From Lutibacter citreus (GTDB lineage: Bacteria; Bacteroidota; Bacteroidia; Flavobacteriales; Flavobacteriaceae): a stretch of 64,000 nucleotides of DNA. The DNA lies in the NCBI RefSeq assembly GCF_003260195.1, contig NZ_QEIH01000001.1:372001-436000 (forward strand). Reading direction: 5' to 3'. Made by a program: the position numbers and the translations under genes. The notes beneath the pieces are model-generated. The model saw only the letters and a program-made list of their open reading frames with translations, searched no databases and was not told the DNA's origin. Positions 1 through 64,000 of this stretch are shown piece by piece; within the stretch, counting starts at the first letter, position 1, and every line of letters begins with the position of its first letter.

Positions 1-2702
1 CTTCTTTAGATGAAGTAGTAGTAATTGGTTATGGTACCGCCAAGAAAAGTGATGTAGTTGGTTCGGTTTCTCAGGTGACAGCCAAGTCTTTTGAGAATCA
101 ACCCGTTACCCGTGTAGAAGATGCCTTACAAGGTAGAGCCTCTGGGGTTAAAGTAACTAGAAGTTCGGGACAACCGGGAGGAGAAATTAAGGTACGTATT
201 AGAGGAGTTAACTCTATTACAGGTAATAACAGCCCTTTAGTTGTTATTGATGGTGTAATTGGAGGTGATTTAAGTATTATTAATCCAAATGATATTGCTT
301 CTATGGATGTGTTAAAAGATGCATCAGCAACTGCAATTTATGGTTCTAGAGGTTCAAATGGGGTGATTTTAGTTACTACCAAAAAAGGAAAAGGGAAAGC
401 AAAAGTAAATGTAGATTATTTTGTTTCTTTTGACAATGTGCCTGAATATTTACCTACTCTTGGAGCTGCTGATTTTGCAAGAATAGAAAATTCTAGTAGA
501 GCTCGAGTAAATTCTCCCGCTATTTATTCAGATGCAGAAATTGCAGCATTTGAGGCAAATGGAGGAACTAATTATCAAAAAGAATTACTAGGTCAGCAAG
601 GACTAACACAAAATCTACAACTTTCAGCAAGTGGAGGCTCTGAAGATGGTAAAATTAATTATTTCCTTTCAGGTAACTATATTAACCAAGAAGGTATGGC
701 TATAGAAACTGGATATGAAAAATATTCTATCCGTTCTAATGTAAACGCTGAAATTAGTGATAAGTTGAAAGTTGGTTTAAATTTATCCGTTCTTAGAGCA
801 AAGACTAAAAATAATTTAGACCAGTTTAATTTATTTGAAGCACGTAAAATATTTCAAGCAACAACTTGGGATCCAACTACTCCTCTTTATAATGAAAACG
901 GCGATTATAATCTATATTCTTTAAATAGTGTAGCAAGTGGTACTTATAATCCTATTGCTGATATGAGAGAATCAAATATAGAAAATGTTAGAGATAGAGT
1001 TGATGTTAATTTTAATGGATCTTATAGTATAACAGACAACCTTACATATTCACTTGTAGTAGGTGCAAATACTATTAATAATACATTAGAAAAATATATT
1101 GTTAGCGCAACTTTACCAGATGCAAATTATAGTGGAGCTAAAACTACTGGATATCAGGTGAGTAATATTGTTACTTGGGCTAAAACATATGGTAAGCACA
1201 ATATTTCAGCTACTGGTTTATATGAATTTTCTCAAAGTGAATATAGTCAAAATGGTTATTCAGCTAACGATTATATTATTTCCGGTAACTTTTATTTAGC
1301 TGAATTGGCAAGTTCTTTTAGAGCTTCTAATGCTTACAATAAGTCTAATATCCAATCTCTTATGGCAAGAGCAGCATATATTTATGATGAAAATTTATTT
1401 GTTACAGCCACAGTTAGAATGGATCAATCTTCTAGATTTAGAAGTGACAATAATACTGGATATTTTCCATCAGTAGCTTTAAAATATAGCTTTAAAAAAA
1501 TGGATTTTTTAAGTAGTAATGATTTTTTAACTGATTTATCCGTTAGAGGAGGATGGGGACAAGTAGGTAACCAAGATGTAGCTCCTTACGTAACATATCC
1601 AAGTTCACAAATTGGAGGGACAAATGCATCTTATCCTTTTTCAGGTGAAGCACCAGAGCCCGGAGCCATACCAGATGGTTATGGAAACCCAGATTTAACT
1701 TGGGAAACAACCACTCAAACCAATTTAGGATTAGATTTTGCTTTTTGGAATGGAAGAGCAAACTTAACTATTGATGGTTACAAAAAGAACACTACAGATC
1801 TTTTATTAGACGTTCCTGTACCAGGTACCAATGGTGGTGGGGTAATTACACAAAATATTGGAGAAGTTGAAAATTATGGGGTAGATTTCTCTTTAGGAGG
1901 AAGTGTTATCAGAGACGATAATTTTAAATGGGATACAAATTTTAATTTTTCATATGTTAAAAATAAAGTTGTTGATTTAGGAGGCGTGAATTCCATACAA
2001 GGTTCTTTTGAAGCTACAGATGGTACGCAACAATACTGGAATATTATAGAGAAAGGAGAACCTTTAGGTCAGTTTTTAGGAGCTACTTTTTTAGGAACAT
2101 GGAAAACAGCAGAAGCTACAGAGGCTTCAGTATTTGGTAGAGCTCCTGGAGACCCAAAATATTTAAGAGATGAATCAGGTGAGATAGTTTATCAAACAAT
2201 AGGTAATGGTACACCAACAACATTTTGGGGTTTCAGTAATACATTAACCTATAAGAATTGGGATATGAATGTATTTTTACAAGGAGTTCACGGTTTTGAT
2301 GTTTATAATACTATACGTGGTACTATCAATGGTCCAGCAAAAAGTTTTATGTCACCTGACCAATTGAACCAATGGACACCAGAAAATGAAACAGATATTC
2401 CTGCAGGAGGGCAAAGTATTATTGGTTCTTCTAGATTTGTAGAAGATGGTAGCTTTATTCGTTTACAAAACTTAGCTATTGGATATACTATTCGTGATTT
2501 AGGTTCTATTGAATCATTGAGATTATATGCTAGTGGTCAAAATTTATTTTTGATTACAGATTATCGAGGTTATGATCCTGAGCTTACATCTGTATCTGCA
2601 GATCCGGATGAAAGAGGTAATGGAGATGTTGCAGCCGGTATTGATGCAGGTGCCTATCCAAATCCTAGAACTATTACTTTAGGTTTTAAATTGAATTTTT
2701 AA
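1..2702 (+). CDS. SusC/RagA-family TonB-linked outer membrane transporter, 5' partial
   Basis: This is a TonB-dependent outer-membrane barrel that imports oligomers captured by its SusD partner. The gene is cut by the window edge: the frame is open from base 3, so an internal GTG near base 75 is not the start. Seen: a TonB-box-like DEVVVIGYGT, then the plug domain with LQGRASGV, IRGVNSITGNN, VLKDASATAIYGSRGSNG and VLVTTKKG, then about 700 residues of barrel ending in an aromatic C-terminus (GFKLNF). The signal peptide and the carboxypeptidase-D-like repeat must lie upstream. The susD gene follows after 21 bases. It is a close paralogue of the SusC gene at 8186, with near-identical plug stretches, which suggests tandem duplication. 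The family is certain; the substrate cannot be read from the sequence, and no glycoside hydrolase lies alongside. Confidence 0.96.
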   Translation, partial: SLDEVVVIGYGTAKKSDVVGSVSQVTAKSFENQPVTRVEDALQGRASGVKVTRSSGQPGGEIKVRIRGVNSITGNNSPLVVIDGVIGGDLSIINPNDIASMDVLKDASATAIYGSRGSNGVILVTTKKGKGKAKVNVDYFVSFDNVPEYLPTLGAADFARIENSSRARVNSPAIYSDAEIAAFEANGGTNYQKELLGQQGLTQNLQLSASGGSEDGKINYFLSGNYINQEGMAIETGYEKYSIRSNVNAEISDKLKVGLNLSVLRAKTKNNLDQFNLFEARKIFQATTWDPTTPLYNENGDYNLYSLNSVASGTYNPIADMRESNIENVRDRVDVNFNGSYSITDNLTYSLVVGANTINNTLEKYIVSATLPDANYSGAKTTGYQVSNIVTWAKTYGKHNISATGLYEFSQSEYSQNGYSANDYIISGNFYLAELASSFRASNAYNKSNIQSLMARAAYIYDENLFVTATVRMDQSSRFRSDNNTGYFPSVALKYSFKKMDFLSSNDFLTDLSVRGGWGQVGNQDVAPYVTYPSSQIGGTNASYPFSGEAPEPGAIPDGYGNPDLTWETTTQTNLGLDFAFWNGRANLTIDGYKKNTTDLLLDVPVPGTNGGGVITQNIGEVENYGVDFSLGGSVIRDDNFKWDTNFNFSYVKNKVVDLGGVNSIQGSFEATDGTQQYWNIIEKGEPLGQFLGATFLGTWKTAEATEASVFGRAPGDPKYLRDESGEIVYQTIGNGTPTTFWGFSNTLTYKNWDMNVFLQGVHGFDVYNTIRGTINGPAKSFMSPDQLNQWTPENETDIPAGGQSIIGSSRFVEDGSFIRLQNLAIGYTIRDLGSIESLRLYASGQNLFLITDYRGYDPELTSVSADPDERGNGDVAAGIDAGAYPNPRTITLGFKLNF

Positions 2703-2723
2703 TAAATAAAAATTGATTATATT

Positions 2724-4232
2724 ATGTATACAAAAAATAAATTCATAAAATATTTGAGCAGCAGTATATCATTAGTATTACTGGTGTTTGTAGTGTCAAT
2801 ACAAAGCTGTACTGACTTAGATGAAGACCCTGCAAAATCGCAGTTGGCTCCTGGAGAATTTTCATCATTAGAGGATTTTAACCTAGGTGTAACTGGTGTT
2901 TATGGGAAATTACGTACCGCTGCTCAGTGGACAACCTTTAATGTTTTTGGTTGGGCTGGTGATGATATAACTACCCACAAAGCTTTAAATAAAGCGCCAT
3001 TTAGAGAATATGACCAAATGAATGTTGCCGGTGATAATCCAAGATCATTAAGTAATTATAAAGATGTTTATTCTATGATTCGTGCGGTAAATGCAGTTAT
3101 AGAAAGTGCTCAAGGCCTAAATGTGCCAGATCAAGACGGTTATAATACACTTTTAGGTGAGTCTCATTTTTTAAGAGGAACACTTTTCTTACATATGTCT
3201 AGAATTCATGGTAGAATTCCTTTGCCTTTAACATCAACTCCAGATTTTGACATAAAATTAGCTACACAAGTAGAAGTTTATGAACAAGTTGAAAGTGATT
3301 TATTATTAGCAGAAAGCTTACTTCCAGATATTTATCCAGGTGTATTAGCAGGAGCACCTCGTCCAAACAGAGGAAGTGCCGAAGCAATGTTGTCTCGTTT
3401 GTATATGAATTGGGCTGGTTTTCCAGTAAAAGACAATGCAAAATATACAGATGCAGCTAACGTTGCAAAAAAAGTAATAGATAACCATACAGCTCATGGT
3501 TTTGAATTGTTGGATGATTTAAATGATTTATGGAAAGTTTCAAATAGATTCAACAATGAATCTGTATGGACGATAGCCTATAATAACCCAGCTGGTTTAG
3601 GTAATAGAAAATATGGTATTTTAGGATATCCTTCTGATGTAGAAGGTGGTTGGTCAGAAATTTTTGCAGAAGTTCGATTTTTTGAAGATTTTCCAGAAGG
3701 ACCAAGAAAAGAAGCTACCTATAGAACAGATTTAGATTGGAAAAGTTTTAAAGATCAAGTACAACCTATATTTGCAAAAGTTGCTGGCCCAGTTGGAGAT
3801 TTACCAAGTCAATGGTCTACAGATAGAAACGATTTTTATATGCGTTATGCTGAGGTTTTATTAAATTATGCTGAAGCATCTGGAAGATCTGGTGCTAATA
3901 GTGCAGATGCTTGGGAAGCTTTAAACATGATCCGAAGAAGAGCTGCTGGAAATCCATTTAATACGCCAGATCCTAGTGTAGATGTTATTTCAGGTGATTT
4001 AGCGGAATTGGCATTTACAGAAAGAAAATGGGAATTTGCCGGAGAGTTTTTACGTTATAATGATTTAGTTAGAATGGAAAGAGTTGCAGATGCATTAAAT
4101 AATGATGCACGTACTCCGTTGGATACAAATATTCCAATAGCCAATCCTGTTTTAGGTTCATTATCTACAGATAATTATTATGCTCCTATTCCTCAAATAG
4201 AGATAGATTTAAATCCGAATTTGGCGAACTAA
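2724..4232 (+). CDS. SusD/RagB-family nutrient-binding outer membrane lipoprotein
   Basis: This surface lipoprotein caps the SusC channel and binds the ligand. It is 502 residues, normal for the family. The N-terminus has a hydrophobic stretch ending in a lipobox-like SIQSC (Cys29), followed by the acidic start of the mature protein (TDLDEDP). Family-typical helical segments are visible: GESHFLRGTLFLHMSRIHG, APRPNRGSAEAMLSRLYMNW, RYAEVLLNYAEASG and AFTERKWEFAGEFLRYNDL. It lies 21 bases after susC and is followed by a strong terminator, so the pair forms one unit. The C-terminal NPNLAN ending is shared with the second SusD at 11272, supporting duplication of the pair. Confidence 0.96.
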   Translation: MYTKNKFIKYLSSSISLVLLVFVVSIQSCTDLDEDPAKSQLAPGEFSSLEDFNLGVTGVYGKLRTAAQWTTFNVFGWAGDDITTHKALNKAPFREYDQMNVAGDNPRSLSNYKDVYSMIRAVNAVIESAQGLNVPDQDGYNTLLGESHFLRGTLFLHMSRIHGRIPLPLTSTPDFDIKLATQVEVYEQVESDLLLAESLLPDIYPGVLAGAPRPNRGSAEAMLSRLYMNWAGFPVKDNAKYTDAANVAKKVIDNHTAHGFELLDDLNDLWKVSNRFNNESVWTIAYNNPAGLGNRKYGILGYPSDVEGGWSEIFAEVRFFEDFPEGPRKEATYRTDLDWKSFKDQVQPIFAKVAGPVGDLPSQWSTDRNDFYMRYAEVLLNYAEASGRSGANSADAWEALNMIRRRAAGNPFNTPDPSVDVISGDLAELAFTERKWEFAGEFLRYNDLVRMERVADALNNDARTPLDTNIPIANPVLGSLSTDNYYAPIPQIEIDLNPNLAN

Positions 4233-4255
4233 ATTATATTTGAATTAGTGTTTTC

Positions 4256-4293
4256 AAAAGCGGTAAGATTTGAAAAATCTTACCGCTTTTTTA
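4256..4293 (+). terminator. Intrinsic terminator of the first susCD unit
   Basis: A 13-bp perfect stem (AGCGGTAAGATTT with its complement) has a 3-base loop and is followed by a T-run. It lies 24 bases after the susD stop. Confidence 0.9.
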
Positions 4294-4314
4294 TTTATAG
4301 AAAAAACAATTTTG

Positions 4315-4322
4315 TATATTTG
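4315..4322 (+). promoter_or_regulatory. Bacteroidota -7 box (TATATTTG) upstream of the FG-GAP lipoprotein gene
   Basis: This matches the TAnnTTTG -7 consensus recognised by the Bacteroidota primary sigma factor. It lies between the preceding terminator and the ATG at 4381, implying a 5' leader of about 50 bases. No convincing -33 TTG is seen at the usual distance. Confidence 0.55.
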
Positions 4323-4380
4323 AAAGTATAGGCCTTATCTTTTATAAACTAACCAACCAACTTAGAATAAATATTTAAAA

Positions 4381-7300
4381 ATGAGATTAATTAAAATACT
4401 CAAGAAAATTAGTGGATTAATAGTATTAATTTTCGTGATTTCTATTTTGAATTCTTGTCAAGATTCAAAAAAACAAACTTTAGATATTAAAACTGAAGAT
4501 TCAGAATTAAAATTATTTACAGCCATTAATTCAACAGATTCAGGTATTACTTTTGTAAATAAATTAGAGGAAACTCTTGATGTTAATTATTTTCAATACA
4601 ATTACACATATATTGGAGGTGGTGTGGCGACAGCCGATTTTAATAATGATGGATTGGTAGATTTATTTTTCACGTCGAATACTCATGATAACAAGCTTTA
4701 TTTGAATAAAGGAAATTTAAAATTTGAAGATATTACAAACAAATCAGGTGTTAAAAAAAGAGCTGGTTTTGATACTGGAGTTTCTGTTGTTGATGTGAAT
4801 AACGATGGCTATTTAGATATATATATTTCAAGAGGAGGTGCCGTGAATGATAATAATGAATTTGAAAATATGTTATATATAAATAACGGAGATCTAACTT
4901 TTTCTGAAAAAGCAAAGGAGCTTGGTTTGGCAGATAACAATAGAAGTATAAATGCAATATTTTTTGATTATGACAATGATAATGATTTAGACGTTTATGT
5001 TTCAAATGCATCTGATATTGTAAGCAGAAAACAAACTCAAGTAATAGATTTAAAAACATTACAAAATGATCCTGAAACTATTACTCAAAAGGGAAGTGAT
5101 CGATTATATAATAATGATGGAACTGGTCATTTTACAGATGTTTCTAAAAAGGCAGGAATTATGCCAGAAACTGGTTTTGGATTAAATCCAGAAATTGGAG
5201 ATTTTAACAATGATGGTTGGTTAGATATATATGTTAATAATGATTTTAATATTCCTGATTTTGCTTACTTAAACAATGGAGATGGTACTTTTACTGAAAG
5301 TCGTGATGAGTTATTTAAACATATGTCTTTCAATAGTATGGGTGGTGATTTAGCTGATATTAATAATGATGGTTTGTTAGATTTAATGACTCTAGATATG
5401 AATCCAGAGGATTATGTGAGGTCAAAAACTACTATGGGAATGACATCTATTAGTGTTTTTGAAGAAATGGTTAGTAAAGGATATCATCATCAATATATGC
5501 ACAATATGCTACATATTAATAATGGTAATGGAACTATGAGTGATATTAGTAAAATGGCGGGAATGGCCGATACGGATTGGAGTTGGTCATTATTGTCTGC
5601 TGATTTTGATTTGGATGGTTATAATGATATTTATGTTACAAATGGAGTGTATAGAGATGTGATAGACAAAGACATGAATAATAAAATTTTGGGGATTTTA
5701 AGAAAGAATAATAGAAAACCTACTTCTGAAGATTTCTTTAACTATGCAAAAATGTTCCCTCAACAAAAATTAGTTAATTATTTTTTTAAAAATAATGAAG
5801 ATTTAACTTTTGAAAATACTTCAACTAAATGGACAGTTTCAACAGCTACATTTTCAAATGGGGCAGCTTATGCGGATTTAGATAATGATGGTGATTTGGA
5901 TTTAATAGTAAATAATATTAATGATAATGCAACGCTATTAAAAAACAATGCAATAGAATTGAATAAAGGAAATTTTTTACAAATTTCATTTGAAGGCCCC
6001 AAAACAAATAAGTTTGGTAATGGGGTTATAGCTAATATTTATTTAGAAAATGGAACTTTACAGACTAGACAGTTAGTAAATACGCGTGGATTTTTATCAT
6101 CAGTTTCAAATAAATTGCATTTTGGGTTAAAAAAGAATGATTCTATTAAAAAATTGGAAATTGTTTGGCAAGATGGGAAAAAACAAGAATTGACAGGTAT
6201 TAGTGCAAATCAGAATGTTAAAATAAAGTATGCAAATGCCGTATTGAAGGATGTTTCAAACGAAACAGAAAAAGAAAGCAATCTTATTTTTGCTAAATTA
6301 AATACAGATTATAAGCATGTAGATCCTTATTTTAATGATTACAATTATCAAGTATTATTGCCACATAAACTATCACAAACTGGGCCTGCAATTGCAAAAG
6401 CAGATGTTAACAAAGATGGAATTGAAGATGTTTACATTGGTGGAGGTCATGGTCAACTAGGTCAGTTACTTTTAGGAGATAGGAAAAATGGTTTTAAAAC
6501 TAAATCTGTTTCTGATTTTCTTTTTGATAAACAAAAAGAAGATGTGGGAGCTTGCTTTTTTGATGCAGATAATGATGGTGATCAAGATTTATATGTTGTA
6601 AGTGGAAGTTATGAATTTTTCAGAAATCCAAGAATGTTACAAGATAGATTGTATTTAAATAACGGAAGAGGAGATTTTAAATTAGCTAAGAATAATTTAC
6701 CAGAAATGTTATCTGCTGGTTCTGTAGTTGTGCCTTCAGATTATGACAACGATGGAGATTTAGATTTATTTGTAGGAGGTAGAGTTATACCAAATAAATA
6801 TCCACATGCTCCAATTAGTTATTTGTTGAACAATAATAAAGGAACTTTCACTATTGAAACTTCTAACGTAGCACCTGAATTAGAAACTGTAGGAATGGTT
6901 ACAGATGCTGTTTGGTTTGATATAAATAAGGACAATACCAAAGATTTGATTGTTTGTGGTGAATGGATGGGAATTGAAGTGTTTTTAAATATTGATGGAA
7001 AATTTGAGAAAAGTAACTATTACAATTCTTTAAATTCCGCGAAAGGATGGTGGAATAAATTATTGATTGCAGACGTAGATAATGATGGAGATGAAGATAT
7101 AGTTGCTGGAAATTTAGGGCTAAATTATAAGTTTCATGCTTCAACAGAAAAACCATTCCACGTATATGCTAAAGATTTTGATTTTAATGGAGTAGAAGAC
7201 GTGTTTTTAGCAAAATACTATAATAATAAACAAGTTCCAGTTAGAGGTAAAGGATGTACAGCTCAACAAATGCCACATTTAAATAATAAAATTAAAACTT

Positions 7301-7749
7301 ATGAGAGTTTTGCAAGTAGAGATATTGAAGGGATTGTTGGTGCAGGTATAAAAACGGCATTACATTATGAGGTTAACGAGTTTAAATCTGGTATTTTTAT
7401 TAATAATGGGGGTAATGATTTTGCTTTTAAACCTTTTTCTAATTTAGTTCAAAGATCTCCAATAAATAGTATTTTATTTAATGATTTTGATAATGATGGA
7501 ATTAAAGACTTATTGTTGGCCGGGAATAATTACCAATCTGAAGTTGAAACTACACGAGCAGATGGAGGTATTGGAGCTTTTTTGAAAGGTGATAATACTG
7601 GATCCTTTAAATATATTTCAAACTTAGAATCAGGTTTTTTTGTAGATAAAGATGTTAGAAATATGGTTGAAGTAGAAGGTAAAAATAGATCATATATTTT
7701 TGTTGTAAATAATAACAATTATCATGATGTTTTCTCTATAATTAAATGA
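4381..7749 (+). CDS. FG-GAP/VCBS repeat surface lipoprotein with ASPIC/UnbV domain
   Basis: This is a 1122-residue predicted lipoprotein with a hydrophobic N-terminus ending LNSC (Cys26). At least 14 calcium-loop motifs of the FG-GAP type follow, for example ADFNNDGLVDLF, VDVNNDGYLDIYI, FDYDNDNDLDVYV, GDFNNDGWLDIYV and SDYDNDGDLDLFVGG. They fall in two blocks: residues about 80-520 and about 670-1060. Between them is an ASPIC/UnbV-like segment (GFLSSVSNKLHFGL, VWQDGKKQEL) at about 540-620. Such repeats build beta-propellers that bind Ca2+ and often act in adhesion or ligand binding. It has its own promoter and terminator, but its place between two paralogous SusCD pairs suggests an accessory surface protein of the same uptake locus. 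That role is an inference; no catalytic residues are recognised. Confidence 0.9.
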   Translation: MRLIKILKKISGLIVLIFVISILNSCQDSKKQTLDIKTEDSELKLFTAINSTDSGITFVNKLEETLDVNYFQYNYTYIGGGVATADFNNDGLVDLFFTSNTHDNKLYLNKGNLKFEDITNKSGVKKRAGFDTGVSVVDVNNDGYLDIYISRGGAVNDNNEFENMLYINNGDLTFSEKAKELGLADNNRSINAIFFDYDNDNDLDVYVSNASDIVSRKQTQVIDLKTLQNDPETITQKGSDRLYNNDGTGHFTDVSKKAGIMPETGFGLNPEIGDFNNDGWLDIYVNNDFNIPDFAYLNNGDGTFTESRDELFKHMSFNSMGGDLADINNDGLLDLMTLDMNPEDYVRSKTTMGMTSISVFEEMVSKGYHHQYMHNMLHINNGNGTMSDISKMAGMADTDWSWSLLSADFDLDGYNDIYVTNGVYRDVIDKDMNNKILGILRKNNRKPTSEDFFNYAKMFPQQKLVNYFFKNNEDLTFENTSTKWTVSTATFSNGAAYADLDNDGDLDLIVNNINDNATLLKNNAIELNKGNFLQISFEGPKTNKFGNGVIANIYLENGTLQTRQLVNTRGFLSSVSNKLHFGLKKNDSIKKLEIVWQDGKKQELTGISANQNVKIKYANAVLKDVSNETEKESNLIFAKLNTDYKHVDPYFNDYNYQVLLPHKLSQTGPAIAKADVNKDGIEDVYIGGGHGQLGQLLLGDRKNGFKTKSVSDFLFDKQKEDVGACFFDADNDGDQDLYVVSGSYEFFRNPRMLQDRLYLNNGRGDFKLAKNNLPEMLSAGSVVVPSDYDNDGDLDLFVGGRVIPNKYPHAPISYLLNNNKGTFTIETSNVAPELETVGMVTDAVWFDINKDNTKDLIVCGEWMGIEVFLNIDGKFEKSNYYNSLNSAKGWWNKLLIADVDNDGDEDIVAGNLGLNYKFHASTEKPFHVYAKDFDFNGVEDVFLAKYYNNKQVPVRGKGCTAQQMPHLNNKIKTYESFASRDIEGIVGAGIKTALHYEVNEFKSGIFINNGGNDFAFKPFSNLVQRSPINSILFNDFDNDGIKDLLLAGNNYQSEVETTRADGGIGAFLKGDNTGSFKYISNLESGFFVDKDVRNMVEVEGKNRSYIFVVNNNNYHDVFSIIK

Positions 7750-7794
7750 AAAATGCTTGAATAATACTTTTTTTGAATTTTTCTCAAAAGAAAT

Positions 7795-7842
7795 AAAAAA
7801 AGCTCAAAAGGATTAATGTTAATCCTTTTGAGCTTTTTTTTT
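7795..7842 (+). terminator. Strong intrinsic terminator after the FG-GAP gene
   Basis: A 16-bp perfect stem at 7801-7816 and 7819-7834 is flanked by an A-run and a T-run, so it could work on both strands. Confidence 0.92.
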
Positions 7843-8185
7843 ATGAAAATATATTAATTAACATAAAACCTACCAAGCTAGAGTAGTAAGAGTCGATTTT
7901 ACATTTATTAATCATTTTTTTTGTAACTAAAGTAACTTAAATGATACTTTAAAGAATTTAATAGTAACAAATAAAATGTGCTTTTTTACCTGAAAAATAT
8001 ACTATATTATCTATGTTGGTTGAGTTTTTTTATAAAAAAAGTTTATATTGCAAGTAGAACTTTAATTTATTTGTACTTCAAAAAGCGGTAATTGGCAAGG
8101 GGAATCTTATAATACAATAGCCAAATAGTTACTCGAATTGCAAAAAAAATATCCAAATTATTTATTAACTCAATCTAATCGAATT
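7843..8185. other. Leader region upstream of the second susC
   Basis: This is about 340 bases without a gene. It is AT-rich with several T-runs. A weak -7-like TTTATTTG sits near 8066-8073 with a TTG at 8048-8050. I see no clear inverted repeat that would be an anti-sigma or hybrid-sensor target. Confidence 0.4.
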
Positions 8186-11100
8186 ATGACAAAAAATTTT
8201 ATGCGAATTTTAAGGAGACTTTCCGTTTTTGGGGTTTTTTTAGCATTAATGAGTGTACAACAAATTTATGCTCAGCAAACAGTAACTGGTAAGGTTACTG
8301 ATGAAACAAACCAGGGTGTTCCTGGTGCAAACATTATTAAACAAGGTACTTCTTCAGGTGTAACTTCAGATTTTGATGGAATTTATAATATTTCAGCAAA
8401 TAAAGGAGATGTATTGGTATTTTCTTTTGTTGGTTACAGAACAAAGAAGGTAACTGTAGGAAGCAACTTAACAATAAATGTAAACCTTGAGCCTGATGTT
8501 GCTTCGTTAGATGAAGTAGTAGTTATTGGGTACGGTACAGCAAAGAAAAGTGATGTTACAGGTGCAGTAGCACAAGTTACAGCAAAGTCTTTTGAAGATC
8601 AACCAATGACTCGTGTGGAGAATGCCTTACAAGGTAGAGCTGCAGGGGTAACAGTTGCAGGATCAGGAGCACCTGGAAAGGGAATTAAAGTAAGAATTAG
8701 AGGGGTGAACTCAATTACAGGTAATAACGACCCATTGGTTGTTGTAGATGGTGTATTTGGTGGCGATTTAAGAACAATTAACCCTAATAACATTCAATCT
8801 ATGGAGGTGCTTAAAGATGCATCTGCATTAGCAATTTATGGTTCTAGAGGTTCTAATGGTGTAATTTTAGTTACTACTAAAAAAGGTTCAGGAAAAGCGA
8901 AAGTTTCTGTTGATCAGTTTGTTACTTTTTCAAGTATGAACAAACGTATACCAGTTATAGGGTCTGCAGAATTTGCAAGATTAGAAAACGAAGAGTTTAT
9001 TGCAAACCCAGTTAATAATCCGGCAGATGCACCTTACTCAGCGGCTCAAATTGCAGATTTTGAAGCAAACCCATTAAAATATCAAGATATGATGTTTCAA
9101 CAAGGGTTTACAAACAATACTCAACTTTCAATTAGTGGAGGAACAGATGATGGAGTAAAATATTTTTTATCAGGTAATTTTATTGATCAAACCGGGGTTC
9201 AAATAACTTCTGCTTATAAAAGATATTCTTTTAGATCTAATTTAAGTAAAAAGTTTAATGATAAATTAACTATTTCTGCAAATGTTACTGCAAGTAGAGA
9301 AATTACACATAATGACCAAGATGTATTTAGTGGTGGAGATGGTAGTCCAATTACAAGAGCAATAACTTGGGATCCAACATCACCAGTACGTGATGAGAAT
9401 GGAGAATATGTATTAAGATCTATTAGAGAGGTTGCAAATAATAATTATAATCCAATTAGAAGATTTGAATTAAGTAACCATGATGTATTTGCAGATCGTT
9501 TAAATATTACTTTAAATGGTACATATAATTTTACTGATAACTTTACGTATACTTTAATTACGTCAATTTCAACATTGCATAGTGATACCGAGTCATTTAG
9601 AATTGAAGGTGATTTTGCAGCTACAGGATTCTCTAACATTTCTTATAGAAATTTTAATGATACTTCACATCAGGTGAGTAATATTTTAAATTGGAAAAAG
9701 GAATTTGATAAGCATAGTCTTGATGTAACAGGGGTGTATGAATTTCAGGGAGCTCGTGGCCTTAGTAATGGTTATAGTGTACAGGATTTAAATGTTGGAG
9801 GTCTATACTTAGCAGATGATAGTGCTAATGAAAGTTTTTCTAATTCAGGAAATGAAACATCAATTCAATCTTATTTAGGTAGGGCGCAATATAATTATGA
9901 TGGAACATTGTATTTAACCGCATCTATGAGGATTGATGAATCTTCTAAATTTGCTAAAGGTAATAGAACTGGGTATTTCCCTTCAGGAGCTGTAGCATTA
10001 AACTTAGGTAAATTCGAATTTATTGAAAATAGTCCTTTATCTAGCTTAAAATTAAGAGCTGGTTGGGGTAAAGTAGGTAACCAAAACATCAATGCATCAG
10101 CAAGGTTCTCATTAAATAATAATTCTGGATTGTATACTATTGATGGAGAAACAACAAATACAGGGTCGGTTCAATCACAAGAAGGAAATCCTGATTTAAC
10201 TTGGGAAACAACAGCTCAAACTAATATAGGTTTAGATTTTGGTTTCTTAAATGGACGTATTAGAGGTTCTATTGATTACTTTAATAAAGATACTGAAGAT
10301 TTATTACTACAAACTATTATACCAGGTACATCTATTAGAACATTTATAAATGCAGGGGAGGTTAATAATAAAGGTATTGATTTCTCATTATCTGCAGATA
10401 TTATTAATTCAGATGACTTTAGTTGGGATGCTAGTTTAAATGTATCAAAAATTAAAAATGAAGTGACCAAATTGAATGGTGATACAGAATTTATTGTTGG
10501 TAACGCTGCCGGTATTGGTGGAGGTGGAATCCGATTAAATGTTATAAAAGTTGGAGAGCCACTAGGTACATTCTGGGGTTATGAAGCTCAAGGAACATGG
10601 AAGTCTACAGATAATATCCCAGTTGATGGTGATGGAAATGCATTATTCCAACCTGGTGATGAAAAGTTTAAATTAGATGAAAATAATCAAATTGAATTTA
10701 ATACGCTTGGAAGTGGAATGCCAGATGTAACATTTGGATTTAATAATACATTTACTTATAAGAACTGGGATTTAAACATGTTCTTAAACGGATCATTTGG
10801 ATTTGAAGTATGGAACCAAGTTAGAGGAGTTATTACAGGTAACGGCGGTAACAGAAGTAATCTGTCTCCAGATCGTTATGACAGATGGACACCTGAAAAC
10901 GAAACAGACCTTCCTAAAGCCGGTACAGCAAATGTATTGAATTCATCACGTTGGATTGAAAAAGGAGATTTTATTAGATTGAGCAATCTTAAATTAGGAT
11001 ATACTTTTAATGATAATTTAATTAAAGGTATAAATAGCTTACAAGTTTACGCAAGTGGACAAAATCTATTTTTAATAACTGACTATAAAGGTCTTGATCC

Positions 11101-11227
11101 TGAAGTTTCTTCAAACGTAAGATCATATACAGGAGAAAGTGCTAATACAGATGCTGGAGCAGGTATTGATGTAGGTGCTTATCCAAATCCTGTATCATTC
11201 ACCATAGGTGTTAAAGTACAGTTTTAA
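8186..11227 (+). CDS. SusC/RagA-family TonB-linked outer membrane transporter
   Basis: This is a complete SusC. I chose ATG 8186 over an upstream in-frame TTG (8138) because it gives a standard signal peptide (basic RILRR, hydrophobic core, cleavage after IYAQ). The next domain is a carboxypeptidase-D-regulatory-like repeat (TVTGKVTDETNQGVPGANI), typical of SusC, followed by the TonB-box region DEVVVIGYGT, the plug with LQGRAAGVTV and IYGSRGSNGVIL, and the barrel ending GVKVQF. Its length, about 1013 residues, is normal. It pairs with susD 44 bases downstream and is a close paralogue of the partial SusC at the left edge. The imported substrate is unknown. Confidence 0.96.
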   Translation: MTKNFMRILRRLSVFGVFLALMSVQQIYAQQTVTGKVTDETNQGVPGANIIKQGTSSGVTSDFDGIYNISANKGDVLVFSFVGYRTKKVTVGSNLTINVNLEPDVASLDEVVVIGYGTAKKSDVTGAVAQVTAKSFEDQPMTRVENALQGRAAGVTVAGSGAPGKGIKVRIRGVNSITGNNDPLVVVDGVFGGDLRTINPNNIQSMEVLKDASALAIYGSRGSNGVILVTTKKGSGKAKVSVDQFVTFSSMNKRIPVIGSAEFARLENEEFIANPVNNPADAPYSAAQIADFEANPLKYQDMMFQQGFTNNTQLSISGGTDDGVKYFLSGNFIDQTGVQITSAYKRYSFRSNLSKKFNDKLTISANVTASREITHNDQDVFSGGDGSPITRAITWDPTSPVRDENGEYVLRSIREVANNNYNPIRRFELSNHDVFADRLNITLNGTYNFTDNFTYTLITSISTLHSDTESFRIEGDFAATGFSNISYRNFNDTSHQVSNILNWKKEFDKHSLDVTGVYEFQGARGLSNGYSVQDLNVGGLYLADDSANESFSNSGNETSIQSYLGRAQYNYDGTLYLTASMRIDESSKFAKGNRTGYFPSGAVALNLGKFEFIENSPLSSLKLRAGWGKVGNQNINASARFSLNNNSGLYTIDGETTNTGSVQSQEGNPDLTWETTAQTNIGLDFGFLNGRIRGSIDYFNKDTEDLLLQTIIPGTSIRTFINAGEVNNKGIDFSLSADIINSDDFSWDASLNVSKIKNEVTKLNGDTEFIVGNAAGIGGGGIRLNVIKVGEPLGTFWGYEAQGTWKSTDNIPVDGDGNALFQPGDEKFKLDENNQIEFNTLGSGMPDVTFGFNNTFTYKNWDLNMFLNGSFGFEVWNQVRGVITGNGGNRSNLSPDRYDRWTPENETDLPKAGTANVLNSSRWIEKGDFIRLSNLKLGYTFNDNLIKGINSLQVYASGQNLFLITDYKGLDPEVSSNVRSYTGESANTDAGAGIDVGAYPNPVSFTIGVKVQF

Positions 11228-11271
11228 TAGGTGTTAGTTAAGTCAAAAATTAAATAAAAATATTAAAATAT

Positions 11272-12801
11272 ATGAAAACAATTAAATTAAATAAAATATT
11301 TAGAATTTTGCCAGTTTTTGGTTTGTTCTTTGTATTTGCTGTAATAGGTGTAACTGTTCAAAGTTGCGCAGAATTAGACCCAGATCCAACTGAGTTCAAC
11401 TTACCACCTGAATCTTTTGGAAGTTTAGAAGAAATGGATAGTGGTATTGGAGGAGTTTATAGTCAGGTGACTTTAGCAGCACGTATGACTACTTTTTACG
11501 CACCAGCTTGGGGTGGAGATGATATGACAACTCATAGAGGGTTGAATAAAGCAGATTTTAGAGAATTTGACCAAAGAGCTGTTTTATCTACAAACAATAG
11601 ATTGTTAAGAAACTGGAATGCAATTTTTGATGCAGTAAATGCTATTAACGGAGTATTAGAGCGTTCTGCTGGTTTGGTAGGTTTAGAAGCTGTAAATCAG
11701 GTTCTTTTAGAACAATATATAGGTGAAGCCTATTTTTTAAGAGGCTTTCTATTTTATCAATTAGCACGTGTACATGGAAGAATTCCATTACCGCTTACAA
11801 AATTTCCAGATCCTAATATCTCAAGATCTTCTATAGAAGAAGTATATATGCAAATTGAATCTGATTTTTTAGCATCAGAAGAAAGACTTCCTAATGTGTA
11901 TCCCGGTGTTCTTCCAGGGGCTCCAAGACCAAATAAAGGTTCTGCTAAAGCACTTTTAGCAAGATTGTATATGGATTGGGCAGGATTTCCAATAAAAGAT
12001 AATTCGAAATATGCATTGGCAGCTTCAACTGCTAAAAATGTTATGGATAATGCAGAAATGCATGGTTTTGGTTTAGTAGATGATTTAGAAGATTTATGGA
12101 CATTGGCTGGGCGTTTTAGTAAAGAATCTATGTATACAATAGCATATTGTGTAGGTTGTCCAAATAATGCCGTAGGTAATAGAAAATTTAGTAGGTTAGG
12201 TTTACCTGCCGATTTAGGTGGATGGAATGAAACTTTTGCAGAAATTAAATTTTTTGAAGATTTCCCAGAAGGGCCAAGAAAAGAGGCTACTTATAGAACT
12301 GAGTTAGATTGGTTAACTTTTAATGCTCAGAAAAGTCCAATATTTAAAAAAATTACAGGGCCTCCTGGTGATTTAAAACCTGGTGATTTTATTACAGAAA
12401 GAAATGACATGATTATGCGTTATGCTGAGATATTGTTAATTTATGCTGAAGCATCTGGTCTTTCAGGTAATGTAACTCCAGACGCGTGGGAAGCATTAAA
12501 TAAAATACGACGTAGAGCAGCTGGTTTGCCATTTGCTACTCCAAACCCTAGTGTAGATTTAACTTCAGGAGATTTAGCTGATTTAGCATTTGAAGAAAGC
12601 AAATGGGAGTTTGCGGGTGAATATAAAAGATGGTATGATTTAATGCGTAGGGAAAAAGTAAAAGAGGTACTTTCTGTAAGAGATGATGTTAGTGGTCCTG
12701 TTCCTGAGCATAGCCCAATTATTGGTAGTTTAGAAACTAGTACTTATTTAGCTCCAGTTCCTGCTGATGCAGTTGCAAGAAATCCAAATTTAGCGAATTA
12801 A
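11272..12801 (+). CDS. SusD/RagB-family nutrient-binding outer membrane lipoprotein
   Basis: This is the partner of the SusC encoded 44 bases upstream. It is 509 residues with a hydrophobic leader and the lipobox-like TVQSC (Cys32). It shares long stretches with the first SusD: EAYFLRGFLFYQLARVHG, APRPNKGSAKALLARLYMDW, RYAEILLIYAEASG, KWEFAGEYKRWYDLMR and the terminal NPNLAN. It also has an extra Cys pair (YCVGCPNN, about residues 298-303) that the first copy lacks. By family it binds ligand at the cell surface. Confidence 0.96.
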   Translation: MKTIKLNKIFRILPVFGLFFVFAVIGVTVQSCAELDPDPTEFNLPPESFGSLEEMDSGIGGVYSQVTLAARMTTFYAPAWGGDDMTTHRGLNKADFREFDQRAVLSTNNRLLRNWNAIFDAVNAINGVLERSAGLVGLEAVNQVLLEQYIGEAYFLRGFLFYQLARVHGRIPLPLTKFPDPNISRSSIEEVYMQIESDFLASEERLPNVYPGVLPGAPRPNKGSAKALLARLYMDWAGFPIKDNSKYALAASTAKNVMDNAEMHGFGLVDDLEDLWTLAGRFSKESMYTIAYCVGCPNNAVGNRKFSRLGLPADLGGWNETFAEIKFFEDFPEGPRKEATYRTELDWLTFNAQKSPIFKKITGPPGDLKPGDFITERNDMIMRYAEILLIYAEASGLSGNVTPDAWEALNKIRRRAAGLPFATPNPSVDLTSGDLADLAFEESKWEFAGEYKRWYDLMRREKVKEVLSVRDDVSGPVPEHSPIIGSLETSTYLAPVPADAVARNPNLAN

Positions 12802-12824
12802 TAGTAAAGAAATAGAGGTTGTAA

Positions 12825-12863
12825 AAGTCGGTAGGGAATTTAATTTTCTTATCGGCTTTTTTA
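12825..12863 (+). terminator. Intrinsic terminator of the second susCD unit
   Basis: An imperfect 14-bp stem with several G-U pairs (left arm from 12825, right arm 12844-12858) is followed by a T-run. Confidence 0.75.
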
Positions 12864-13032
12864 TGTATTCTAAATTGTGAGTAAAAGTATTTTAGTTTAA
12901 TTTAGTAGCTTCATTACTTGTTTATAATTAAAATATTACTTGTTGTTTAATTTAGTTTAAAAGGAAGAAACACAGTGTTTTATTAGTTTTTAAATTTGTA
13001 AAAGAGGTATTGTTTAAAGTCTAAATTTTAGT

Positions 13033-14673
13033 ATGAGGGAATTATTGCAGGTAAAAAGTGATTTTTTATTGTTAAAAATAGTGTTTTTTATAGTTTTTGG
13101 TGCAAATGTAGTTTATTCACAAAGTGATTCATTAAGTCTGTCAATTAAAAATGTAATAAAAGAAGCAACCATAATAAGATATAAGAATATTGAAAATTCA
13201 GTAAACTTTCTTAAAGAAAAATCTGAGAAACATTTAAAAGAAGGTGATACTATTGGAGCAATTAAGATTTTAATGGAAATAGGGGTTAATAATAGCCATG
13301 GAGCAAATTATAATAAGGCTTACGATTTTTATTGGAAAGCACTTTTATTGGCTGATGAAATAAATAATAAAGAATTAAAAGCACTATTGTTTGTGCGAAT
13401 AGGAAGACTTTATTCATTTTATAGAAGAAAAGATATCGCAATTGATTATTTAAATAACTCATTAGAGATTAGAAAAAATCTTATTAAAAAAGGAATTAAA
13501 ACTTCAGAGATTTTAGTTGAGAATTATTATGAAAAACTAAAAATATATAGAGAGTTAAATGAATTTGATAATGCCAAAAAGTGCTTAGATAGCTGTTTAA
13601 TTTTCTATAACGATTCAAGTATAATTAATAGAAAACAAATACAGGTTGAAGAAGCAGTATTATTGTCTGAGGATCATAATTTAGAACAAGCGGAAGATTT
13701 ATTGTTAGATGCAATTCCTTGGTTTAGAGATTGTAAACCTTCTTATGGGGTTTTGGTGAATTCCTGTTTAGGAGATATTTATGCGAAAAAAAATGACCTT
13801 TCTAATAGTAGGTATTTTTACGAAAAAGCTCTAGAGATTTCAAAAAAATATAATGCGCATATTGATTTTACTCCTTTAATTTATGAAAAATTGGCAAAAA
13901 TAAGTTTAAGAAATAATAATTTTTATGAGGCTTATTTAAATACTGAAATGGCAAAGAAATTAGATGCGCAATTTTTTGATAGTAGAAGTGAGAATAATAG
14001 ACCTTTATTGGAGATAAAAGATGCATTTAGGATAGAAAAGAAAAATCAAGCAGAAATATTAAAAGAGCAAGAATTTAAAAAACATAAACATAATGATGAA
14101 ATTTTATTGTTGCACAGAGTTATACTTGTAATAATTGTTATTTCAACTTTAATTATCGGATTTGTTTATTTGTGGTCTGTAAAAGTTCAACATAAAATTG
14201 AAAAACGAATAATTAAAAAGAACAAGAAAAAAGAAATTAATAAAGCAAATGAAACTTTAGAATTACGAAATAAAGAATTAGCAAGTTTTGCGTTACAATT
14301 AGCTGAAAAAGATGAATTTTTACGGCAATTAAAGAGTAAGCTTAAAACAGGGAAAGATGATATTAGTATTAGTGAAATTAAAAAATTAACAAATTCTATT
14401 ACAATTAGTAATGTAAAGAGTTGGCAGGAATTTAAATTGAGGTTTACCTCTGTAAATGATAAGTTTTATAAAAAACTAACAACTAATTATCCCAATTTAA
14501 GTCAAAGAGACCAAAAGATATGTGCTTTAATTAAATTAAATATTTCAAGCAAAAAGATGGCTAGTTTATTGGGTATATCTGTTGAATCTGTGCATACAAT
14601 AAGATATCGATTAAGAAAAAAATTAGGAATTTCAAGCGAAATAAATTTAGAAGATTTTATTTGTTCATTATAA
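13033..14673 (+). CDS. Membrane-anchored TPR protein with C-terminal LuxR-type helix-turn-helix
   Basis: This is a 546-residue regulator. The N-terminus carries a signal or anchor segment (IVFFIVFGANVVYSQ). Helical TPR-like repeats follow at about residues 60-330 (for example AYDFYWKALLLADEIN and SRYFYEKALEISKKY). A single membrane helix lies at about 360-382 (HRVILVIIVISTLIIGFVYLW), then a basic coiled coil (about 385-440), then a LuxR-type DNA-binding domain at about 485-546 (LSQRDQKICALIKLNISSKK, VHTIRYRLRKKLG). This periplasmic-TPR/cytoplasmic-HTH layout is common in Flavobacteriia, where such proteins are thought to pass an outside signal to transcription. It lies 230 bases after the susD terminator, so control of the SusCD locus is possible but unproven. 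Confidence 0.85.
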   Translation: MRELLQVKSDFLLLKIVFFIVFGANVVYSQSDSLSLSIKNVIKEATIIRYKNIENSVNFLKEKSEKHLKEGDTIGAIKILMEIGVNNSHGANYNKAYDFYWKALLLADEINNKELKALLFVRIGRLYSFYRRKDIAIDYLNNSLEIRKNLIKKGIKTSEILVENYYEKLKIYRELNEFDNAKKCLDSCLIFYNDSSIINRKQIQVEEAVLLSEDHNLEQAEDLLLDAIPWFRDCKPSYGVLVNSCLGDIYAKKNDLSNSRYFYEKALEISKKYNAHIDFTPLIYEKLAKISLRNNNFYEAYLNTEMAKKLDAQFFDSRSENNRPLLEIKDAFRIEKKNQAEILKEQEFKKHKHNDEILLLHRVILVIIVISTLIIGFVYLWSVKVQHKIEKRIIKKNKKKEINKANETLELRNKELASFALQLAEKDEFLRQLKSKLKTGKDDISISEIKKLTNSITISNVKSWQEFKLRFTSVNDKFYKKLTTNYPNLSQRDQKICALIKLNISSKKMASLLGISVESVHTIRYRLRKKLGISSEINLEDFICSL

Positions 14674-14752
14674 GAATTTTAAAGGATATAAAATAAATAA
14701 GCATTTTTGTAAAAAGAAATTATAAACTAAGTAATAAAAAAAATAAGAATAG

Positions 14753-15202
14753 ATGTATATTATATCAAGATTTTATGAAGACTACGAGTTAGGTAGTAAA
14801 AGAGAAACATTAGGGAGAACAATTACAGAAACTGATTTTGTTGTTCACGCAGGCCATACAGGAGATTATTTTCCTCACCATATGGATGCAGAGTGGTGCG
14901 CTACCCAACCTTTTAAACAAAGAATAGCACACGGAACTTTAACATTTGCCGTTGGAATTGGAATGACAGCAACTGAGATTAATCCAGAAGCTTTTTCAAA
15001 GGGATATGATAGATTGCGTTTTGTAAAGCCTGTACATATTGGAGATACCATTAGGGTAGTTATTACAATCAGCGAGAAAAAAGAATCAAAACGTCCAGAA
15101 TTGGGTCAAATAAATGAACACGTTGAGATTTTCAATCAAAGAGACGAGTTGGTATTAGTTTGTGACCATATTTTGTTGGCTAAGAAAAAACAGATAGCTT
15201 AG
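14753..15202 (+). CDS. MaoC-like hot-dog dehydratase/hydratase
   Basis: This is a single-domain MaoC-family protein of 149 residues, the usual length. The hydratase signature is seen at about residues 26-48 ([11 protein letters not shown], then HHMDAEWC), with the Asp and His positions that activate water for hydration of enoyl-Co[17 protein letters not shown] and [16 protein letters not shown] are also family-typical. The likely reaction is (R)-specific enoyl-CoA hydration; the real acyl substrate is unknown. It is convergent with the M20 peptidase gene and shares a bidirectional hairpin with it. Confidence 0.88.
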
Positions 15203-15207
15203 AAATA

Positions 15208-15297
15208 AAAAAGAAGCTTTCTAAAAGATAATAAGATTCGTTTTTCTGAAATAAGTTCAGGTTTACGTAAATTTCACTTTTTAGAAAGCTTCTTTTT
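15208..15297. terminator. Bidirectional long-stem hairpin between convergent genes
   Basis: Two 19-bp arms are perfectly complementary (15208-15226 and 15279-15297, core GAAGCTTTC), with A- and T-runs at the ends and a 52-base loop. It ends both the MaoC gene (plus) and the M20 peptidase gene (minus). The loop carries a REP-like palindrome. Confidence 0.8.
15239..15267. repeat. Degenerate REP-like palindrome inside the terminator loop
   Basis: The palindrome is CTGAA-ATAAG-TTCAG (15246-15260). It resembles the second palindrome at 44900-44920, which has the same five-base ATAAG centre. It fits the family of intergenic hairpins scattered in flavobacterial genomes. Confidence 0.45.
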
Positions 15298-15314
15298 CTG
15301 TTTTTTTAAGTTTC

Positions 15315-16703
15315 TTACTTAAACATTTCAGTAAAATATTTATAGAATAAAGGAATAGTTTCAATTCCTTTTAAATAGTTGAAAATTCCAAAATGTTCGT
15401 TTGGAGAGTGAATTGCATCACTATCTAAACCAAATCCCATTAAAATAGTTTTACTTTTTAATTCTTTTTCAAATAAGGCTACAATTGGGATACTACCTCC
15501 AGAACGTTGTGGAATTGCAGGAATACCAAAAGTTTCAGTATAAGCTTTGTTTGCAGCTTTGTAACCAATATTATCTATAGGTGTAACATAACCTTCACCA
15601 CCATGATGTGGAGTTACTTTAACTTTTACTGATTTAGGAGCAATACTCTCAAAGTGTTTAGTGAATAATTCAGTAATATTTTCTGATTTTTGATTTGGAA
15701 CTAAACGCATGGAAATTTTAGCATAAGCTTTACTAGCAATAACTGTTTTTGCACCTTCACCAGTATATCCTCCCCAAATACCATTTACATCTAATGTAGG
15801 GCGAATAGAATTTCTTTCATTGGTTGTATAGCCTTTTTCTCCATGTACATCATCTATGTCTAAGGCGTTTTTATATGCATCTAATGAAAAAGGTGCTTTC
15901 GCCATTTCAGCTCTTTCTTCTAAAGATAATTCTTCTACATTATCATAAAAACCAGGAATAGTAATATGATTGTTCTCATCTTGTAATGAAGCAATCATTT
16001 TTGATAGAATATTTATTGGGTTTGCTACAGCACCACCATATAAACCTGAATGCAAATCACGATTTGGTCCTGTTACTTCAACTTCAACATAACTTAAACC
16101 ACGTAAACCTGTTGTTATTGAAGGTTGAGAGTTTGAAATCATTCCTGTATCGGAAATTAATATAACATCATTAGATAATTTTTCTTGATTTCTTTTAACA
16201 TACCAAGCCAAACTAGAGGATCCAATTTCTTCTTCACCTTCAATCATAAATTTTACATTACAAGGTAAATTTCCATTTACAGTCATATATTCTAATGCTT
16301 TTACATGCATGTACATTTGACCTTTATCGTCACAAGCTCCACGAGCAAATATTGCTCCATCAGGATGTGTTTCAGTAGTTTTAATAATTGGTTCAAACGG
16401 AGGAGAGGTCCAAAGTTCAATTGGATCTGCAGGTTGAACATCATAATGCCCATAAACTAAAACAGTAGGTAATTCAGGATTAATTAATTTTTCACCATAT
16501 ATAATTGGGTATCCTGGTGTTTCGCATATCTCTACTTTGTCACAGCCAGCTTTAATAAGTGAATCTTTTATTACATCAGCTGTATTTAATACATCTTGGC
16601 TATAAGCACTGTCTGCACTTATAGAAGGTATCTTTAATAATTCAATCAATTCATTAATAAATCTATCTTTATGTTGACTGATATATGATTTTATATTTTC
16701 CAT
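15315..16703 (-). CDS. M20-family dipeptidase (metallopeptidase)
   Basis: This is a cytosolic zinc peptidase of the M20 dipeptidase group that cleaves di- or short peptides. I chose the ATG at 16703 (MENIKSYISQ) instead of an upstream TTG at 16730. Zinc ligands and catalytic residues are visible: VYGHYDVQPAD (His and Asp), FARGACDDKGQ (bridging Asp), MIEGEEEIGSSS (catalytic Glu pair), ISDTGM (Asp), and a C-terminal His in IHSPNEHFGI. The dimerisation domain in between has DLHSGLYGG. Length (462 residues) is normal. It is divergent from tRNA-Leu, with about 125 bases between. It may act with the peptide uptake block at 34-42 kb. Confidence 0.93.
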   Translation of the reverse strand: MENIKSYISQHKDRFINELIELLKIPSISADSAYSQDVLNTADVIKDSLIKAGCDKVEICETPGYPIIYGEKLINPELPTVLVYGHYDVQPADPIELWTSPPFEPIIKTTETHPDGAIFARGACDDKGQMYMHVKALEYMTVNGNLPCNVKFMIEGEEEIGSSSLAWYVKRNQEKLSNDVILISDTGMISNSQPSITTGLRGLSYVEVEVTGPNRDLHSGLYGGAVANPINILSKMIASLQDENNHITIPGFYDNVEELSLEERAEMAKAPFSLDAYKNALDIDDVHGEKGYTTNERNSIRPTLDVNGIWGGYTGEGAKTVIASKAYAKISMRLVPNQKSENITELFTKHFESIAPKSVKVKVTPHHGGEGYVTPIDNIGYKAANKAYTETFGIPAIPQRSGGSIPIVALFEKELKSKTILMGFGLDSDAIHSPNEHFGIFNYLKGIETIPLFYKYFTEMFK

Positions 16704-16785
16704 TAAAATTTTAGGATTAATTATACTCAAAAATACATAAATTAATTTGGTTTTATATTGTTAAAAAAAATATTCAACATGTCCT

Positions 16786-16814
16786 TTGCAATTTTAAACA
16801 ATTGTGTATATTTG
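16786..16814 (+). promoter_or_regulatory. Consensus Bacteroidota promoter of tRNA-Leu
   Basis: A TTG at 16786-16788, an 18-base spacer and TATATTTG at 16807-16814 match the -33/-7 promoter of Bacteroidota. This places transcription start about 10 bases before the tRNA. Confidence 0.8.
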
Positions 16815-16830
16815 CACGCACAATAATAAA

Positions 16831-16915
16831 GCGGGCGTGGTGGAATTGGTAGACACGCTAGACTTAGGATCTAGTGCCGCAAGGTGTGAGAGTTCGAGTC
16901 TCTCCGCCCGCACCA
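16831..16915 (+). tRNA. tRNA-Leu (anticodon TAG)
   Basis: This is an 85-base class II tRNA. The acceptor stem GCGGGCG pairs with CGCCCGC (16905-16911), with discriminator A and encoded CCA. The anticodon loop holds TAG, reading CUA-type leucine codons. The T-arm has GTTCGAGTC and a variable arm typical of leucine tRNAs is present. Confidence 0.97.
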
Positions 16916-16920
16916 AAAAA

Positions 16921-16953
16921 AAGCTTCTCAGAAATGAGAAGCTTTTTACTTTT
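16921..16953 (+). terminator. Intrinsic terminator of tRNA-Leu
   Basis: A 10-bp stem AAGCTTCTCA with a GAAA loop is followed by a T-rich tail, five bases after the CCA end. Confidence 0.9.
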
Positions 16954-17008
16954 ATAAGCTTTTTTTTTCCTCAAAATAAAATTAAAATAATTCCTAAAAT
17001 TGTAGTAA

Positions 17009-17018
17009 GTTAGCTAAC
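17009..17018. promoter_or_regulatory. Perfect 10-bp palindrome upstream of the Nudix regulator gene
   Basis: GTTAGCTAAC lies 62 bases before the ATG of the regulator. It is a possible operator for autoregulation, but there is no second copy near galT, so support is weak. Confidence 0.3.
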
Positions 17019-17080
17019 CAATTTTTAATTGTATAATCAACGGTTATTTTAATGTAATTGTTTTCAAATAAAATAAAATT

Positions 17081-17785
17081 ATGAATTTATTGGATTCGTC
17101 ACTTATTTATAAGGGTCAAGAAAAGATATTAGTGGCAGTTGATTGTATTATTTTTGGATTTGATTCTGAAAAGTTAAAATTACTACTTTTTAGAAGAAAG
17201 GTAGAGCCTCTTAAAGGTGAGTGGTCTCTTGTTGGTGCATTTATAAAAAATAACTTAAGCCTTAATAATGCAGCTAAACAAATTTTATTGGAGTTATCTG
17301 GTCTTGAAAATAATTATCTTCAAGAGTTACAAACTTATAGTAAAGTAGATAGGGATCCTGGTGAAAGGGTTATTTCTGTAGCGTTTTTTAGTTTAATTCG
17401 TATTAGCGATTTTGAATTAAAAAGTGTAGAAAAGTATGATGCTCATTGGTTTGATTTTGATGATATACCAGATTTAATATTAGATCATAGACAAATGGTA
17501 GATGATGCTTTTAAGAGATTAAGAGCTAAAGCATCTCATCAGCCTATAGGATTTGAATTATTACCTGAAAAATTTACAATTCCACAATTACAAACATTGT
17601 ATGAATGTGTTTATCAAAGAAAATTGGACGATAGAAATTTTAGAAAAAAGATACTTTCGTTTGATATTTTAACAAAAACAGGAGAGAAAGATAAGAGTAG
17701 TTCCAAGAAAGGAGCTTTCTTATATATGTTTAATAAGGATAAATTTGATGCTTTTATTGCGAAAGGCTCCAATTTTGAGCTCTAA
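17081..17785 (+). CDS. Nudix-fold transcriptional regulator (NrtR/AraR-like), probable galactose regulator
   Basis: This is a 234-residue protein. The N-terminal Nudix-like domain covers about residues 14-140 (ILVAVDCIIFGFDSEKLKLL, LKGEWSLVGAFI). The C-terminal winged helix covers about 155-234 (FTIPQLQTLYECVYQRKLD, NFRKKILSFDIL), the layout of NrtR-type repressors. The Nudix box is degenerate: where GX5EX7REUXEEXGU is expected, the stretch after GAFIK lacks the REXXEE glutamates (AAKQILLELSG). This fits a ligand sensor rather than a pyrophosphohydrolase. Related Bacteroidota regulators (AraR in Bacteroides) control sugar use. Here galT, galK and a sugar symporter follow, so galactose or a galactose-derived effector is the best inference. 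Confidence 0.85.
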   Translation: MNLLDSSLIYKGQEKILVAVDCIIFGFDSEKLKLLLFRRKVEPLKGEWSLVGAFIKNNLSLNNAAKQILLELSGLENNYLQELQTYSKVDRDPGERVISVAFFSLIRISDFELKSVEKYDAHWFDFDDIPDLILDHRQMVDDAFKRLRAKASHQPIGFELLPEKFTIPQLQTLYECVYQRKLDDRNFRKKILSFDILTKTGEKDKSSSKKGAFLYMFNKDKFDAFIAKGSNFEL

Positions 17786-17833
17786 ATTAAATACTTTTTA
17801 GTCATAAAATTTTTAAAATATAAAAAATAAATG

Positions 17834-17841
17834 TAAATTTG
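17834..17841 (+). promoter_or_regulatory. -7 box (TAAATTTG) of the galactose operon
   Basis: This matches TAnnTTTG and predicts a leader of about 115 bases before galT. Within that leader AGTCTTT (17855-17861) and AAAGACT (17908-17914) form an inverted repeat that could be an operator or a long-range stem. Confidence 0.5.
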
Positions 17842-17966
17842 ACGTTTATTAATAAGTCTTTGAACTTTAAGAGGCTAGAGTAAGGTTGGAAGAGAAGTTT
17901 GAAATTTAAAGACTGTTGAATTTGATATTTACAATAAATTATAAAATAAATTAAACCAAACTTATT

Positions 17967-18983
17967 ATGAATTCGTTTTTAGAAGATCATCCACACAGAA
18001 GATATAATATTCTTACAAAAGAATGGGTACTTGTTTCTCCACATAGAAATAAAAGACCTTGGCAAGGTAAAACAGAAACCAATGCTAAAAAAGAAGAATT
18101 AGCATACGATCCAGAATGTTATTTATGTCCAACTAACTCTAGAATTAGTGGAGAGGTAAATGAAGATTATAAAAGCACTAATGTATTTACAAATGACTTT
18201 GGAGCACTTTTAAAAGAAACTCCAAATTTTCAATACAATGAAGGTTTAATGAAAGCTGAAGGAGAAAATGGAATTTGTAAAGTAATTTGTTTTTCACCAA
18301 ATCATTCATTAACAATTCCAGATATGGAAATACCAGCGTTAATAGATGTTGTTGAAACTTGGCAAAAAGAATATACAGAACTTGGAAGTTTACCTGAAAT
18401 AAATTACATCCAAATATTTGAAAATAAAGGTGCAATTATGGGATGTAGTAACCCACATCCACATGGTCAGATTTGGGCGCAACACTCAATTCCTTCTGAA
18501 ATTCAACATAAAACTGAATCTCAAAAAGAATATTTTGAAAAGAATGGTAAAAGTTTACTACAAGCATATATTGAACAAGAATTAGAAGAAGGAACAAGAA
18601 TAATATCTCAAAATGATAGTTTTGTTACTTTGGTTCCGTTTTGGGCAAAATGGCCTTATGAAGCTATGATTGTACCAAAAGAACAAATGAATAATATTAA
18701 AGGATTATCAGATAAGCAAAAAGAAGATTTTGCTGAGCAGTTAAAAACTTTAACTCAAAAATTTGATAAATTGTTTGATACATCATTCCCATATTCAGCA
18801 GGTATTCACCAAGCACCAACAGATGGTGGTGATTATGAAGAATGGCACTGGCATATGAGTTTTTACCCACCATTATTAAGATCTGCAACAATTAAGAAAT
18901 TTATGGTAGGTTACGAAATGTTTGCAATGCCTCAACGAGATATCACAGCAGAATTTGCGGCTGATAAATTAAGAGCATTATAA
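17967..18983 (+). CDS. galT: Galactose-1-phosphate uridylyltransferase
   Basis: This Leloir-pathway enzyme converts Gal-1-P and UDP-glucose to UDP-galactose and Glc-1-P in the cytosol. It is 338 residues. The N-terminal metal site is seen in CYLCPTN (about residue 51). The active-site motif NPHPHGQIW (about 161-169) carries the nucleophilic His, and the late EWHWHMSFYPP (about 291) is also family-typical. galK follows after 34 bases, so the two are cotranscribed. galE and galM are not in the window and are expected elsewhere. Confidence 0.97.
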   Translation: MNSFLEDHPHRRYNILTKEWVLVSPHRNKRPWQGKTETNAKKEELAYDPECYLCPTNSRISGEVNEDYKSTNVFTNDFGALLKETPNFQYNEGLMKAEGENGICKVICFSPNHSLTIPDMEIPALIDVVETWQKEYTELGSLPEINYIQIFENKGAIMGCSNPHPHGQIWAQHSIPSEIQHKTESQKEYFEKNGKSLLQAYIEQELEEGTRIISQNDSFVTLVPFWAKWPYEAMIVPKEQMNNIKGLSDKQKEDFAEQLKTLTQKFDKLFDTSFPYSAGIHQAPTDGGDYEEWHWHMSFYPPLLRSATIKKFMVGYEMFAMPQRDITAEFAADKLRAL

Positions 18984-19017
18984 AAATTAAACCAAATTAA
19001 TAAAAATATAAAGTATT

Positions 19018-20142
19018 ATGGCTACAGAATACGATTTAGTAGTTGATTCTCCTGGTAGAATTAATATTATTGGAGAGCATACAGATTATAATAACGGATT
19101 TGTATTGCCTACCGCAATTGACAAAATAATTAAATTTAAATTTAGAAAGAATGGTAGTGCTGATAAGTGTACAGTTCACAGTGCTAATTTTAACACAGAC
19201 TTTTCTTTCAGTTTAAAAGATGTTAAACCAAGTAAAGAACAATGGGCAAATTACATTTTAGGTGTAATTTCTGGTATTCAGGAGTTAACTGATAAAATTG
19301 AAGGTTTTGATTGTACATTGGATAGTAATATTCCTGTAGGTTCAGGTATTAGTTCTTCAGCAGCATTAGAATGTGGTTTAGCATTTGGTTTGAATGAATT
19401 ATTTGATTTAGGTTTAACAAGGTTACAAATGGTTAAAATTGGTCAAATGGCTGAGCATAATTATGTTGGAACTAAATGTGGAATTATGGATCAATTTGCA
19501 TCTGTAATGAGTAAAGATGGACATGTAATTTTATTAGATTGCCAATCATTAGAATATGAATATGTTCCAATTACAATTAAGCCTTATAAAATATTGTTAT
19601 TAAATACCAATGTTTCTCATAATTTAGCAGATGGTGAATACAATAAGCGAAGAGCCATGTGTGAAGCTGGTGTAGAAACAATAGCTAAGAAATATCCAGA
19701 AGTAAAATCTTTAAGAGATGTTTCTCCTGAAATGTTAACTGAGTTTAAAGGAATTTTAGATGATGTTACATATAATAGATGTTCTTATGTAGTTGATGAA
19801 AAAGTTCGTGTGTTAGATACTGTTGAAGCTTTAAAAAACAACAAACTTGATGAAATGGGTGCAAATATGTATGCAACTCATGAAGGGCTTTCAAAATTAT
19901 ACGAAGTAAGTTGTGATGAATTAGACTTTTTAGTTGATTTTTCTAAAAATTATGATTCAGTAATTGGTTCTCGTATGATGGGTGGTGGCTTTGGTGGTTG
20001 TACTATTAACATAATTAAAGAAGACGCTGTTAAAGAGTTTTCTGAAGCAGCTGAAAAAGCATATTTTGATAAGTTTAATATCAAGTTAACAGCATTTGAG
20101 GCCAACCCTTGTGGAGGAACATCAATAAGTGAAACCAAATAA
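19018..20142 (+). CDS. galK: Galactokinase
   Basis: This GHMP-family kinase phosphorylates galactose at C1. It is 374 residues. The galactokinase signature GRINIIGEHTDYNNGFVLP is at about 13-31, the ATP loop PVGSGISSSAALE at about 105-117, and the C-terminal GHMP motif MMGGGFGGCTI at about 319-329. It is the second gene of the galT-galK-symporter cluster. Confidence 0.98.
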   Translation: MATEYDLVVDSPGRINIIGEHTDYNNGFVLPTAIDKIIKFKFRKNGSADKCTVHSANFNTDFSFSLKDVKPSKEQWANYILGVISGIQELTDKIEGFDCTLDSNIPVGSGISSSAALECGLAFGLNELFDLGLTRLQMVKIGQMAEHNYVGTKCGIMDQFASVMSKDGHVILLDCQSLEYEYVPITIKPYKILLLNTNVSHNLADGEYNKRRAMCEAGVETIAKKYPEVKSLRDVSPEMLTEFKGILDDVTYNRCSYVVDEKVRVLDTVEALKNNKLDEMGANMYATHEGLSKLYEVSCDELDFLVDFSKNYDSVIGSRMMGGGFGGCTINIIKEDAVKEFSEAAEKAYFDKFNIKLTAFEANPCGGTSISETK

Positions 20143-20278
20143 TTAACCAAATTAAACCATAACTCATACAAAATAATTCAATAGTGTCTTTTTAAAGATG
20201 AGATATAATTGATATTTGTAATTAGTATAAGTTAGGAATTAATTTATAATCAACAATAAACTAAATTTATATATTATT

Positions 20279-21898
20279 ATGACAACAACTTTCGGAATTT
20301 TAGATTACGTCATTTTTATAGCCTATGCCGTTCTTATTTTAGGGGTAGGTTTATGGGTATCTAGAGATAAAAAAGGACATGAAAAAAATGCTGAAGATTA
20401 CTTTTTGGCAAGTAAATCTTTACCTTGGTGGGCTATTGGAACAAGTTTAATTGCAGCCAATATTTCTGCAGAACAATTTATAGGAATGTCAGGGTCTGGA
20501 TTTGCTCTAGGTTTGGCAATTGCTTCTTACGAATGGATGGCGGCCATAACATTAATAATAGTTGGTAAGTATTTTTTACCAATTTTTATTGAAAAAGGAT
20601 TATATACAATACCTGAATTTGTTGAAAAACGATTTTCAACAAACTTAAAAACTATCTTAGCTGTATTTTGGATTGCTCTTTATGTATTTGTTAACCTTGC
20701 TTCTGTATTATATTTAGGATCATTAGCATTAGAAACAATTATGGGAGTTCCTATGATGTATGGTGTAATTGGTTTGGCATTGTTTGCAGCTGCTTACTCT
20801 TTATATGGAGGGCTTTCAGCAGTGGCTTGGACAGATGTTATTCAAGTTATTTTCTTGGTATTAGGTGGTTTAGTAACAACATATTTAGCCTTAAATACAG
20901 TATCAGGTGGAGAAGGTGTGTTAGCCGGAATAAGTAAAGTTTATGAAGCTGCTCCTGAAAGATTTGCAATGATTTTAGATGAATCTAACCCTGAATATAA
21001 CAACTTGCCTGGTATAGGAGTTTTAGTAGGAGGTTTATGGGTAGCAAACTTTTATTACTGGGGTTTCAACCAATATATAATTCAAAGAACTTTAGCTGCT
21101 AAATCGTTAAAAGAATCTCAAAAAGGTATTTTATTAGCTGCAGGTTTAAAATTAATAATTCCTGTAATTGTAGTGGTTCCTGGTATTGCTGCTTGGGTTA
21201 TGGTAAATGATCCTGAAATTATGGCTCGTTTAGGTGAAGCTGGTTTAAAAAACCTACCATCATTAGATCAAGCAGATAAAGCGTATCCTTGGTTATTACA
21301 ATTCTTACCAACAGGTATGAAAGGAATTGCATTTGCAGCATTAACAGCGGCTATTGTATCATCATTAGCTTCAATGTTAAATTCAACGTCAACAATTTTT
21401 ACGATGGATATTTATAAGCAATATATCAATAAAAATGCTAGTGATAAAGCTACCGTAAATATGGGTAGAATTTCTGCTGGTGTTGCTTTAATAATTGCTT
21501 GTATTATGGCTCCTCTTTTAGGAGGAATTGATCAAGCTTTCCAATTTATTCAGGAGTATACAGGAATTGTAAGTCCAGGTATTTTAGCCGTATTTATTTT
21601 AGGTTTATTCTGGAAAAAAACAACAAACAAAGCAGCAATTATTGGAGCGTTAGTTTCTATTCCAATTGCTTTAGCTTTTAAAGCTACTTCAATGCCTTGG
21701 ATGGACCAAATGGGTTTAACCGCTGTTTTAACTATGGTTGTAATTATTATTACTAGTTTAATTCAACATAAAGGGAAGGATGATGAAAAAGCAATTGAAA
21801 TTACAAAAGAATTGTTTAAAACAAGTCCATTATTTAATATTGGAGCCTTTGCAATAATGTTAATTTTAGTTGCATTATATTCAATGTTCTGGAATTAA
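20279..21898 (+). CDS. Sodium/solute symporter (SSS/SGLT family), probable galactose transporter
   Basis: This is a 539-residue inner-membrane protein with about 14 hydrophobic helices. SSS-family features are present: AEDYFLASKSLPWWAIGTSL near the N-terminus, GMSGSGFALGLAIASYEW, and WGFNQYIIQRTLAAKSL in the centre. It is the third gene after galT-galK, 136 bases on, and is followed by a terminator. By family it couples Na+ entry to sugar uptake; the galactose assignment rests on context and on SGLT similarity. Confidence 0.92.
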   Translation: MTTTFGILDYVIFIAYAVLILGVGLWVSRDKKGHEKNAEDYFLASKSLPWWAIGTSLIAANISAEQFIGMSGSGFALGLAIASYEWMAAITLIIVGKYFLPIFIEKGLYTIPEFVEKRFSTNLKTILAVFWIALYVFVNLASVLYLGSLALETIMGVPMMYGVIGLALFAAAYSLYGGLSAVAWTDVIQVIFLVLGGLVTTYLALNTVSGGEGVLAGISKVYEAAPERFAMILDESNPEYNNLPGIGVLVGGLWVANFYYWGFNQYIIQRTLAAKSLKESQKGILLAAGLKLIIPVIVVVPGIAAWVMVNDPEIMARLGEAGLKNLPSLDQADKAYPWLLQFLPTGMKGIAFAALTAAIVSSLASMLNSTSTIFTMDIYKQYINKNASDKATVNMGRISAGVALIIACIMAPLLGGIDQAFQFIQEYTGIVSPGILAVFILGLFWKKTTNKAAIIGALVSIPIALAFKATSMPWMDQMGLTAVLTMVVIIITSLIQHKGKDDEKAIEITKELFKTSPLFNIGAFAIMLILVALYSMFWN

Positions 21899-21917
21899 AA
21901 ATAAGATTTTAATATAA

Positions 21918-21950
21918 AAAAAAGAGTTGATGAAAGTCAACTCTTTTTTT
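21918..21950 (+). terminator. Intrinsic terminator of the galactose cluster
   Basis: A 10-bp stem AAAGAGTTGA (21921-21930) pairs with 21937-21946 across a 6-base loop and is followed by T8. Confidence 0.92.
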
Positions 21951-22034
21951 TTGTATTTAAAATAAAGGTTATTAAAATAGATCTCTACAAACTAAATTAT
22001 ATAGATAATTGTTTATTTAATGTTTTCATTTATT

Positions 22035-22067
22035 ACGTCCAGAGTACGTCCAGAGTGCGTCCAGAGC
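22035..22067. repeat. Three tandem 11-bp units (ACGTCCAGAGT)
   Basis: The units lie at 22035-22045, 22046-22056 and 22057-22067. The first two are identical and the third has two changes (GCGTCCAGAGC). The period is close to one helical turn. The function is unknown. Confidence 0.85.
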
Positions 22068-22196
22068 AATTATAATCTGTAGCTTTAGTCCCATCGGGTT
22101 TAGTTTCGAAACATTTTTAGAAGAATTTCAATTGCTTGTATCTTTTGTAAAAGAGCCAGTTAATTCTACTTTATTCATTCTATAACTGTTAAGTGA

Positions 22197-22274
22197 TCAA
22201 AGCCTTTTTTGAAGTTTGTAAATAACTATTGTTGAAATTAATAAAAAAGCTGAGATTAATAATTTAGTTTCCAT
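22197..22274 (-). CDS. Possible 25-residue hydrophobic peptide
   Basis: An ATG at 22274 opens a frame for METKLLISAFLL, then a hydrophobic run to a basic end (YKLQKRL). This would be a single membrane helix with a positively charged C-terminal tail, like many small membrane peptides. No homology, ribosome-binding site or clear promoter supports it, so it may be chance. Confidence 0.2.
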   Translation of the reverse strand: METKLLISAFLLISTIVIYKLQKRL

Positions 22275-22562
22275 AATAGTTGTTTTTATAGTTTGTTTCT
22301 TTACTACTATATCAACAAGTACTTAAAAATGTTACCATTAAAAGTTTATTTCTTAATTAGAAAGCCTTTTTTTACGGTTTTGAGTTAAATGTTTTATAAA
22401 GTCCACCTAGATTATCTAAATTAATAGTTAGCTAATTATTAATTCTTTAGTGAATTTAGATATGTCTGGATTTAAAAGGTTAGAGTTAGAAAAAATAGTG
22501 AGTACTAACAACTAAACATATTATTGTAAAGTTAGTTAACCTTTATAATTTTGAAATCTTGT

Positions 22563-23363
22563 TTATCTAAAAATCCAATTGGAATAGTTAGAAGATTTCT
22601 CTAATTTGTTTTCTAAGGAATCTTCTAGTTTAGGGAAAAAATCAATGCCTGTAATTTTTTCAATTTCATCAATAGAAGTTACAAATTTATATAGAGCACT
22701 CTTTGATTCCTTATGAGGAATTAAAAAGGCAATTGCTTTTATTTCTGGTTCTTGATAGTCTAAAATAATTTTGTAAAAATAATTAGGGACTGTAATTTTT
22801 TCACTTCCAATTGTTTTTGAAGTGTTTTTTAAAACACCACCAGTTACAACATAAACACTTTTGTATTTCTTTGCCCAATACCTTGTCTTTTGTTCTAAAC
22901 GGTTCCAGATACCAGCGTTAAATTTATGCTCTTGAGGAGATATATTACTGGTTAAAAATGTTTCATTATAAGCTAATTTTGAAAATTTTCTATCTCCTGC
23001 AGGACAAAGGTGACCTTTATCAAAACCTGATTTTGAATAATTTTTATAATGAGCACTTTTGGTTAAAACTTTAGGGTCTTTTATAAAATATGGACGTTTA
23101 AAGTTTGAAGAAGAAATATCTTCGTCTTTTAATTGATAGGCTACCCATTCTGCCTGTTCATCTTTTTCGCTATATGAAAGTTTATAAAAGGCATGTTCTA
23201 TAATTTGACCAGTAGTTGAAGTTGGAGAAAGATCTAATTTTATATTGGAAGTTTTTTCTTTTGTTGTTTCTATAAAATCTTCAGTTGAAAAATTATCATA
23301 TAGATAAAATCCAACTGAAAATATTAAAGTTAAAACAATGTAAATAGTTTTTCTATTTCTCAC
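22563..23363 (-). CDS. DNA/RNA non-specific endonuclease (NUC1/Serratia nuclease family), membrane-anchored or secreted
   Basis: This is a 266-residue protein with an N-terminal hydrophobic segment (IYIVLTLIFSVGFYLY) and a beta-beta-alpha metal nuclease domain. The signature FDKGHLCPAGDRK at about residues 112-126 is the DRGH type with Arg replaced by Lys; its His is the general base. The downstream Asn that holds Mg2+ fits LTSNISPQEHKFNAGIWNRL. It would degrade nucleic acid outside the cytoplasm. The start overlaps the end of the upstream thioesterase gene by 11 bases, pointing to translational coupling. Confidence 0.9.
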   Translation of the reverse strand: MRNRKTIYIVLTLIFSVGFYLYDNFSTEDFIETTKEKTSNIKLDLSPTSTTGQIIEHAFYKLSYSEKDEQAEWVAYQLKDEDISSSNFKRPYFIKDPKVLTKSAHYKNYSKSGFDKGHLCPAGDRKFSKLAYNETFLTSNISPQEHKFNAGIWNRLEQKTRYWAKKYKSVYVVTGGVLKNTSKTIGSEKITVPNYFYKIILDYQEPEIKAIAFLIPHKESKSALYKFVTSIDEIEKITGIDFFPKLEDSLENKLEKSSNYSNWIFR

Positions 23364-23802
23364 TTTTTAGCGGAATTTCTTTAAAGTTTTCCGTTTTAGG
23401 TAATCCTTCAAAAATTTTCACAAAATCAGCAGGTGGAGAGGTTAATTTTCTTTTTATTAAATCAATCCAAGCTCCGTAAACTTTAATTTCCGCAGATAAA
23501 ATACCATCTTTATTATAAATTTGATGGTTAAATCTCCAGCGTTCAATACCTTTAGAAACACCTTCTAATTCCATATGAACTGTAATGTTTTCTCCAATAT
23601 TAATTTCTTTATAAAAAGAAGTTTCTTCCTTAAAAAGAATTGGTCCAATATTTAACTTCGCAAATTCATTAATAGATAAGCCGTGTTCTTGAAAATATCT
23701 AACTCTTACTTCGGCGGCATAATCATTATATGCAGTGTGGCGCATATGTCTGTTTGGGTCAAAATCTGACCATTTTGTGTTAAAAGTAACTTCGAAATCC
23801 AT
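23353..23802 (-). CDS. Acyl-CoA thioesterase, 4-hydroxybenzoyl-CoA thioesterase-like hot-dog fold
   Basis: This is a 149-residue protein of normal length for YbgC/FadM-type thioesterases. The active-site loop SDFDPNRHMRHTAYNDYA at about residues 12-29 has the conserved Asp and the HM-N-Y pattern. It would hydrolyse an acyl-CoA to free acid and CoA; the substrate is unknown. The last bases overlap the nuclease gene downstream. Confidence 0.88.
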   Translation of the reverse strand: MDFEVTFNTKWSDFDPNRHMRHTAYNDYAAEVRVRYFQEHGLSINEFAKLNIGPILFKEETSFYKEINIGENITVHMELEGVSKGIERWRFNHQIYNKDGILSAEIKVYGAWIDLIKRKLTSPPADFVKIFEGLPKTENFKEIPLKSEK

Positions 23803-23936
23803 ATATAATTTTTCAGATTGCTAATTTACATGATTTTGAATAAAAAAGAGCTTCTTAACAAGGAGGTCTTTTAAACTTTAATTTCTTTTTTTTATCTGCT
23901 TTTTATTTTTTAGGTTTTGTTAGTATTATTGAACCA

Positions 23937-24269
23937 CTATTTTTTAGAAGAGGTTGTGTTACTTCTACTTGCGTTGTGATCTTGTGCTTTAGAAGAGGTT
24001 GTGTTACTTCTGCTCGCGTTATGGTCTTGTGCTTTAGAAGAAGTTTTATTACTTCTACTCGCGTTGTGATCTTGTGCTTTAGAAGAGGTTGTGTTACTTC
24101 TGCTCGCGTTGTGATCTTGTGCTTTAGAAGAGGTTGTATTACTTCTACTTGCGTTATGGTCTTGTGCTTTAGAAGAGGTTGTATTACTTCTGCTCGCGTT
24201 ATTGCTAATATTTTGTGAGTAACTAGTGGTTACAAACACAAAAAAAATAAGAATGCTTAATTTTTTCAT
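23937..24269 (-). CDS. Secreted low-complexity protein of tandem 15-residue repeats
   Basis: This is a 110-residue protein with a signal peptide (KKLSILIFFVFVTTSYSQ) followed by five full copies and one partial copy of the unit ASRSNTTSSKAQDHN. The only internal residue change is a T-to-K in the fourth unit. The mature chain is Ser/Thr/Asn-rich, hydrophilic and probably disordered. The DNA repeats match the frame exactly (45 bp), so the coding assignment is firm, but no family is recognised. It could be a glycosylated surface filament or an adhesion spacer; this is speculative. Confidence 0.75.
   Translation of the reverse strand: MKKLSILIFFVFVTTSYSQNISNNASRSNTTSSKAQDHNASRSNTTSSKAQDHNASRSNTTSSKAQDHNASRSNKTSSKAQDHNASRSNTTSSKAQDHNASRSNTTSSKK
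23940..24197 (-). repeat. 45-bp tandem repeat, 5.7 copies
   Basis: The units encode 15 residues each. Synonymous differences (ttgc/ctcgc-type ends and gttgtgat/gttatggt) partly alternate between neighbouring units. That hints at past duplication of two-unit blocks by slippage or recombination. Confidence 0.9.
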
Positions 24270-24693
24270 AATGAAATTTGATTTTTGTTAATAGCTACAT
24301 TAATAATTTATAATGCTTATTTGTATATCAAAAAAATAGATTAATTGTTACCTTCTTAAAGGTGAAAAAGTTTTTAAGTTAATTTTTAAAGTGGGTGAAA
24401 TAAGTAGGATGGTCTTTTTTTGAGATTATTAAAATTCGAAATATTATTTAATGTGAAGCAGTTGTTTAACTATTTGGTATTTAAGTGGTAATGGAGTAAT
24501 TTTAATTGATAATTAAGTTTTTTGTACTTCAAACTTTATAAATATAAAATTGGTAATTAAATAAAAATATAATGATTGGATGAGCTGTTTGTTTATCTTT
24601 ATAAATTATAAAAAGCTGTTTTATTTTAATATTTCTTTTAAATTTAAAGCTTGTTTTATAGTTGAAGGAATGGTAAAAAGAAATTATGGACAA
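24270..24693. other. Non-coding spacer, nothing recognised
   Basis: This is about 420 bases of AT-rich sequence between the repeat-protein gene and the permease gene. I see no ORF with coding character, no RNA-like fold and no clear terminator. Confidence 0.5.
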
Positions 24694-25788
24694 CTAATTT
24701 TTCACGTCTAAAGCATCACGTAAGGCATTACCTATTAACATAAAAGCCATTACTAAACTCATTATTGCTAAACCTGGAATAACGGCTAAATATGCCTTTC
24801 CTAGAATTATATAGCTATAGTGGTCCTTAATCATAGCTCCCCAAGATGGAGTGGGAGGTTGCGCTCCAATACCTAAAAAACTTAAGCCACTTTCAATTAA
24901 AATTGCACCGGCAAAATTAGCGGCCGATATAACAATAACAGGAGCCATAATATTTGGAAGTATATGGTTAAATATGATTCTATAATTTGAGAAACCTAGA
25001 GCTTTGGCAGCTTCAACATATTGCATTTGTTTGGCACTCATAATTTGTCCTCTAACTACACGTGCAACTTCAACCCACATTGTTAAACCCACGGCAATGA
25101 AAACCTGCCAAAATCCTTTTCCAAGAGCAAGTGTTATTGCAATAACAAGAAGCAGTGTAGGTATTGACCACGTTATATTAATAATCCACATTATAAAAGC
25201 GTCTACTTTACCACCAAAATACCCGGCTATTGCACCTATAGAAATTCCTATTATTAAAGATATAAAAACAGCGATAAACCCAATAAAAAATGAAATTCGG
25301 GTTCCAATAATCATTCTGCTTAATAAATCTCTTCCATATTTATCGGTTCCTAAATAGAATTTTTTTGTTTTTATATAATTAGTAATTTCATTCCCTTCAA
25401 ATATTGAAATGGGGTACAATTTAGATATGTTTTTTGAGCCAATTTCAGTATAAGGAAAAATGGTTAAACTATTGTTTGAAATTTTAAAATGGGAGATTGG
25501 TATTTCCGTAATTGGTTGTTTTTTACCATATAGAAATTTATTAAAAAAAGGTTGATCATCAACACGTTTTGTAGGAAGCGTAAGCATTAACACTTCAAAC
25601 CCAGGTTTTTTAGAGTGAATTTCTAAATGCATTTGATTTGCATTACTGCTATTGTCTGGCGCAAGTATATAGGCAAAAATAGCTATAAATCCACACAAAA
25701 TAATATACCAAAAACTAAACACTCCAGTAGTGCTTTTTTTAAACTTCTGGAGTGCTAATTTTGAAAGTGAATTTGTTTTTGTATTCAA
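24694..25788 (-). CDS. ABC transporter permease, OppC/DppC family
   Basis: This is an inner-membrane permease of the peptide/nickel (Opp/Dpp) type, 364 residues. The N-terminus has the OppC_N helix (about 22-43). Then comes an unusually long insert up to about residue 140 before the family motif YLGTDKYGRDLLSRMIIG. After that are five membrane helices with the EAA loop (EAAKALGFSNYRIIFNHILP) and GLSFLGIGAQPPTPSWGAMI. Length is above the usual 280-320 because of the insert. No OppB, ATPase or binding protein lies next to it, so its partners must be elsewhere. It is 40 bases downstream of the protease gene on the same strand. Confidence 0.92.
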   Translation of the reverse strand: MNTKTNSLSKLALQKFKKSTTGVFSFWYIILCGFIAIFAYILAPDNSSNANQMHLEIHSKKPGFEVLMLTLPTKRVDDQPFFNKFLYGKKQPITEIPISHFKISNNSLTIFPYTEIGSKNISKLYPISIFEGNEITNYIKTKKFYLGTDKYGRDLLSRMIIGTRISFFIGFIAVFISLIIGISIGAIAGYFGGKVDAFIMWIINITWSIPTLLLVIAITLALGKGFWQVFIAVGLTMWVEVARVVRGQIMSAKQMQYVEAAKALGFSNYRIIFNHILPNIMAPVIVISAANFAGAILIESGLSFLGIGAQPPTPSWGAMIKDHYSYIILGKAYLAVIPGLAIMSLVMAFMLIGNALRDALDVKN

Positions 25789-25828
25789 TAGTTTGTCTTT
25801 ATAAATATAAAGTTACAACTTTTTAAAA

Positions 25829-27937
25829 TTAATTTTTTACTAAATGATACTTTGGCTTCAATTTTAAATCATCCAATACATTTAAAGCTTCAGCAACATA
25901 AATATCTTTTTTTAAGTTTTTATGCCAGATTTCACGTTTTTCAGATAAATCTTCATCATCTTTTTCAAGGGTTTGCTCATATAAAGGAGATTGAAAAGTT
26001 AGGTTTGTTGTGTAATCTTTAATTGCACTAAACTTGTCTGATTCTTTTTTATGTATCTCTATATCATTTTTATAATTGTCATAATTTAAATAGATTATAG
26101 AATCATCTTGAGATTTTTTTAACCATTTAGCATTATCATCAATCAATTTAAAATATTTATTGTCAGCAATTCTTTTTTTACTATTATTAATAACTGTATT
26201 AAAGTTGTCATATTTATTCCACAAGGCATATGAAGCTTGCGGCACTTTATCAAATTTTAATGGGTTTTCTAAATCTCTTTCACCAATTTCCATATATGAA
26301 AATTTACTTGGTAGTACAATATCAGAATGAACTCCTTCTAATTGAGTTGAACCTCCATTAATTCTATAAAATTTTTGAATTGTAATTTTTAAGGCTCCAA
26401 GATCTTCATTTAAATTATGATATCTGTTTAAATCAAGAACACTTTGAACGGTTCCTTTACCATATGTTTGCGTTCCTCCAATAATAACAGCTCTATTATA
26501 ATCTTGCATGGCGGCAGCAAAAATTTCTGAAGCAGATGCAGATAATTCATTCACTAAAACAACTAAAGGTCCATCCCACTGTATTTTTGAGTCTGTATCT
26601 TTTTTTACTTCGGCTTCTTTATCTCTATATTTTACTTGTACAACAGGTCCTTGATTAATAAATAAACCTGAAATTTCAATGGCTGTTTTTAATGATCCAC
26701 CTCCATTATTTCTTAAATCTATAACCAAACCATCTATATTTTCTTTTTTCAACCTATCAATTTCTTGAGTCATATCTGTAGTTGAATTTCTATAATTTTT
26801 TTCGTCAAAATCTATATAAAATTTTGGTAAGTCTATAATTCCAAATTTCTTACCATCCTTTTTTACTACGCTTGATTTAACAAAGGTTTCTTCTAATTCA
26901 ACAACATCTCTTATTATTGATATTATTTTTATAGAACCATCAACTTTTTTTACAGTTAATTTTACCTCTGTTCCTTTTTTTCCTTTTATAAATTCTATAG
27001 CGTGGTCTAATCTCATACCTACAATATCAGTAGGTTCTTCATCACCCTGAGCAACTTTTAATATTAAGTCTTCAGCTTCTAATTCACCTTGTTTCCAAGC
27101 AGGTCCACCTCTAACTAATTCACTCACTTTGGTGTATTCATTCTTTTTTTGAAGTCTAGCACCAATTCCTTCTAGTTTACCTGAAATACTTTGATCAAAT
27201 CCTTTTTTAGTAATTGGATCAAAATAAGTTGTATGAGGATCAAATAATTCTGAAATACAATTTATATAAGTTGAAAACCAGTCTGAACGTTCTAATTCTG
27301 ATAATCTAACAAAATATTCATCCATATTTGATAAGGTAGATTTTCTAGCTTCAATTTCAAGTTCTGAAAATGATTTTATTTTATAAGTATCATCCTTTTT
27401 TAATTTATCATCTTCTTCTTGAACTTTGTCATAAATACGTGTTAAAGTGCTAAATTTCATTAATTTACCCCAGCGTTGAATTAATTCGTTTTGATTGCTT
27501 GGGAAATTAACTTTTTTATAATCAACATTTAATGTTTCCTTTGAGTCAAAATCTATTTTGGAAGATAAAATATTTTTGTAGTAGGTTTTAGATTCTTCAA
27601 AACGTTGGTTAAAACGTTCAATCGCCAAATTAAAAAAGGTTAAATCTTCTTTTTTAATTTGATCATCTATGTCTTTTTTATATTTAGAAAGTTCATCAAT
27701 ATCAGATTGCAAGAAATATCTTTTAGAAGGATCTAAACGTTCTAAAAAATTATCATAAACTTTTTCTGAAAAATCATCATTAATTTCCCTTGGTTCATAA
27801 TGCCACTGCGTTAAAACATAATTTAAAATTGTTATTAAAGCTTTATCCTTTGGATCAGTATTTTCTAACCTTATAAAGCTTGTTAAAAGCATTATTACTG
27901 CAAGTACTGGTAATAAAAAATTTAATTTTTTCATCAT
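25829..27937 (-). CDS. prc: Carboxy-terminal (tail-specific) processing protease, S41 family
   Basis: This is a periplasmic serine protease, about 702 residues, comparable to E. coli Prc. It has a signal or anchor at the N-terminus (LLPVLAVIMLLTSFI), an alpha-helical N-domain, a PDZ domain at about 240-330 (GIGARLQKKNEYTKVSELV), and the S41 catalytic core. The nucleophile Ser is in NELSASASEIFAAAMQ (about 463) and the Lys base in GTQTYGKGTVQ (about 492). I chose the ATG at 27937 (27934 is also possible), because the in-frame TTG at 27952 overlaps a -7 promoter box. It would trim or degrade envelope proteins. Confidence 0.94.
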   Translation of the reverse strand: MMKKLNFLLPVLAVIMLLTSFIRLENTDPKDKALITILNYVLTQWHYEPREINDDFSEKVYDNFLERLDPSKRYFLQSDIDELSKYKKDIDDQIKKEDLTFFNLAIERFNQRFEESKTYYKNILSSKIDFDSKETLNVDYKKVNFPSNQNELIQRWGKLMKFSTLTRIYDKVQEEDDKLKKDDTYKIKSFSELEIEARKSTLSNMDEYFVRLSELERSDWFSTYINCISELFDPHTTYFDPITKKGFDQSISGKLEGIGARLQKKNEYTKVSELVRGGPAWKQGELEAEDLILKVAQGDEEPTDIVGMRLDHAIEFIKGKKGTEVKLTVKKVDGSIKIISIIRDVVELEETFVKSSVVKKDGKKFGIIDLPKFYIDFDEKNYRNSTTDMTQEIDRLKKENIDGLVIDLRNNGGGSLKTAIEISGLFINQGPVVQVKYRDKEAEVKKDTDSKIQWDGPLVVLVNELSASASEIFAAAMQDYNRAVIIGGTQTYGKGTVQSVLDLNRYHNLNEDLGALKITIQKFYRINGGSTQLEGVHSDIVLPSKFSYMEIGERDLENPLKFDKVPQASYALWNKYDNFNTVINNSKKRIADNKYFKLIDDNAKWLKKSQDDSIIYLNYDNYKNDIEIHKKESDKFSAIKDYTTNLTFQSPLYEQTLEKDDEDLSEKREIWHKNLKKDIYVAEALNVLDDLKLKPKYHLVKN

Positions 27938-27949
27938 TGTCTTTCTTGT

Positions 27950-27957
27950 CAAAATTA
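27950..27957 (-). promoter_or_regulatory. -7 box (TAATTTTG) of the prc gene
   Basis: This matches TAnnTTTG on the minus strand and ends 12 bases before the chosen ATG, so the leader would be very short. It argues against the TTG at 27952 as the start codon. Confidence 0.45.
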
Positions 27958-28209
27958 TATATAAATGTTGATATTAATATAACTAAAATAGTGCCAACAT
28001 ATCTATTATGTGCCTAAATTAACATTTTTTTATAAATCTTACGAAATGCTTTGAGTTTTTTCTAGAATATCATTCAATTAAATAATAAAACTAAGTTTAT
28101 ATCCAATTTAATTATTGATAATAAAGGCGTACAATAATAATTAAAATTACTACAGTTTTATCACTATAAAATGTTAAAATTTAATTTATTCAAACCAAAT
28201 AAAATGTAG

Positions 28210-28217
28210 TAAATTTG
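28210..28217 (+). promoter_or_regulatory. -7 box (TAAATTTG) of surE
   Basis: This matches TAnnTTTG 17 bases before the ATG of surE. Confidence 0.5.
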
Positions 28218-28234
28218 TTTTTAAATTTTGAATT

Positions 28235-28999
28235 ATGAAGAAAAGACCATTAATTTTAATAACCAATGATGATGGTATTACAGCTCCAGGAATAAGAACA
28301 TTAATTTCAGTAATGAACGAAATTGGAGACGTTGTTGTGGTTGCTCCAGAAGGGCCGCAAAGTGGTATGGGACATGCTGTTACACTTAATGAAACGTTAT
28401 ATTGTAATGAAATAAAGTTAGATAGTGGTTCGCAAAAAGAATTTAAATCTTCGGGAACTCCTGTAGATTGTGTAAAGTTAGCAGTTAGTGAAATTTTAGA
28501 TAGAAGACCAGATATTTGTGTATCTGGAATAAATCATGGTTCTAACTCTTCAATTAATGTTATTTATTCTGGTACAATGAGCGCGGCAGTAGAAGCAGGA
28601 ATAGAAGGAATACCTGCCATCGGTTTTTCATTGTTAGATTATTCTTGGAACGCAAATTTTGAACCTTTAAAACCTTATATAAAACAAATAGTTTTAAATG
28701 TTTTAAAGAATGGTTTGCCTGAAGGTGTTGTACTAAATGCAAATTTCCCAAATAGTGAAAGCTTTAAAGGTATTAAGATTTGTAGACAAGCACGTGCTAA
28801 TTGGGTGGAAGAGTTTGATAAACGTGTAAATCCGCAAGGAAAAACTTATTATTGGTTAACAGGTGAATTTGTTAATATGGATAAAGGAGAGGATACAGAT
28901 GAATGGGCGTTGGCAAATAATTACATTTCCTTGGTTCCTGTGCAATTTGATTTAACTGCACATCATTTTATTCAAAAGTTGAATAATTGGAATTTATAG
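28235..28999 (+). CDS. surE: 5'/3'-nucleotidase SurE
   Basis: This metal-dependent nucleoside monophosphatase has 254 residues, the usual length. The metal site is at the N-terminus (LITNDDGITAPGIRTL, with the Asp pair). SurE-typical VVAPEGPQSGMGHAVTL, SGTPVDCVKLAV and VSGINHGSNSSINVIYSGTM follow. It dephosphorylates nucleoside 5'- or 3'-monophosphates and is linked with stationary-phase survival. A small membrane protein gene and lpxB follow on the same strand. Confidence 0.97.
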   Translation: MKKRPLILITNDDGITAPGIRTLISVMNEIGDVVVVAPEGPQSGMGHAVTLNETLYCNEIKLDSGSQKEFKSSGTPVDCVKLAVSEILDRRPDICVSGINHGSNSSINVIYSGTMSAAVEAGIEGIPAIGFSLLDYSWNANFEPLKPYIKQIVLNVLKNGLPEGVVLNANFPNSESFKGIKICRQARANWVEEFDKRVNPQGKTYYWLTGEFVNMDKGEDTDEWALANNYISLVPVQFDLTAHHFIQKLNNWNL

Positions 29000-29084
29000 A
29001 AATAAGCATGTCTAATTTTGATTTATATTGAAATGATTAATGCTAAACATTGAATGATAATAATATAAATAAAAATTTAGACGC

Positions 29085-29366
29085 ATGAAAAAGGAAATTT
29101 TAATTGGTTTTTTAGTTGCTATTGTAGCTACACTTATTGGTTCATATATTTTTATTGAATTATTTTCAAAATTTAACTTTAATAGAAGTTTAGAATTAAT
29201 AAAAGAAGGTGATTTAGGAGGGAAAGTATTAATGCTTGGTGCTCTAGCTAATTTTTTCGTGTTTTTCGTGTTTTTGAAGAAAAAACAAATTTATAGAGCA
29301 AGAGGTGTGCTTATAGAAACATTTTTAGTCGCTTTTTTAGTGTTGCTATTGAATATTTTGGGGTAA
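29085..29366 (+). CDS. Small conserved-looking membrane protein between surE and lpxB
   Basis: This is 93 residues with three predicted membrane segments (about 5-25, 45-63 and 72-92). A short amphipathic loop (NRSLELIKEGDLGGKV) separates the first two. No family is recognised. Its place between surE and lpxB, in the same direction, hints at an envelope-related role. Confidence 0.7.
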   Translation: MKKEILIGFLVAIVATLIGSYIFIELFSKFNFNRSLELIKEGDLGGKVLMLGALANFFVFFVFLKKKQIYRARGVLIETFLVAFLVLLLNILG

Positions 29367-29455
29367 TTTGAAACAAGTATTTATAATTTTTACACATAAG
29401 GGAATTATTAATAGTGAGCAGCATGTGTTACCTATTATAATAAAAATTTAAACAC

Positions 29456-30571
29456 ATGAAATATTATATTATTTCTGGAGAGGCTTCAGGAGATTTGCAC
29501 GGGTCTAATTTAATGAAAGCTATATTTGAACAAGATTTAAAAGCTGAAATACGCTTTTGGGGAGGTGATTTAATGGCAGAAGTTGGTGGTACCTTGGTAA
29601 GTCATTACAAAGAAAGAGCTTTTATGGGGTTTGCAGAGATTATTACAAACCTTTCAAAAATTTTTAGTTTTATAAAATTCTGTAAAAAGGATATTTTAAA
29701 ATTTAATCCTGATAAAATTATATTTATTGATAATTCAGGATTTAATCTTAGAATAGCAAAATGGGCCAAAATAAATAAATTTAGAACCGTTTATTATATC
29801 TCACCACAAGTTTGGGCAAGTAGACCTGGAAGGGTAAAAGATATTAAAAGAGATATAGATGAAATGTATGTTGTTTTACCTTTTGTAAAAGATTTTTATA
29901 AAAAGTATGATTATAATGTTAATTTTGTGGGGCATCCTTTATTGGATGCTATTGCTAATAGAAAAAAGATTCATGAAATTGAGTTTAAAAAACAACATAA
30001 TTTATCTGATAAGCCTATAATTGCATTGTTACCAGGAAGTAGAAAGCAAGAAATAAAAAAAATGCTTTCAATAATGCTTTCAGTAGCTAAGAAATTTCAA
30101 GATTACCAGTTTGTAATTGCCGGAGCTCCAAGCCAAGAATATGATTTTTATAAACAGTTTATTACTGATGAAAATGTGAAATTTATTAGTAATAAAACAT
30201 ATGAGTTATTATCAATTTCTTACGCGGCTTTGGTTACTTCAGGAACGGCTACCTTGGAAACTGCACTTTTAAAGGTTCCGGAAGTAGTTTGTTATAAAAC
30301 CAGTTGGTTATCTTACCAAATTGGAAAACGATTAATAGACTTAAAGTTTATTTCTTTAGTAAATTTAATAATGGATAAAGAAGTAGTTAAAGAATTGATT
30401 CAAGAAGATTTTAATAAATCTAATTTAGAAATTGAAATGAAAAAAATTCTAAATGATTCTGAACGTTCTAAAATGTTTTTAGATTATTATGATCTTGAAA
30501 AAAAATTAGGAGGAGTGGGAGCTTCAACAAAAGCAGCAAAATTAATTGTTTCAACTACCCCAAAACTATAA
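29456..30571 (+). CDS. lpxB: Lipid-A-disaccharide synthase
   Basis: This family 19 glycosyltransferase condenses UDP-2,3-diacylglucosamine with lipid X to form the lipid A disaccharide at the inner membrane. It is 371 residues. Family features: YYIISGEASGDLHGSNLM at the N-terminus, FWGGDLMAEVGG, FIDNSGFNLRIAKWAK, YYISPQVWASRPGRVKDIK, VGHPLLD, LLPGSRKQEIKKML and TSGTATLETALLKVPEVVCY. It is the last gene of the surE-small membrane protein-lpxB group. Confidence 0.97.
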   Translation: MKYYIISGEASGDLHGSNLMKAIFEQDLKAEIRFWGGDLMAEVGGTLVSHYKERAFMGFAEIITNLSKIFSFIKFCKKDILKFNPDKIIFIDNSGFNLRIAKWAKINKFRTVYYISPQVWASRPGRVKDIKRDIDEMYVVLPFVKDFYKKYDYNVNFVGHPLLDAIANRKKIHEIEFKKQHNLSDKPIIALLPGSRKQEIKKMLSIMLSVAKKFQDYQFVIAGAPSQEYDFYKQFITDENVKFISNKTYELLSISYAALVTSGTATLETALLKVPEVVCYKTSWLSYQIGKRLIDLKFISLVNLIMDKEVVKELIQEDFNKSNLEIEMKKILNDSERSKMFLDYYDLEKKLGGVGASTKAAKLIVSTTPKL

Positions 30572-30600
30572 ATTGTCTTGGAGTAATTGAAATTATTGAA

Positions 30601-31503
30601 TTAATAAATACTTTTTTCTTTACAAATGGATTCTAGGGTGTCTTCAATATCTCCTGGAGTACTCATAATTTTCATAAAAGTTCCCATAGTTAATTCAGGC
30701 CAATGCAATGCAATTCTGTATTTTCCATGAAGCATTGTAGCTTTTTTTCCTTGAAGAATAATTTCATATGGCAAGGCTGCTGCGTGAGCTTCTCCAATTT
30801 TGGGTAAAAAATAAGCTTCTCCATCTTCAGGGTTTTTTAAGCCTATTCCAAAAACGGCAACTTTTTCTTTTGAATAAATTAATTTATAAACTTGAGTTGT
30901 GTTATTATTTTTAGAGCTTAAATTAGAGTTAATTATTTTCAAACCCTCTTCAAAAGAAGTAAACTCATTTAAAGTAATAGGATCGGTGAAATAGGGCATC
31001 ATAATTTTATAATGATATTTTCCTAATTTAGAAGCTTTAACGGTACCTCCAAATGGTTTAAACTCATTTCCAATTATAGATAGGCAGGTTTTTAACTCAG
31101 AACTGAATTTTGTAAAAACAGGTTTAAAGTTATTATAATTTGTATTTAAGTAGGCTCTTAAAATGTAATCTGGGTTTGTGTAAGATATTGTTGTTTTACC
31201 GTTTTGAGTAACCAATCCAATCTTGAATATAGCTGCTAGAGCTCCTCTATCTTTAATTTTAATAACGGTGTTTTTTAGGTCTTTATTTGTAAATGCAATT
31301 ACCTTTAAAGATTTTTTATTTGAAGGGGTGTAAATTCCTAAAATTTCAAAAGAACTACTTTTTAGAACGTTAATTATTTTTTCTGAAATATGGTCAATAC
31401 TTTCTGTAGATTCGGAAACTTTTATATACGGAGAAATTTCTTGTGCAAATGAATTAATCCCTATAAAAATAATAGCTAAATAACTGAATATTAGTTTTTT
31501 CAT
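30601..31503 (-). CDS. Secreted protein of unknown function (DUF302-like N-terminal half possible)
   Basis: This is 300 residues with a signal peptide (KKLIFSYLAIIFIGINSFAQ). The N-terminal half (about 25-130) has an alternating beta/alpha pattern (HISEKIINVLKSSSFEIL, then VIAFTNKDL) that loosely recalls DUF302. The C-terminal half has a compact motif-rich part: YHYKIMMPYFTDPITL, EIILQGKKATMLHGKYRIAL and HWPELTMGTFMKIMSTPG. No catalytic signature is recognised. It is convergent with lpxB, 29 bases apart, and divergent from comEC. Probably periplasmic. Confidence 0.65.
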   Translation of the reverse strand: MKKLIFSYLAIIFIGINSFAQEISPYIKVSESTESIDHISEKIINVLKSSSFEILGIYTPSNKKSLKVIAFTNKDLKNTVIKIKDRGALAAIFKIGLVTQNGKTTISYTNPDYILRAYLNTNYNNFKPVFTKFSSELKTCLSIIGNEFKPFGGTVKASKLGKYHYKIMMPYFTDPITLNEFTSFEEGLKIINSNLSSKNNNTTQVYKLIYSKEKVAVFGIGLKNPEDGEAYFLPKIGEAHAAALPYEIILQGKKATMLHGKYRIALHWPELTMGTFMKIMSTPGDIEDTLESICKEKSIY

Positions 31504-31664
31504 ATTAATCTAAGTTGGTTTCTATCAAAATTAAGCGTTAAGGGACTAGGCTATTATGATATAAGTCATTTTGTAACTTTTGTTACTTATTGAAAATGAA
31601 TTGCTTAGTTCAGAAGTGAATTCAAAAAAACTTGTTTAATTTTTTTTCGTAGCTTTATCAAGCT

Positions 31665-33707
31665 ATGATTAAATTTTTAAAGTTTGTTCCTGTACAATTA
31701 ACTTTATTATTAACTATTGGTATTTTAATTGGTCATTATTTTTCAATTAATTCCTATAGTTTAATAATAATGAGTATTGGGTTGTTTGTAATTCTTTCTG
31801 TATTTTATATTATTTCATTTAAGAAACTTAAACCTTCAGTTTTTTATACGTTTTTTTCATTCCTTTTAATAATTACTATTGGTGTTTCCTCAATAATTTT
31901 AGGAAATCAATTGAATAAGAGTAATCATTATTCCAATACCCTAAATTTTAAAGCTAAAACCAATAAAACAGCTGTTTTATATATCAGAGAGGTTCTTAAA
32001 TCTACAGGGAATTATAATAGGTACATTACGGAAATTACAACTTATGATGGATTTAAAACCAAAGGTAAAATTGTTTTAAATCTTAAAAAAAGTAAAAGCG
32101 TAATTAACTTAAATGTTGATGATTTTGTTTTAATTGATGCACCTTTTTTGGAAATAAATAAACCTTTAAATCCGTATGCTTTTGATTATAAAAAGTATTT
32201 GGAAAATAAACAAATTCATCATCAGGTATTTATAAATAACAATGAGTACTTGTTAATTTCTAATAAGGTGAATTCTATTAAAGGTATGGCTGGTAAATTA
32301 AGAGAGGCTATTAATAATTCATTGGTAAATTATGGTTTTAAAGATAATGAATTAGCCGTTATAAACGCCTTATTACTTGGGCAAAGACAATCAATTTCAA
32401 AGGATTTAATAGAGAGTTATTCAAATGCTGGAGCCATACATATTTTAGCAGTTTCGGGTTTACATATTGGAATTATTTTAATGATTTTAACATTTTTATT
32501 TAAACCATTGCATAGAATTAAAAATGGAAAGCTAATTTCAAGTGTACTCATAATAATGTTATTATGGGCTTTTGCTATTGTAGCGGGTTTGTCAGCTTCG
32601 GTTGTAAGAGCTGTTTCAATGTTTACAGCATTATCTATAGGAATGCATTTGAATAGGCCAACTAATACATACAATACTTTAATTATTTCAATGTTTTTTC
32701 TGTTGTTATTTAATCCCTATTATCTTTTTGAGGTTGGGTTTCAGATGAGCTATTTGGCTGTGTTTTCAATAGTTTGGATTCAACCAAAATTATATAATTT
32801 AATAATTCCAAAAAATTGGTTTTTAAGAAAGATCTGGCAATTACTAACGGTTTCTTTTGCGGCTCAGTTAGGTGTTTTACCCTTAAGTATATTTTATTTT
32901 CATCAATTTCCTGGTCTATTTTTCATTTCTAATTTGGTAATAATCCCATTCTTAGGAGTTCTTCTTATCTATGGTATTTTTGTGATTATTTTGGGGTTAT
33001 TTAATTTATTGCCACAAACTTTGGCGGATATTTTTATAGAAATATTAAAATATTTAAACAATTTTGTTGAATGGATTGGGAGTAAACAAGTATTTATTAT
33101 TGATAATATTTCAATTTCATTGGTACTAATGATTGCTATTTATGCTTTTATGGTTGTTTTCTTTAAATACACTGAAAAAATGAGTTTCTACAGAGTAATT
33201 TCAACCTTGTTATTGTTTATTAGCATTCAATGTGTTTTAATAGTTGAACGTTATAAACTTGAAACTACTAATGAGTTTATTGTTTTTAATGAAAGTAGAA
33301 GAAATATTTTAACTAGTAGGTTTGGGAAAAAATTGGAGGTGTATTCCAATTTAGATTCAGTTAAGTTTAATTATAATTTGAAACCTTATTTGTTGAAAAT
33401 TGGTTTAACCGAAGATTTTAAAAATAGGAACCCGAAAAATTATTATGAATTTAAAAATGAAAAAATATTGGTAGTAGACAGTTTAGGTATTTATAATTTT
33501 TCATCTGTAAAACCTTCTGTTATAATTTTACAAAATTCACCTAAAATTAATTTAGAAAGATTGTTAAAATTGCATAAACCTAAAGTAATTGTAACAGACG
33601 CAAGTAATTATAGCAGTTATATTAAAAATTGGGAAAGTACTTGTAATAAAAAGAAAACTCCTTTTTACAATACTATGCAAAAAGGAGCTTTTATTTTGAA
33701 AGAATAA
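31665..33707 (+). CDS. ComEC/Rec2-family DNA-uptake channel, without catalytic metallo-beta-lactamase domain
   Basis: This is a 680-residue inner-membrane protein. It starts with two or three helices and a DUF4131-like OB segment (about 60-190). Then comes the competence domain with the hallmark ILAVSGLHIGIILMI at about 260 and multiple helices to about 520. The C-terminal 140 residues are soluble but have no HxHxDH zinc motif. The end (KPKVIVTDASNYSSYI) looks like the tail of a lost beta-lactamase-type domain. The family transports single-stranded DNA in natural transformation; competence of this organism is inferred only. Confidence 0.9.
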   Translation: MIKFLKFVPVQLTLLLTIGILIGHYFSINSYSLIIMSIGLFVILSVFYIISFKKLKPSVFYTFFSFLLIITIGVSSIILGNQLNKSNHYSNTLNFKAKTNKTAVLYIREVLKSTGNYNRYITEITTYDGFKTKGKIVLNLKKSKSVINLNVDDFVLIDAPFLEINKPLNPYAFDYKKYLENKQIHHQVFINNNEYLLISNKVNSIKGMAGKLREAINNSLVNYGFKDNELAVINALLLGQRQSISKDLIESYSNAGAIHILAVSGLHIGIILMILTFLFKPLHRIKNGKLISSVLIIMLLWAFAIVAGLSASVVRAVSMFTALSIGMHLNRPTNTYNTLIISMFFLLLFNPYYLFEVGFQMSYLAVFSIVWIQPKLYNLIIPKNWFLRKIWQLLTVSFAAQLGVLPLSIFYFHQFPGLFFISNLVIIPFLGVLLIYGIFVIILGLFNLLPQTLADIFIEILKYLNNFVEWIGSKQVFIIDNISISLVLMIAIYAFMVVFFKYTEKMSFYRVISTLLLFISIQCVLIVERYKLETTNEFIVFNESRRNILTSRFGKKLEVYSNLDSVKFNYNLKPYLLKIGLTEDFKNRNPKNYYEFKNEKILVVDSLGIYNFSSVKPSVIILQNSPKINLERLLKLHKPKVIVTDASNYSSYIKNWESTCNKKKTPFYNTMQKGAFILKE

Positions 33708-33712
33708 TTTAA

Positions 33713-34252
33713 TTAATCTATAAATTCATAACTAAATTTATCTTGATAATTTTTCCAATCATCTTGTGCTGTTATATTTTTATAATCATCAGTTTTAAAC
33801 AACTTTAAATAAATTTCCAATTGTTTTGGAGTTTTATACCCTGGTAAAGGAGCAATAAGATTTCCAGTTTCATCTAGGAATAGAATGGTAGGGTATGCTC
33901 TAATACTAAAATGATTAGACAGCTCATGTGAGCTATTTCTACCTTTTGTATTTTGATTAAAATTTGGGTTTTCAAATTTATTTCCTTGGTAATTAATAGA
34001 TTCATTTCCTTCAGCATTAAACTTTACTGCATAATAATTCTCATTTACATATTTAGCAACATCTTTATTGTGAAAGGTATTTTTATCTAACATTTTACAA
34101 GGTCCACACCAAACTGTATAAGCATCCATAAATATTTTTTTTGGAGATTCTTTTTGAGCAGTTATTGCTTCTTCAAAACTCATCCAGTTAATTTCTTGAG
34201 CTGAAAGAGAAATAGTAAATAATGTTATTGAAAGTATTAAAAATTTCTTCAT
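33713..34252 (-). CDS. Secreted thioredoxin-family protein
   Basis: This is 179 residues with a signal peptide (KKFLILSITLFTISLSAQ) and a thioredoxin fold. The active site is VWCGPCKMLDKNTF at about residues 47-61, followed by the cis-Pro region AYPTILFLDETG. It resembles the periplasmic DUF255/thioredoxin_7 type of disulfide reductases. It is the last gene of the minus-strand peptide block, about 76 bases after a POT transporter. It could reduce disulfides in imported peptides or in envelope proteins; this is an inference. Confidence 0.88.
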   Translation of the reverse strand: MKKFLILSITLFTISLSAQEINWMSFEEAITAQKESPKKIFMDAYTVWCGPCKMLDKNTFHNKDVAKYVNENYYAVKFNAEGNESINYQGNKFENPNFNQNTKGRNSSHELSNHFSIRAYPTILFLDETGNLIAPLPGYKTPKQLEIYLKLFKTDDYKNITAQDDWKNYQDKFSYEFID

Positions 34253-34328
34253 ATTTATTTGTTTAATTTAGTTTGTAATAAATTCTTTGACGCAAATATG
34301 TTGCCAAAATTACAATTTTCTAATAAAT

Positions 34329-36344
34329 TTATTTTACTCCGTGCATTAATTTTTTTAATACTGGATTTAATAAAATAGCAATTACACCAATAATTAAAGG
34401 CACAAAAGTAAAAATTAAAAAGAAAGTTGCTATATCATATTTAGCCGTAATAATATCAATCATAGCACCCATTTTTCCTGAAGCTTTATTACCAATAGCC
34501 AATGCTAAATACCAAACACCAAACATAAAAGCAATCATACGTGCAGGTACTAACTTACTAACATATGATAAACCAACAGGGGAAACACATAGTTCTCCTA
34601 AAGTATGGAATAGGTAAGCTAGAACGAGCCAGAGAATGCTTACGGAGGCTGTTGTTGCTCCTTGTGGAATTCCTGTAGCTCCAAAAGCTAAAAATGCAAA
34701 TCCAATACCTAAAAGAAACAATCCAATTGCATATTTATATGCAGGAGCGGGATTGTATTTACTTTCCCACCATTTTGAAAAAAGTGGTGCAAACGCAATA
34801 ATAAATAATGAGTTTAAAATTAAAAACCAAGTTGCCGGAATTTCAATTTCATTTTCTTTTTTTCGGACTATAGTTGCATTTATACTTGTATTTACATTTG
34901 CGGCTTGATCTTCAGATAGATATTTAAATTTAACACCCTTTTTATCTATATCAATAATTGAAAGCTTATCGTTAGTTAAAAATTCATTTGAAGACCTTAT
35001 TACCGCAGTTTTACTAGTAATAATAGCATTTTCAGGAGCTTTTGTTTCAGCAGTTATTACTTGTGGTTTATCTTCAGTTGTTTTAGAAATTTTATACGTG
35101 TTATAAGTAACTTCATATGAATAAGTATTAAAGTTGTTATAGATTTTCCAACCAACAATGGCCCATATCAGTACAAAACTAAATCCTAAAATTAAATTAG
35201 AAATTAAATACTTTTTAAAAGTTTGTTTAAATAGTAAGTATAAAACCCATGTAATTAAAGCAATAGGTACTACAGTTATTATAACATCAACAATATTGAA
35301 TATAAATGCGGCATTACCAGAAAGTATTCTATTTGTATAATCTTTTGCGAAAATACTCATAGATCCACCTGCTTGCTCAAATGAAGCCCAAAAGAAGATA
35401 ATGAAAAACGCAATAACAACTACGGCAATCATTTTGTCTCGTGTAATTGTACTATATCTTGCAATACGTGTAGCAATTAGTACTAAAAATAAAATGAGAA
35501 CAACAATAATTGTTTGCCCAGAAAAATCAAAATCACCAACACTTAAAATATTGAAATCTACAATTTTTGAAAGAGGATCATTAATTACCCAGGTTAATCC
35601 AAAAACAGCTACAATTGCAATTAAAATTTTATCTATTAATGTAAACGGATTTAATTTATCTTCAATTTCTGTATGATCATCAGCTTCAATTTTTTTGTTT
35701 GTAACATTAGGCTTGTTTCCTGCATCTCCAAAAATACCTTGTGCTAAGGTAAATTGTAATAAACCTAATAGCATAAAAATACCAGCTAAACCAAATCCCC
35801 AGCTCCACCCAAGTATTTCACCTAAATAACCACAAAGCATTATTCCTAAAAAGGCACCGGCATTAACACCCATATAAAAAATGGTGTAGGCTCCATCTTT
35901 CTTTTCTGGAAAATCCTTATATAAAATAGAAATAAATGAACTCATATTAGGTTTAAAAAAACCTGTTCCAATTACTAATAAAAGTAATCCAAGGTATAAA
36001 AATATTGGATTAGATTCTATGGCCATACTTGCATGACCAAGTGTCATAATAAGCGCACCAATAATAATTGCTTTTCTGTTTCCTAAGTATTTATCAGCTA
36101 AAGTTCCTCCAATAATTGGAGTTAAATATAGCAGTGCAAGATAGGTTCCGTATAATGCTAATGCATTTTCGCGTGGCCAATCCCAACCACCAATTCCTAA
36201 GGAACTTACCAAGAATAGTACTAATAAAGCACGCATTCCATAAAATGAAAAACGCTCCCACATTTCAGTGAAAAATAATACAAATAATCCTGATGGATGA
36301 CCTAATACTTGGGTTTCAAAAAATTCATTTTTTTCTTTGTTCAT
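34329..36344 (-). CDS. POT/PTR-family peptide:H+ symporter with a large internal domain
   Basis: This is a 671-residue proton-dependent oligopeptide transporter; the family is usually about 450-510. Signatures: FFTEMWERFSFYGMRAL (the ExxERFxYY motif), GGTLADKYLGNRKAI, and FYMGVNAGAFLGIMLCG. At about residues 400-500 there is an inserted soluble segment (from NNFNTYSYEVTYN to about VRKKENEIEIPATW), hydrophilic and rich in beta-prone residues, between membrane helices. It imports di/tripeptides by family. Two further POT/MFS genes and DPP-IV lie upstream on the same strand, with 11 bases to the next. Confidence 0.93.
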   Translation of the reverse strand: MNKEKNEFFETQVLGHPSGLFVLFFTEMWERFSFYGMRALLVLFLVSSLGIGGWDWPRENALALYGTYLALLYLTPIIGGTLADKYLGNRKAIIIGALIMTLGHASMAIESNPIFLYLGLLLLVIGTGFFKPNMSSFISILYKDFPEKKDGAYTIFYMGVNAGAFLGIMLCGYLGEILGWSWGFGLAGIFMLLGLLQFTLAQGIFGDAGNKPNVTNKKIEADDHTEIEDKLNPFTLIDKILIAIVAVFGLTWVINDPLSKIVDFNILSVGDFDFSGQTIIVVLILFLVLIATRIARYSTITRDKMIAVVVIAFFIIFFWASFEQAGGSMSIFAKDYTNRILSGNAAFIFNIVDVIITVVPIALITWVLYLLFKQTFKKYLISNLILGFSFVLIWAIVGWKIYNNFNTYSYEVTYNTYKISKTTEDKPQVITAETKAPENAIITSKTAVIRSSNEFLTNDKLSIIDIDKKGVKFKYLSEDQAANVNTSINATIVRKKENEIEIPATWFLILNSLFIIAFAPLFSKWWESKYNPAPAYKYAIGLFLLGIGFAFLAFGATGIPQGATTASVSILWLVLAYLFHTLGELCVSPVGLSYVSKLVPARMIAFMFGVWYLALAIGNKASGKMGAMIDIITAKYDIATFFLIFTFVPLIIGVIAILLNPVLKKLMHGVK

Positions 36345-36355
36345 ATTGAAAAGTG

Positions 36356-37837
36356 TTAATTACTTGCGTTCTTTAACTGTTTTTTTATAACGTAATCATA
36401 AAGTACTAGTCCAATAATTGTTAAAAAACCAATTACAGCAATAACGTACCAAATATTTCCAGGATGATAGTTATCCCAAACATGTTGTGTCATTTGATCT
36501 TGTGTCATTTGTAATTTATTAGCAGCTTGAGCGTAAAAATCATTTTTTGTAAATGTTTCACTTATTTCAGGTAATTCAATATTAATGTTTGAAAGCTCTT
36601 TTCTTATTAAAACTACTTTATCAGACATATTTTGATATAAATCTCCAGTAATCCATTTTGTTAATAAATTTGCAAATGCAATTGGAAGAAAATAAGTTCC
36701 CATATAAAGGGCTTCTTTTCCTTTAGGAGAGATTTTTGCTATATAATCAGAGAATTTTGGGTTTGAAGTCATTTCTCCAATTGCAAAAATTAATATACCA
36801 AATATTGTAAAGAATACATTTGACGTGTAAAAAGATAAAGCAATACCAATAACTGCAATAAAAATTCCAGTCATCATAGCATTAATTGGTTTCCATTTTA
36901 ATATAATGGTTGATACAATCATTTGTAGGATAACAATAAAAAATGCATCAAGATTTACAACCATTTCAGGGTTAATTCCACCATGTTTGTTTTTGAAAAA
37001 TTCAGCAATTGTAGGAGCGTAATTTGATAATGCTTCGTATAGAGGTTTTGTATTAACCCATTCCTCAATGAATACTGGTAACGTATAAAATAATTGATTA
37101 AACATTAACCAGAAACCAACCATTATTAAAAGTAGTAAGGTCAATTTCATATCAGAAAGCGCTTCAATAATATTTTTTATAGAATTAATGATTGTTTTTC
37201 CCAATGAATCTTCATTTTTTTCTCTATTTGGTTCTTTAAAAAAGAAGATTACTATTATTAAGTTAACAGCTATAGCTACTGTTGCCATGATAAATACAAT
37301 TCTCCAACCATATTCATCTCTTAATTTAGCAGAAAATAGTGGTCCAAAAAAACCTCCAATGTTTACCATCATATAAAATACTCCAAATCCAAAAGATGAA
37401 TTAGTTTCATTGGTAGATTTAGTAACAATTGCAGAGGCAACAGGTTTAAACATTGCAGCTCCAATTGCTACAATTAAAAACATTATAAAAACAGAAGAAT
37501 ATGAAGTGACTTCTCCCATAAAATAATAACCTATTCCTAATAATAAGTAAGCAATTATTAAAGATAATTTGTAACCTATTTTATCAGATATTGCACCAGT
37601 AACAATAGGTAATAAGTACAAAATAAAAGTAACATAAGACATTATTTCCCCTCTCTCAATATGAGAAAATCCTAATGCGCCTTCATCTGTAGAACCTGTT
37701 AAATAAAGTGCTAAAACAGCAAATAAACCATACCAAGCCCAACGTTCAAATAATTCCATTGCACTAGCAATCCAAAATGGTTGGGTGAACGATTTAAGAA
37801 GTCCAATAAACCCTAAATCTTTTTTTTCTGTACTCAT
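36356..37837 (-). CDS. Divergent POT/MFS-family transporter
   Basis: This is 493 residues with about 12-14 membrane helices. The first-helix motif is altered: AMELFERWAWYGLFAVLALY in place of TEMWERFSYYG, and the helix 2-3 loop reads TGAISDKIGYKLSLI. The Glu-x-x-Glu-Arg core of the POT proton site is kept (ELFER). A soluble segment at about 390-460 (WITGDLYQNMSDKVV and following) precedes the final helix. It belongs to the same minus-strand group as the two canonical POT genes, but its substrate may differ. Confidence 0.85.
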   Translation of the reverse strand: MSTEKKDLGFIGLLKSFTQPFWIASAMELFERWAWYGLFAVLALYLTGSTDEGALGFSHIERGEIMSYVTFILYLLPIVTGAISDKIGYKLSLIIAYLLLGIGYYFMGEVTSYSSVFIMFLIVAIGAAMFKPVASAIVTKSTNETNSSFGFGVFYMMVNIGGFFGPLFSAKLRDEYGWRIVFIMATVAIAVNLIIVIFFFKEPNREKNEDSLGKTIINSIKNIIEALSDMKLTLLLLIMVGFWLMFNQLFYTLPVFIEEWVNTKPLYEALSNYAPTIAEFFKNKHGGINPEMVVNLDAFFIVILQMIVSTIILKWKPINAMMTGIFIAVIGIALSFYTSNVFFTIFGILIFAIGEMTSNPKFSDYIAKISPKGKEALYMGTYFLPIAFANLLTKWITGDLYQNMSDKVVLIRKELSNINIELPEISETFTKNDFYAQAANKLQMTQDQMTQHVWDNYHPGNIWYVIAVIGFLTIIGLVLYDYVIKKQLKNASN

Positions 37838-37934
37838 TTTTTAATTTTTTTAAATTGAATTTATATGTAAAAAGCCCAAACAATTAAATGTATGAGCTTT
37901 TATTATAATTATATATGTTTAAAAGGTTGCCATT

Positions 37935-39428
37935 TTAATGAATTCCTTTCATTGCTTTATTTAAAAACGGAGACAGTAATAAAAGTACAACTCCAGATCC
38001 TAGCATAACCATTGTAATAAAAGGATACAATGCAAAATCATATTTTTCTAAAATGCTTTCTAGCATACCGGCCATATAATTACCTGCAGCAAAACTTGCC
38101 ATCCATAGTCCCATTACAACAGAAACTAACTTAGCAGGTGCTAATTTAGTAATCATTGAAAGTCCAATTGGAGATAGCATTAATTCACCTAAAGTTAATA
38201 AAGTATAAACGGTAACTAACCACCAAGGAGAAACTAAATTTCCAGCATCAGCTAAATTTGAAGCTTGTGTCATTACCCAAAAACCTAAAGCTCCTAAAAA
38301 TAATCCAAGAGCAAATTTAACAGGAGTACGAGGGTTCCAGCCTTTTTTATCTAACCAGAGCCACATTAAAGAAAATAATGTTGCAAATATTAAAATAGCA
38401 AATGAATTTACATTTTGAAACCAAGTTGCTGGCATTTCCCAGCCAAACATAACTCTATCAGTATTTTCTTTTGCAAACAAGCTAAAAGTACCACCAGCTT
38501 GTTCAAAACCAGCCCAAAAAACAATATTAAAAAGCGCTAGTACAATTATAACAGCCATTCTACTCCATTCGTTTGAGCCATTTGTTCCTTTAAAAATTAT
38601 AAAGGATAAGCTTATTATGATTGCAGCAAAACCAATGTATGTTATATAACTTCTAGCGGTTTCAGGTAAAAATCCCCAAACATAAATAAGTGCTAACGTA
38701 CCTAAAATTAAACTTACAGAATATATTAATATTGTAGACCAATCTTTACCATCTAGTTTAATTTTGCCGTCTGGAACACTTTCATGTAAGCCATTGTTCT
38801 CTAGAGTAGTTTCTCTATAGTTTAACCAAAGTACACCTACGATCATACCAATACCTGCGGCGAGAAAACCATACCCCCAGTTTACACTTTCACCTAAACC
38901 ACCGGCTATAAATGTTCCTAAAATTGCACCTAAATTAATCCCTAAGTAAAAAATGTTGAAACCAGCATCTTTCATTGGGTCGTTATCGTTGTAAAAAGAA
39001 CCTACTACTGTAGAAATATTTGGTTTGAAAAAACCATTACCAATAATAAGTACACCTAAACCAAAATGAAATAAAAATAAACGAGAGTCAGTGTCTAATG
39101 AATGATCTAAAAATGAACTAGCAGCTAATAAAAACTGTCCAACAGCCATTACTAACCCACCTATATAAACGGTTTTTCGCTGGCCTAAATATTTATCAGA
39201 AATCCATCCTCCTAAAATTGGTGTTAAATAAACCAACCCCGTAAAAATAGCATACATTTCTAATGCTTCTTCTCTATTTAAACCGAAACCATCATTAACA
39301 AGTTCTGCTGTTAAATACAATACCAATAAGGCACGCATTCCATAATAACTAAATCTTTCCCACATTTCTGTAGCAAATAAAGTATACAAACCTTTTGGAT
39401 GGGTTTTTCTAAATGGTATTTCTTTCAT
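37935..39428 (-). CDS. POT/PTR-family peptide:H+ symporter
   Basis: This is a 497-residue transporter of ordinary family length. The POT motif FATEMWERFSYYGMRALLVL lies at about 18-37, GGWISDKYLGQRKTVYIGG follows, and then FNIFYLGINLGAILG and SPIGLSMITKLAPAKLVSVV. It imports di/tripeptides with protons. It lies downstream of the DPP-IV gene, which makes dipeptides, so the two fit functionally. Confidence 0.95.
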   Translation of the reverse strand: MKEIPFRKTHPKGLYTLFATEMWERFSYYGMRALLVLYLTAELVNDGFGLNREEALEMYAIFTGLVYLTPILGGWISDKYLGQRKTVYIGGLVMAVGQFLLAASSFLDHSLDTDSRLFLFHFGLGVLIIGNGFFKPNISTVVGSFYNDNDPMKDAGFNIFYLGINLGAILGTFIAGGLGESVNWGYGFLAAGIGMIVGVLWLNYRETTLENNGLHESVPDGKIKLDGKDWSTILIYSVSLILGTLALIYVWGFLPETARSYITYIGFAAIIISLSFIIFKGTNGSNEWSRMAVIIVLALFNIVFWAGFEQAGGTFSLFAKENTDRVMFGWEMPATWFQNVNSFAILIFATLFSLMWLWLDKKGWNPRTPVKFALGLFLGALGFWVMTQASNLADAGNLVSPWWLVTVYTLLTLGELMLSPIGLSMITKLAPAKLVSVVMGLWMASFAAGNYMAGMLESILEKYDFALYPFITMVMLGSGVVLLLLSPFLNKAMKGIH

Positions 39429-39498
39429 ATTCTAAAAAGTTATTTTAATAGATTTTTACTTTTACTAAAGTACTATCTTAGTTGGTTAATAATTAAAT

Positions 39499-41667
39499 TT
39501 ATTTTATTTTTTCTCCTAAATTTTTCTCGATAAAAATAGTCATTTTATTATAAAGATGTAACCTTGTATTTTTACCTCTATAAATACCATGAGTTCTATC
39601 TGGATAAATGGCTTGTTCAAATGGTTTATTAGCTTCAATTAAGGCATTTGTTAAGCGCATTGTATTTTGTACATGTACATTATCATCTCCACTACCGTGC
39701 ACTAAAAGAAAGTTTCCTTTTAACAATGGTGCAAAGTTTAACGGTGAATTTTCATCATAGCCAGAAGGGTTTTCTTGCGGTGTTTGCATATAACGTTCTG
39801 TATAAATGCTATCATAAAACCTCCAACTTGTTACAGGAGCAACTGCTATTGCCATTTTAAAAGTATCATTTCCTTTTAATAAGCAATTACTAGCCATAAA
39901 ACCACCATAGCTCCAACCCCAAATTCCTATATTATTCTCGTCAATGTAGTTGAGTTTAGCTAATTCTTGAGTAGATTGAATTTGATCTAAAACTTCATAT
40001 TTTCCAAGTTCTTTATAAGTAACCTTTGTGAAATCACGTCCTTTTAATCCCGTTCCTCTACCATCAACACAAACAATAATATATCCTTTTTGTGCAAGGT
40101 GTTGGTACCAGTAATCATTATAATCGTTCCAACTATTACTAACAGATTGTGAACCTGGGCCAGAATATTGAGTCATAAATAGGGGATACTTTTTATTAGC
40201 ATCAAAATTTATTGGTTTTATCATCCAAGCATTAAAAGATCCATTCTTAGTTTCAACTGAAAAGAATTTTTTTTCACTAATCTTATATGCTTTAAGTTTA
40301 GTAAGTAAATCATTGTTATTAAGTACTTCTTTTAATAGATCTCCTTTTCCATTATGTAAAGTATAAATTGTTGGTGTATTTGCATCAGAAAAGGTGTTTA
40401 TGAAATAGTTTTTATTTTTACTAAAAGAAGCAGTATTTGTACCTTGAGAATTTGTTAGGCGTTTTTTATTTTTCCCATTTAATTTAATGGAATAAACAGT
40501 TCTATTAATTGATCCATCTTCAACAGATTGATAATAAAGTGTTTTGTTATTTTCGTTTACACCATAAAATTTAGTTACTTCCCAGTTACCAGATGTAATT
40601 TGATTTTTTAATTTTCCTTCACTCGAATATAGATAAATATGATTGAATCCATCTTTTTCGCTAGTCCATGTAAAACTATTATCTTTTAAGAAAATTAGGT
40701 TGTCATGAGTATTCACATATGCTTTTTCAGTTTCATTTAAAACAACCTTGGTTTCATCAGTTAAAGCATTTATAAAAAATAGTTTTAAATTATTTTGATG
40801 GCGATTTAAAGTTCTTGCACTTAAAATGTTAGAGTCATTTGTCCAATTAATTCTTGGGATATATTCATAATCTCCTAAATCAATTTTTGAAGTTTTTTTA
40901 GAATTTATATTATACATATGAAGCGTTACAACAGCGTTTTTTTCTCCAGCTTTAGGATATTTAAAAACTTGTTGAGTTGGGTATAAATCTGTACCTGTAA
41001 TATCCATTGAAAAAGTAGGGACTTCACTTTCATTAAATCTCAAAAAAGCAATGTGATTGCTATCATTACTCCATTCAAAAGCTTTTACAAAGCCAAATTC
41101 TTCTTCGTACACCCAATCACTAATACCATTTATAATTTCATTCTTTTTTCCGTCTGTAGTTATCTGTATTAGCTCTTTAGTTTCAAGGTTTTTAATATAA
41201 ATATTATTATTTTTTGAATAGGCTATTTTTTTACTGTCTGGAGAAAATGTAGGTTCCTGAATTCTTTCTTCATCCACTAAATGTAAACTTTTAGAAGCAA
41301 TATCATAAACATAAAAAATACCTAAGCTAGATCGTCTATAAATTGGTTTAGAATCTTTGCAAAGTAACAGTTTAGTTTCGTTTTTGTTAAATTGGTAGCT
41401 TTCAAAAGTATTTAAATAAGGTAAATCTTTACCATCAACAATTGTAGTTGTTTTTTCTAAAGTTTTATAGCTGTATTTGTCTATTGTTGAACTTTGTGTA
41501 GTTCTATTATAATTTAATAGTGTATAATAATCACCATTCATTGAATTTAAAGAGTTCATACGTTGAGTGCTAAACGTACCATTCCAAATTTCATCGATTT
41601 CTATATTTTTTTTTTGTGCTGTTACTAAGGAAGTTATGATAAAAAGTAGGTAAAAAAATTTCTTCAT
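39499..41667 (-). CDS. Dipeptidyl peptidase IV (S9 family), secreted
   Basis: This is 722 residues with a signal peptide (KKFFYLLFIITSLVTAQ), an N-terminal eight-bladed beta-propeller and a C-terminal alpha/beta hydrolase. The catalytic residues are Ser586 in GWSYGGFMA, Asp at about 661 in GSGDDNVHVQ and His693 in DRTHGI. The propeller carries the DPP-IV Glu motif DWVYEEEFGF, which holds the free N-terminus of the substrate. It releases X-Pro or X-Ala dipeptides from peptides in the periplasm. The genes for peptide transporters follow on the same strand. Confidence 0.96.
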   Translation of the reverse strand: MKKFFYLLFIITSLVTAQKKNIEIDEIWNGTFSTQRMNSLNSMNGDYYTLLNYNRTTQSSTIDKYSYKTLEKTTTIVDGKDLPYLNTFESYQFNKNETKLLLCKDSKPIYRRSSLGIFYVYDIASKSLHLVDEERIQEPTFSPDSKKIAYSKNNNIYIKNLETKELIQITTDGKKNEIINGISDWVYEEEFGFVKAFEWSNDSNHIAFLRFNESEVPTFSMDITGTDLYPTQQVFKYPKAGEKNAVVTLHMYNINSKKTSKIDLGDYEYIPRINWTNDSNILSARTLNRHQNNLKLFFINALTDETKVVLNETEKAYVNTHDNLIFLKDNSFTWTSEKDGFNHIYLYSSEGKLKNQITSGNWEVTKFYGVNENNKTLYYQSVEDGSINRTVYSIKLNGKNKKRLTNSQGTNTASFSKNKNYFINTFSDANTPTIYTLHNGKGDLLKEVLNNNDLLTKLKAYKISEKKFFSVETKNGSFNAWMIKPINFDANKKYPLFMTQYSGPGSQSVSNSWNDYNDYWYQHLAQKGYIIVCVDGRGTGLKGRDFTKVTYKELGKYEVLDQIQSTQELAKLNYIDENNIGIWGWSYGGFMASNCLLKGNDTFKMAIAVAPVTSWRFYDSIYTERYMQTPQENPSGYDENSPLNFAPLLKGNFLLVHGSGDDNVHVQNTMRLTNALIEANKPFEQAIYPDRTHGIYRGKNTRLHLYNKMTIFIEKNLGEKIK

Positions 41668-41799
41668 GAATTATAGTTTCTTAAAATAAAGGCCAAGTTT
41701 AAGGAAATTTTGTTAAAAAAAGGATGAAATATGTCAACTTGTTCCGTTTTTAACAAAATTTAAGATAAATTGTTTAGTTAAATAATCTTAATATTCAAT

Positions 41800-41807
41800 T
41801 ATCTTTG
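41800..41807 (+). promoter_or_regulatory. -7 box (TATCTTTG) of the HMG-CoA reductase gene
   Basis: This matches TAnnTTTG 24 bases before the ATG. The same TATCTTTG octamer precedes diphosphomevalonate decarboxylase at 49882, so both isoprenoid units use the same strong -7 form. Confidence 0.6.
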
Positions 41808-41831
41808 CCGTAATATATTACAACTTAAAAT

Positions 41832-43103
41832 ATGTCAAAAACGGTTAACGGATTTTCTAAACTTTCAAAAAATGAAAAAATTGATTGGCTGATAGAAAAT
41901 TTTTTCGGGAATAGTTCTAAATCAAAAGAAATATTAAAACAGTATTGGAACGATACTAAAGAAATTCAAGATTTACATGACGATTTTATTGAAAACACTA
42001 TTTCTAACTATTATTTACCTTTTGGAATTGCACCAAATTTTGTAATAAATGGAAAGGATTATACCATACCAATGGCTATAGAAGAAAGTTCTGTTGTGGC
42101 TGCTGCTGCTTTAGTAGCAAAATTTTGGAGTAGTAGAGGAGGTTTTAAAGCTGAGGTTATTTCAACAGTAAAAATTGGACAAGTACATTTTATGTTTGAA
42201 GGCGATAAAGAGGAACTTCAACAATATTTTGATTTAAAAAAAGAAGATTTATTAAAATCTACTGAAAATATTACCAAAAACATGCGAAAGCGAGGAGGTG
42301 GTATTTTGGCTATTGAATTGCGAGATAAAACTGCTGAACTTAATAATTATTATCAACTACATGTTTCTTTTGAAACGGTTGATAGTATGGGCGCAAATTT
42401 TATTAATTCTTGTTTGGAGGCCATAGCAAAAGAGTTTGAAAACGATGAAATAATCGTAGTTATGAGTATTCTTTCAAACTACGTTCCAGAATGTTTGGTA
42501 AGAGCTGAGGTTAGTTGTAAAGTAGAGGATTTATACGTTGAGAATTCTGAATTTTTAGCGCAAAAATTTGTTCAGGCTGTTCAAATTGCTAATGTGGAGC
42601 CGCACCGAGCAGTGACGCATAATAAGGGTATAATGAATGGTATAGATGCCGTTGTAATTGCAACTGGTAATGATTTTAGAGCAATTGAAGCCTGTGTTCA
42701 TGCATATGCCTCAAAAGATGGTAGGTATAAAAGTTTGTCAAATGCTTCAATTGAAGATGGTATTTTTAAATTTTGGATTGAAATTCCTTTAGCTTTGGGA
42801 ACTGTTGGTGGTTTAACGTCACTACATCCATTATCAAAATTAGCAATGCAAATGTTAGGTAAACCTTCAGCAAGAGAATTAATGCAAATTATAGCCGTTG
42901 CAGGTTTAGCTCAAAATTTTGCAGCCTTAAGAGCCTTAACAACAACCGGAATTCAAAAAGGACATATGAAAATGCATTTAACAAATATTATAAAAGGATT
43001 GGGTGCAAGTGAAGCAGATAAAGAATTTTTAATTAATTATTTTCAAAATAAAACGGTTACTCATAATGCCGTTGTGGAAGCTTATAATAATTTAAGAAAA
43101 TAG
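41832..43103 (+). CDS. mvaA: Hydroxymethylglutaryl-CoA reductase, class II type
   Basis: This is 423 residues, the length of class II enzymes (Pseudomonas mevalonii type). It is a soluble protein with no membrane segment. Catalytic elements: Glu in EESSVVAAAALVAKFW (about 82), cofactor loop DSMGANFINSCLEAI (about 184), Lys in THNKGIMNGIDAV (about 262), GNDFRAIEACVHAYA (about 278), and the C-terminal His in THNAVVEAYNN (about 410). It converts HMG-CoA to mevalonate; the presence of mevalonate kinase and decarboxylase genes in the window points to a biosynthetic direction. The HAD gene follows after 10 bases. Confidence 0.95.
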   Translation: MSKTVNGFSKLSKNEKIDWLIENFFGNSSKSKEILKQYWNDTKEIQDLHDDFIENTISNYYLPFGIAPNFVINGKDYTIPMAIEESSVVAAAALVAKFWSSRGGFKAEVISTVKIGQVHFMFEGDKEELQQYFDLKKEDLLKSTENITKNMRKRGGGILAIELRDKTAELNNYYQLHVSFETVDSMGANFINSCLEAIAKEFENDEIIVVMSILSNYVPECLVRAEVSCKVEDLYVENSEFLAQKFVQAVQIANVEPHRAVTHNKGIMNGIDAVVIATGNDFRAIEACVHAYASKDGRYKSLSNASIEDGIFKFWIEIPLALGTVGGLTSLHPLSKLAMQMLGKPSARELMQIIAVAGLAQNFAALRALTTTGIQKGHMKMHLTNIIKGLGASEADKEFLINYFQNKTVTHNAVVEAYNNLRK

Positions 43104-43113
43104 GAGAAATTAA

Positions 43114-43803
43114 ATGAGAGATGTTAAAGTTATTGCATTTGATGCAGATGATACTTTGTGGGTAAACGAGCCTTATTTTCGAGAAACTGAACAGGCGTTT
43201 TGTAACTTATTGAAAGCTTATTTACCTGAAGAATCAATAAACAATGTACTGTTTAAAAATGAAATTGGGAATATTCCATTATACGGTTATGGCGTGAAAG
43301 GTTTTATGCTTTCTATGATAGAGACTGTATCTGAAATTACCAACAATTCGGGAGACCTAGAGTTGATTAACAAAACAATAGCCTTAGGAAAGGAAATGTT
43401 AAATAAGCCAATAGAATTAATAAATGGTGTTGAAAACCTTTTAAAAAGTTTAAATAGTGATTATAAATTGGTTTTAGCAACTAAAGGAGATTTGTTAGAT
43501 CAAGAACGGAAGTTAAATAAATCTGGTTTGGAAGAACATTTTCATCACGTAGAAGTGATGAGTGATAAGAAAAGCACTGATTATTCAAAATTATTAAAAA
43601 ACTTAGATTGTAAACCAGAGCATTTTTTAATGATTGGTAATTCTGTAAAGTCTGATGTGCTGCCTGTTTTAGAAATTGGAGCAAAAGCAATTCACGTGCC
43701 ATTTCATACCACTTGGGTACATGAAGAAGTTAAAGAAAACACCAATGGATTTGAATTTTTAAAAGTTTCAACTATTTCTGAAATAAGTAAGTTCTTAAGA
43801 TAA
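43114..43803 (+). CDS. HAD-family hydrolase
   Basis: This is a 229-residue phosphatase-like protein. HAD motif I is AFDADDTLWVNEPYF (nucleophile Asp and acid Asp) near residue 9. Motif II is LVLATKGD, Lys is in motif III (DKKSTDYSKLL), and motif IV is MIGNSVKSDVLPVLEIGAKAIHV. A helical cap lies between motifs I and II. It is cotranscribed with HMG-CoA reductase (10 bases) and probably with the GHMP kinase. Substrate unknown; it might act on a phosphorylated isoprenoid intermediate. Confidence 0.88.
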   Translation: MRDVKVIAFDADDTLWVNEPYFRETEQAFCNLLKAYLPEESINNVLFKNEIGNIPLYGYGVKGFMLSMIETVSEITNNSGDLELINKTIALGKEMLNKPIELINGVENLLKSLNSDYKLVLATKGDLLDQERKLNKSGLEEHFHHVEVMSDKKSTDYSKLLKNLDCKPEHFLMIGNSVKSDVLPVLEIGAKAIHVPFHTTWVHEEVKENTNGFEFLKVSTISEISKFLR

Positions 43804-43882
43804 TTTGCAAGAATCTATTTAAAGTTGGTAGCTGAACGTGAACGGAGTTGTAGTGATTTAAAATTTTGTGTTCAGTTTTTTA

Positions 43883-44836
43883 ATGTCAAAAAGAAAAAAT
43901 TACGATTTGAAAGAATTTTACAGTAACGGAAAATTATTACTCACAGGTGAATATTTTGTTTTAGATGGCGCAAAATCATTAGCAGTGCCAACAACATGCG
44001 GACAAGGTTTAACAGTTGAATCTATAAAAGAACCACAATTAGTATGGCAAAGTTTTACCAATACAGGAGAGATTTGGTTAGAAGCTATTTTCGATTTACC
44101 AAAACTACGTTTGTTTAGTGCAGATTTTGAAGCTACTGAAGATGGAGGGAACGATACGTTAGCTGAAAACTTAATGCAAATTTTAAAAGAAGTAAGAGTG
44201 TTAAATGCAGCTTTTTTAAATTCAAATAATGGTTTTTTGGTGAAAACAAATTTGACATTTCCTAAAAACTGGGGGTTAGGAACTTCTTCAACATTAATAA
44301 ATAACTTAGCAAATTGGGCAAAAGTAAATCCGTATAAATTATTGGAGAAAACTTTTGGAGGAAGTGGTTACGATTTAGCTTGTGCAGCCCATAATACATC
44401 TATTTTATATACAAAAAATGGGCTAAATCCAATTATTGAAAAGGTAGATTTTAATCCTTCGTTTAAGGAGCAATTGTATTTTGTGTATTTAAATAAAAAG
44501 CAAAATAGTAGAGAAGGAATTAAACGATTTAAAGAGTTAAAAGGGAATTTAACTTCAGAAATAAAAGATATTTCAACTTTAACAGATGCGTTTTTGAATT
44601 GTAATAAATTACTAGATTTTGAAAAATTGATTATTGAACATGAACAATTGGTTTCAAAAACAATTCAACTAAAAACAGCTCAAGATATTTATTTTTCAGA
44701 TTATTTTGGACAAACAAAAAGTTTAGGAGCATGGGGTGGTGATTTTATTTTAGCAACTGGAAATGATGACACATTAAATTATTTTAATAAAAAAGGGTTT
44801 CAAACTGTAATCCCTTATCAGGATTTAATAATTTAG
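43883..44836 (+). CDS. GYDIA-type GHMP kinase, candidate phosphomevalonate kinase
   Basis: This is 317 residues from ATG 43883 (a GTG lies 15 bases upstream). The N-terminal NGKLLLTGEYFVLDGAKSLA resembles the start of mevalonate and phosphomevalonate kinases. The ATP loop NWGLGTSSTLINNLA is at about 129-143 and the signature GGSGYDLACA (GYDLA here, GYDIA in the group name) at about 159-168. The third GHMP motif near the end (SLGAWGGDFILATG) is altered. It lies in the HMG-CoA reductase cluster, and the window has mevalonate kinase and diphosphomevalonate decarboxylase but no recognisable phosphomevalonate kinase, so this protein is the obvious candidate. That is an inference. Confidence 0.85.
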   Translation: MSKRKNYDLKEFYSNGKLLLTGEYFVLDGAKSLAVPTTCGQGLTVESIKEPQLVWQSFTNTGEIWLEAIFDLPKLRLFSADFEATEDGGNDTLAENLMQILKEVRVLNAAFLNSNNGFLVKTNLTFPKNWGLGTSSTLINNLANWAKVNPYKLLEKTFGGSGYDLACAAHNTSILYTKNGLNPIIEKVDFNPSFKEQLYFVYLNKKQNSREGIKRFKELKGNLTSEIKDISTLTDAFLNCNKLLDFEKLIIEHEQLVSKTIQLKTAQDIYFSDYFGQTKSLGAWGGDFILATGNDDTLNYFNKKGFQTVIPYQDLII

Positions 44837-44843
44837 ATTGCAT

Positions 44844-44924
44844 CCGTCATTCTGAATTTAGTTCAGAATATAATTAATCTAGGTAACAATTATTATGTGA
44901 ACCTAAAATAAGTTTAGGTTAGCG
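44844..44924. repeat. REP-like element with two palindromes
   Basis: Palindrome 1 is ATTCTGAA/TTCAGAAT (44849-44869) and palindrome 2 is AACCTAAA/TTTAGGTT (44900-44920). They are framed by CGTC at the left and AGCG at the right, and a 30-base AT spacer separates them. This CGTCATTCTGAA form is a known kind of intergenic hairpin scattered in flavobacterial genomes. Confidence 0.7.
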
Positions 44925-44945
44925 AAAAACAAGCAAGTTGAAAAA

Positions 44946-46157
44946 ATGAAGAAAAAACTAATAGTAATAGGAGGTGGGGCAGCAGGATATTTTGCAGCAA
45001 TTAATGCAGCAGAATTAAATTCAGATTTGGAAGTTGTTATTTTAGAAGGAAGCAATAAAGTTTTACAAAAAGTAAAAGTAAGTGGAGGAGGACGTTGTAA
45101 TGTTACCCACGCTTGTTTTGTGCCTAAAGATTTAACTGAGTTTTATCCACGTGGACAAAAAGAATTATTAGGTCCTTTTCATCAATTTATGACTGGTGAT
45201 ACTATGGAGTGGTTTGAAAATAGAGGAGTGCCTTTAAAAATAGAAGATGATAACAGAATATTTCCTGAAAGTAATTCATCGCAAAGTATAATAGACTGTT
45301 TTGTTGAAAGTGCAATTAATGCAGGCGTTGTTTTAAAAACAAGTACCAGAGTTGATTCAATAGAAAAGAAAGATGAACAATTTATTGTTAAAGCGAATGA
45401 AGGGGAATTTGTAGCCGATTTTGTGTTGATTGCAGCAGGAAGTAATACCAAGGTTTGGAATTTAATAGAAGGTTTAGGACATAAAATTCAACAACCAGTT
45501 CCTTCATTATTTACATTTAATATTAAAGATGAACGTTTAAAGGATATTCCGGGAATTTCGGTTCCAAAAGCGTCTGTAAAAATTTTAAATTCAAAATTAG
45601 CAGAACAAGGTCCTTTGTTAATTACCCATTGGGGTTTGAGTGGGCCAGGGATTTTAAAACTTTCAGCTTGGGGAGCATTAGAACTTTTTAAGAAAAATTA
45701 TCAGTTTGAAATAGAAGTAAATTGGATATCTAAAACAACAAATGCAGTTTTAGATTTCTTAAAATTACAGAAGAAAAATAACGGAAAGAAACAAGTAATC
45801 TTACGTTCGGTTTTTGAAGATGTTTCAAAGCGATTATGGTTTAAATTAGTTGCTGCTGCTAAAATTTCTGAAACTACACAATGGGCGCAATTAAGCAATA
45901 AACAATTAGAAGATTTAGCTAATCAATTAACAAAAAGCACTTTTAAAGTAAGTGGAAAAAGTACATTTAAAGATGAGTTTGTAACAGCTGGAGGTGTTGA
46001 TTTAAAAGAAATTAATTTCAAAAGATTTGAAAGTAAAATTCATAAGAATCTCTTTTTTGCTGGTGAAGTTTTAAATATTGATGCTGTAACTGGTGGTTTT
46101 AACTTTCAAAATGCTTGGACAGGTGGTTGGATTGTAGCAAACTCTCTTTTGGATTAA
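44946..46157 (+). CDS. FAD-dependent oxidoreductase, HI0933/YhiN (BaiN) family
   Basis: This is a 403-residue flavoprotein. The dinucleotide-binding motif IVIGGGAAGYFAAINAAE is at the very N-terminus, and VSGGGRCNVTHAC follows at about 47. LITHWGLSGPGILKLSAWG and TAGGVDLKEINFK lie in the middle, and the FAD-closing LFFAGEVLNIDAVTGGFNFQ is near the C-terminus. Length is typical. The enzymatic reaction of most family members is unknown. A small membrane protein gene follows after three bases. Confidence 0.93.
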   Translation: MKKKLIVIGGGAAGYFAAINAAELNSDLEVVILEGSNKVLQKVKVSGGGRCNVTHACFVPKDLTEFYPRGQKELLGPFHQFMTGDTMEWFENRGVPLKIEDDNRIFPESNSSQSIIDCFVESAINAGVVLKTSTRVDSIEKKDEQFIVKANEGEFVADFVLIAAGSNTKVWNLIEGLGHKIQQPVPSLFTFNIKDERLKDIPGISVPKASVKILNSKLAEQGPLLITHWGLSGPGILKLSAWGALELFKKNYQFEIEVNWISKTTNAVLDFLKLQKKNNGKKQVILRSVFEDVSKRLWFKLVAAAKISETTQWAQLSNKQLEDLANQLTKSTFKVSGKSTFKDEFVTAGGVDLKEINFKRFESKIHKNLFFAGEVLNIDAVTGGFNFQNAWTGGWIVANSLLD

Positions 46158-46160
46158 GAA

Positions 46161-46547
46161 ATGGAGAAAATTAAAATACGATATAAACGTATGCACCTAA
46201 GATGGATGTTTGTTTATGGATTGTTTTGGATGGTATTAGGAATAATATCTATCACAAATAATACAGAAAACTATTTTAATTATGGCTATTTAATAGCTGC
46301 TATGCTTTGTTTTGGGATTTATTTGTTTAAAAGTAAATTTCAATATTTAACTTTTGAAAAAGATACAGTTACGCTAAACTCCTTGTTTTCAAAGAAAATA
46401 AATTTAAGGGATCTGAAGCAGGTTAACAGAAAAGGAAAAGATTATACTTTGCAAACTGAAAACAGTGAATTAAAAATTAAAGGAAAATTAATAGATAAAA
46501 ATTCACTCAAAGATCTTAATACAATATTTAAAAAATTGAATTTTTAA
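46161..46547 (+). CDS. Small membrane protein with PH-like tail
   Basis: This is 128 residues with two adjacent membrane helices (about 13-30 and 40-52), then a soluble beta-rich domain (FQYLTFEKDTVTLNSLFSKK, NLRDLKQVNRKGKDYTLQ). The layout is that of small bacterial PH-domain membrane proteins. It is probably cotranscribed with the flavoprotein gene. Function unknown. Confidence 0.65.
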   Translation: MEKIKIRYKRMHLRWMFVYGLFWMVLGIISITNNTENYFNYGYLIAAMLCFGIYLFKSKFQYLTFEKDTVTLNSLFSKKINLRDLKQVNRKGKDYTLQTENSELKIKGKLIDKNSLKDLNTIFKKLNF

Positions 46548-46549
46548 AA

Positions 46550-46786
46550 TTATTCAGCCAATTGGCCACGATGAGGTTTTAAAGCATCTCTATAGGTTTT
46601 CATATCAACTTCATCAACAGTAATAAAAGCAATGGTATGCATTTCAGAAACTATATTAAAATCTACTTCATAAAAATGTAGATTTTCTATGTTGGCAAAT
46701 TCTTTTAAGTGAATACAATGGTGTTCTGCTGTTTTTTGTGAAGCTGGTCCACGAAAATCCCAAATAAGTTTTAATTTTCTATTCAT
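46550..46786 (-). CDS. Small conserved-looking cytosolic protein next to thiamine pyrophosphokinase
   Basis: This is a 78-residue soluble protein with no signal and no recognised domain. It has two histidines in AEHHCIHLKEF. It is convergent with the membrane protein gene, with two bases between. Its start overlaps the end of the thiamine pyrophosphokinase gene by 8 bases, so translation is probably coupled. A ferredoxin-like beta-alpha-beta pattern is possible but unproven. Confidence 0.7.
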   Translation of the reverse strand: MNRKLKLIWDFRGPASQKTAEHHCIHLKEFANIENLHFYEVDFNIVSEMHTIAFITVDEVDMKTYRDALKPHRGQLAE

Positions 46787-47387
46787 TGCTAATGTAAATT
46801 AAAAGGTCTCCTTTTTTGTATGAAATTTTAATATTATTATCGCTAGCTTTATTTCTAGTTCCTATTCGCTTGCCAAAAACAAGGGTGCCATTTGTTATAG
46901 GGTAATGTAATCCTTTGGTGTGTATTCCTTCAGCAATGGGAAAAGGTATTAATGATATGTTTCTACCTTTAATATTGTTAAGTTGAATACTTTCTTCAAT
47001 AAAAAAGTACTTGCCAAAATCATCAAAAAACGAAATGTTTAATGTTGCTTTCCATTGAAGTGCCGTACTAATGTTTCCTAAAAAATGATCGTGTTCTTTA
47101 CCGCTTCCCCCATAAACATCAATATTAAAAAAATCACGGTCCCTTAATATCATTAATGCTTTATCAAAATCGGTAAAGTTTTGATCAGGTGTATTTATAA
47201 CTTCAACAGAATCTGGGATTTTATGAATAGAATCGAAATCGCCTGTAACTAAATCTGGAACTATATTGTTTTTTTCAAAATGATTGTAGGCGCCATCAAT
47301 AGCACAAACAATATCATATGAAGATAAATCTGGGAAAATAGAAGGTTCTAAACCGTTTAATAAAACAAAAGCCTTTTTAATTTTCAT
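46779..47387 (-). CDS. Thiamine pyrophosphokinase (thiamine diphosphokinase)
   Basis: This transfers pyrophosphate from ATP to thiamine to make thiamine diphosphate in the cytosol. It is 202 residues, normal for the family. Family motifs: CAIDGAYNHFEKNNIVPDLV (about 29-48), the metal-binding GDFDSI (about 49), QNFTDFDKAL (about 68) and VYGGSGKEHDHFLGNI (about 92). The C-terminal substrate domain has GLHYPITNGTLVFGKRIGTR. No TPP riboswitch is seen upstream. Confidence 0.93.
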   Translation of the reverse strand: MKIKKAFVLLNGLEPSIFPDLSSYDIVCAIDGAYNHFEKNNIVPDLVTGDFDSIHKIPDSVEVINTPDQNFTDFDKALMILRDRDFFNIDVYGGSGKEHDHFLGNISTALQWKATLNISFFDDFGKYFFIEESIQLNNIKGRNISLIPFPIAEGIHTKGLHYPITNGTLVFGKRIGTRNKASDNNIKISYKKGDLLIYISNE

Positions 47388-47437
47388 AGAGTGTAAAAAT
47401 AACTAAAAAGGCAGATATTGTAATTGTTTTATTTAGA

Positions 47438-47827
47438 TTACTTTTTTAAAATATTCAAAATAATAATTCCAATTCTAGCAATTAGGAATACAATCGCCCC
47501 AAACAACGGAGAAAGTATGGCAACTTTTAAACCTCCAGCTAGCATAGATGGCGAAATATCACTAGTAGATTGATAAGCATCAAAAGCAGATATAAAACCT
47601 AACATTTGTCCTAAAAAACCCCAAACCAATACAAATAAACTTATAGAACTAACTAATGTAACAGTTTTGTCTCGTGTTGAAGGCTTTACAAAACCTCTTA
47701 TTAAAAGAGCTATAATTACAATTAAAATAAAAAGTGTTGTGTACATAAATAATGGTCCGCCTTCATTTAATCTTGCAATAAAAGGGTTTCCAATTAAAGG
47801 TTTAATACTTAGTGAAGCTAATAACAT
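47438..47827 (-). CDS. Short MotA/TolQ/ExbB-like membrane protein
   Basis: This is a 129-residue protein with three membrane helices (about 27-45, 58-78 and 98-126). The polar residues and the sequence GGPLFMYTTLFILIVII, SMLAGGLKVAILSPLFGAIV resemble the channel part of MotA/TolQ/ExbB proteins. The usual members are 210 residues or more and have a partner of ExbD/TolR type, which is missing here. It may be a reduced or stand-alone form. Confidence 0.72.
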   Translation of the reverse strand: MLLASLSIKPLIGNPFIARLNEGGPLFMYTTLFILIVIIALLIRGFVKPSTRDKTVTLVSSISLFVLVWGFLGQMLGFISAFDAYQSTSDISPSMLAGGLKVAILSPLFGAIVFLIARIGIIILNILKK

Positions 47828-48036
47828 AATATGATTTTTTAAAATTATAAATCAAAAGTAAATTGTTAGTTAATCAATTAATTTTAAATGCGATATTTAA
47901 CAAGAAAGTTACGATAATCTACAGATTAAATAAGAAATTTGTAAAATAAAGCTGAAAACTTGTAGAAAGAGGTGGTGTTCTCTATTTCTGTCGATAAAAT
48001 AATGGTAGCTTTAACAATAATTGCATATTGCACTTT

Positions 48037-49116
48037 ATGAATAGTAAGAATAGTATTTTAAAATATTTTTTAACCATAGTAGGTCATATTATGTTTTGGG
48101 TAGTAATCTATTATTTTTATGCATACTTTTTAGGTTATGGTAGCTCAAATATAAAGTATGTTAATCTCTTTTCTGGGTTTTTATTGCCTCCCACTATTTT
48201 AGTTAGTTACTTTTTAATCTATTATTTAATACCTAATTATTTACTTACAAAAAAGTATTTGCACTTTATTTTGTACAGTTTTTACACGTTTGTTTTTTCT
48301 GTATTTATTATTCTTTTATCCATTTTATATGGATTAATATATTCCGAAGGTTATAAAGAGCTGGATACTGTTCCGTTAACCAAAACATTGCCGTTTATTA
48401 TTTTAGGGGTGTATTTTGTAGTGTTGATTATGGTCTCTTTAAGTTTAGTAATGCATAATTATAAGTCAATTGTGAAGAACGAAAGTTTGAACAGTAAAAT
48501 TTTAAATACACAGTTAGAGCTAAAAGAACAAGAATTAAAGTTTTTGAAAATGCAGATTCATCCTCACTTTTTATTTAATTCTTTAAATACAATTTATGGG
48601 TTTGCTTTGAAAAAAGCAGATGAAGCACCTGAAATGATATTAAAGCTGTCTAATTTATTGGATTATATTTTATATCAAATAGAAAAGCCAAGTGTTTTGT
48701 TGCAAGATGAGGTTAATCATTTATTAGATTATGTTTCTCTTGAAAAAATGCGATTTCATGATACTCTTGAAGTTGAAATAGAAACGGATATAGAAAATGA
48801 AAATACTCAAATTGCTCCTATGTTATTAATTCCTTTTGTTGAAAATGCTTTTAAGCATGGTGCTATTATTAAAGGGAAGTTAAACGTGAATATTTTGCTT
48901 AAAACTAAAGAGAACGAATTGTTCTTTGAAATTGAAAATACATTTTTAGAAGATAATAATACAGATGGAGGTATTGGATTAGAGAATATAGAAAAAAGAT
49001 TGAAAATGTTGTATCCAAATGCTCATAGAATTATAATAGATCAAAGTAAGAATAAATTTAAGGTGCAATTAATAATAAGTAATTTAAAAGGGTTGAACAA
49101 TGAACAAAATATGTAA
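48037..49116 (+). CDS. Sensor histidine kinase, LytS/YehU (His_kinase) type
   Basis: This is 359 residues from ATG 48037; the in-frame TTG nine bases upstream is less likely. Four membrane helices occupy about residues 5-140, then a short coiled coil (about 150-170). The phospho-acceptor box MQIHPHFLFNSLNTIY is at about 171-186, followed by the ATP-binding lobe with VPFVENAFKHGAI-type N-box (IPFVENAFKHGA) and GGIGLENIEKRLKMLYP. It phosphorylates the LytTR regulator whose gene overlaps its end by 17 bases. Confidence 0.93.
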   Translation: MNSKNSILKYFLTIVGHIMFWVVIYYFYAYFLGYGSSNIKYVNLFSGFLLPPTILVSYFLIYYLIPNYLLTKKYLHFILYSFYTFVFSVFIILLSILYGLIYSEGYKELDTVPLTKTLPFIILGVYFVVLIMVSLSLVMHNYKSIVKNESLNSKILNTQLELKEQELKFLKMQIHPHFLFNSLNTIYGFALKKADEAPEMILKLSNLLDYILYQIEKPSVLLQDEVNHLLDYVSLEKMRFHDTLEVEIETDIENENTQIAPMLLIPFVENAFKHGAIIKGKLNVNILLKTKENELFFEIENTFLEDNNTDGGIGLENIEKRLKMLYPNAHRIIIDQSKNKFKVQLIISNLKGLNNEQNM

Positions 49117-49816
49117 TTGTATTATTGTTGATGACGAACCAATGGCTCGTGAAATTTTAGAAAACCATTTGCAAAAAGTAGATGCTGTAAATGTAGTTGC
49201 TACTTGTAAAAATGCTATTGAAGCTTTTAATGAAATTAATTCAAATCAAATAGATTTAATTTTTTTAGATATAAATATGCCTGAAATTTCGGGGCTTTCA
49301 TTTGCAAAATCAATCAATAAAAATATTAAGGTAATTTTTACAACAGCTTACAGAGAGTATGCTATAGACGGGTTTAATTTACAAGCTGTTGATTATTTAT
49401 TAAAACCAATCTCTTTTGAGAGATTGTTGCAAGCCGTTAATAAATATCTTGGAGAAAATAGTGTAGTAGAAGTAGCTAAGACTTCAGAAATTACTTTGGA
49501 AAAAAATGATTTTATTTTTGTGCGTGCAGATAGAAAAATGGTAAAAGTAAATTTTGCTGAAATTAACTATGTAGAAAGCTTTAGCGACTATATTAAAATT
49601 ATTTCCGCAGATAAAACAATTATTACACGAGAAACTATTTCAAATATTGAAGCTAAGTTACCCAAGTCTAATTTTTTAAGAATACACCGTTCTTATATAG
49701 TTTCAATTCCTAAAATAGAGTCTTTTACAAACGAGTTTATTGAGATTAATAAAAAAGCATTGCCAATAAGTAGAAGTTATAAAAAAGATGTGCTACTTAG
49801 ATTAGAAAATGTTTAG
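49100..49816 (+). CDS. LytTR-type response regulator
   Basis: This is a 238-residue regulator. The receiver domain has IIVDDEPMAREILENHL, the phospho-accepting Asp in LIFLDINMPEISG (about 56), TAYREYAIDGFNL and the Lys in LLKPISFERL. The LytTR DNA-binding domain (about 135-235) has YVESFSDYIKII, IHRSYIVSIPKI and ALPISRSYKK. It forms a two-component pair with the kinase encoded just upstream. Its target genes are unknown, although the mevalonate operon starts 88 bases downstream. Confidence 0.95.
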   Translation: MNKICNCIIVDDEPMAREILENHLQKVDAVNVVATCKNAIEAFNEINSNQIDLIFLDINMPEISGLSFAKSINKNIKVIFTTAYREYAIDGFNLQAVDYLLKPISFERLLQAVNKYLGENSVVEVAKTSEITLEKNDFIFVRADRKMVKVNFAEINYVESFSDYIKIISADKTIITRETISNIEAKLPKSNFLRIHRSYIVSIPKIESFTNEFIEINKKALPISRSYKKDVLLRLENV

Positions 49817-49881
49817 TTTATTAACGTGTATTATTGAAAGAGTCTCTTCTTTTTGCTCTTTTTTCTAATCTCTAAAAGAGT

Positions 49882-49889
49882 TATCTTTG
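49882..49889 (+). promoter_or_regulatory. -7 box (TATCTTTG) of the mvaD operon
   Basis: This matches TAnnTTTG and would place the transcript start at about 49896. It makes the TTG at 49887 impossible as a start and supports the TTG at 49905. Confidence 0.55.
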
Positions 49890-49904
49890 TTCAAAATTTT
49901 TGTT

Positions 49905-50999
49905 TTGACTGAAACCGATTTCATTTTATCCAATTTTGACACAAAAAAAGCTTCTAATGGAAGTGTAATCTGGAAAACACCAAGTAATATTGCATTAGTT
50001 AAATATTGGGGGAAACAAGAACCTCAAATTCCTGAAAATGCTTCAGTGAGTTTTACATTAGATGCTTGTTTTACTTTAACTACTTTAAAATACAAGGAAC
50101 GTAAATCAGGTTCGAGTAATTTTAATTTTGAAGTTTATTTTGAAGGTGAAAAGAAAGAGGATTTTAAACCGAAAATTGAAACCTTTTTCAAAAGAGTAGA
50201 ACAATATGTTCCGTTTTTAAAAGATTTTGATTTTGTAATTGAATCTAGAAATTCATTTCCTCATAGCAGTGGTATTGCTTCTTCCGCGAGTGGTATGAGT
50301 GCTTTAGCGTTGTGTATAATGAGTATTGAGAAAGAGTTAAAGCCGGAAATAACAGATGGATATTTTAATAAAAAAGCATCTTTTTTAGCCCGTTTAGGTT
50401 CAGGTAGTGCTTGTAGAAGTATTGAGGGAGAATTAATTGTTTGGGGAAATCATAATGGTATTGAAGGGAGTTCAAATTTATTTGGTGTAAAGTACCCTTA
50501 CAAAGTACACAAAAACTTTAAAAATTACCACGATACTATTTTATTAGTAGACGAAGGAGAGAAACAAGTTTCAAGTACAATTGGGCATAAATTAATGGAA
50601 GGTCACCCATTTGCAGAGCAACGATTTAAACAAGCAAACGATAATATTTCAAAATTATCTGAAGTGCTTCAAAATGGAGATTTAAAACAATTTATTGCAA
50701 TTGTTGAAAGTGAAGCCCTGAGTTTACACGCAATGATGATGACAAGTAATCCTTATTTTATTTTAATGAAACCAAATACATTAAAAATAATTAACAAAAT
50801 TTGGGCTTTTAGATCAGAGACAAATAGTAACATTTGTTTTACGTTAGATGCAGGTGCAAACGTTCATATTTTATTTCCAGAAGTTGAAAAAGACGCTGTT
50901 AACAATTTTATAACAAGTGAGTTAATTCAATATTGTCAAGAAAATCATTATATTTGTGATAGAATTGGATTTGGGGCAAAACGATTATCCAAGATATAA
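49905..50999 (+). CDS. mvaD: Diphosphomevalonate decarboxylase
   Basis: This enzyme converts mevalonate diphosphate to isopentenyl diphosphate with ATP. It is about 364 residues. I chose TTG 49905 (TETDFIL) because a -7 box covers the earlier TTG and no ATG precedes the conserved core. Motifs: TPSNIALVKYWGKQ (about 26-39), the ATP loop FPHSSGIASSASGMSALAL (about 116) and RLGSGSACRSIEG (about 166) with its decarboxylase-type Ser/Arg. Mevalonate kinase follows after 5 bases and a UbiA prenyltransferase after that. Confidence 0.95.
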   Translation: MTETDFILSNFDTKKASNGSVIWKTPSNIALVKYWGKQEPQIPENASVSFTLDACFTLTTLKYKERKSGSSNFNFEVYFEGEKKEDFKPKIETFFKRVEQYVPFLKDFDFVIESRNSFPHSSGIASSASGMSALALCIMSIEKELKPEITDGYFNKKASFLARLGSGSACRSIEGELIVWGNHNGIEGSSNLFGVKYPYKVHKNFKNYHDTILLVDEGEKQVSSTIGHKLMEGHPFAEQRFKQANDNISKLSEVLQNGDLKQFIAIVESEALSLHAMMMTSNPYFILMKPNTLKIINKIWAFRSETNSNICFTLDAGANVHILFPEVEKDAVNNFITSELIQYCQENHYICDRIGFGAKRLSKI

Positions 51000-51004
51000 C
51001 ATCT

Positions 51005-51931
51005 ATGAAAGGACCACTTTTTTACGCAAAAATTTTACTTTTTGGAGAGTATGGAATTATTAAAGATTCTAAAGGATTAGCAATACCATATAATAGTTAT
51101 CAAGGAGCTTTAAAGAAGTCTGAGAAGTCTTCCGTAGAGGCCATAGAATCTACAAAAAACCTTTTAAAATTTTACAATTATTTAACTAAATTAGAAACTA
51201 ATTTGGTTGTTTTTAATTTAGATGAATTTAAAGCAGATGTTGAAGAAGGAATGTATTTTGATTCTAGTATTCCTATGGGGTATGGTGTTGGGAGTTCAGG
51301 AGCTTTAGTTGCCTCTATTTATGATAAATATGCAGAGAATAAGATAACTGTTTTAGAAAATTTAACAAGAGATAAATTGTTGAAATTAAAGCAAATATTT
51401 TCTTTAATGGAATCTTTTTTTCACGGTAAAAGTTCTGGTTTAGATCCTCTTAATTCTTATTTAAGTATTCCAATTTTAATTAATTCAAAAGATAATTTAG
51501 AGGCTACTGGAATTCCTTCTCAAAAAGAGGGTAAAGGTGCTGTTTTCCTATTAGATTCAGAAATTATGGGCGAAACTGAGCCTATGATTAACATTTTTAT
51601 GAATAAAATGAAAAATGAAGGTTTCAGAAAAATGTTAAATGAAGATTTTGCAAAACATACTGATGCTTGTATTGATGATTTTTTACATGGAAATGTAAAA
51701 TCACTTTTGGGTAATGTTAAAAGTTTATCAACGGTTGTTTTAGAAAATTTTAAACCAATGATTCCTCAACGATTTCATAATGTTTGGCAAAAAGGGATAG
51801 AATCTAACGATTATTATTTAAAACTTTGTGGTTCTGGTGGTGGAGGTTACATTTTAGGTTTTACACAAGATTTTGATAAAACTAAAGAGGTTTTAAAAAA
51901 TTTCAAACTAGAATTGGTATATCGATTTTAA
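51005..51931 (+). CDS. Mevalonate kinase
   Basis: This is a 308-residue GHMP kinase. The N-terminal motif KILLFGEYGIIKDSKGLAIP is at about 10-29, the ATP loop IPMGYGVGSSGALVASIYD at about 90-108, the SGLDPLNSYLS (Asp/His) region at about 144, and the last motif LCGSGGGGYILGF at about 274. It phosphorylates mevalonate. It is the second gene of mvaD-kinase-prenyltransferase; the neighbouring gene order makes mevalonate the substrate rather than another alcohol. Phosphomevalonate kinase activity cannot be excluded. Confidence 0.9.
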   Translation: MKGPLFYAKILLFGEYGIIKDSKGLAIPYNSYQGALKKSEKSSVEAIESTKNLLKFYNYLTKLETNLVVFNLDEFKADVEEGMYFDSSIPMGYGVGSSGALVASIYDKYAENKITVLENLTRDKLLKLKQIFSLMESFFHGKSSGLDPLNSYLSIPILINSKDNLEATGIPSQKEGKGAVFLLDSEIMGETEPMINIFMNKMKNEGFRKMLNEDFAKHTDACIDDFLHGNVKSLLGNVKSLSTVVLENFKPMIPQRFHNVWQKGIESNDYYLKLCGSGGGGYILGFTQDFDKTKEVLKNFKLELVYRF

Positions 51932-51947
51932 TTGAGGTTATTTTTCT

Positions 51948-52883
51948 ATGGATTTATTAGAGATTTCAAAAAATAATAGTAAAAAGAATAGACCTTTATA
52001 TATTAAAATATTAAGTCTTTTTTCTGTTGTTCGTGGATATAATATTTTTTTAATTATTGTGGCTCAGTATTTAGCATCAATTTTTATTTTTTCACCTCAA
52101 AAATCATTAAAGTACGTTTTTTTAGATGTTCATTTGTATTTTATTGTCTTATCTACAATTTGTGTAATTGCTGGAGGTTACATAATAAATAGCTTTTATG
52201 ATTCAGAATCAGATAGAATTAATAAGCCTATAAAATCTAAGATTGATTCAATTGTAAGTCAAAAAATTAAACTTCAAATTTATTTTGTTTTAAATTTTAT
52301 TGGAGTTGGTATTGGATTGTTAGTTTCTTGGAAAGCTGGACTTTTTTTTGCTATTTATATTTTTGGAATATGGTTTTATTCGCATAAATTAAAAAAGTAT
52401 CCTTTAACAGGATTATTTTCTGTTGCTATTTTAGAAATACTACCTTTTTTTGCAATTTTTGTTTACTATAAAAATTTTTCAGATATAATATTTACACATG
52501 CAGCTTACTTATTTTTTATATTGTTAATTCGTCAATTAGTAAAGGATTTAGAGAGAATACAAGGTGATTTTGTTCAAAATTATCAAACAATAGCTGTAAA
52601 ATATGGGGAGCATTTTACAAAAATATTAATTACAATATTAGTTTTATTAACGTTAAATCCAATTTACTTTTTAATGAAATACCCGGAAATTGGCGGGATG
52701 CGATATTATTTTTATGGAAGTATTTTATTACTAACATTATTTGTAATTGGTTTATGGTTTTCAAAAACCAAGAAGAGATACAAGTACCTTCATTTAGTGT
52801 TGAAATTTTTAATATTTGCGGGAGTCTGTAGTTTAGCCTTAATTGATTATTCAGTAATAATTAACAAGTTATTAATTGGTTAG
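51948..52883 (+). CDS. UbiA-family prenyltransferase, probable GGGP/DGGGP-synthase type
   Basis: This is a 311-residue membrane protein with eight or nine helices. The first Asp-rich motif is NSFYDSESDRINKP (Asn81, Asp85, Asp89), and the second is KDLERIQGDFVQNYQTIAVKYG (Asp200, Asp207), where the middle Asp of the usual DxxxDxxxD pattern is replaced. It would transfer a prenyl group from a polyprenyl diphosphate to an acceptor such as geranylgeranylglyceryl phosphate, as in archaeal lipid formation. It is third in the isoprenoid operon, 16 bases after mevalonate kinase. The exact acceptor (glycerophosphate, quinone or haem) is not decided by the sequence. Confidence 0.82.
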   Translation: MDLLEISKNNSKKNRPLYIKILSLFSVVRGYNIFLIIVAQYLASIFIFSPQKSLKYVFLDVHLYFIVLSTICVIAGGYIINSFYDSESDRINKPIKSKIDSIVSQKIKLQIYFVLNFIGVGIGLLVSWKAGLFFAIYIFGIWFYSHKLKKYPLTGLFSVAILEILPFFAIFVYYKNFSDIIFTHAAYLFFILLIRQLVKDLERIQGDFVQNYQTIAVKYGEHFTKILITILVLLTLNPIYFLMKYPEIGGMRYYFYGSILLLTLFVIGLWFSKTKKRYKYLHLVLKFLIFAGVCSLALIDYSVIINKLLIG

Positions 52884-53067
52884 AAAAATTCAAAACAATT
52901 ATTATTTTATCTAAGTTTTCTATTATGTTACTTTATATAAGTAATTTTCTTCTACTTATTTTTTTATAAAAATGATAAAATTTATGGTTTTGAAATAAGA
53001 AAGTTATTTCAGGTTTTATTATAATAGTTTTCTTCAAGATAAAATACTAGCTTAATTTGTTATCTAT

Positions 53068-53101
53068 TTGCTAGATTATTAAGAGATTAAAGTTATTTTT
53101 G
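53068..53101 (+). promoter_or_regulatory. -33/-7 promoter of the pseudouridine synthase gene
   Basis: A TTG at 53068-53070, a 23-base spacer and TATTTTTG at 53094-53101 lie 16 bases before the ATG. Confidence 0.6.
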
Positions 53102-53117
53102 CAAAAAAATAATAATA

Positions 53118-53978
53118 ATGGAATCAAAGAAAAACTCGTCGAGAGGACGACAAGCTAGTAATAGCAATCCTCGCAAATCATCTGGTAAAGATTTTAGATC
53201 AAAAAAGAATTTTAGAAATAAACCAGAAACAAATTCAAGACCAAAAGTAGTTGTTAAATCAGAACCTTCAGAGGGAATTCGATTGAATAAATACATCTCT
53301 AATTCGGGTATTTGCTCAAGAAGAGAAGCTGATGTATACATTGCAGCTGGAAATGCATCTGTAAATGGAAAAATTATTTCAGAAATGGGCTATAAAGTTA
53401 TGCCTACTGATGAAGTAAGATTTGACGGGTCTTTAATTAGTCCAGAAATTAAAAGATATGTGCTGTTAAACAAGCCTAAAAATTTCATTACTACAATGGA
53501 TGATGATAGAGGACGTAAAACAGTAATGGAACTTGTGGGTAACGCTTCAAAAGAGCGTATTTATCCGGTAGGAAGATTGGATAGAAATACAACAGGTCTT
53601 TTGTTATTTACAAATGACGGAGAAATAGCTAAGAAGCTTACGCATCCTAAACATAATATTCAAAAAATTTATCACGCTTCCCTAGATAAAAAGCTAACCA
53701 ATGCCGATTTAAATAAAATTGGAGAAGGATTTGTTTTAGATGAACGTAGGGTTTTAGTTGATGAAATTTCTTATATAATAAATCAACCTAAAAGTGAAGT
53801 TGGAGTTAAGATTCATTCAGGAAGAAATAGAATTGTAAGAAGAATATTTGAACATTTTGATTATACTGTTACAAAACTAGATAGAGTGATTTTTGCCGGG
53901 TTAACTAAAAAAGATTTGCCAAGAGGGCATTGGAGACATTTAACAGAAATGGAAGTAAACAATCTTAAAATGCTGTAA
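53118..53978 (+). CDS. Pseudouridine synthase, RsuA/RluB family
   Basis: This modifies uridine in ribosomal RNA. It is 286 residues. A disordered basic N-terminal tail of about 55 residues (NPRKSSGKDFRSKKNF) precedes an S4 RNA-binding domain (RLNKYISNSGICSRREADVY, about 55-110). The catalytic domain has VGRLDRNTTGLLLFTNDGE with the nucleophilic Asp at about 156, KIYHASLDKKL, and the C-terminal SGRNRIVRRIFEHFDYTV. The gene starts a separate transcription unit and ends in an exceptionally long hairpin. Confidence 0.94.
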   Translation: MESKKNSSRGRQASNSNPRKSSGKDFRSKKNFRNKPETNSRPKVVVKSEPSEGIRLNKYISNSGICSRREADVYIAAGNASVNGKIISEMGYKVMPTDEVRFDGSLISPEIKRYVLLNKPKNFITTMDDDRGRKTVMELVGNASKERIYPVGRLDRNTTGLLLFTNDGEIAKKLTHPKHNIQKIYHASLDKKLTNADLNKIGEGFVLDERRVLVDEISYIINQPKSEVGVKIHSGRNRIVRRIFEHFDYTVTKLDRVIFAGLTKKDLPRGHWRHLTEMEVNNLKML

Positions 53979-53990
53979 AGCTATTTTTAT

Positions 53991-54048
53991 AACATATATA
54001 CATAAAAAAAACTAAGAGAAATCTTGGTTTTTTTTATGTATATATGTT
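53991..54048. terminator. 27-bp near-perfect hairpin after the pseudouridine synthase gene
   Basis: Arms at 53991-54017 and 54022-54048 pair over 27 bp with a single G-U pair and a GAAA loop. A- and T-runs inside the stem make it a terminator on both strands. Its length is well above that of the other terminators here. Confidence 0.9.
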
Positions 54049-54101
54049 AAATAAAAAATTATATTTTTTTAATTCTTTATTTTTTCAGTCATTTATTTTT
54101 T

Positions 54102-54109
54102 TATATTTG
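54102..54109 (+). promoter_or_regulatory. -7 box (TATATTTG) of the small acidic protein gene
   Basis: This matches TAnnTTTG and gives a leader of about 60 bases before the TTG start at 54176. Confidence 0.55.
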
Positions 54110-54175
54110 AGAAGTTCAAATAAAAATTAAACGAAAAGTTAAAGGAATTTAAAATCAAATTATAAGGTATTTATT

Positions 54176-54466
54176 TTGAAGAGAGTAATAGTAGATTATA
54201 AAAAGTTGACACCAGAAATTTTAAATTTATTGGTAGAAAAGTTTCCTGATGGCTATGGGATCAGAGATATTGTCCATTTTACGAATCCTAAAGGAAAATA
54301 TGTTGATGCTGTAGAGGTGCAAACTGAAGATACGGTATACCTTGTTAAAATAAGTGATGAGCTTGTTGATTCAATGGATAATTATGAAGAGGAAGACGAA
54401 GATCTAGAAATTAATCCTGATTCTGATATAGATGATGTAGATCTGTCAATTGATTTAGACGATTAA
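54176..54466 (+). CDS. Small acidic protein of unknown function
   Basis: This is 96 residues with a TTG start: no ATG lies in the conserved-looking N-terminal part, and a promoter box 67 bases upstream fits. The first 65 residues form a compact domain (KRVIVDYKKLTPEILNLLV, YGIRDIVHFTN) and the last 30 are almost all Asp/Glu (NYEEEDEDLEIN onward). No family is recognised. Such acidic-tail proteins may bind basic partners such as ribosomal or nucleic-acid-binding proteins; this is speculation. A terminator follows. Confidence 0.75.
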   Translation: MKRVIVDYKKLTPEILNLLVEKFPDGYGIRDIVHFTNPKGKYVDAVEVQTEDTVYLVKISDELVDSMDNYEEEDEDLEINPDSDIDDVDLSIDLDD

Positions 54467-54487
54467 TAAAAATAAAAATTTATTAAA

Positions 54488-54520
54488 AAAGCTATTGATT
54501 TTAATCAATAGCTTTTTTTT
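54488..54520 (+). terminator. Intrinsic terminator of the small acidic protein gene
   Basis: A stem GCTATTGATT/AATCAATAGC (54491-54512) is followed by T9. Confidence 0.9.
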
Positions 54521-54535
54521 TGTGAGATATTTAAA

Positions 54536-54567
54536 AATAAAAAACCCGAACTAAAGTTCGGGTTTTT
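54536..54567 (-). terminator. Intrinsic terminator of tRNA-Phe
   Basis: The stem AAAACCCGAAC/GTTCGGGTTTT with a TAAA loop directly follows the tRNA 3' end on the minus strand. Confidence 0.88.
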
Positions 54568-54568
54568 A

Positions 54569-54644
54569 TGGTGGTGCCTCCAGGAATCGAACCAGGGACA
54601 CAAGGATTTTCAGTCCTTTGCTCTACCAACTGAGCTAAGGCACC
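54569..54644 (-). tRNA. tRNA-Phe (anticodon GAA)
   Basis: This is a 76-base tRNA on the minus strand. The acceptor stem GGTGCCT pairs with AGGCACC, with discriminator A and encoded CCA. The anticodon loop CTGAAAA holds GAA for phenylalanine. The D-arm is AGCTCAGTTGGTAGAGC and the T-arm GGTTCGATTCC. Confidence 0.97.
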
Positions 54645-54660
54645 ATCGCTTTAGCGGTTG

Positions 54661-54692
54661 CAAATATAAGCACAATTTTTATTCTAATCCAA
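54661..54692 (-). promoter_or_regulatory. Consensus promoter of tRNA-Phe
   Basis: On the minus strand a TTG (54690-54692), a 21-base spacer and TATATTTG (54661-54668) match the Bacteroidota consensus. Both tRNA promoters in the window use the same -7 octamer. Confidence 0.75.
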
Positions 54693-54714
54693 ACATTTTT
54701 TAAAAAATCTGTCG

Positions 54715-54722
54715 TATTTTTG
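54715..54722 (+). promoter_or_regulatory. -7 box (TATTTTTG) of the coaX operon
   Basis: This matches TAnnTTTG 20 bases before the ATG of coaX and is divergent from the tRNA-Phe promoter. Confidence 0.55.
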
Positions 54723-54742
54723 AAACTAATTTAAAATTATTG

Positions 54743-55468
54743 ATGAACTTAATTATTGACATAGGGAATACTAGAATTAAAGTTGCGGTTTTTAATGATA
54801 GCAAATTAATTTATAATGAAGTGATTACGAAAAATAACTTCGTGAAAAAGGTGTTGAAAATACTTGAAAATTATAGTTGTACTGATGCAATAATTTCTTC
54901 TGTAGGAAATGCAAAAAAAAATGAAATTGATGAAATTAAATCAAAAATTAACCTAATTGAACTTAATTCAGATACCAAAATCCCATTTAAAAACCATTAT
55001 TCTACTCCAAAAACACTTGGAGTGGACAGAATTGCATTAGTAGCATCTGCAATTGCAAATTACAAGAATCAAAATGTGCTTATAATAGATGCGGGAACAT
55101 GTATAACCTATGATTTTGTTAATAATGAAAACTATTACATTGGTGGGGCAATTTCACCAGGAATATCTTTAAGATATAAATCATTAAATCAATTTACACA
55201 TAAATTGCCATTGTTAAAACCTAAAATGCCAACTGAAAGAATTGGAAACTCAACGGAGGAAAGTATTCATTCAGGGATAATTAACGGAGTTATAAATGAA
55301 ATTGATGGTGCGGTTTTAGACTATAGAAAAAAAAATAAAGAATTAACAGTAGTTTTAACAGGAGGAGATGCTAATTTCTTGTCAAATAAATTAAAAAATA
55401 GCATATTTGCCAATCCTAATTTTTTGCTTGAAGGATTAAATACAATTTTGACCTATAATTTAAAATAA
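54743..55468 (+). CDS. coaX: Type III pantothenate kinase
   Basis: This catalyses the first step of coenzyme A synthesis. It is 241 residues, typical of CoaX. Phosphate-binding NLIIDIGNTRIKVAVF is at the N-terminus, TPKTLGVDRIALVASAI in the middle, then LIIDAGTCITYDFV and YYIGGAISPGI. The C-terminal VVLTGGDANFLS closes the fold. I use ATG 54743; a TTG lies directly before it. The next gene begins right after its stop, which suggests one operon with the envelope genes. Confidence 0.96.
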   Translation: MNLIIDIGNTRIKVAVFNDSKLIYNEVITKNNFVKKVLKILENYSCTDAIISSVGNAKKNEIDEIKSKINLIELNSDTKIPFKNHYSTPKTLGVDRIALVASAIANYKNQNVLIIDAGTCITYDFVNNENYYIGGAISPGISLRYKSLNQFTHKLPLLKPKMPTERIGNSTEESIHSGIINGVINEIDGAVLDYRKKNKELTVVLTGGDANFLSNKLKNSIFANPNFLLEGLNTILTYNLK

Positions 55469-56746
55469 ATGATAAGAAAAATAATAGTAGTATTAACACT
55501 ATTTATGTCGGTTATCAGTTTTGCTCAAAAAAATAATGCTTCGGCATATTCATTTTTTGGAATTGGAGACAAGAATAATGCAAATACTGTTGAACAAATT
55601 AGTATGGGTGGGGTTGGAGTATCTTTAGGAGAAACTTTTCGATTGAATTTTTCAAACCCAGCATCTTTATCTTCTTTAAACTTTACTACATATACTTTAG
55701 CAATAGAAAATATTAATCTTACAGCAAAAGATGGTGTAAACTCTGAGAAAGGAGCATCTACTTATCTTTCATACATAGCAATGGGTGTACCATTGGGAAA
55801 AAATGCAGGATTATCCTTTGGGTTGTTGCCAAATACTTCTGTAGGATATTCATTAACAAGTAATGTTTTAGATTCTTCAGATGAAATAAGTGAAGCTACT
55901 TTGTACGAAGGAGAAGGAGGAACTAATAAAGTATTTTTAGGAGTTGGTTTTAAGGTTTTTAAAGGGTTCAGCGTAGGATTACAAGGTAACTATATTTTTG
56001 GAGACGTAGAGAATAGTATATTATATCAGCATAGAGATGTTGCTTTAGGTACAAAATATGAAACCAAATCTAATGTTAAAGGTTTGGCCTTAACTGGTGG
56101 TTTTCAATATAAAAGAAAAATAACAGATAAGTTTGATTTATACCTTGGAGCAAATTTTGATTTAGAATCGGATACTGATGCCGATGATGAAGAATATATT
56201 TATTCTGTATCTTTGGCTACAATACCAAGAGATACAATTATGACTGTTCAAAGTGATGGTGTGATAAAATCACCATTAAAAACTTCATTAGGTGTTGGTT
56301 TTGGAAAAGATAATAAATGGTTTGCAGGAGTAGATTATAGTTTTCAAGATGCAATTGAATTACAAGGAAGTATAAATAATAATTATTCAAAGGTTGCTTA
56401 TGATAAGTATAGCAAAATTTCTATAGGAGGTTTTTATACACCTAAATTTAATTCAATAAATAGCTATTGGGAAAGAGTTACTTATAGAGCAGGAATGAAA
56501 TTAGAGAAAACTGGTTTAATGGTAAATGGTAGTGGTATTGGGAACGATTTTACAGCAATAGATGATTTTGGCATATCTTTTGGAGTAGGACTACCAGTAA
56601 GTAATCAATTATCAAACTTGAACCTAGGTTTTGAATTTGGAAAAAGAGGAGAAATTACAAAAGGTTTGATTGAAGAAAATTATTTTAACTTTAGAGTGAG
56701 TTTTTCATTAAATGATAAATGGTTTAAAAAACGAGAAATATTTTAA
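55469..56746 (+). CDS. Outer membrane beta-barrel protein of unknown function
   Basis: This is 425 residues with a signal peptide (RKIIVVLTLFMSVISFAQ). The chain alternates short strands with Gly-rich turns (GLSFGLLPNTSVGYSL, FLGVGFKVFKGFSVGLQGNY, SLGVGFGKDNKWFAGVDYSF) and ends in an aromatic strand region, as a barrel of about 14 strands would. The N-terminus of the mature protein (SAYSFFGIGDKNNANTVEQI) resembles other Bacteroidota membrane proteins in this gene order. Transported substance unknown. Confidence 0.82.
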   Translation: MIRKIIVVLTLFMSVISFAQKNNASAYSFFGIGDKNNANTVEQISMGGVGVSLGETFRLNFSNPASLSSLNFTTYTLAIENINLTAKDGVNSEKGASTYLSYIAMGVPLGKNAGLSFGLLPNTSVGYSLTSNVLDSSDEISEATLYEGEGGTNKVFLGVGFKVFKGFSVGLQGNYIFGDVENSILYQHRDVALGTKYETKSNVKGLALTGGFQYKRKITDKFDLYLGANFDLESDTDADDEEYIYSVSLATIPRDTIMTVQSDGVIKSPLKTSLGVGFGKDNKWFAGVDYSFQDAIELQGSINNNYSKVAYDKYSKISIGGFYTPKFNSINSYWERVTYRAGMKLEKTGLMVNGSGIGNDFTAIDDFGISFGVGLPVSNQLSNLNLGFEFGKRGEITKGLIEENYFNFRVSFSLNDKWFKKREIF

Positions 56747-56761
56747 TTAAAAAGAAAGAAA

Positions 56762-58111
56762 ATGAAAAAAATGAGACATGTATTAACCTTGTTATTTTTA
56801 TTAGTTTCAGCACCAATTGTTTTTGCACAAGCGAATGCAGATTGTACAATTAAGTATAACCTTTTTAAAGGGGATTACAATGCTAAAAACTATGAAAATG
56901 CATATGAGAATTGGTTGTGGTGTATGGATAATTGTCCTACATTATCTGTAAATATTTATAAATATGGAGTTAAAATTGCAGAGAATAAACTAGAAAATGC
57001 TTCTGCAGCTGATAAACCAGCGGCAACTGAACTTGTAATGCGAGTTTACACTCAAAGATTAAAGCATTTCCCTAAAGATAAAGCAGCTATATATGATGAT
57101 ATTGCTTCTTTTAAAAGAGAACAAGGAGCTACAGATGATGAAGTTTATGTTTGGTTAGAAAAAACATTTAAAGAAGACCCTATAGAATTATCTCCAAAAA
57201 ATATTTACAAGTATTTTGATATTATTTTAAATAAATATAAAGATACGGATACTCAAAAAGTGTTTGATACTTATGATGAGGTTGGTGAAGCTGTTGAGTT
57301 GAAGAGAGAGTATTATTCTAAAAAAATTGGGATTATTAATGCTAAAGACTCTACGAAGATTTCTTCTAAAGACGTAAAGAATAGAAAAATATATCAACAA
57401 TTAACTACAAATTTATCTATTGTAGAAAGTGGATTGGATCAAAAATTAGCTACAATTTCAACTTGTGAGCGTTTGATACCTTTTAACAGAAAGAATTTTG
57501 ATAAATTTAGAACTGATGGTATTTGGTTAAAAAGAGCTGTATCAAGAATGTACAATAAAGAATGTACAGATGATCCTTTGTATGATGAATTAGTAGAAGC
57601 TTATGTTCAGGCAGATCCTTCACCTCAAGCATCTGTATTTTATGCAGGTATTTTAATGAAGAATGGTGAAACCAATAAAGCAATGGATTACTTCAAAAAA
57701 GCTGTTGATCAAGAAACAGATTCTTATAAAAAAGCGGGTCATTTATATAAAGTAGCTCAAATTTTAAGCAGAAAAGGAAGAAAATCAGAAGCAAGAAGCT
57801 ATTGTTATCAAGCTTTAAAAGAGCAACCAACAATGGGGAAAGCATATTTGTTAATAGGAAGTATGTACGCTTCAAGTGCTAATTCTTGTGGTACTGATAT
57901 TGTATCTAAAAGAATGGTATATGTTGCAGCCTTAAATAAAGCAAGAAAAGCAAAATCTGTTGATCCAAGTATTGGTTCTTTAGCTAACAGATTTATAAAC
58001 TCTTATTCAGATAACGTTCCATCAACAAAAGATTTATTTGTAGCTGGTGTAAAATCAGGAACATCTCATACAATCGGATGTTGGATTAACGAAACTGTAA
58101 GAGTTCCATAA
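56762..58111 (+). CDS. Secreted TPR-repeat protein
   Basis: This is 449 residues with a signal peptide (LLFLLVSAPIVFAQ) and helical repeats. The clearest TPR units are at about 295-400 (ASVFYAGILMKNGETNKAMD, AGHLYKVAQILSRKGRKSEA, SYCYQALKEQPTMGKAYLLI). Six or more cysteines are spread along the chain (DCTIKYN, WCMDNCPT and others), so disulfides are likely in the periplasm. It is cotranscribed with the barrel protein 15 bases upstream and lptC downstream. It may assist outer-membrane assembly; this is an inference. Confidence 0.8.
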   Translation: MKKMRHVLTLLFLLVSAPIVFAQANADCTIKYNLFKGDYNAKNYENAYENWLWCMDNCPTLSVNIYKYGVKIAENKLENASAADKPAATELVMRVYTQRLKHFPKDKAAIYDDIASFKREQGATDDEVYVWLEKTFKEDPIELSPKNIYKYFDIILNKYKDTDTQKVFDTYDEVGEAVELKREYYSKKIGIINAKDSTKISSKDVKNRKIYQQLTTNLSIVESGLDQKLATISTCERLIPFNRKNFDKFRTDGIWLKRAVSRMYNKECTDDPLYDELVEAYVQADPSPQASVFYAGILMKNGETNKAMDYFKKAVDQETDSYKKAGHLYKVAQILSRKGRKSEARSYCYQALKEQPTMGKAYLLIGSMYASSANSCGTDIVSKRMVYVAALNKARKAKSVDPSIGSLANRFINSYSDNVPSTKDLFVAGVKSGTSHTIGCWINETVRVP

Positions 58112-58150
58112 AACCTTTAATTAAAATATTATAATTGATATATTTGTTAT

Positions 58151-58711
58151 ATGACAAAATCAATTGTACATAATGTAAGAAACATTGTTATTGTATTTTC
58201 AATAGCAATGTTTTTTTCATGTACTAATAGTGCAAAAGAAGTTAGAGACTTTTTAGCTGATAAAAATTTACCAATAGGTGTTGCAAATAATATTTATCTG
58301 AAACATACTGATTCTGGTAGAGTAGATGTAAAAATGAAAGCACCCATAATGTTAGATTTTAGAAATAGGGCTAATCATCCTTATTCTGAATTCCCAGAAG
58401 GTGTGTTTATTACAACCATTGAAAAAAATGGAGATTCAACAACCATTAAAGGTGATTATGCAAAAAGTTATGATAAAACAGAAGTTTCTGAGATTAGAGA
58501 TAATGTTGTTATAATTAATCATGCAAAAAAAAATAAATTAGAAACTTCTGAAATTTATTGGGATCAAAAATCTAAATATTTTTTTACAGAAAAAAGGTTT
58601 GTATTTTACACCGAGTCAGATACTATTTATGGAACAGGATTTGAAGCATCTCAAGATTTAAGTTTATGGTGGGTTAAGAATCAAAGCGGAATAATTCAAT
58701 TAAAAGAATAA
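58151..58711 (+). CDS. lptC: LPS export periplasmic protein LptC
   Basis: This is a 186-residue lipoprotein-like LptC (Bacteroidota form). The leader ends IAMFFSCTNS (lipobox Cys near 25), followed by a single beta-jellyroll domain with NNIYLKHTDSGRVDVKMKAP, FPEGVFITTIEKNGDSTTIK and a KLETSEIYWDQKSKYFFTEK segment. In the Lpt bridge it hands lipopolysaccharide from LptBFG to LptA-type proteins. The gene lies before a small membrane protein gene (1 base gap) and the CNNM gene. Confidence 0.86.
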   Translation: MTKSIVHNVRNIVIVFSIAMFFSCTNSAKEVRDFLADKNLPIGVANNIYLKHTDSGRVDVKMKAPIMLDFRNRANHPYSEFPEGVFITTIEKNGDSTTIKGDYAKSYDKTEVSEIRDNVVIINHAKKNKLETSEIYWDQKSKYFFTEKRFVFYTESDTIYGTGFEASQDLSLWWVKNQSGIIQLKE

Positions 58712-58712
58712 A

Positions 58713-58907
58713 ATGAAGACAATCTCAAAAATATTTGAATACGGTTATTTAGTAGTAGCTGTTATTTTTTTAGTAGAAGCAGTTTTAAATTGGAATACTG
58801 ATAGATCAAAGTCCTATTTGCAGTTAATTTTTGCTGTATTAGCAGTGTTTATGTATTTTTTTAGAAAAAAATTTAGAGCTAGAATTGAAAACCGAAATAA
58901 ACAATAA
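58713..58907 (+). CDS. Small two-helix membrane protein
   Basis: This is 64 residues: a short N-tail, a helix at about 10-24 (YLVVAVIFLVEAVLN), a linker with NTDRSKSY, a second helix at about 31-48 and a basic tail (FRKKFRARIENRNKQ). No family is recognised. It sits with one base between it and lptC upstream and none before the CNNM gene downstream, so it is certainly translated within the operon. Confidence 0.72.
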   Translation: MKTISKIFEYGYLVVAVIFLVEAVLNWNTDRSKSYLQLIFAVLAVFMYFFRKKFRARIENRNKQ

Positions 58908-60173
58908 ATGGAAATAGATATAGCTGTAATTTTAATTTCAATTATGCTGTCGGCCTTCTTTTCGGGAATGGAGATAGCGTATGTTTCAGCTAATAAATTT
59001 CAGGTAGAACTAGAGAAGAAAAAAGAAGGGCTAACATCTCGAATCTTAAGTAGGCTTACTGCAAATTCATCTAAGTTCATCACAACAATGCTTATTGGAA
59101 ACAATATAGCATTGGTAGTATATAGTTTTTTTATGGGTGACTTTTTGGTACAACTATTGCCAATAGAAACTTTAAATGAATTTACCGTATTATTTATTCA
59201 AACAATAATATCAACCATTGTAATTTTAATTACAGCAGAATTTTTACCAAAGGCCTTGTTTAGGATATACGCTAATGAAACGTTGTGGTTTTTTGCGCCA
59301 TTAGCATATTTTTTCTATATTATTTTTCATTTTATTTCAAGTTTTATAACATTTCTTTCCGATTTTTTCTTGAAATTGTTTTTTAATTCCACAGAGAATA
59401 TTAAACAAATGGAATTTACTAAAATAGAATTAGGAAATTATATTTCCAAGCAACTAGAAAATGCCAGAGATTATGAAGAAGTTGATACAGAAATTCAAAT
59501 TTTTCAAAATGCATTAGATTTCGACAATGTAAAAGCAAGGGAGATCATGATTCCTAGAACTGAAGTTGTTGCTGTTGATATTAATGAGCCATTATCAAAC
59601 TTAAAAAAATTATTTATTGAAACAGGCTACTCAAAAATTTTAGTTTATAAAGATTCTCTTGATAATATTTTAGGTTATGTTCATGCATTTGAATTATTTA
59701 AAAAACCCAAAAATATTAGATCTATCTTACTTCCAGTTGAATTTGTTCCTGAAAGTATGATGATAAATAATGTTTTAAACATATTAACAAAAAAGAAGTG
59801 TAGTATTTCTGTTGTACTGGATGAATTTGGGGGAACTTCAGGAGTAATTACTGTTGAAGATATAGTAGAAGAATTATTTGGAGAAATAATAGATGAACAC
59901 GATACTGTTCAATTATTAGAAAACAAAATTAATGAAAGAGAGTTTGAATTTTCAGCTAGACTAGAGGTAGATTATTTAAATGAAACCTATAACTTAAATA
60001 TAGAAGAAAACGAAGCATATGAAACTTTAGGAGGTTTTATTGTTTATCATCTTGAGGATATTCCGAAGGAAGATGAGATATTTGAAATTAACGATTTACA
60101 TTTTAAAATGTTACGTGTTGATTCTTCAAAAATTAACGAAGTTTATCTAAAAATTCTTGACAAAGCAGATTAA
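58908..60173 (+). CDS. CNNM/CorC-family membrane protein with CBS domains (hemolysin C-like)
   Basis: This is 421 residues. The DUF21/CNNM membrane part covers about 1-190 (ISIMLSAFFSGMEIAYVSAN, NNIALVVYSFFMGDFLV). Two CBS domains follow at about 205-330 (EIMIPRTEVVAVDINEP, GYSKILVYKDSLDNILG, CSISVVLDEFGGTSGVITVE). The C-terminal CorC_HlyC domain at about 340-420 has EFSARLEVDYLNETYNLN and YETLGGFIVYHL. Members act in Mg2+/Co2+ efflux or related ion control. It is the last gene before the parvulin, 111 bases apart. Confidence 0.93.
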   Translation: MEIDIAVILISIMLSAFFSGMEIAYVSANKFQVELEKKKEGLTSRILSRLTANSSKFITTMLIGNNIALVVYSFFMGDFLVQLLPIETLNEFTVLFIQTIISTIVILITAEFLPKALFRIYANETLWFFAPLAYFFYIIFHFISSFITFLSDFFLKLFFNSTENIKQMEFTKIELGNYISKQLENARDYEEVDTEIQIFQNALDFDNVKAREIMIPRTEVVAVDINEPLSNLKKLFIETGYSKILVYKDSLDNILGYVHAFELFKKPKNIRSILLPVEFVPESMMINNVLNILTKKKCSISVVLDEFGGTSGVITVEDIVEELFGEIIDEHDTVQLLENKINEREFEFSARLEVDYLNETYNLNIEENEAYETLGGFIVYHLEDIPKEDEIFEINDLHFKMLRVDSSKINEVYLKILDKAD

Positions 60174-60284
60174 TTAAAATTATTATTTGCGATAAGCTTT
60201 TTTACTGATTAATTCTACCAATTTCACTTTCATAATTAAATACTTAATTGTATTTTCGCACACTATAATAAAATAAATAACATA

Positions 60285-62447
60285 ATGGCAATTTTATCAA
60301 AAATTAGAGATCGTTCAATGTTCCTAATCCTTATTGTTGGATTAGCACTATTTGCATTTGTATTAGATCCCAGCTCTATATCGCAGTTTTTCAGTACAAG
60401 TAAGGTTAATGCTATAGGAGAAGTTAATGGAGTAGAGATAGATAGAGAAGAATTTGCAAGTCAGGTTGAGAATTATAGATCTCAAAGTGGAGGTAGAGTT
60501 TCTCAAATGCAGGCAGTAAATGCTGTTTGGAGTGGAATGGTTGGAGAAAAAGTTTTTCAAGACCAATTAGAAAAAGCTGGAATTGTAGTTGGAGAGAAAG
60601 ATATTTGGGATGCAATGACTTCTTTAAATGAAATTCAAAACTCACCAATGTTTAAAAATGAGGCTGGTTTATTTGATGAAGAAAAGCTTAAAGAATATAT
60701 AGCTAATATGAAAGACGATGCCGATGCTGGAAACACTCAAGCTTGGATGAGTTGGTTAGCTACGGAAAAAAGCATAAAACAAAATTTAGAAAGAGAAGCA
60801 TACACTTCTTTAGTAAAAGCGGGTATAGGTGCTTCATTAAAAGAAGGAGAACGTGATTATCTATATAATAACACAAAAATGGACGGTCAGTTTGTATACG
60901 TTCCTTATTCTTCTATTGAAGATGGTTTAGCTACAGTTTCTAATGATGATGTTCAGAACTATTTAAAAGAGAATGCTAATCTTTATAAGCCTGAAGCTGC
61001 AAGATCATTGCAATATGTGAAATTTGATATTTTACCTTCTGAAGCAGATGATGCAGAAACTAAGAAAATTGTTGCTAGCTATATAAACGATAGAGAGGAA
61101 TATAGTAATGCGGCTAAAAGTACTGTTAAAGTTGCTGGTTTTAAAAATGCTTCAGATAATGAAGAGTTTTTAAATGATAACAAATCAGATTTAAATATTG
61201 ACAATGGATATAAATTTAAGAATCAAATTTTAGCTTCAATTTCTGAAGAAGTATTTAATGCTGAAATTGGTGATATTGTTGGTCCTTATAAAGAAAACGG
61301 ATTTTATAAAATTTCAAAAATAGTTGAAACTACTCAAATTCCAGATTCTGTAAAGGCTAGTCATATAATTGTACCTTATGTAGGAACAACTAGATCAACT
61401 TCTACAAAAACAAAAGAAGAAGCGAGAAAAACTATAGACAGTATATTTACTATTGTTAAAAAAAGTAAAGCAAAATTTATCAAAATTGCTGATGAAATAA
61501 ATTCAGATGGAACAAAAGGTAAAGGAGGAGATATAGGATGGGTTCGTAAGGATCAAGCTTTTTCTCCATCATTTGATAAAGATTTTGCCAATTTTATTTA
61601 TAAAAATAAAGCAGGTAGTATTGATATAGTTGAAACAGCTTTTGGTTTTCACATTATTAGAGTTGATGAGCAAACAAAATCTGAAAAAGCAGTTAAATTA
61701 GCTACATTCGCTAGATTAATTGAAGCTTCTGAAGAAACTGAAAACAAAATTTTTGAACAAGCAGAAACTTTAAATGCAGAATTAGCAGAGGGAAAAGATA
61801 TTGATGAAGTAGCAAAAGAACATAACTACAAAATTCAATCAGCTGTAGATTTAAAAGTTTTAGCTGAGCAAATACCTGGTTTAGGAGCACAAAGACAAAT
61901 GGTTACTTGGGCTTTTAAAGAAGAAAGAGAATTAGGTGATTCTAAAAGGTTTGATATTGATATGAGTGGAAGACGTGGTTACGCTGTTGCAAAATTAACG
62001 GGAGTTACTAGTGCAACTGGAGTTTCTGTTTCTTCAAGTGAAATGTTAAAGGTTCGTAAAGAATTAGTAAAAGAGAAAAAAGCTAATTTAATTGCAAAGA
62101 AAATGACAGGTAATACACTTGAAGAGATTGCTAAAAATAGTGGTGTAACAGTAAGAAACGCTTCTTTAGTTAACTTATCAAGTCCTTTAATTTCTGGAGT
62201 AGGAAATGAGCCATCTGTTGTAGGTGCAATGTCTACAATTAAATTGAATGAAGTTTCAGATAAAATATCTGGAGAAAAAGGAGTGTTTGTTGTAAAAGTA
62301 ACAAAACGTGAATCTCCTGTTGATTTAGAGAATTATGATTCATTTAGAAAGAAAATGGTAACTCAATATCAAAGTAAAGGAAATCAAATTGTTAAAGTTT
62401 TAGAAGAAACAGCTGATATTAATGATAATAGAGGTAGATTCTTTTAA
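60285..62447 (+). CDS. Membrane-anchored parvulin-type peptidyl-prolyl isomerase (PpiD/SurA-like)
   Basis: This is 720 residues with one N-terminal membrane helix (MFLILIVGLALFAFVL) and a large periplasmic part. A SurA_N-like helical chaperone region lies at about 40-230. A parvulin domain is at about 350-455 (VKASHIIVPYVG, GKGGDIGWVRKDQAFSP, AFGFHIIRVDE). A second helical region extends to the C-terminus. It would help fold outer-membrane and secreted proteins as they leave the Sec channel. It has its own upstream region with a TATTTTCG -7-like box near 60250. Confidence 0.94.
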   Translation: MAILSKIRDRSMFLILIVGLALFAFVLDPSSISQFFSTSKVNAIGEVNGVEIDREEFASQVENYRSQSGGRVSQMQAVNAVWSGMVGEKVFQDQLEKAGIVVGEKDIWDAMTSLNEIQNSPMFKNEAGLFDEEKLKEYIANMKDDADAGNTQAWMSWLATEKSIKQNLEREAYTSLVKAGIGASLKEGERDYLYNNTKMDGQFVYVPYSSIEDGLATVSNDDVQNYLKENANLYKPEAARSLQYVKFDILPSEADDAETKKIVASYINDREEYSNAAKSTVKVAGFKNASDNEEFLNDNKSDLNIDNGYKFKNQILASISEEVFNAEIGDIVGPYKENGFYKISKIVETTQIPDSVKASHIIVPYVGTTRSTSTKTKEEARKTIDSIFTIVKKSKAKFIKIADEINSDGTKGKGGDIGWVRKDQAFSPSFDKDFANFIYKNKAGSIDIVETAFGFHIIRVDEQTKSEKAVKLATFARLIEASEETENKIFEQAETLNAELAEGKDIDEVAKEHNYKIQSAVDLKVLAEQIPGLGAQRQMVTWAFKEERELGDSKRFDIDMSGRRGYAVAKLTGVTSATGVSVSSSEMLKVRKELVKEKKANLIAKKMTGNTLEEIAKNSGVTVRNASLVNLSSPLISGVGNEPSVVGAMSTIKLNEVSDKISGEKGVFVVKVTKRESPVDLENYDSFRKKMVTQYQSKGNQIVKVLEETADINDNRGRFF

Positions 62448-62467
62448 TTAACCTTAACTATAAATAT

Positions 62468-62498
62468 AAAAAAAGCGAGCTTATGCTCGCTTTTTTTT
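62468..62498 (+). terminator. Intrinsic terminator of the parvulin gene
   Basis: A stem GCGAGC/GCTCGC with a TTAT loop is flanked by A7 and T8. It is the exact counterpart, on the other strand, of the rho terminator at 62809. Confidence 0.92.
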
Positions 62499-62808
62499 AT
62501 GAAAAACATTTTAAAGACTTATTCTTTTGTGTTATATGTTTTTCTTAATAGCGTAAGAAATTATAAATATAAGGAGAGTATTAGAGCCTATAAAAGACTT
62601 ATATATGCTTGGCTAGTCTTATAATTTAAGTTATTTATAGCTAATTAATAAATAGGCTTTATAAAAGTATAGTTTTGCTAAAGTAATAACTAGTTATAAT
62701 TAATAAGATCATAAATATTTCAATTGAATAGAAATTTGTAATTCTATTCTTTCTAAGTTTTTAAAATATTTGATTGTTGAATTTTATTAAAACATAATAT
62801 ATAGGTAT
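62499..62808. other. AT-rich spacer between two convergent terminators
   Basis: This is about 310 bases with no ORF of coding character. A few short complementary words occur (GCCTAT near 62587 and ATAGGC near 62652), but no stable RNA-like fold can be claimed. Confidence 0.5.
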
Positions 62809-62838
62809 AAAAAAAGCGAGCATAAGCTCGCTTTTTTT
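62809..62838 (-). terminator. Intrinsic terminator of rho
   Basis: The stem GCGAGC/GCTCGC has an ATAA loop. Read on the minus strand it is identical to the parvulin terminator (TTAT loop) and lies 18 bases after the rho stop. Confidence 0.9.
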
Positions 62839-62856
62839 ATAATTGTATAATTTCAA

Positions 62857-64000
62857 CTATCCATTCATAGAGATTAAAAACTCTTCGTTAGATGTTGTAA
62901 ATTGAATTTTATCTTTAATAAATTCCATAGCTTCAACAGGGTTCATGTCAGCTAAATATTTTCTTAATACCCACATACGTTTCACTGTTTTAGGATCAAG
63001 TAATAAATCATCTCTACGAGTACTAGATTTTACTAAATCAATAGCTGGGTAAATACGACGGTTAGCAATATTTCTTTCTAATTGAAGTTCCATATTACCA
63101 GTTCCTTTAAACTCTTCAAAAATTACTTCATCCATTTTTGAGCCTGTTTCTGTTAATGCAGTTGCAATAATTGAAAGGGAACCTCCGTTTTCAATATTTC
63201 TTGCCGCACCAAAGAATCTTTTTGGTTTGTGTAACGCATTGGCATCAATACCCCCAGATAAAATTTTACCTGAAGCAGGAGCAACTGTATTGTAAGCTCT
63301 TGCTAAACGAGTTATAGAATCTAATAGAATAACAACGTCATGACCACATTCAACTAATCTTTTTGCTTTTTCTAATACAATGTTAGCAACCTTTACATGT
63401 TTGTCTGCTGGCTCATCAAAAGTTGATGCTACAACTTCACCTCTAACACTTCTTTGCATATCTGTAACTTCCTCAGGTCTTTCATCTATCAATAATATAA
63501 TTTGATAAACTTCAGGATGGTTTGAAGCAATTGAATTTGCAATGTCTTTAAGTAGCATTGTTTTACCTGTTTTAGGTTGAGAAACAATCATACCTCTTTG
63601 TCCTTTTCCAATTGGACAAAATAAATCCATTATTCGTGTAGATAATGTACTTGATTTTCCAGCTAAATTAAATTTTTCTTGCGGAAATAAAGGTGTTAAA
63701 TGTTCAAATGAAACTCTATCTCTTACAACATTTGGGTTTAATCCATTAATTTTAGATACTCTAATTAAAGGGAAATATTTTTCTCCTTCTTTTGGAGGTC
63801 TTACAACACCTTTAACAGTGTCACCAGTTTTTAATCCAAATAATTTTATTTGAGATTGAGATAAATAAATATCATCAGGAGATGATAAATAATTGTAATC
63901 AGAAGAACGTAAAAATCCATATCCGTCAGGCATCATTTCTAATACACCTTCACTTTCAATAATTCCATCAAATTCATAATCAGGGTCTCTGTAGCGGTTA
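62857..64000 (-). CDS. rho: Transcription termination factor Rho, 5' partial
   Basis: This is an RNA-dependent ATPase that ends transcription. The frame stays open past the window edge ([20 protein letters not shown] precedes [12 protein letters not shown]), so the N-terminus is missing. Seen: the end of the cold-shock/RNA-binding domain ([31 protein letters not shown]), Walker A in [16 protein letters not shown], the Q-loop region [19 protein letters not shown], Walker B in [18 protein letters not shown], and [20 protein letters not shown]. Bacteroidota Rho often carries a long disordered insert before this part, which would lie outside the window. Confidence 0.98.

Follow-up and report, generated by a model that had tools for sequence, protein, structure and literature searches.

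A GYDIA-family GHMP kinase as the probable phosphomevalonate kinase of many mevalonate-using Bacteroidota

The window analyzed here, 64,000 nucleotides of the Lutibacter citreus genome (contig NZ_QEIH01000001.1; all positions below are those of the window), encodes HMG-CoA reductase, mevalonate kinase (MVK) and diphosphomevalonate decarboxylase (MVD), and raises the question which protein catalyzes the step between the latter two, i.e., acts as the phosphomevalonate kinase (PMK). In passages of a 2014 study (PMC4026382), Elizabethkingia anophelis and Flavobacterium branchiophilum are described as possessing all known enzymes of the mevalonate pathway but one, the PMK, which "seems to be missing"; a non-orthologous GHMP kinase is suggested there as a protein that could fill this role, and a homoserine kinase and a galactokinase gene are named. 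No PMK assignment for Bacteroidota was found in the titles and abstract openings of the searched literature, a scope that excludes subscription papers and KEGG, and "GYDIA" is not mentioned together with "GHMP kinase" in the literature searched. Judging from sequence and genome comparison, the GYDIA family kinase encoded in this window is, in all probability, the PMK with which a large share of Bacteroidota run the classical mevalonate pathway. The same role had been suggested in a sequence-only reading of the window, and this suggestion gains support because the gene co-occurs with the pathway, the gene order is shared among relatives, the searched alternatives are absent and role-specific residues are present; the activity itself is what we infer.

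The kinase gene occupies positions 43883–44836 on the plus strand (317 aa), from the ATG at 43883 to the end of the stop codon at 44836; the mechanically called ORF opens at a GTG at 43868. The protein scores 409.2 bits against the NCBIfam model NF040656 (GHMP_GYDIA, "GYDIA family GHMP kinase"; cut-off 225) and so is a full-length member of a family that is classed as a hypoth_equivalog and carries no function in NCBIfam; the PMK role is proposed here. The protein passes no Pfam cut-off, and GHMP_kinases_N (PF00288) does not come up even when E values as high as 0.1 are admitted. Nevertheless, three motifs and a predicted two-domain fold (AF2 model with pLDDT of 91.3; Foldseek E down to 1.4e-13 against GHMP kinases) place it in the GHMP kinase superfamily. 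Motif 1, which aligns with that of PMKs, reads GKLLLTGEYFVLDG (43928–43969, plus strand), with KLLLTGEYFVLDG present in the window kinase; the ATP loop, or motif 2, is NWGLGTSSTL (44267–44296, plus strand); the GGSGYDLA motif behind the family name (44357–44380, plus strand) includes the expected catalytic Asp at 44372–44374; and the altered motif 3, KSLGAWGGDF (44717–44746, plus strand), has the PMK-like form G-A-x-G-G-D. The sequence-only reading, which had seen here a GYDIA-type GHMP kinase with a motif 1 of the MVK/PMK kind and a changed third motif, is borne out in these respects. The closest named relatives are from Lutibacter, at no more than 84% identity, in a listing from which records of the same genome were possibly excluded.

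The motifs were read in 139 GYDIA ORFs, which represent 139 loci, certain genomes being counted twice (e.g., G419 as L192 and L209). WGGD of motif 3 is present in 138 of them, with WGSD in G401, and a Tyr follows GE of motif 1 in all 130 ORFs readable by pattern (the other 9 were unread). The distance between the ATP loop and the Asp of S-G-x-D is 23 residues in 135/139 ORFs and 25 in two (two unread), compared to 37–39 residues in all 12 reference PMKs and MVKs and 31–46 in the second kinase of the window and its relatives (9/46 unread). Because the GYDIA proteins are about 14 residues shorter in this segment, general models may miss them. GYDIA is a strongly diverged GHMP kinase that keeps the motif 1 Lys, the ATP loop, the S-G-x-D Asp and the PMK-type G-A-x-G-G-D.

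The HMG-CoA reductase gene mvaA (41832–43103, plus strand; TIGR00532, 314 bits, cut-off 260) lies upstream of the kinase gene, and the placement of the latter in the HMG-CoA reductase cluster by the sequence-only reading is confirmed, with the correction that in this genome a HAD-family hydrolase gene (43114–43803, plus strand; assigned by profile matches) intervenes. No relative of this hydrolase was found at E<1e-5 in 80 named loci, and it is probably outside the mevalonate pathway. Downstream, also on the plus strand, are the genes for MVD (49887–50999; TTG start as listed, the true start being perhaps later), a divergent MVK (51005–51931, hereinafter the neighbor kinase) and a UbiA-family prenyltransferase (51948–52883; PF01040, 84.8 bits). 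The presence of mvaA, MVD, MVK and UbiA that had been read from the sequence is confirmed, all on one strand, with a second correction: 5–7 kb separates the kinase gene from the last three, which are downstream of it. The MVD is recognized by TIGR01240 (155.8 bits, under the cut-off of 171.35), by PF22700 (114 bits) and by the motif NIALVKYWGKQ, and the neighbor kinase by TIGR00549 (62.8 bits, under the cut-off of 163), by hhalign and by a cation-site Glu; the AF2 model of the neighbor kinase is poor (pLDDT 62). Upstream of mvaA, at 34329–41667, are what we take to be three consecutive minus-strand genes for POT-like peptide transporters and, after them, a dipeptidyl-peptidase-like gene (39499–41667). 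In many named loci, relatives of these genes are again upstream of mvaA.

Whether a PMK is required depends on the substrate of the decarboxylase. The KYWGK motif is present in the window MVD and in all 48 further MVD ORFs that score over 60 bits, a set that leaves out the divergent MVD of G401 (KQWGQ). According to Table 4 of PMC3857490, mevalonate 5-diphosphate decarboxylases have Tyr18 and Lys21, whereas Leu, Met or Tyr replaces the Lys in enzymes acting on the 5-phosphate. By our own placement, KYWGK reads as the Tyr18/Lys21 pair. In addition, of 72 positions without variation among six reference enzymes encoded in PMK-bearing operons, the window MVD keeps 52, and it scores 155.8 bits with the diphosphate model against 83.3 with the monophosphate model, under the cut-offs of both. 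Given that the MVD has diphosphate-type residues, a PMK is needed. The proposed route would start with the conversion of HMG-CoA to mevalonate by the mvaA product, followed by phosphorylation of mevalonate to mevalonate 5-phosphate, presumably by the kinase encoded at 51005–51931. The GYDIA kinase would then convert ATP and mevalonate 5-phosphate to ADP and mevalonate 5-diphosphate, its substrate, product and mechanism being predicted ones, and MVD would yield isopentenyl diphosphate in the last step.

A decarboxylase acting on mevalonate 5-phosphate, with GYDIA as a GHMP-type isopentenyl phosphate kinase (IPK), would also account for a kinase that constantly accompanies MVD, and would fit the absence of a known IPK: none of 26 genomes has an IPK match over the cut-off, 25 of them have a weaker one, and the only match in the L. 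citreus genome is glutamate 5-kinase ProB. We consider this arrangement extremely unlikely in view of KYWGK and the higher score of the diphosphate model (both scores being under their cut-offs), and given that GYDIA resembles PMK. Neither component of the IPK route, an IPK gene over the cut-off or a phosphomevalonate-type decarboxylase, was found. The archaeal mevalonate route is not indicated either: AcnX-type phosphomevalonate dehydratase exceeds the cut-off in none of 27 genomes, with five weak partial matches, none of these in the L. citreus genome.

That genome (5.1 Mb, 99.98% complete) was also searched for other enzymes that might fill the step. GHMP_kinases_N has three matches, namely a galactokinase that adjoins a galT-like gene, a homoserine kinase that adjoins thrA- and thrC-like genes (both contexts assigned by eye) and the MVK-like neighbor kinase. 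The bacterial PMK model TIGR01220 has no match at E<=0.001, in a search that covered the bacterial type and left the animal-type PMK outside; as far as the bacterial type goes, this speaks to the canonical PMK elsewhere in the genome that the sequence-only reading had named as counter-evidence. The MEP pathway enzyme DXR is absent. Since no bacterial-type PMK, IPK, AcnX or DXR was found, the step after mevalonate 5-phosphate is not accounted for by any known enzyme covered in the search. Among the 24 GYDIA carriers of the phylum sample (see below), a single genome has a TIGR01220 match at E<=0.001, and this match is weak (G088, 21.7 bits). No HMG-CoA synthase was found in the L. citreus genome with PF08540, so the steps of the pathway there are incompletely accounted for; the same model has matches in 5 of 36 genomes, all five among the 25 GYDIA carriers, leaving 20 carriers with none. 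A divergent HMG-CoA synthase is encoded in one GYDIA genome (L225:928–2253; TIGR01835, 267 bits, cut-off 360).

The distribution of GYDIA was followed in a phylum sample of 178 Bacteroidota genomes and a class sample of 395 genomes, 40 of which are common to both. In the phylum sample, 24 genomes have GYDIA over the cut-off, with NF040656 matches below it at 34 bits in G159, where the match is the PMK of that genome, and at 23 bits in G035. DXR is present in 154 of the 178, and the remaining 24 are exactly the GYDIA carriers (20 are listed as DXR-negative; G037, G064, G158 and G162 are counted as such because they are missing among the 154 with DXR). An MVD scoring over 100 bits is found in 26 genomes, all 24 GYDIA carriers plus G159 and G066; weaker matches, of at most 36 bits and for the most part partial, were not counted, although 42 genomes with such matches exceed the cut-off of 27. 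Both G159 and G066 have DXR and lack GYDIA, and immediately next to MVD they encode a known bacterial-type PMK, whose 147 bits fall short of the TIGR01220 cut-off (165.7). In the class sample, 75 genomes have GYDIA only, 293 DXR only, five both and 22 neither. The Fisher p value for this exclusion, 4.8e-54, is uncorrected for kinship and, the genomes being related, overstates their independence. Families f40, f6 and f90 each include genomes with GYDIA and without DXR along with genomes of the reverse type, so the exclusion reflects more than one old split. The 80 class-sample carriers leave out G260 and G316, with matches of 19–20 bits.

MVD is present in all 82 GYDIA carriers in which it was sought, 78 from the class sample (58 plus 20, i.e., all of the 80 except G516 and G532) and four more from the phylum sample. 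This agrees with the co-occurrence with mvaD for which the sequence-only reading had proposed a check. The same reading had counted the presence of the gene in MEP-using relatives as evidence against the PMK role: none of the 24 phylum-sample carriers has DXR, and five of the 80 in the class sample do; in each of these five, MVD and GYDIA share a contig and are no more than 1.2 kb apart. In three genomes with GYDIA and MVD (G329, G445 and G452), DXR matches at E of about 1e-35, compared to about 1e-44 for most DXR of the class, and perhaps was acquired separately. No strong MVD was found in the 22 class-sample genomes with neither GYDIA nor DXR, where G331 has a fragment of 33.6 bits that abuts a contig end and G199 an 18-bit match; 17 of these 22 genomes are under 90% complete.

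GYDIA accordingly occurs with MVD and without another PMK, as far as the bacterial type was searched and apart from the weak match in G088. A pathway-linked kinase with some other role, in regulation or on another substrate, could show a similar linkage if the actual PMK were an unrecognized gene. The divergence of the family, the animal-type PMK lying outside the searches and the persistence of GYDIA beside an eroded MVD in G401 would fit such a role. With MVD accompanying GYDIA in 82 of 82 carriers and another PMK taking its place in the two MVD genomes that lack it, we regard this explanation as very unlikely.

The order of genes in relatives points to the PMK role as well. Among 58 carriers, all outside the family of L. 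citreus, 32 from 11 families have MVD downstream of GYDIA in the same orientation, the two matches being 36–1383 bases apart (28 of them within 409 bases); in 22 of the other 26 the two genes are on different contigs and in four they share a contig at a greater distance. Of 80 named loci, 71 have mvaA upstream of GYDIA in the same orientation, and at least two of the other nine are cut by contig ends. In 37 loci examined, the run IDI2-mvaA-GYDIA-MVD-MVK-UbiA was found in L182 and L204, the same run with one additional ORF in L184, and IDI2-mvaA-GYDIA-MVD-MVK in L200 and L211, where IDI2 was called by BLAST to a Streptomyces enzyme at 27–34% identity. A neighbor-type MVK is present in 47 of 48 GYDIA carriers tested, G401 being the exception, and in neither G159 nor G066. 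The latter two genomes encode an HMG-CoA reductase-mevalonate kinase fusion ORF (L162:4687–6963 in G159, 758 aa; L163:3647–5911 in G066) beside PMK and MVD, with DXR also present. The DXR-positive G401 has IDI2, GYDIA and MVD side by side (L207); its MVD has KQWGQ and a changed ATP loop, its GYDIA has SNYD in place of SGYD along with WGSD in motif 3, and no neighbor-type MVK was found. The pathway in this genome is perhaps decaying or repurposed.

With two GHMP kinases in the window, the assignment of the two steps has to be weighed. Profile-profile comparison with hhalign gives GYDIA a score of 92.5 against six PMKs (E 2.5e-12) and 69.3 against six MVKs (4.6e-9), and the neighbor kinase 88.1 against MVK (4e-12) and 37.9 against PMK (1.8e-4). 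With HMMs of six sequences each, GYDIA shows a near tie (mean 18.4 bits for PMK and 16.5 for MVK; PMK is higher in 16 of 24 and MVK in 8), and the neighbor kinase is clearly on the MVK side (6.1 versus 43.4 bits). NF040656, for its part, gives 35.4 and 28 bits with the two Bacteroidota PMKs, which are those of G159 and G066, has no match at E<=0.001 to the fused MVK, galactokinase or homoserine kinase, and weakly matches the neighbor family (best E 0.0009; 19 bits in L213). In a joint alignment of 25 GYDIA rows with small reference sets (6 PMKs, 6 MVKs), GYDIA has seven conserved positions in common with PMK and not MVK, and two with MVK and not PMK; the neighbor family has eight with MVK and two with PMK. 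Among the seven are the GAxGGD Asp and the Tyr that follows GE, and two of the seven are also found in the neighbor family. GYDIA has all the residues expected of an mvaK2-type PMK, namely GEY in motif 1, G-S-x-x-D and GAxGGD in motif 3. Conversely, it lacks both the cation-site Glu and the His after GE that are expected of MVK. In the relevant sections of PMC1851959, the cation-binding Glu of MVK is given as Glu193 in rat and Glu144 in Leishmania, and the His after GE as strictly conserved in MVK. This Glu, followed by HGxxSGxD, is present in 6/6 MVKs and 46/46 neighbor kinases, and in 0/6 PMKs and 0/139 GYDIA ORFs.

Some comparisons point the other way, toward swapped or shared roles in which GYDIA would be the MVK, or carry out both steps, and the kinase at 51005–51931 would be the PMK. 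TIGR00549, the MVK model, matches 22 of 24 GYDIA proteins in NCBIfam scans (best E 5e-10), compared to 5 of 24 for the PMK model TIGR01220 (best 0.0025) and two for the ERG8 PMK model TIGR01219, and the window kinase stays below the curated TIGR01220 cut-off (165.7 bits). In a PDB profile search, the M. jannaschii MVK comes first with 41.8 bits, no PMK being among the five matches; among the 50 Foldseek matches listed, MVKs come first, with the M. jannaschii enzyme near the top, and the Lin0012 protein is at rank 11 and the S. pneumoniae PMK at ranks 23 and 43. The His after GE is replaced by Tyr in the neighbor kinase in 19 of 20 joint-alignment rows, L216 being the exception. The hhalign pairing of the neighbor kinase with MVK and of GYDIA with PMK, the distribution of the cation-site Glu and the GGD against GGG in motif 3 all oppose a swap, which on balance we consider unlikely. 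Fold comparison was rejected as a discriminator, since it fails to separate PMK from MVK for GYDIA. In the phylogenetic tree, GYDIA forms its own clade on a long stem; the grouping with PMK is favored with branch support of 45/85, and AU tests reject neither the grouping with MVK (p 0.24) nor that with the neighbor family (p 0.33).

Compared to known enzymes, GYDIA shares with mvaK2 (TIGR01220) the GHMP fold, the motif residues listed above and a location beside MVD, and differs from it in giving no TIGR01220 match at E<=0.001 when the L. citreus genome is searched, in the shorter segment before the Asp and in its separate clade. MVK (TIGR00549) belongs to the same superfamily and has weak sequence and fold similarity to GYDIA, which in all 139 ORFs lacks the Glu and HGxxSGxD pattern. 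The animal-type PMK, which has the NMP kinase fold, catalyzes the reaction that is proposed for GYDIA, a GHMP kinase; the two folds are unrelated. We view GYDIA as a candidate for a familiar activity carried by a new and compact kind of GHMP kinase. In the part of PMC13412983 that covers PMK, the enzyme is described as known in two non-orthologous forms. It appears rather likely that GYDIA is a third evolutionary form beside the mvaK2/ERG8 GHMP and animal NMP-kinase forms, with an active site rebuilt through the near-fixed 14-residue shortening between the ATP loop and the Asp, a near-invariant K-Q-x-S and the GAWGGD loop, and that it is the hallmark kinase of a Bacteroidota pathway in which MVK and HMG-CoA synthase are likewise distant from families already known.

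The PMK role would close the gap noted for Flavobacteriaceae in the passages of PMC4026382. A family that owes its name to nothing but a motif would gain a function, and the isoprenoid-precursor route of many Bacteroidota would be complete. For annotators, GYDIA would serve as a marker gene that distinguishes mevalonate from MEP users in this phylum, and it would be a PMK distinct enough to be studied in its own right, as another answer to the same catalytic problem. A GYDIA kinase is also encoded on four Riemerella anatipestifer records of about 102–105 kb that are filed as plasmids in PLSDB (H21–H24).
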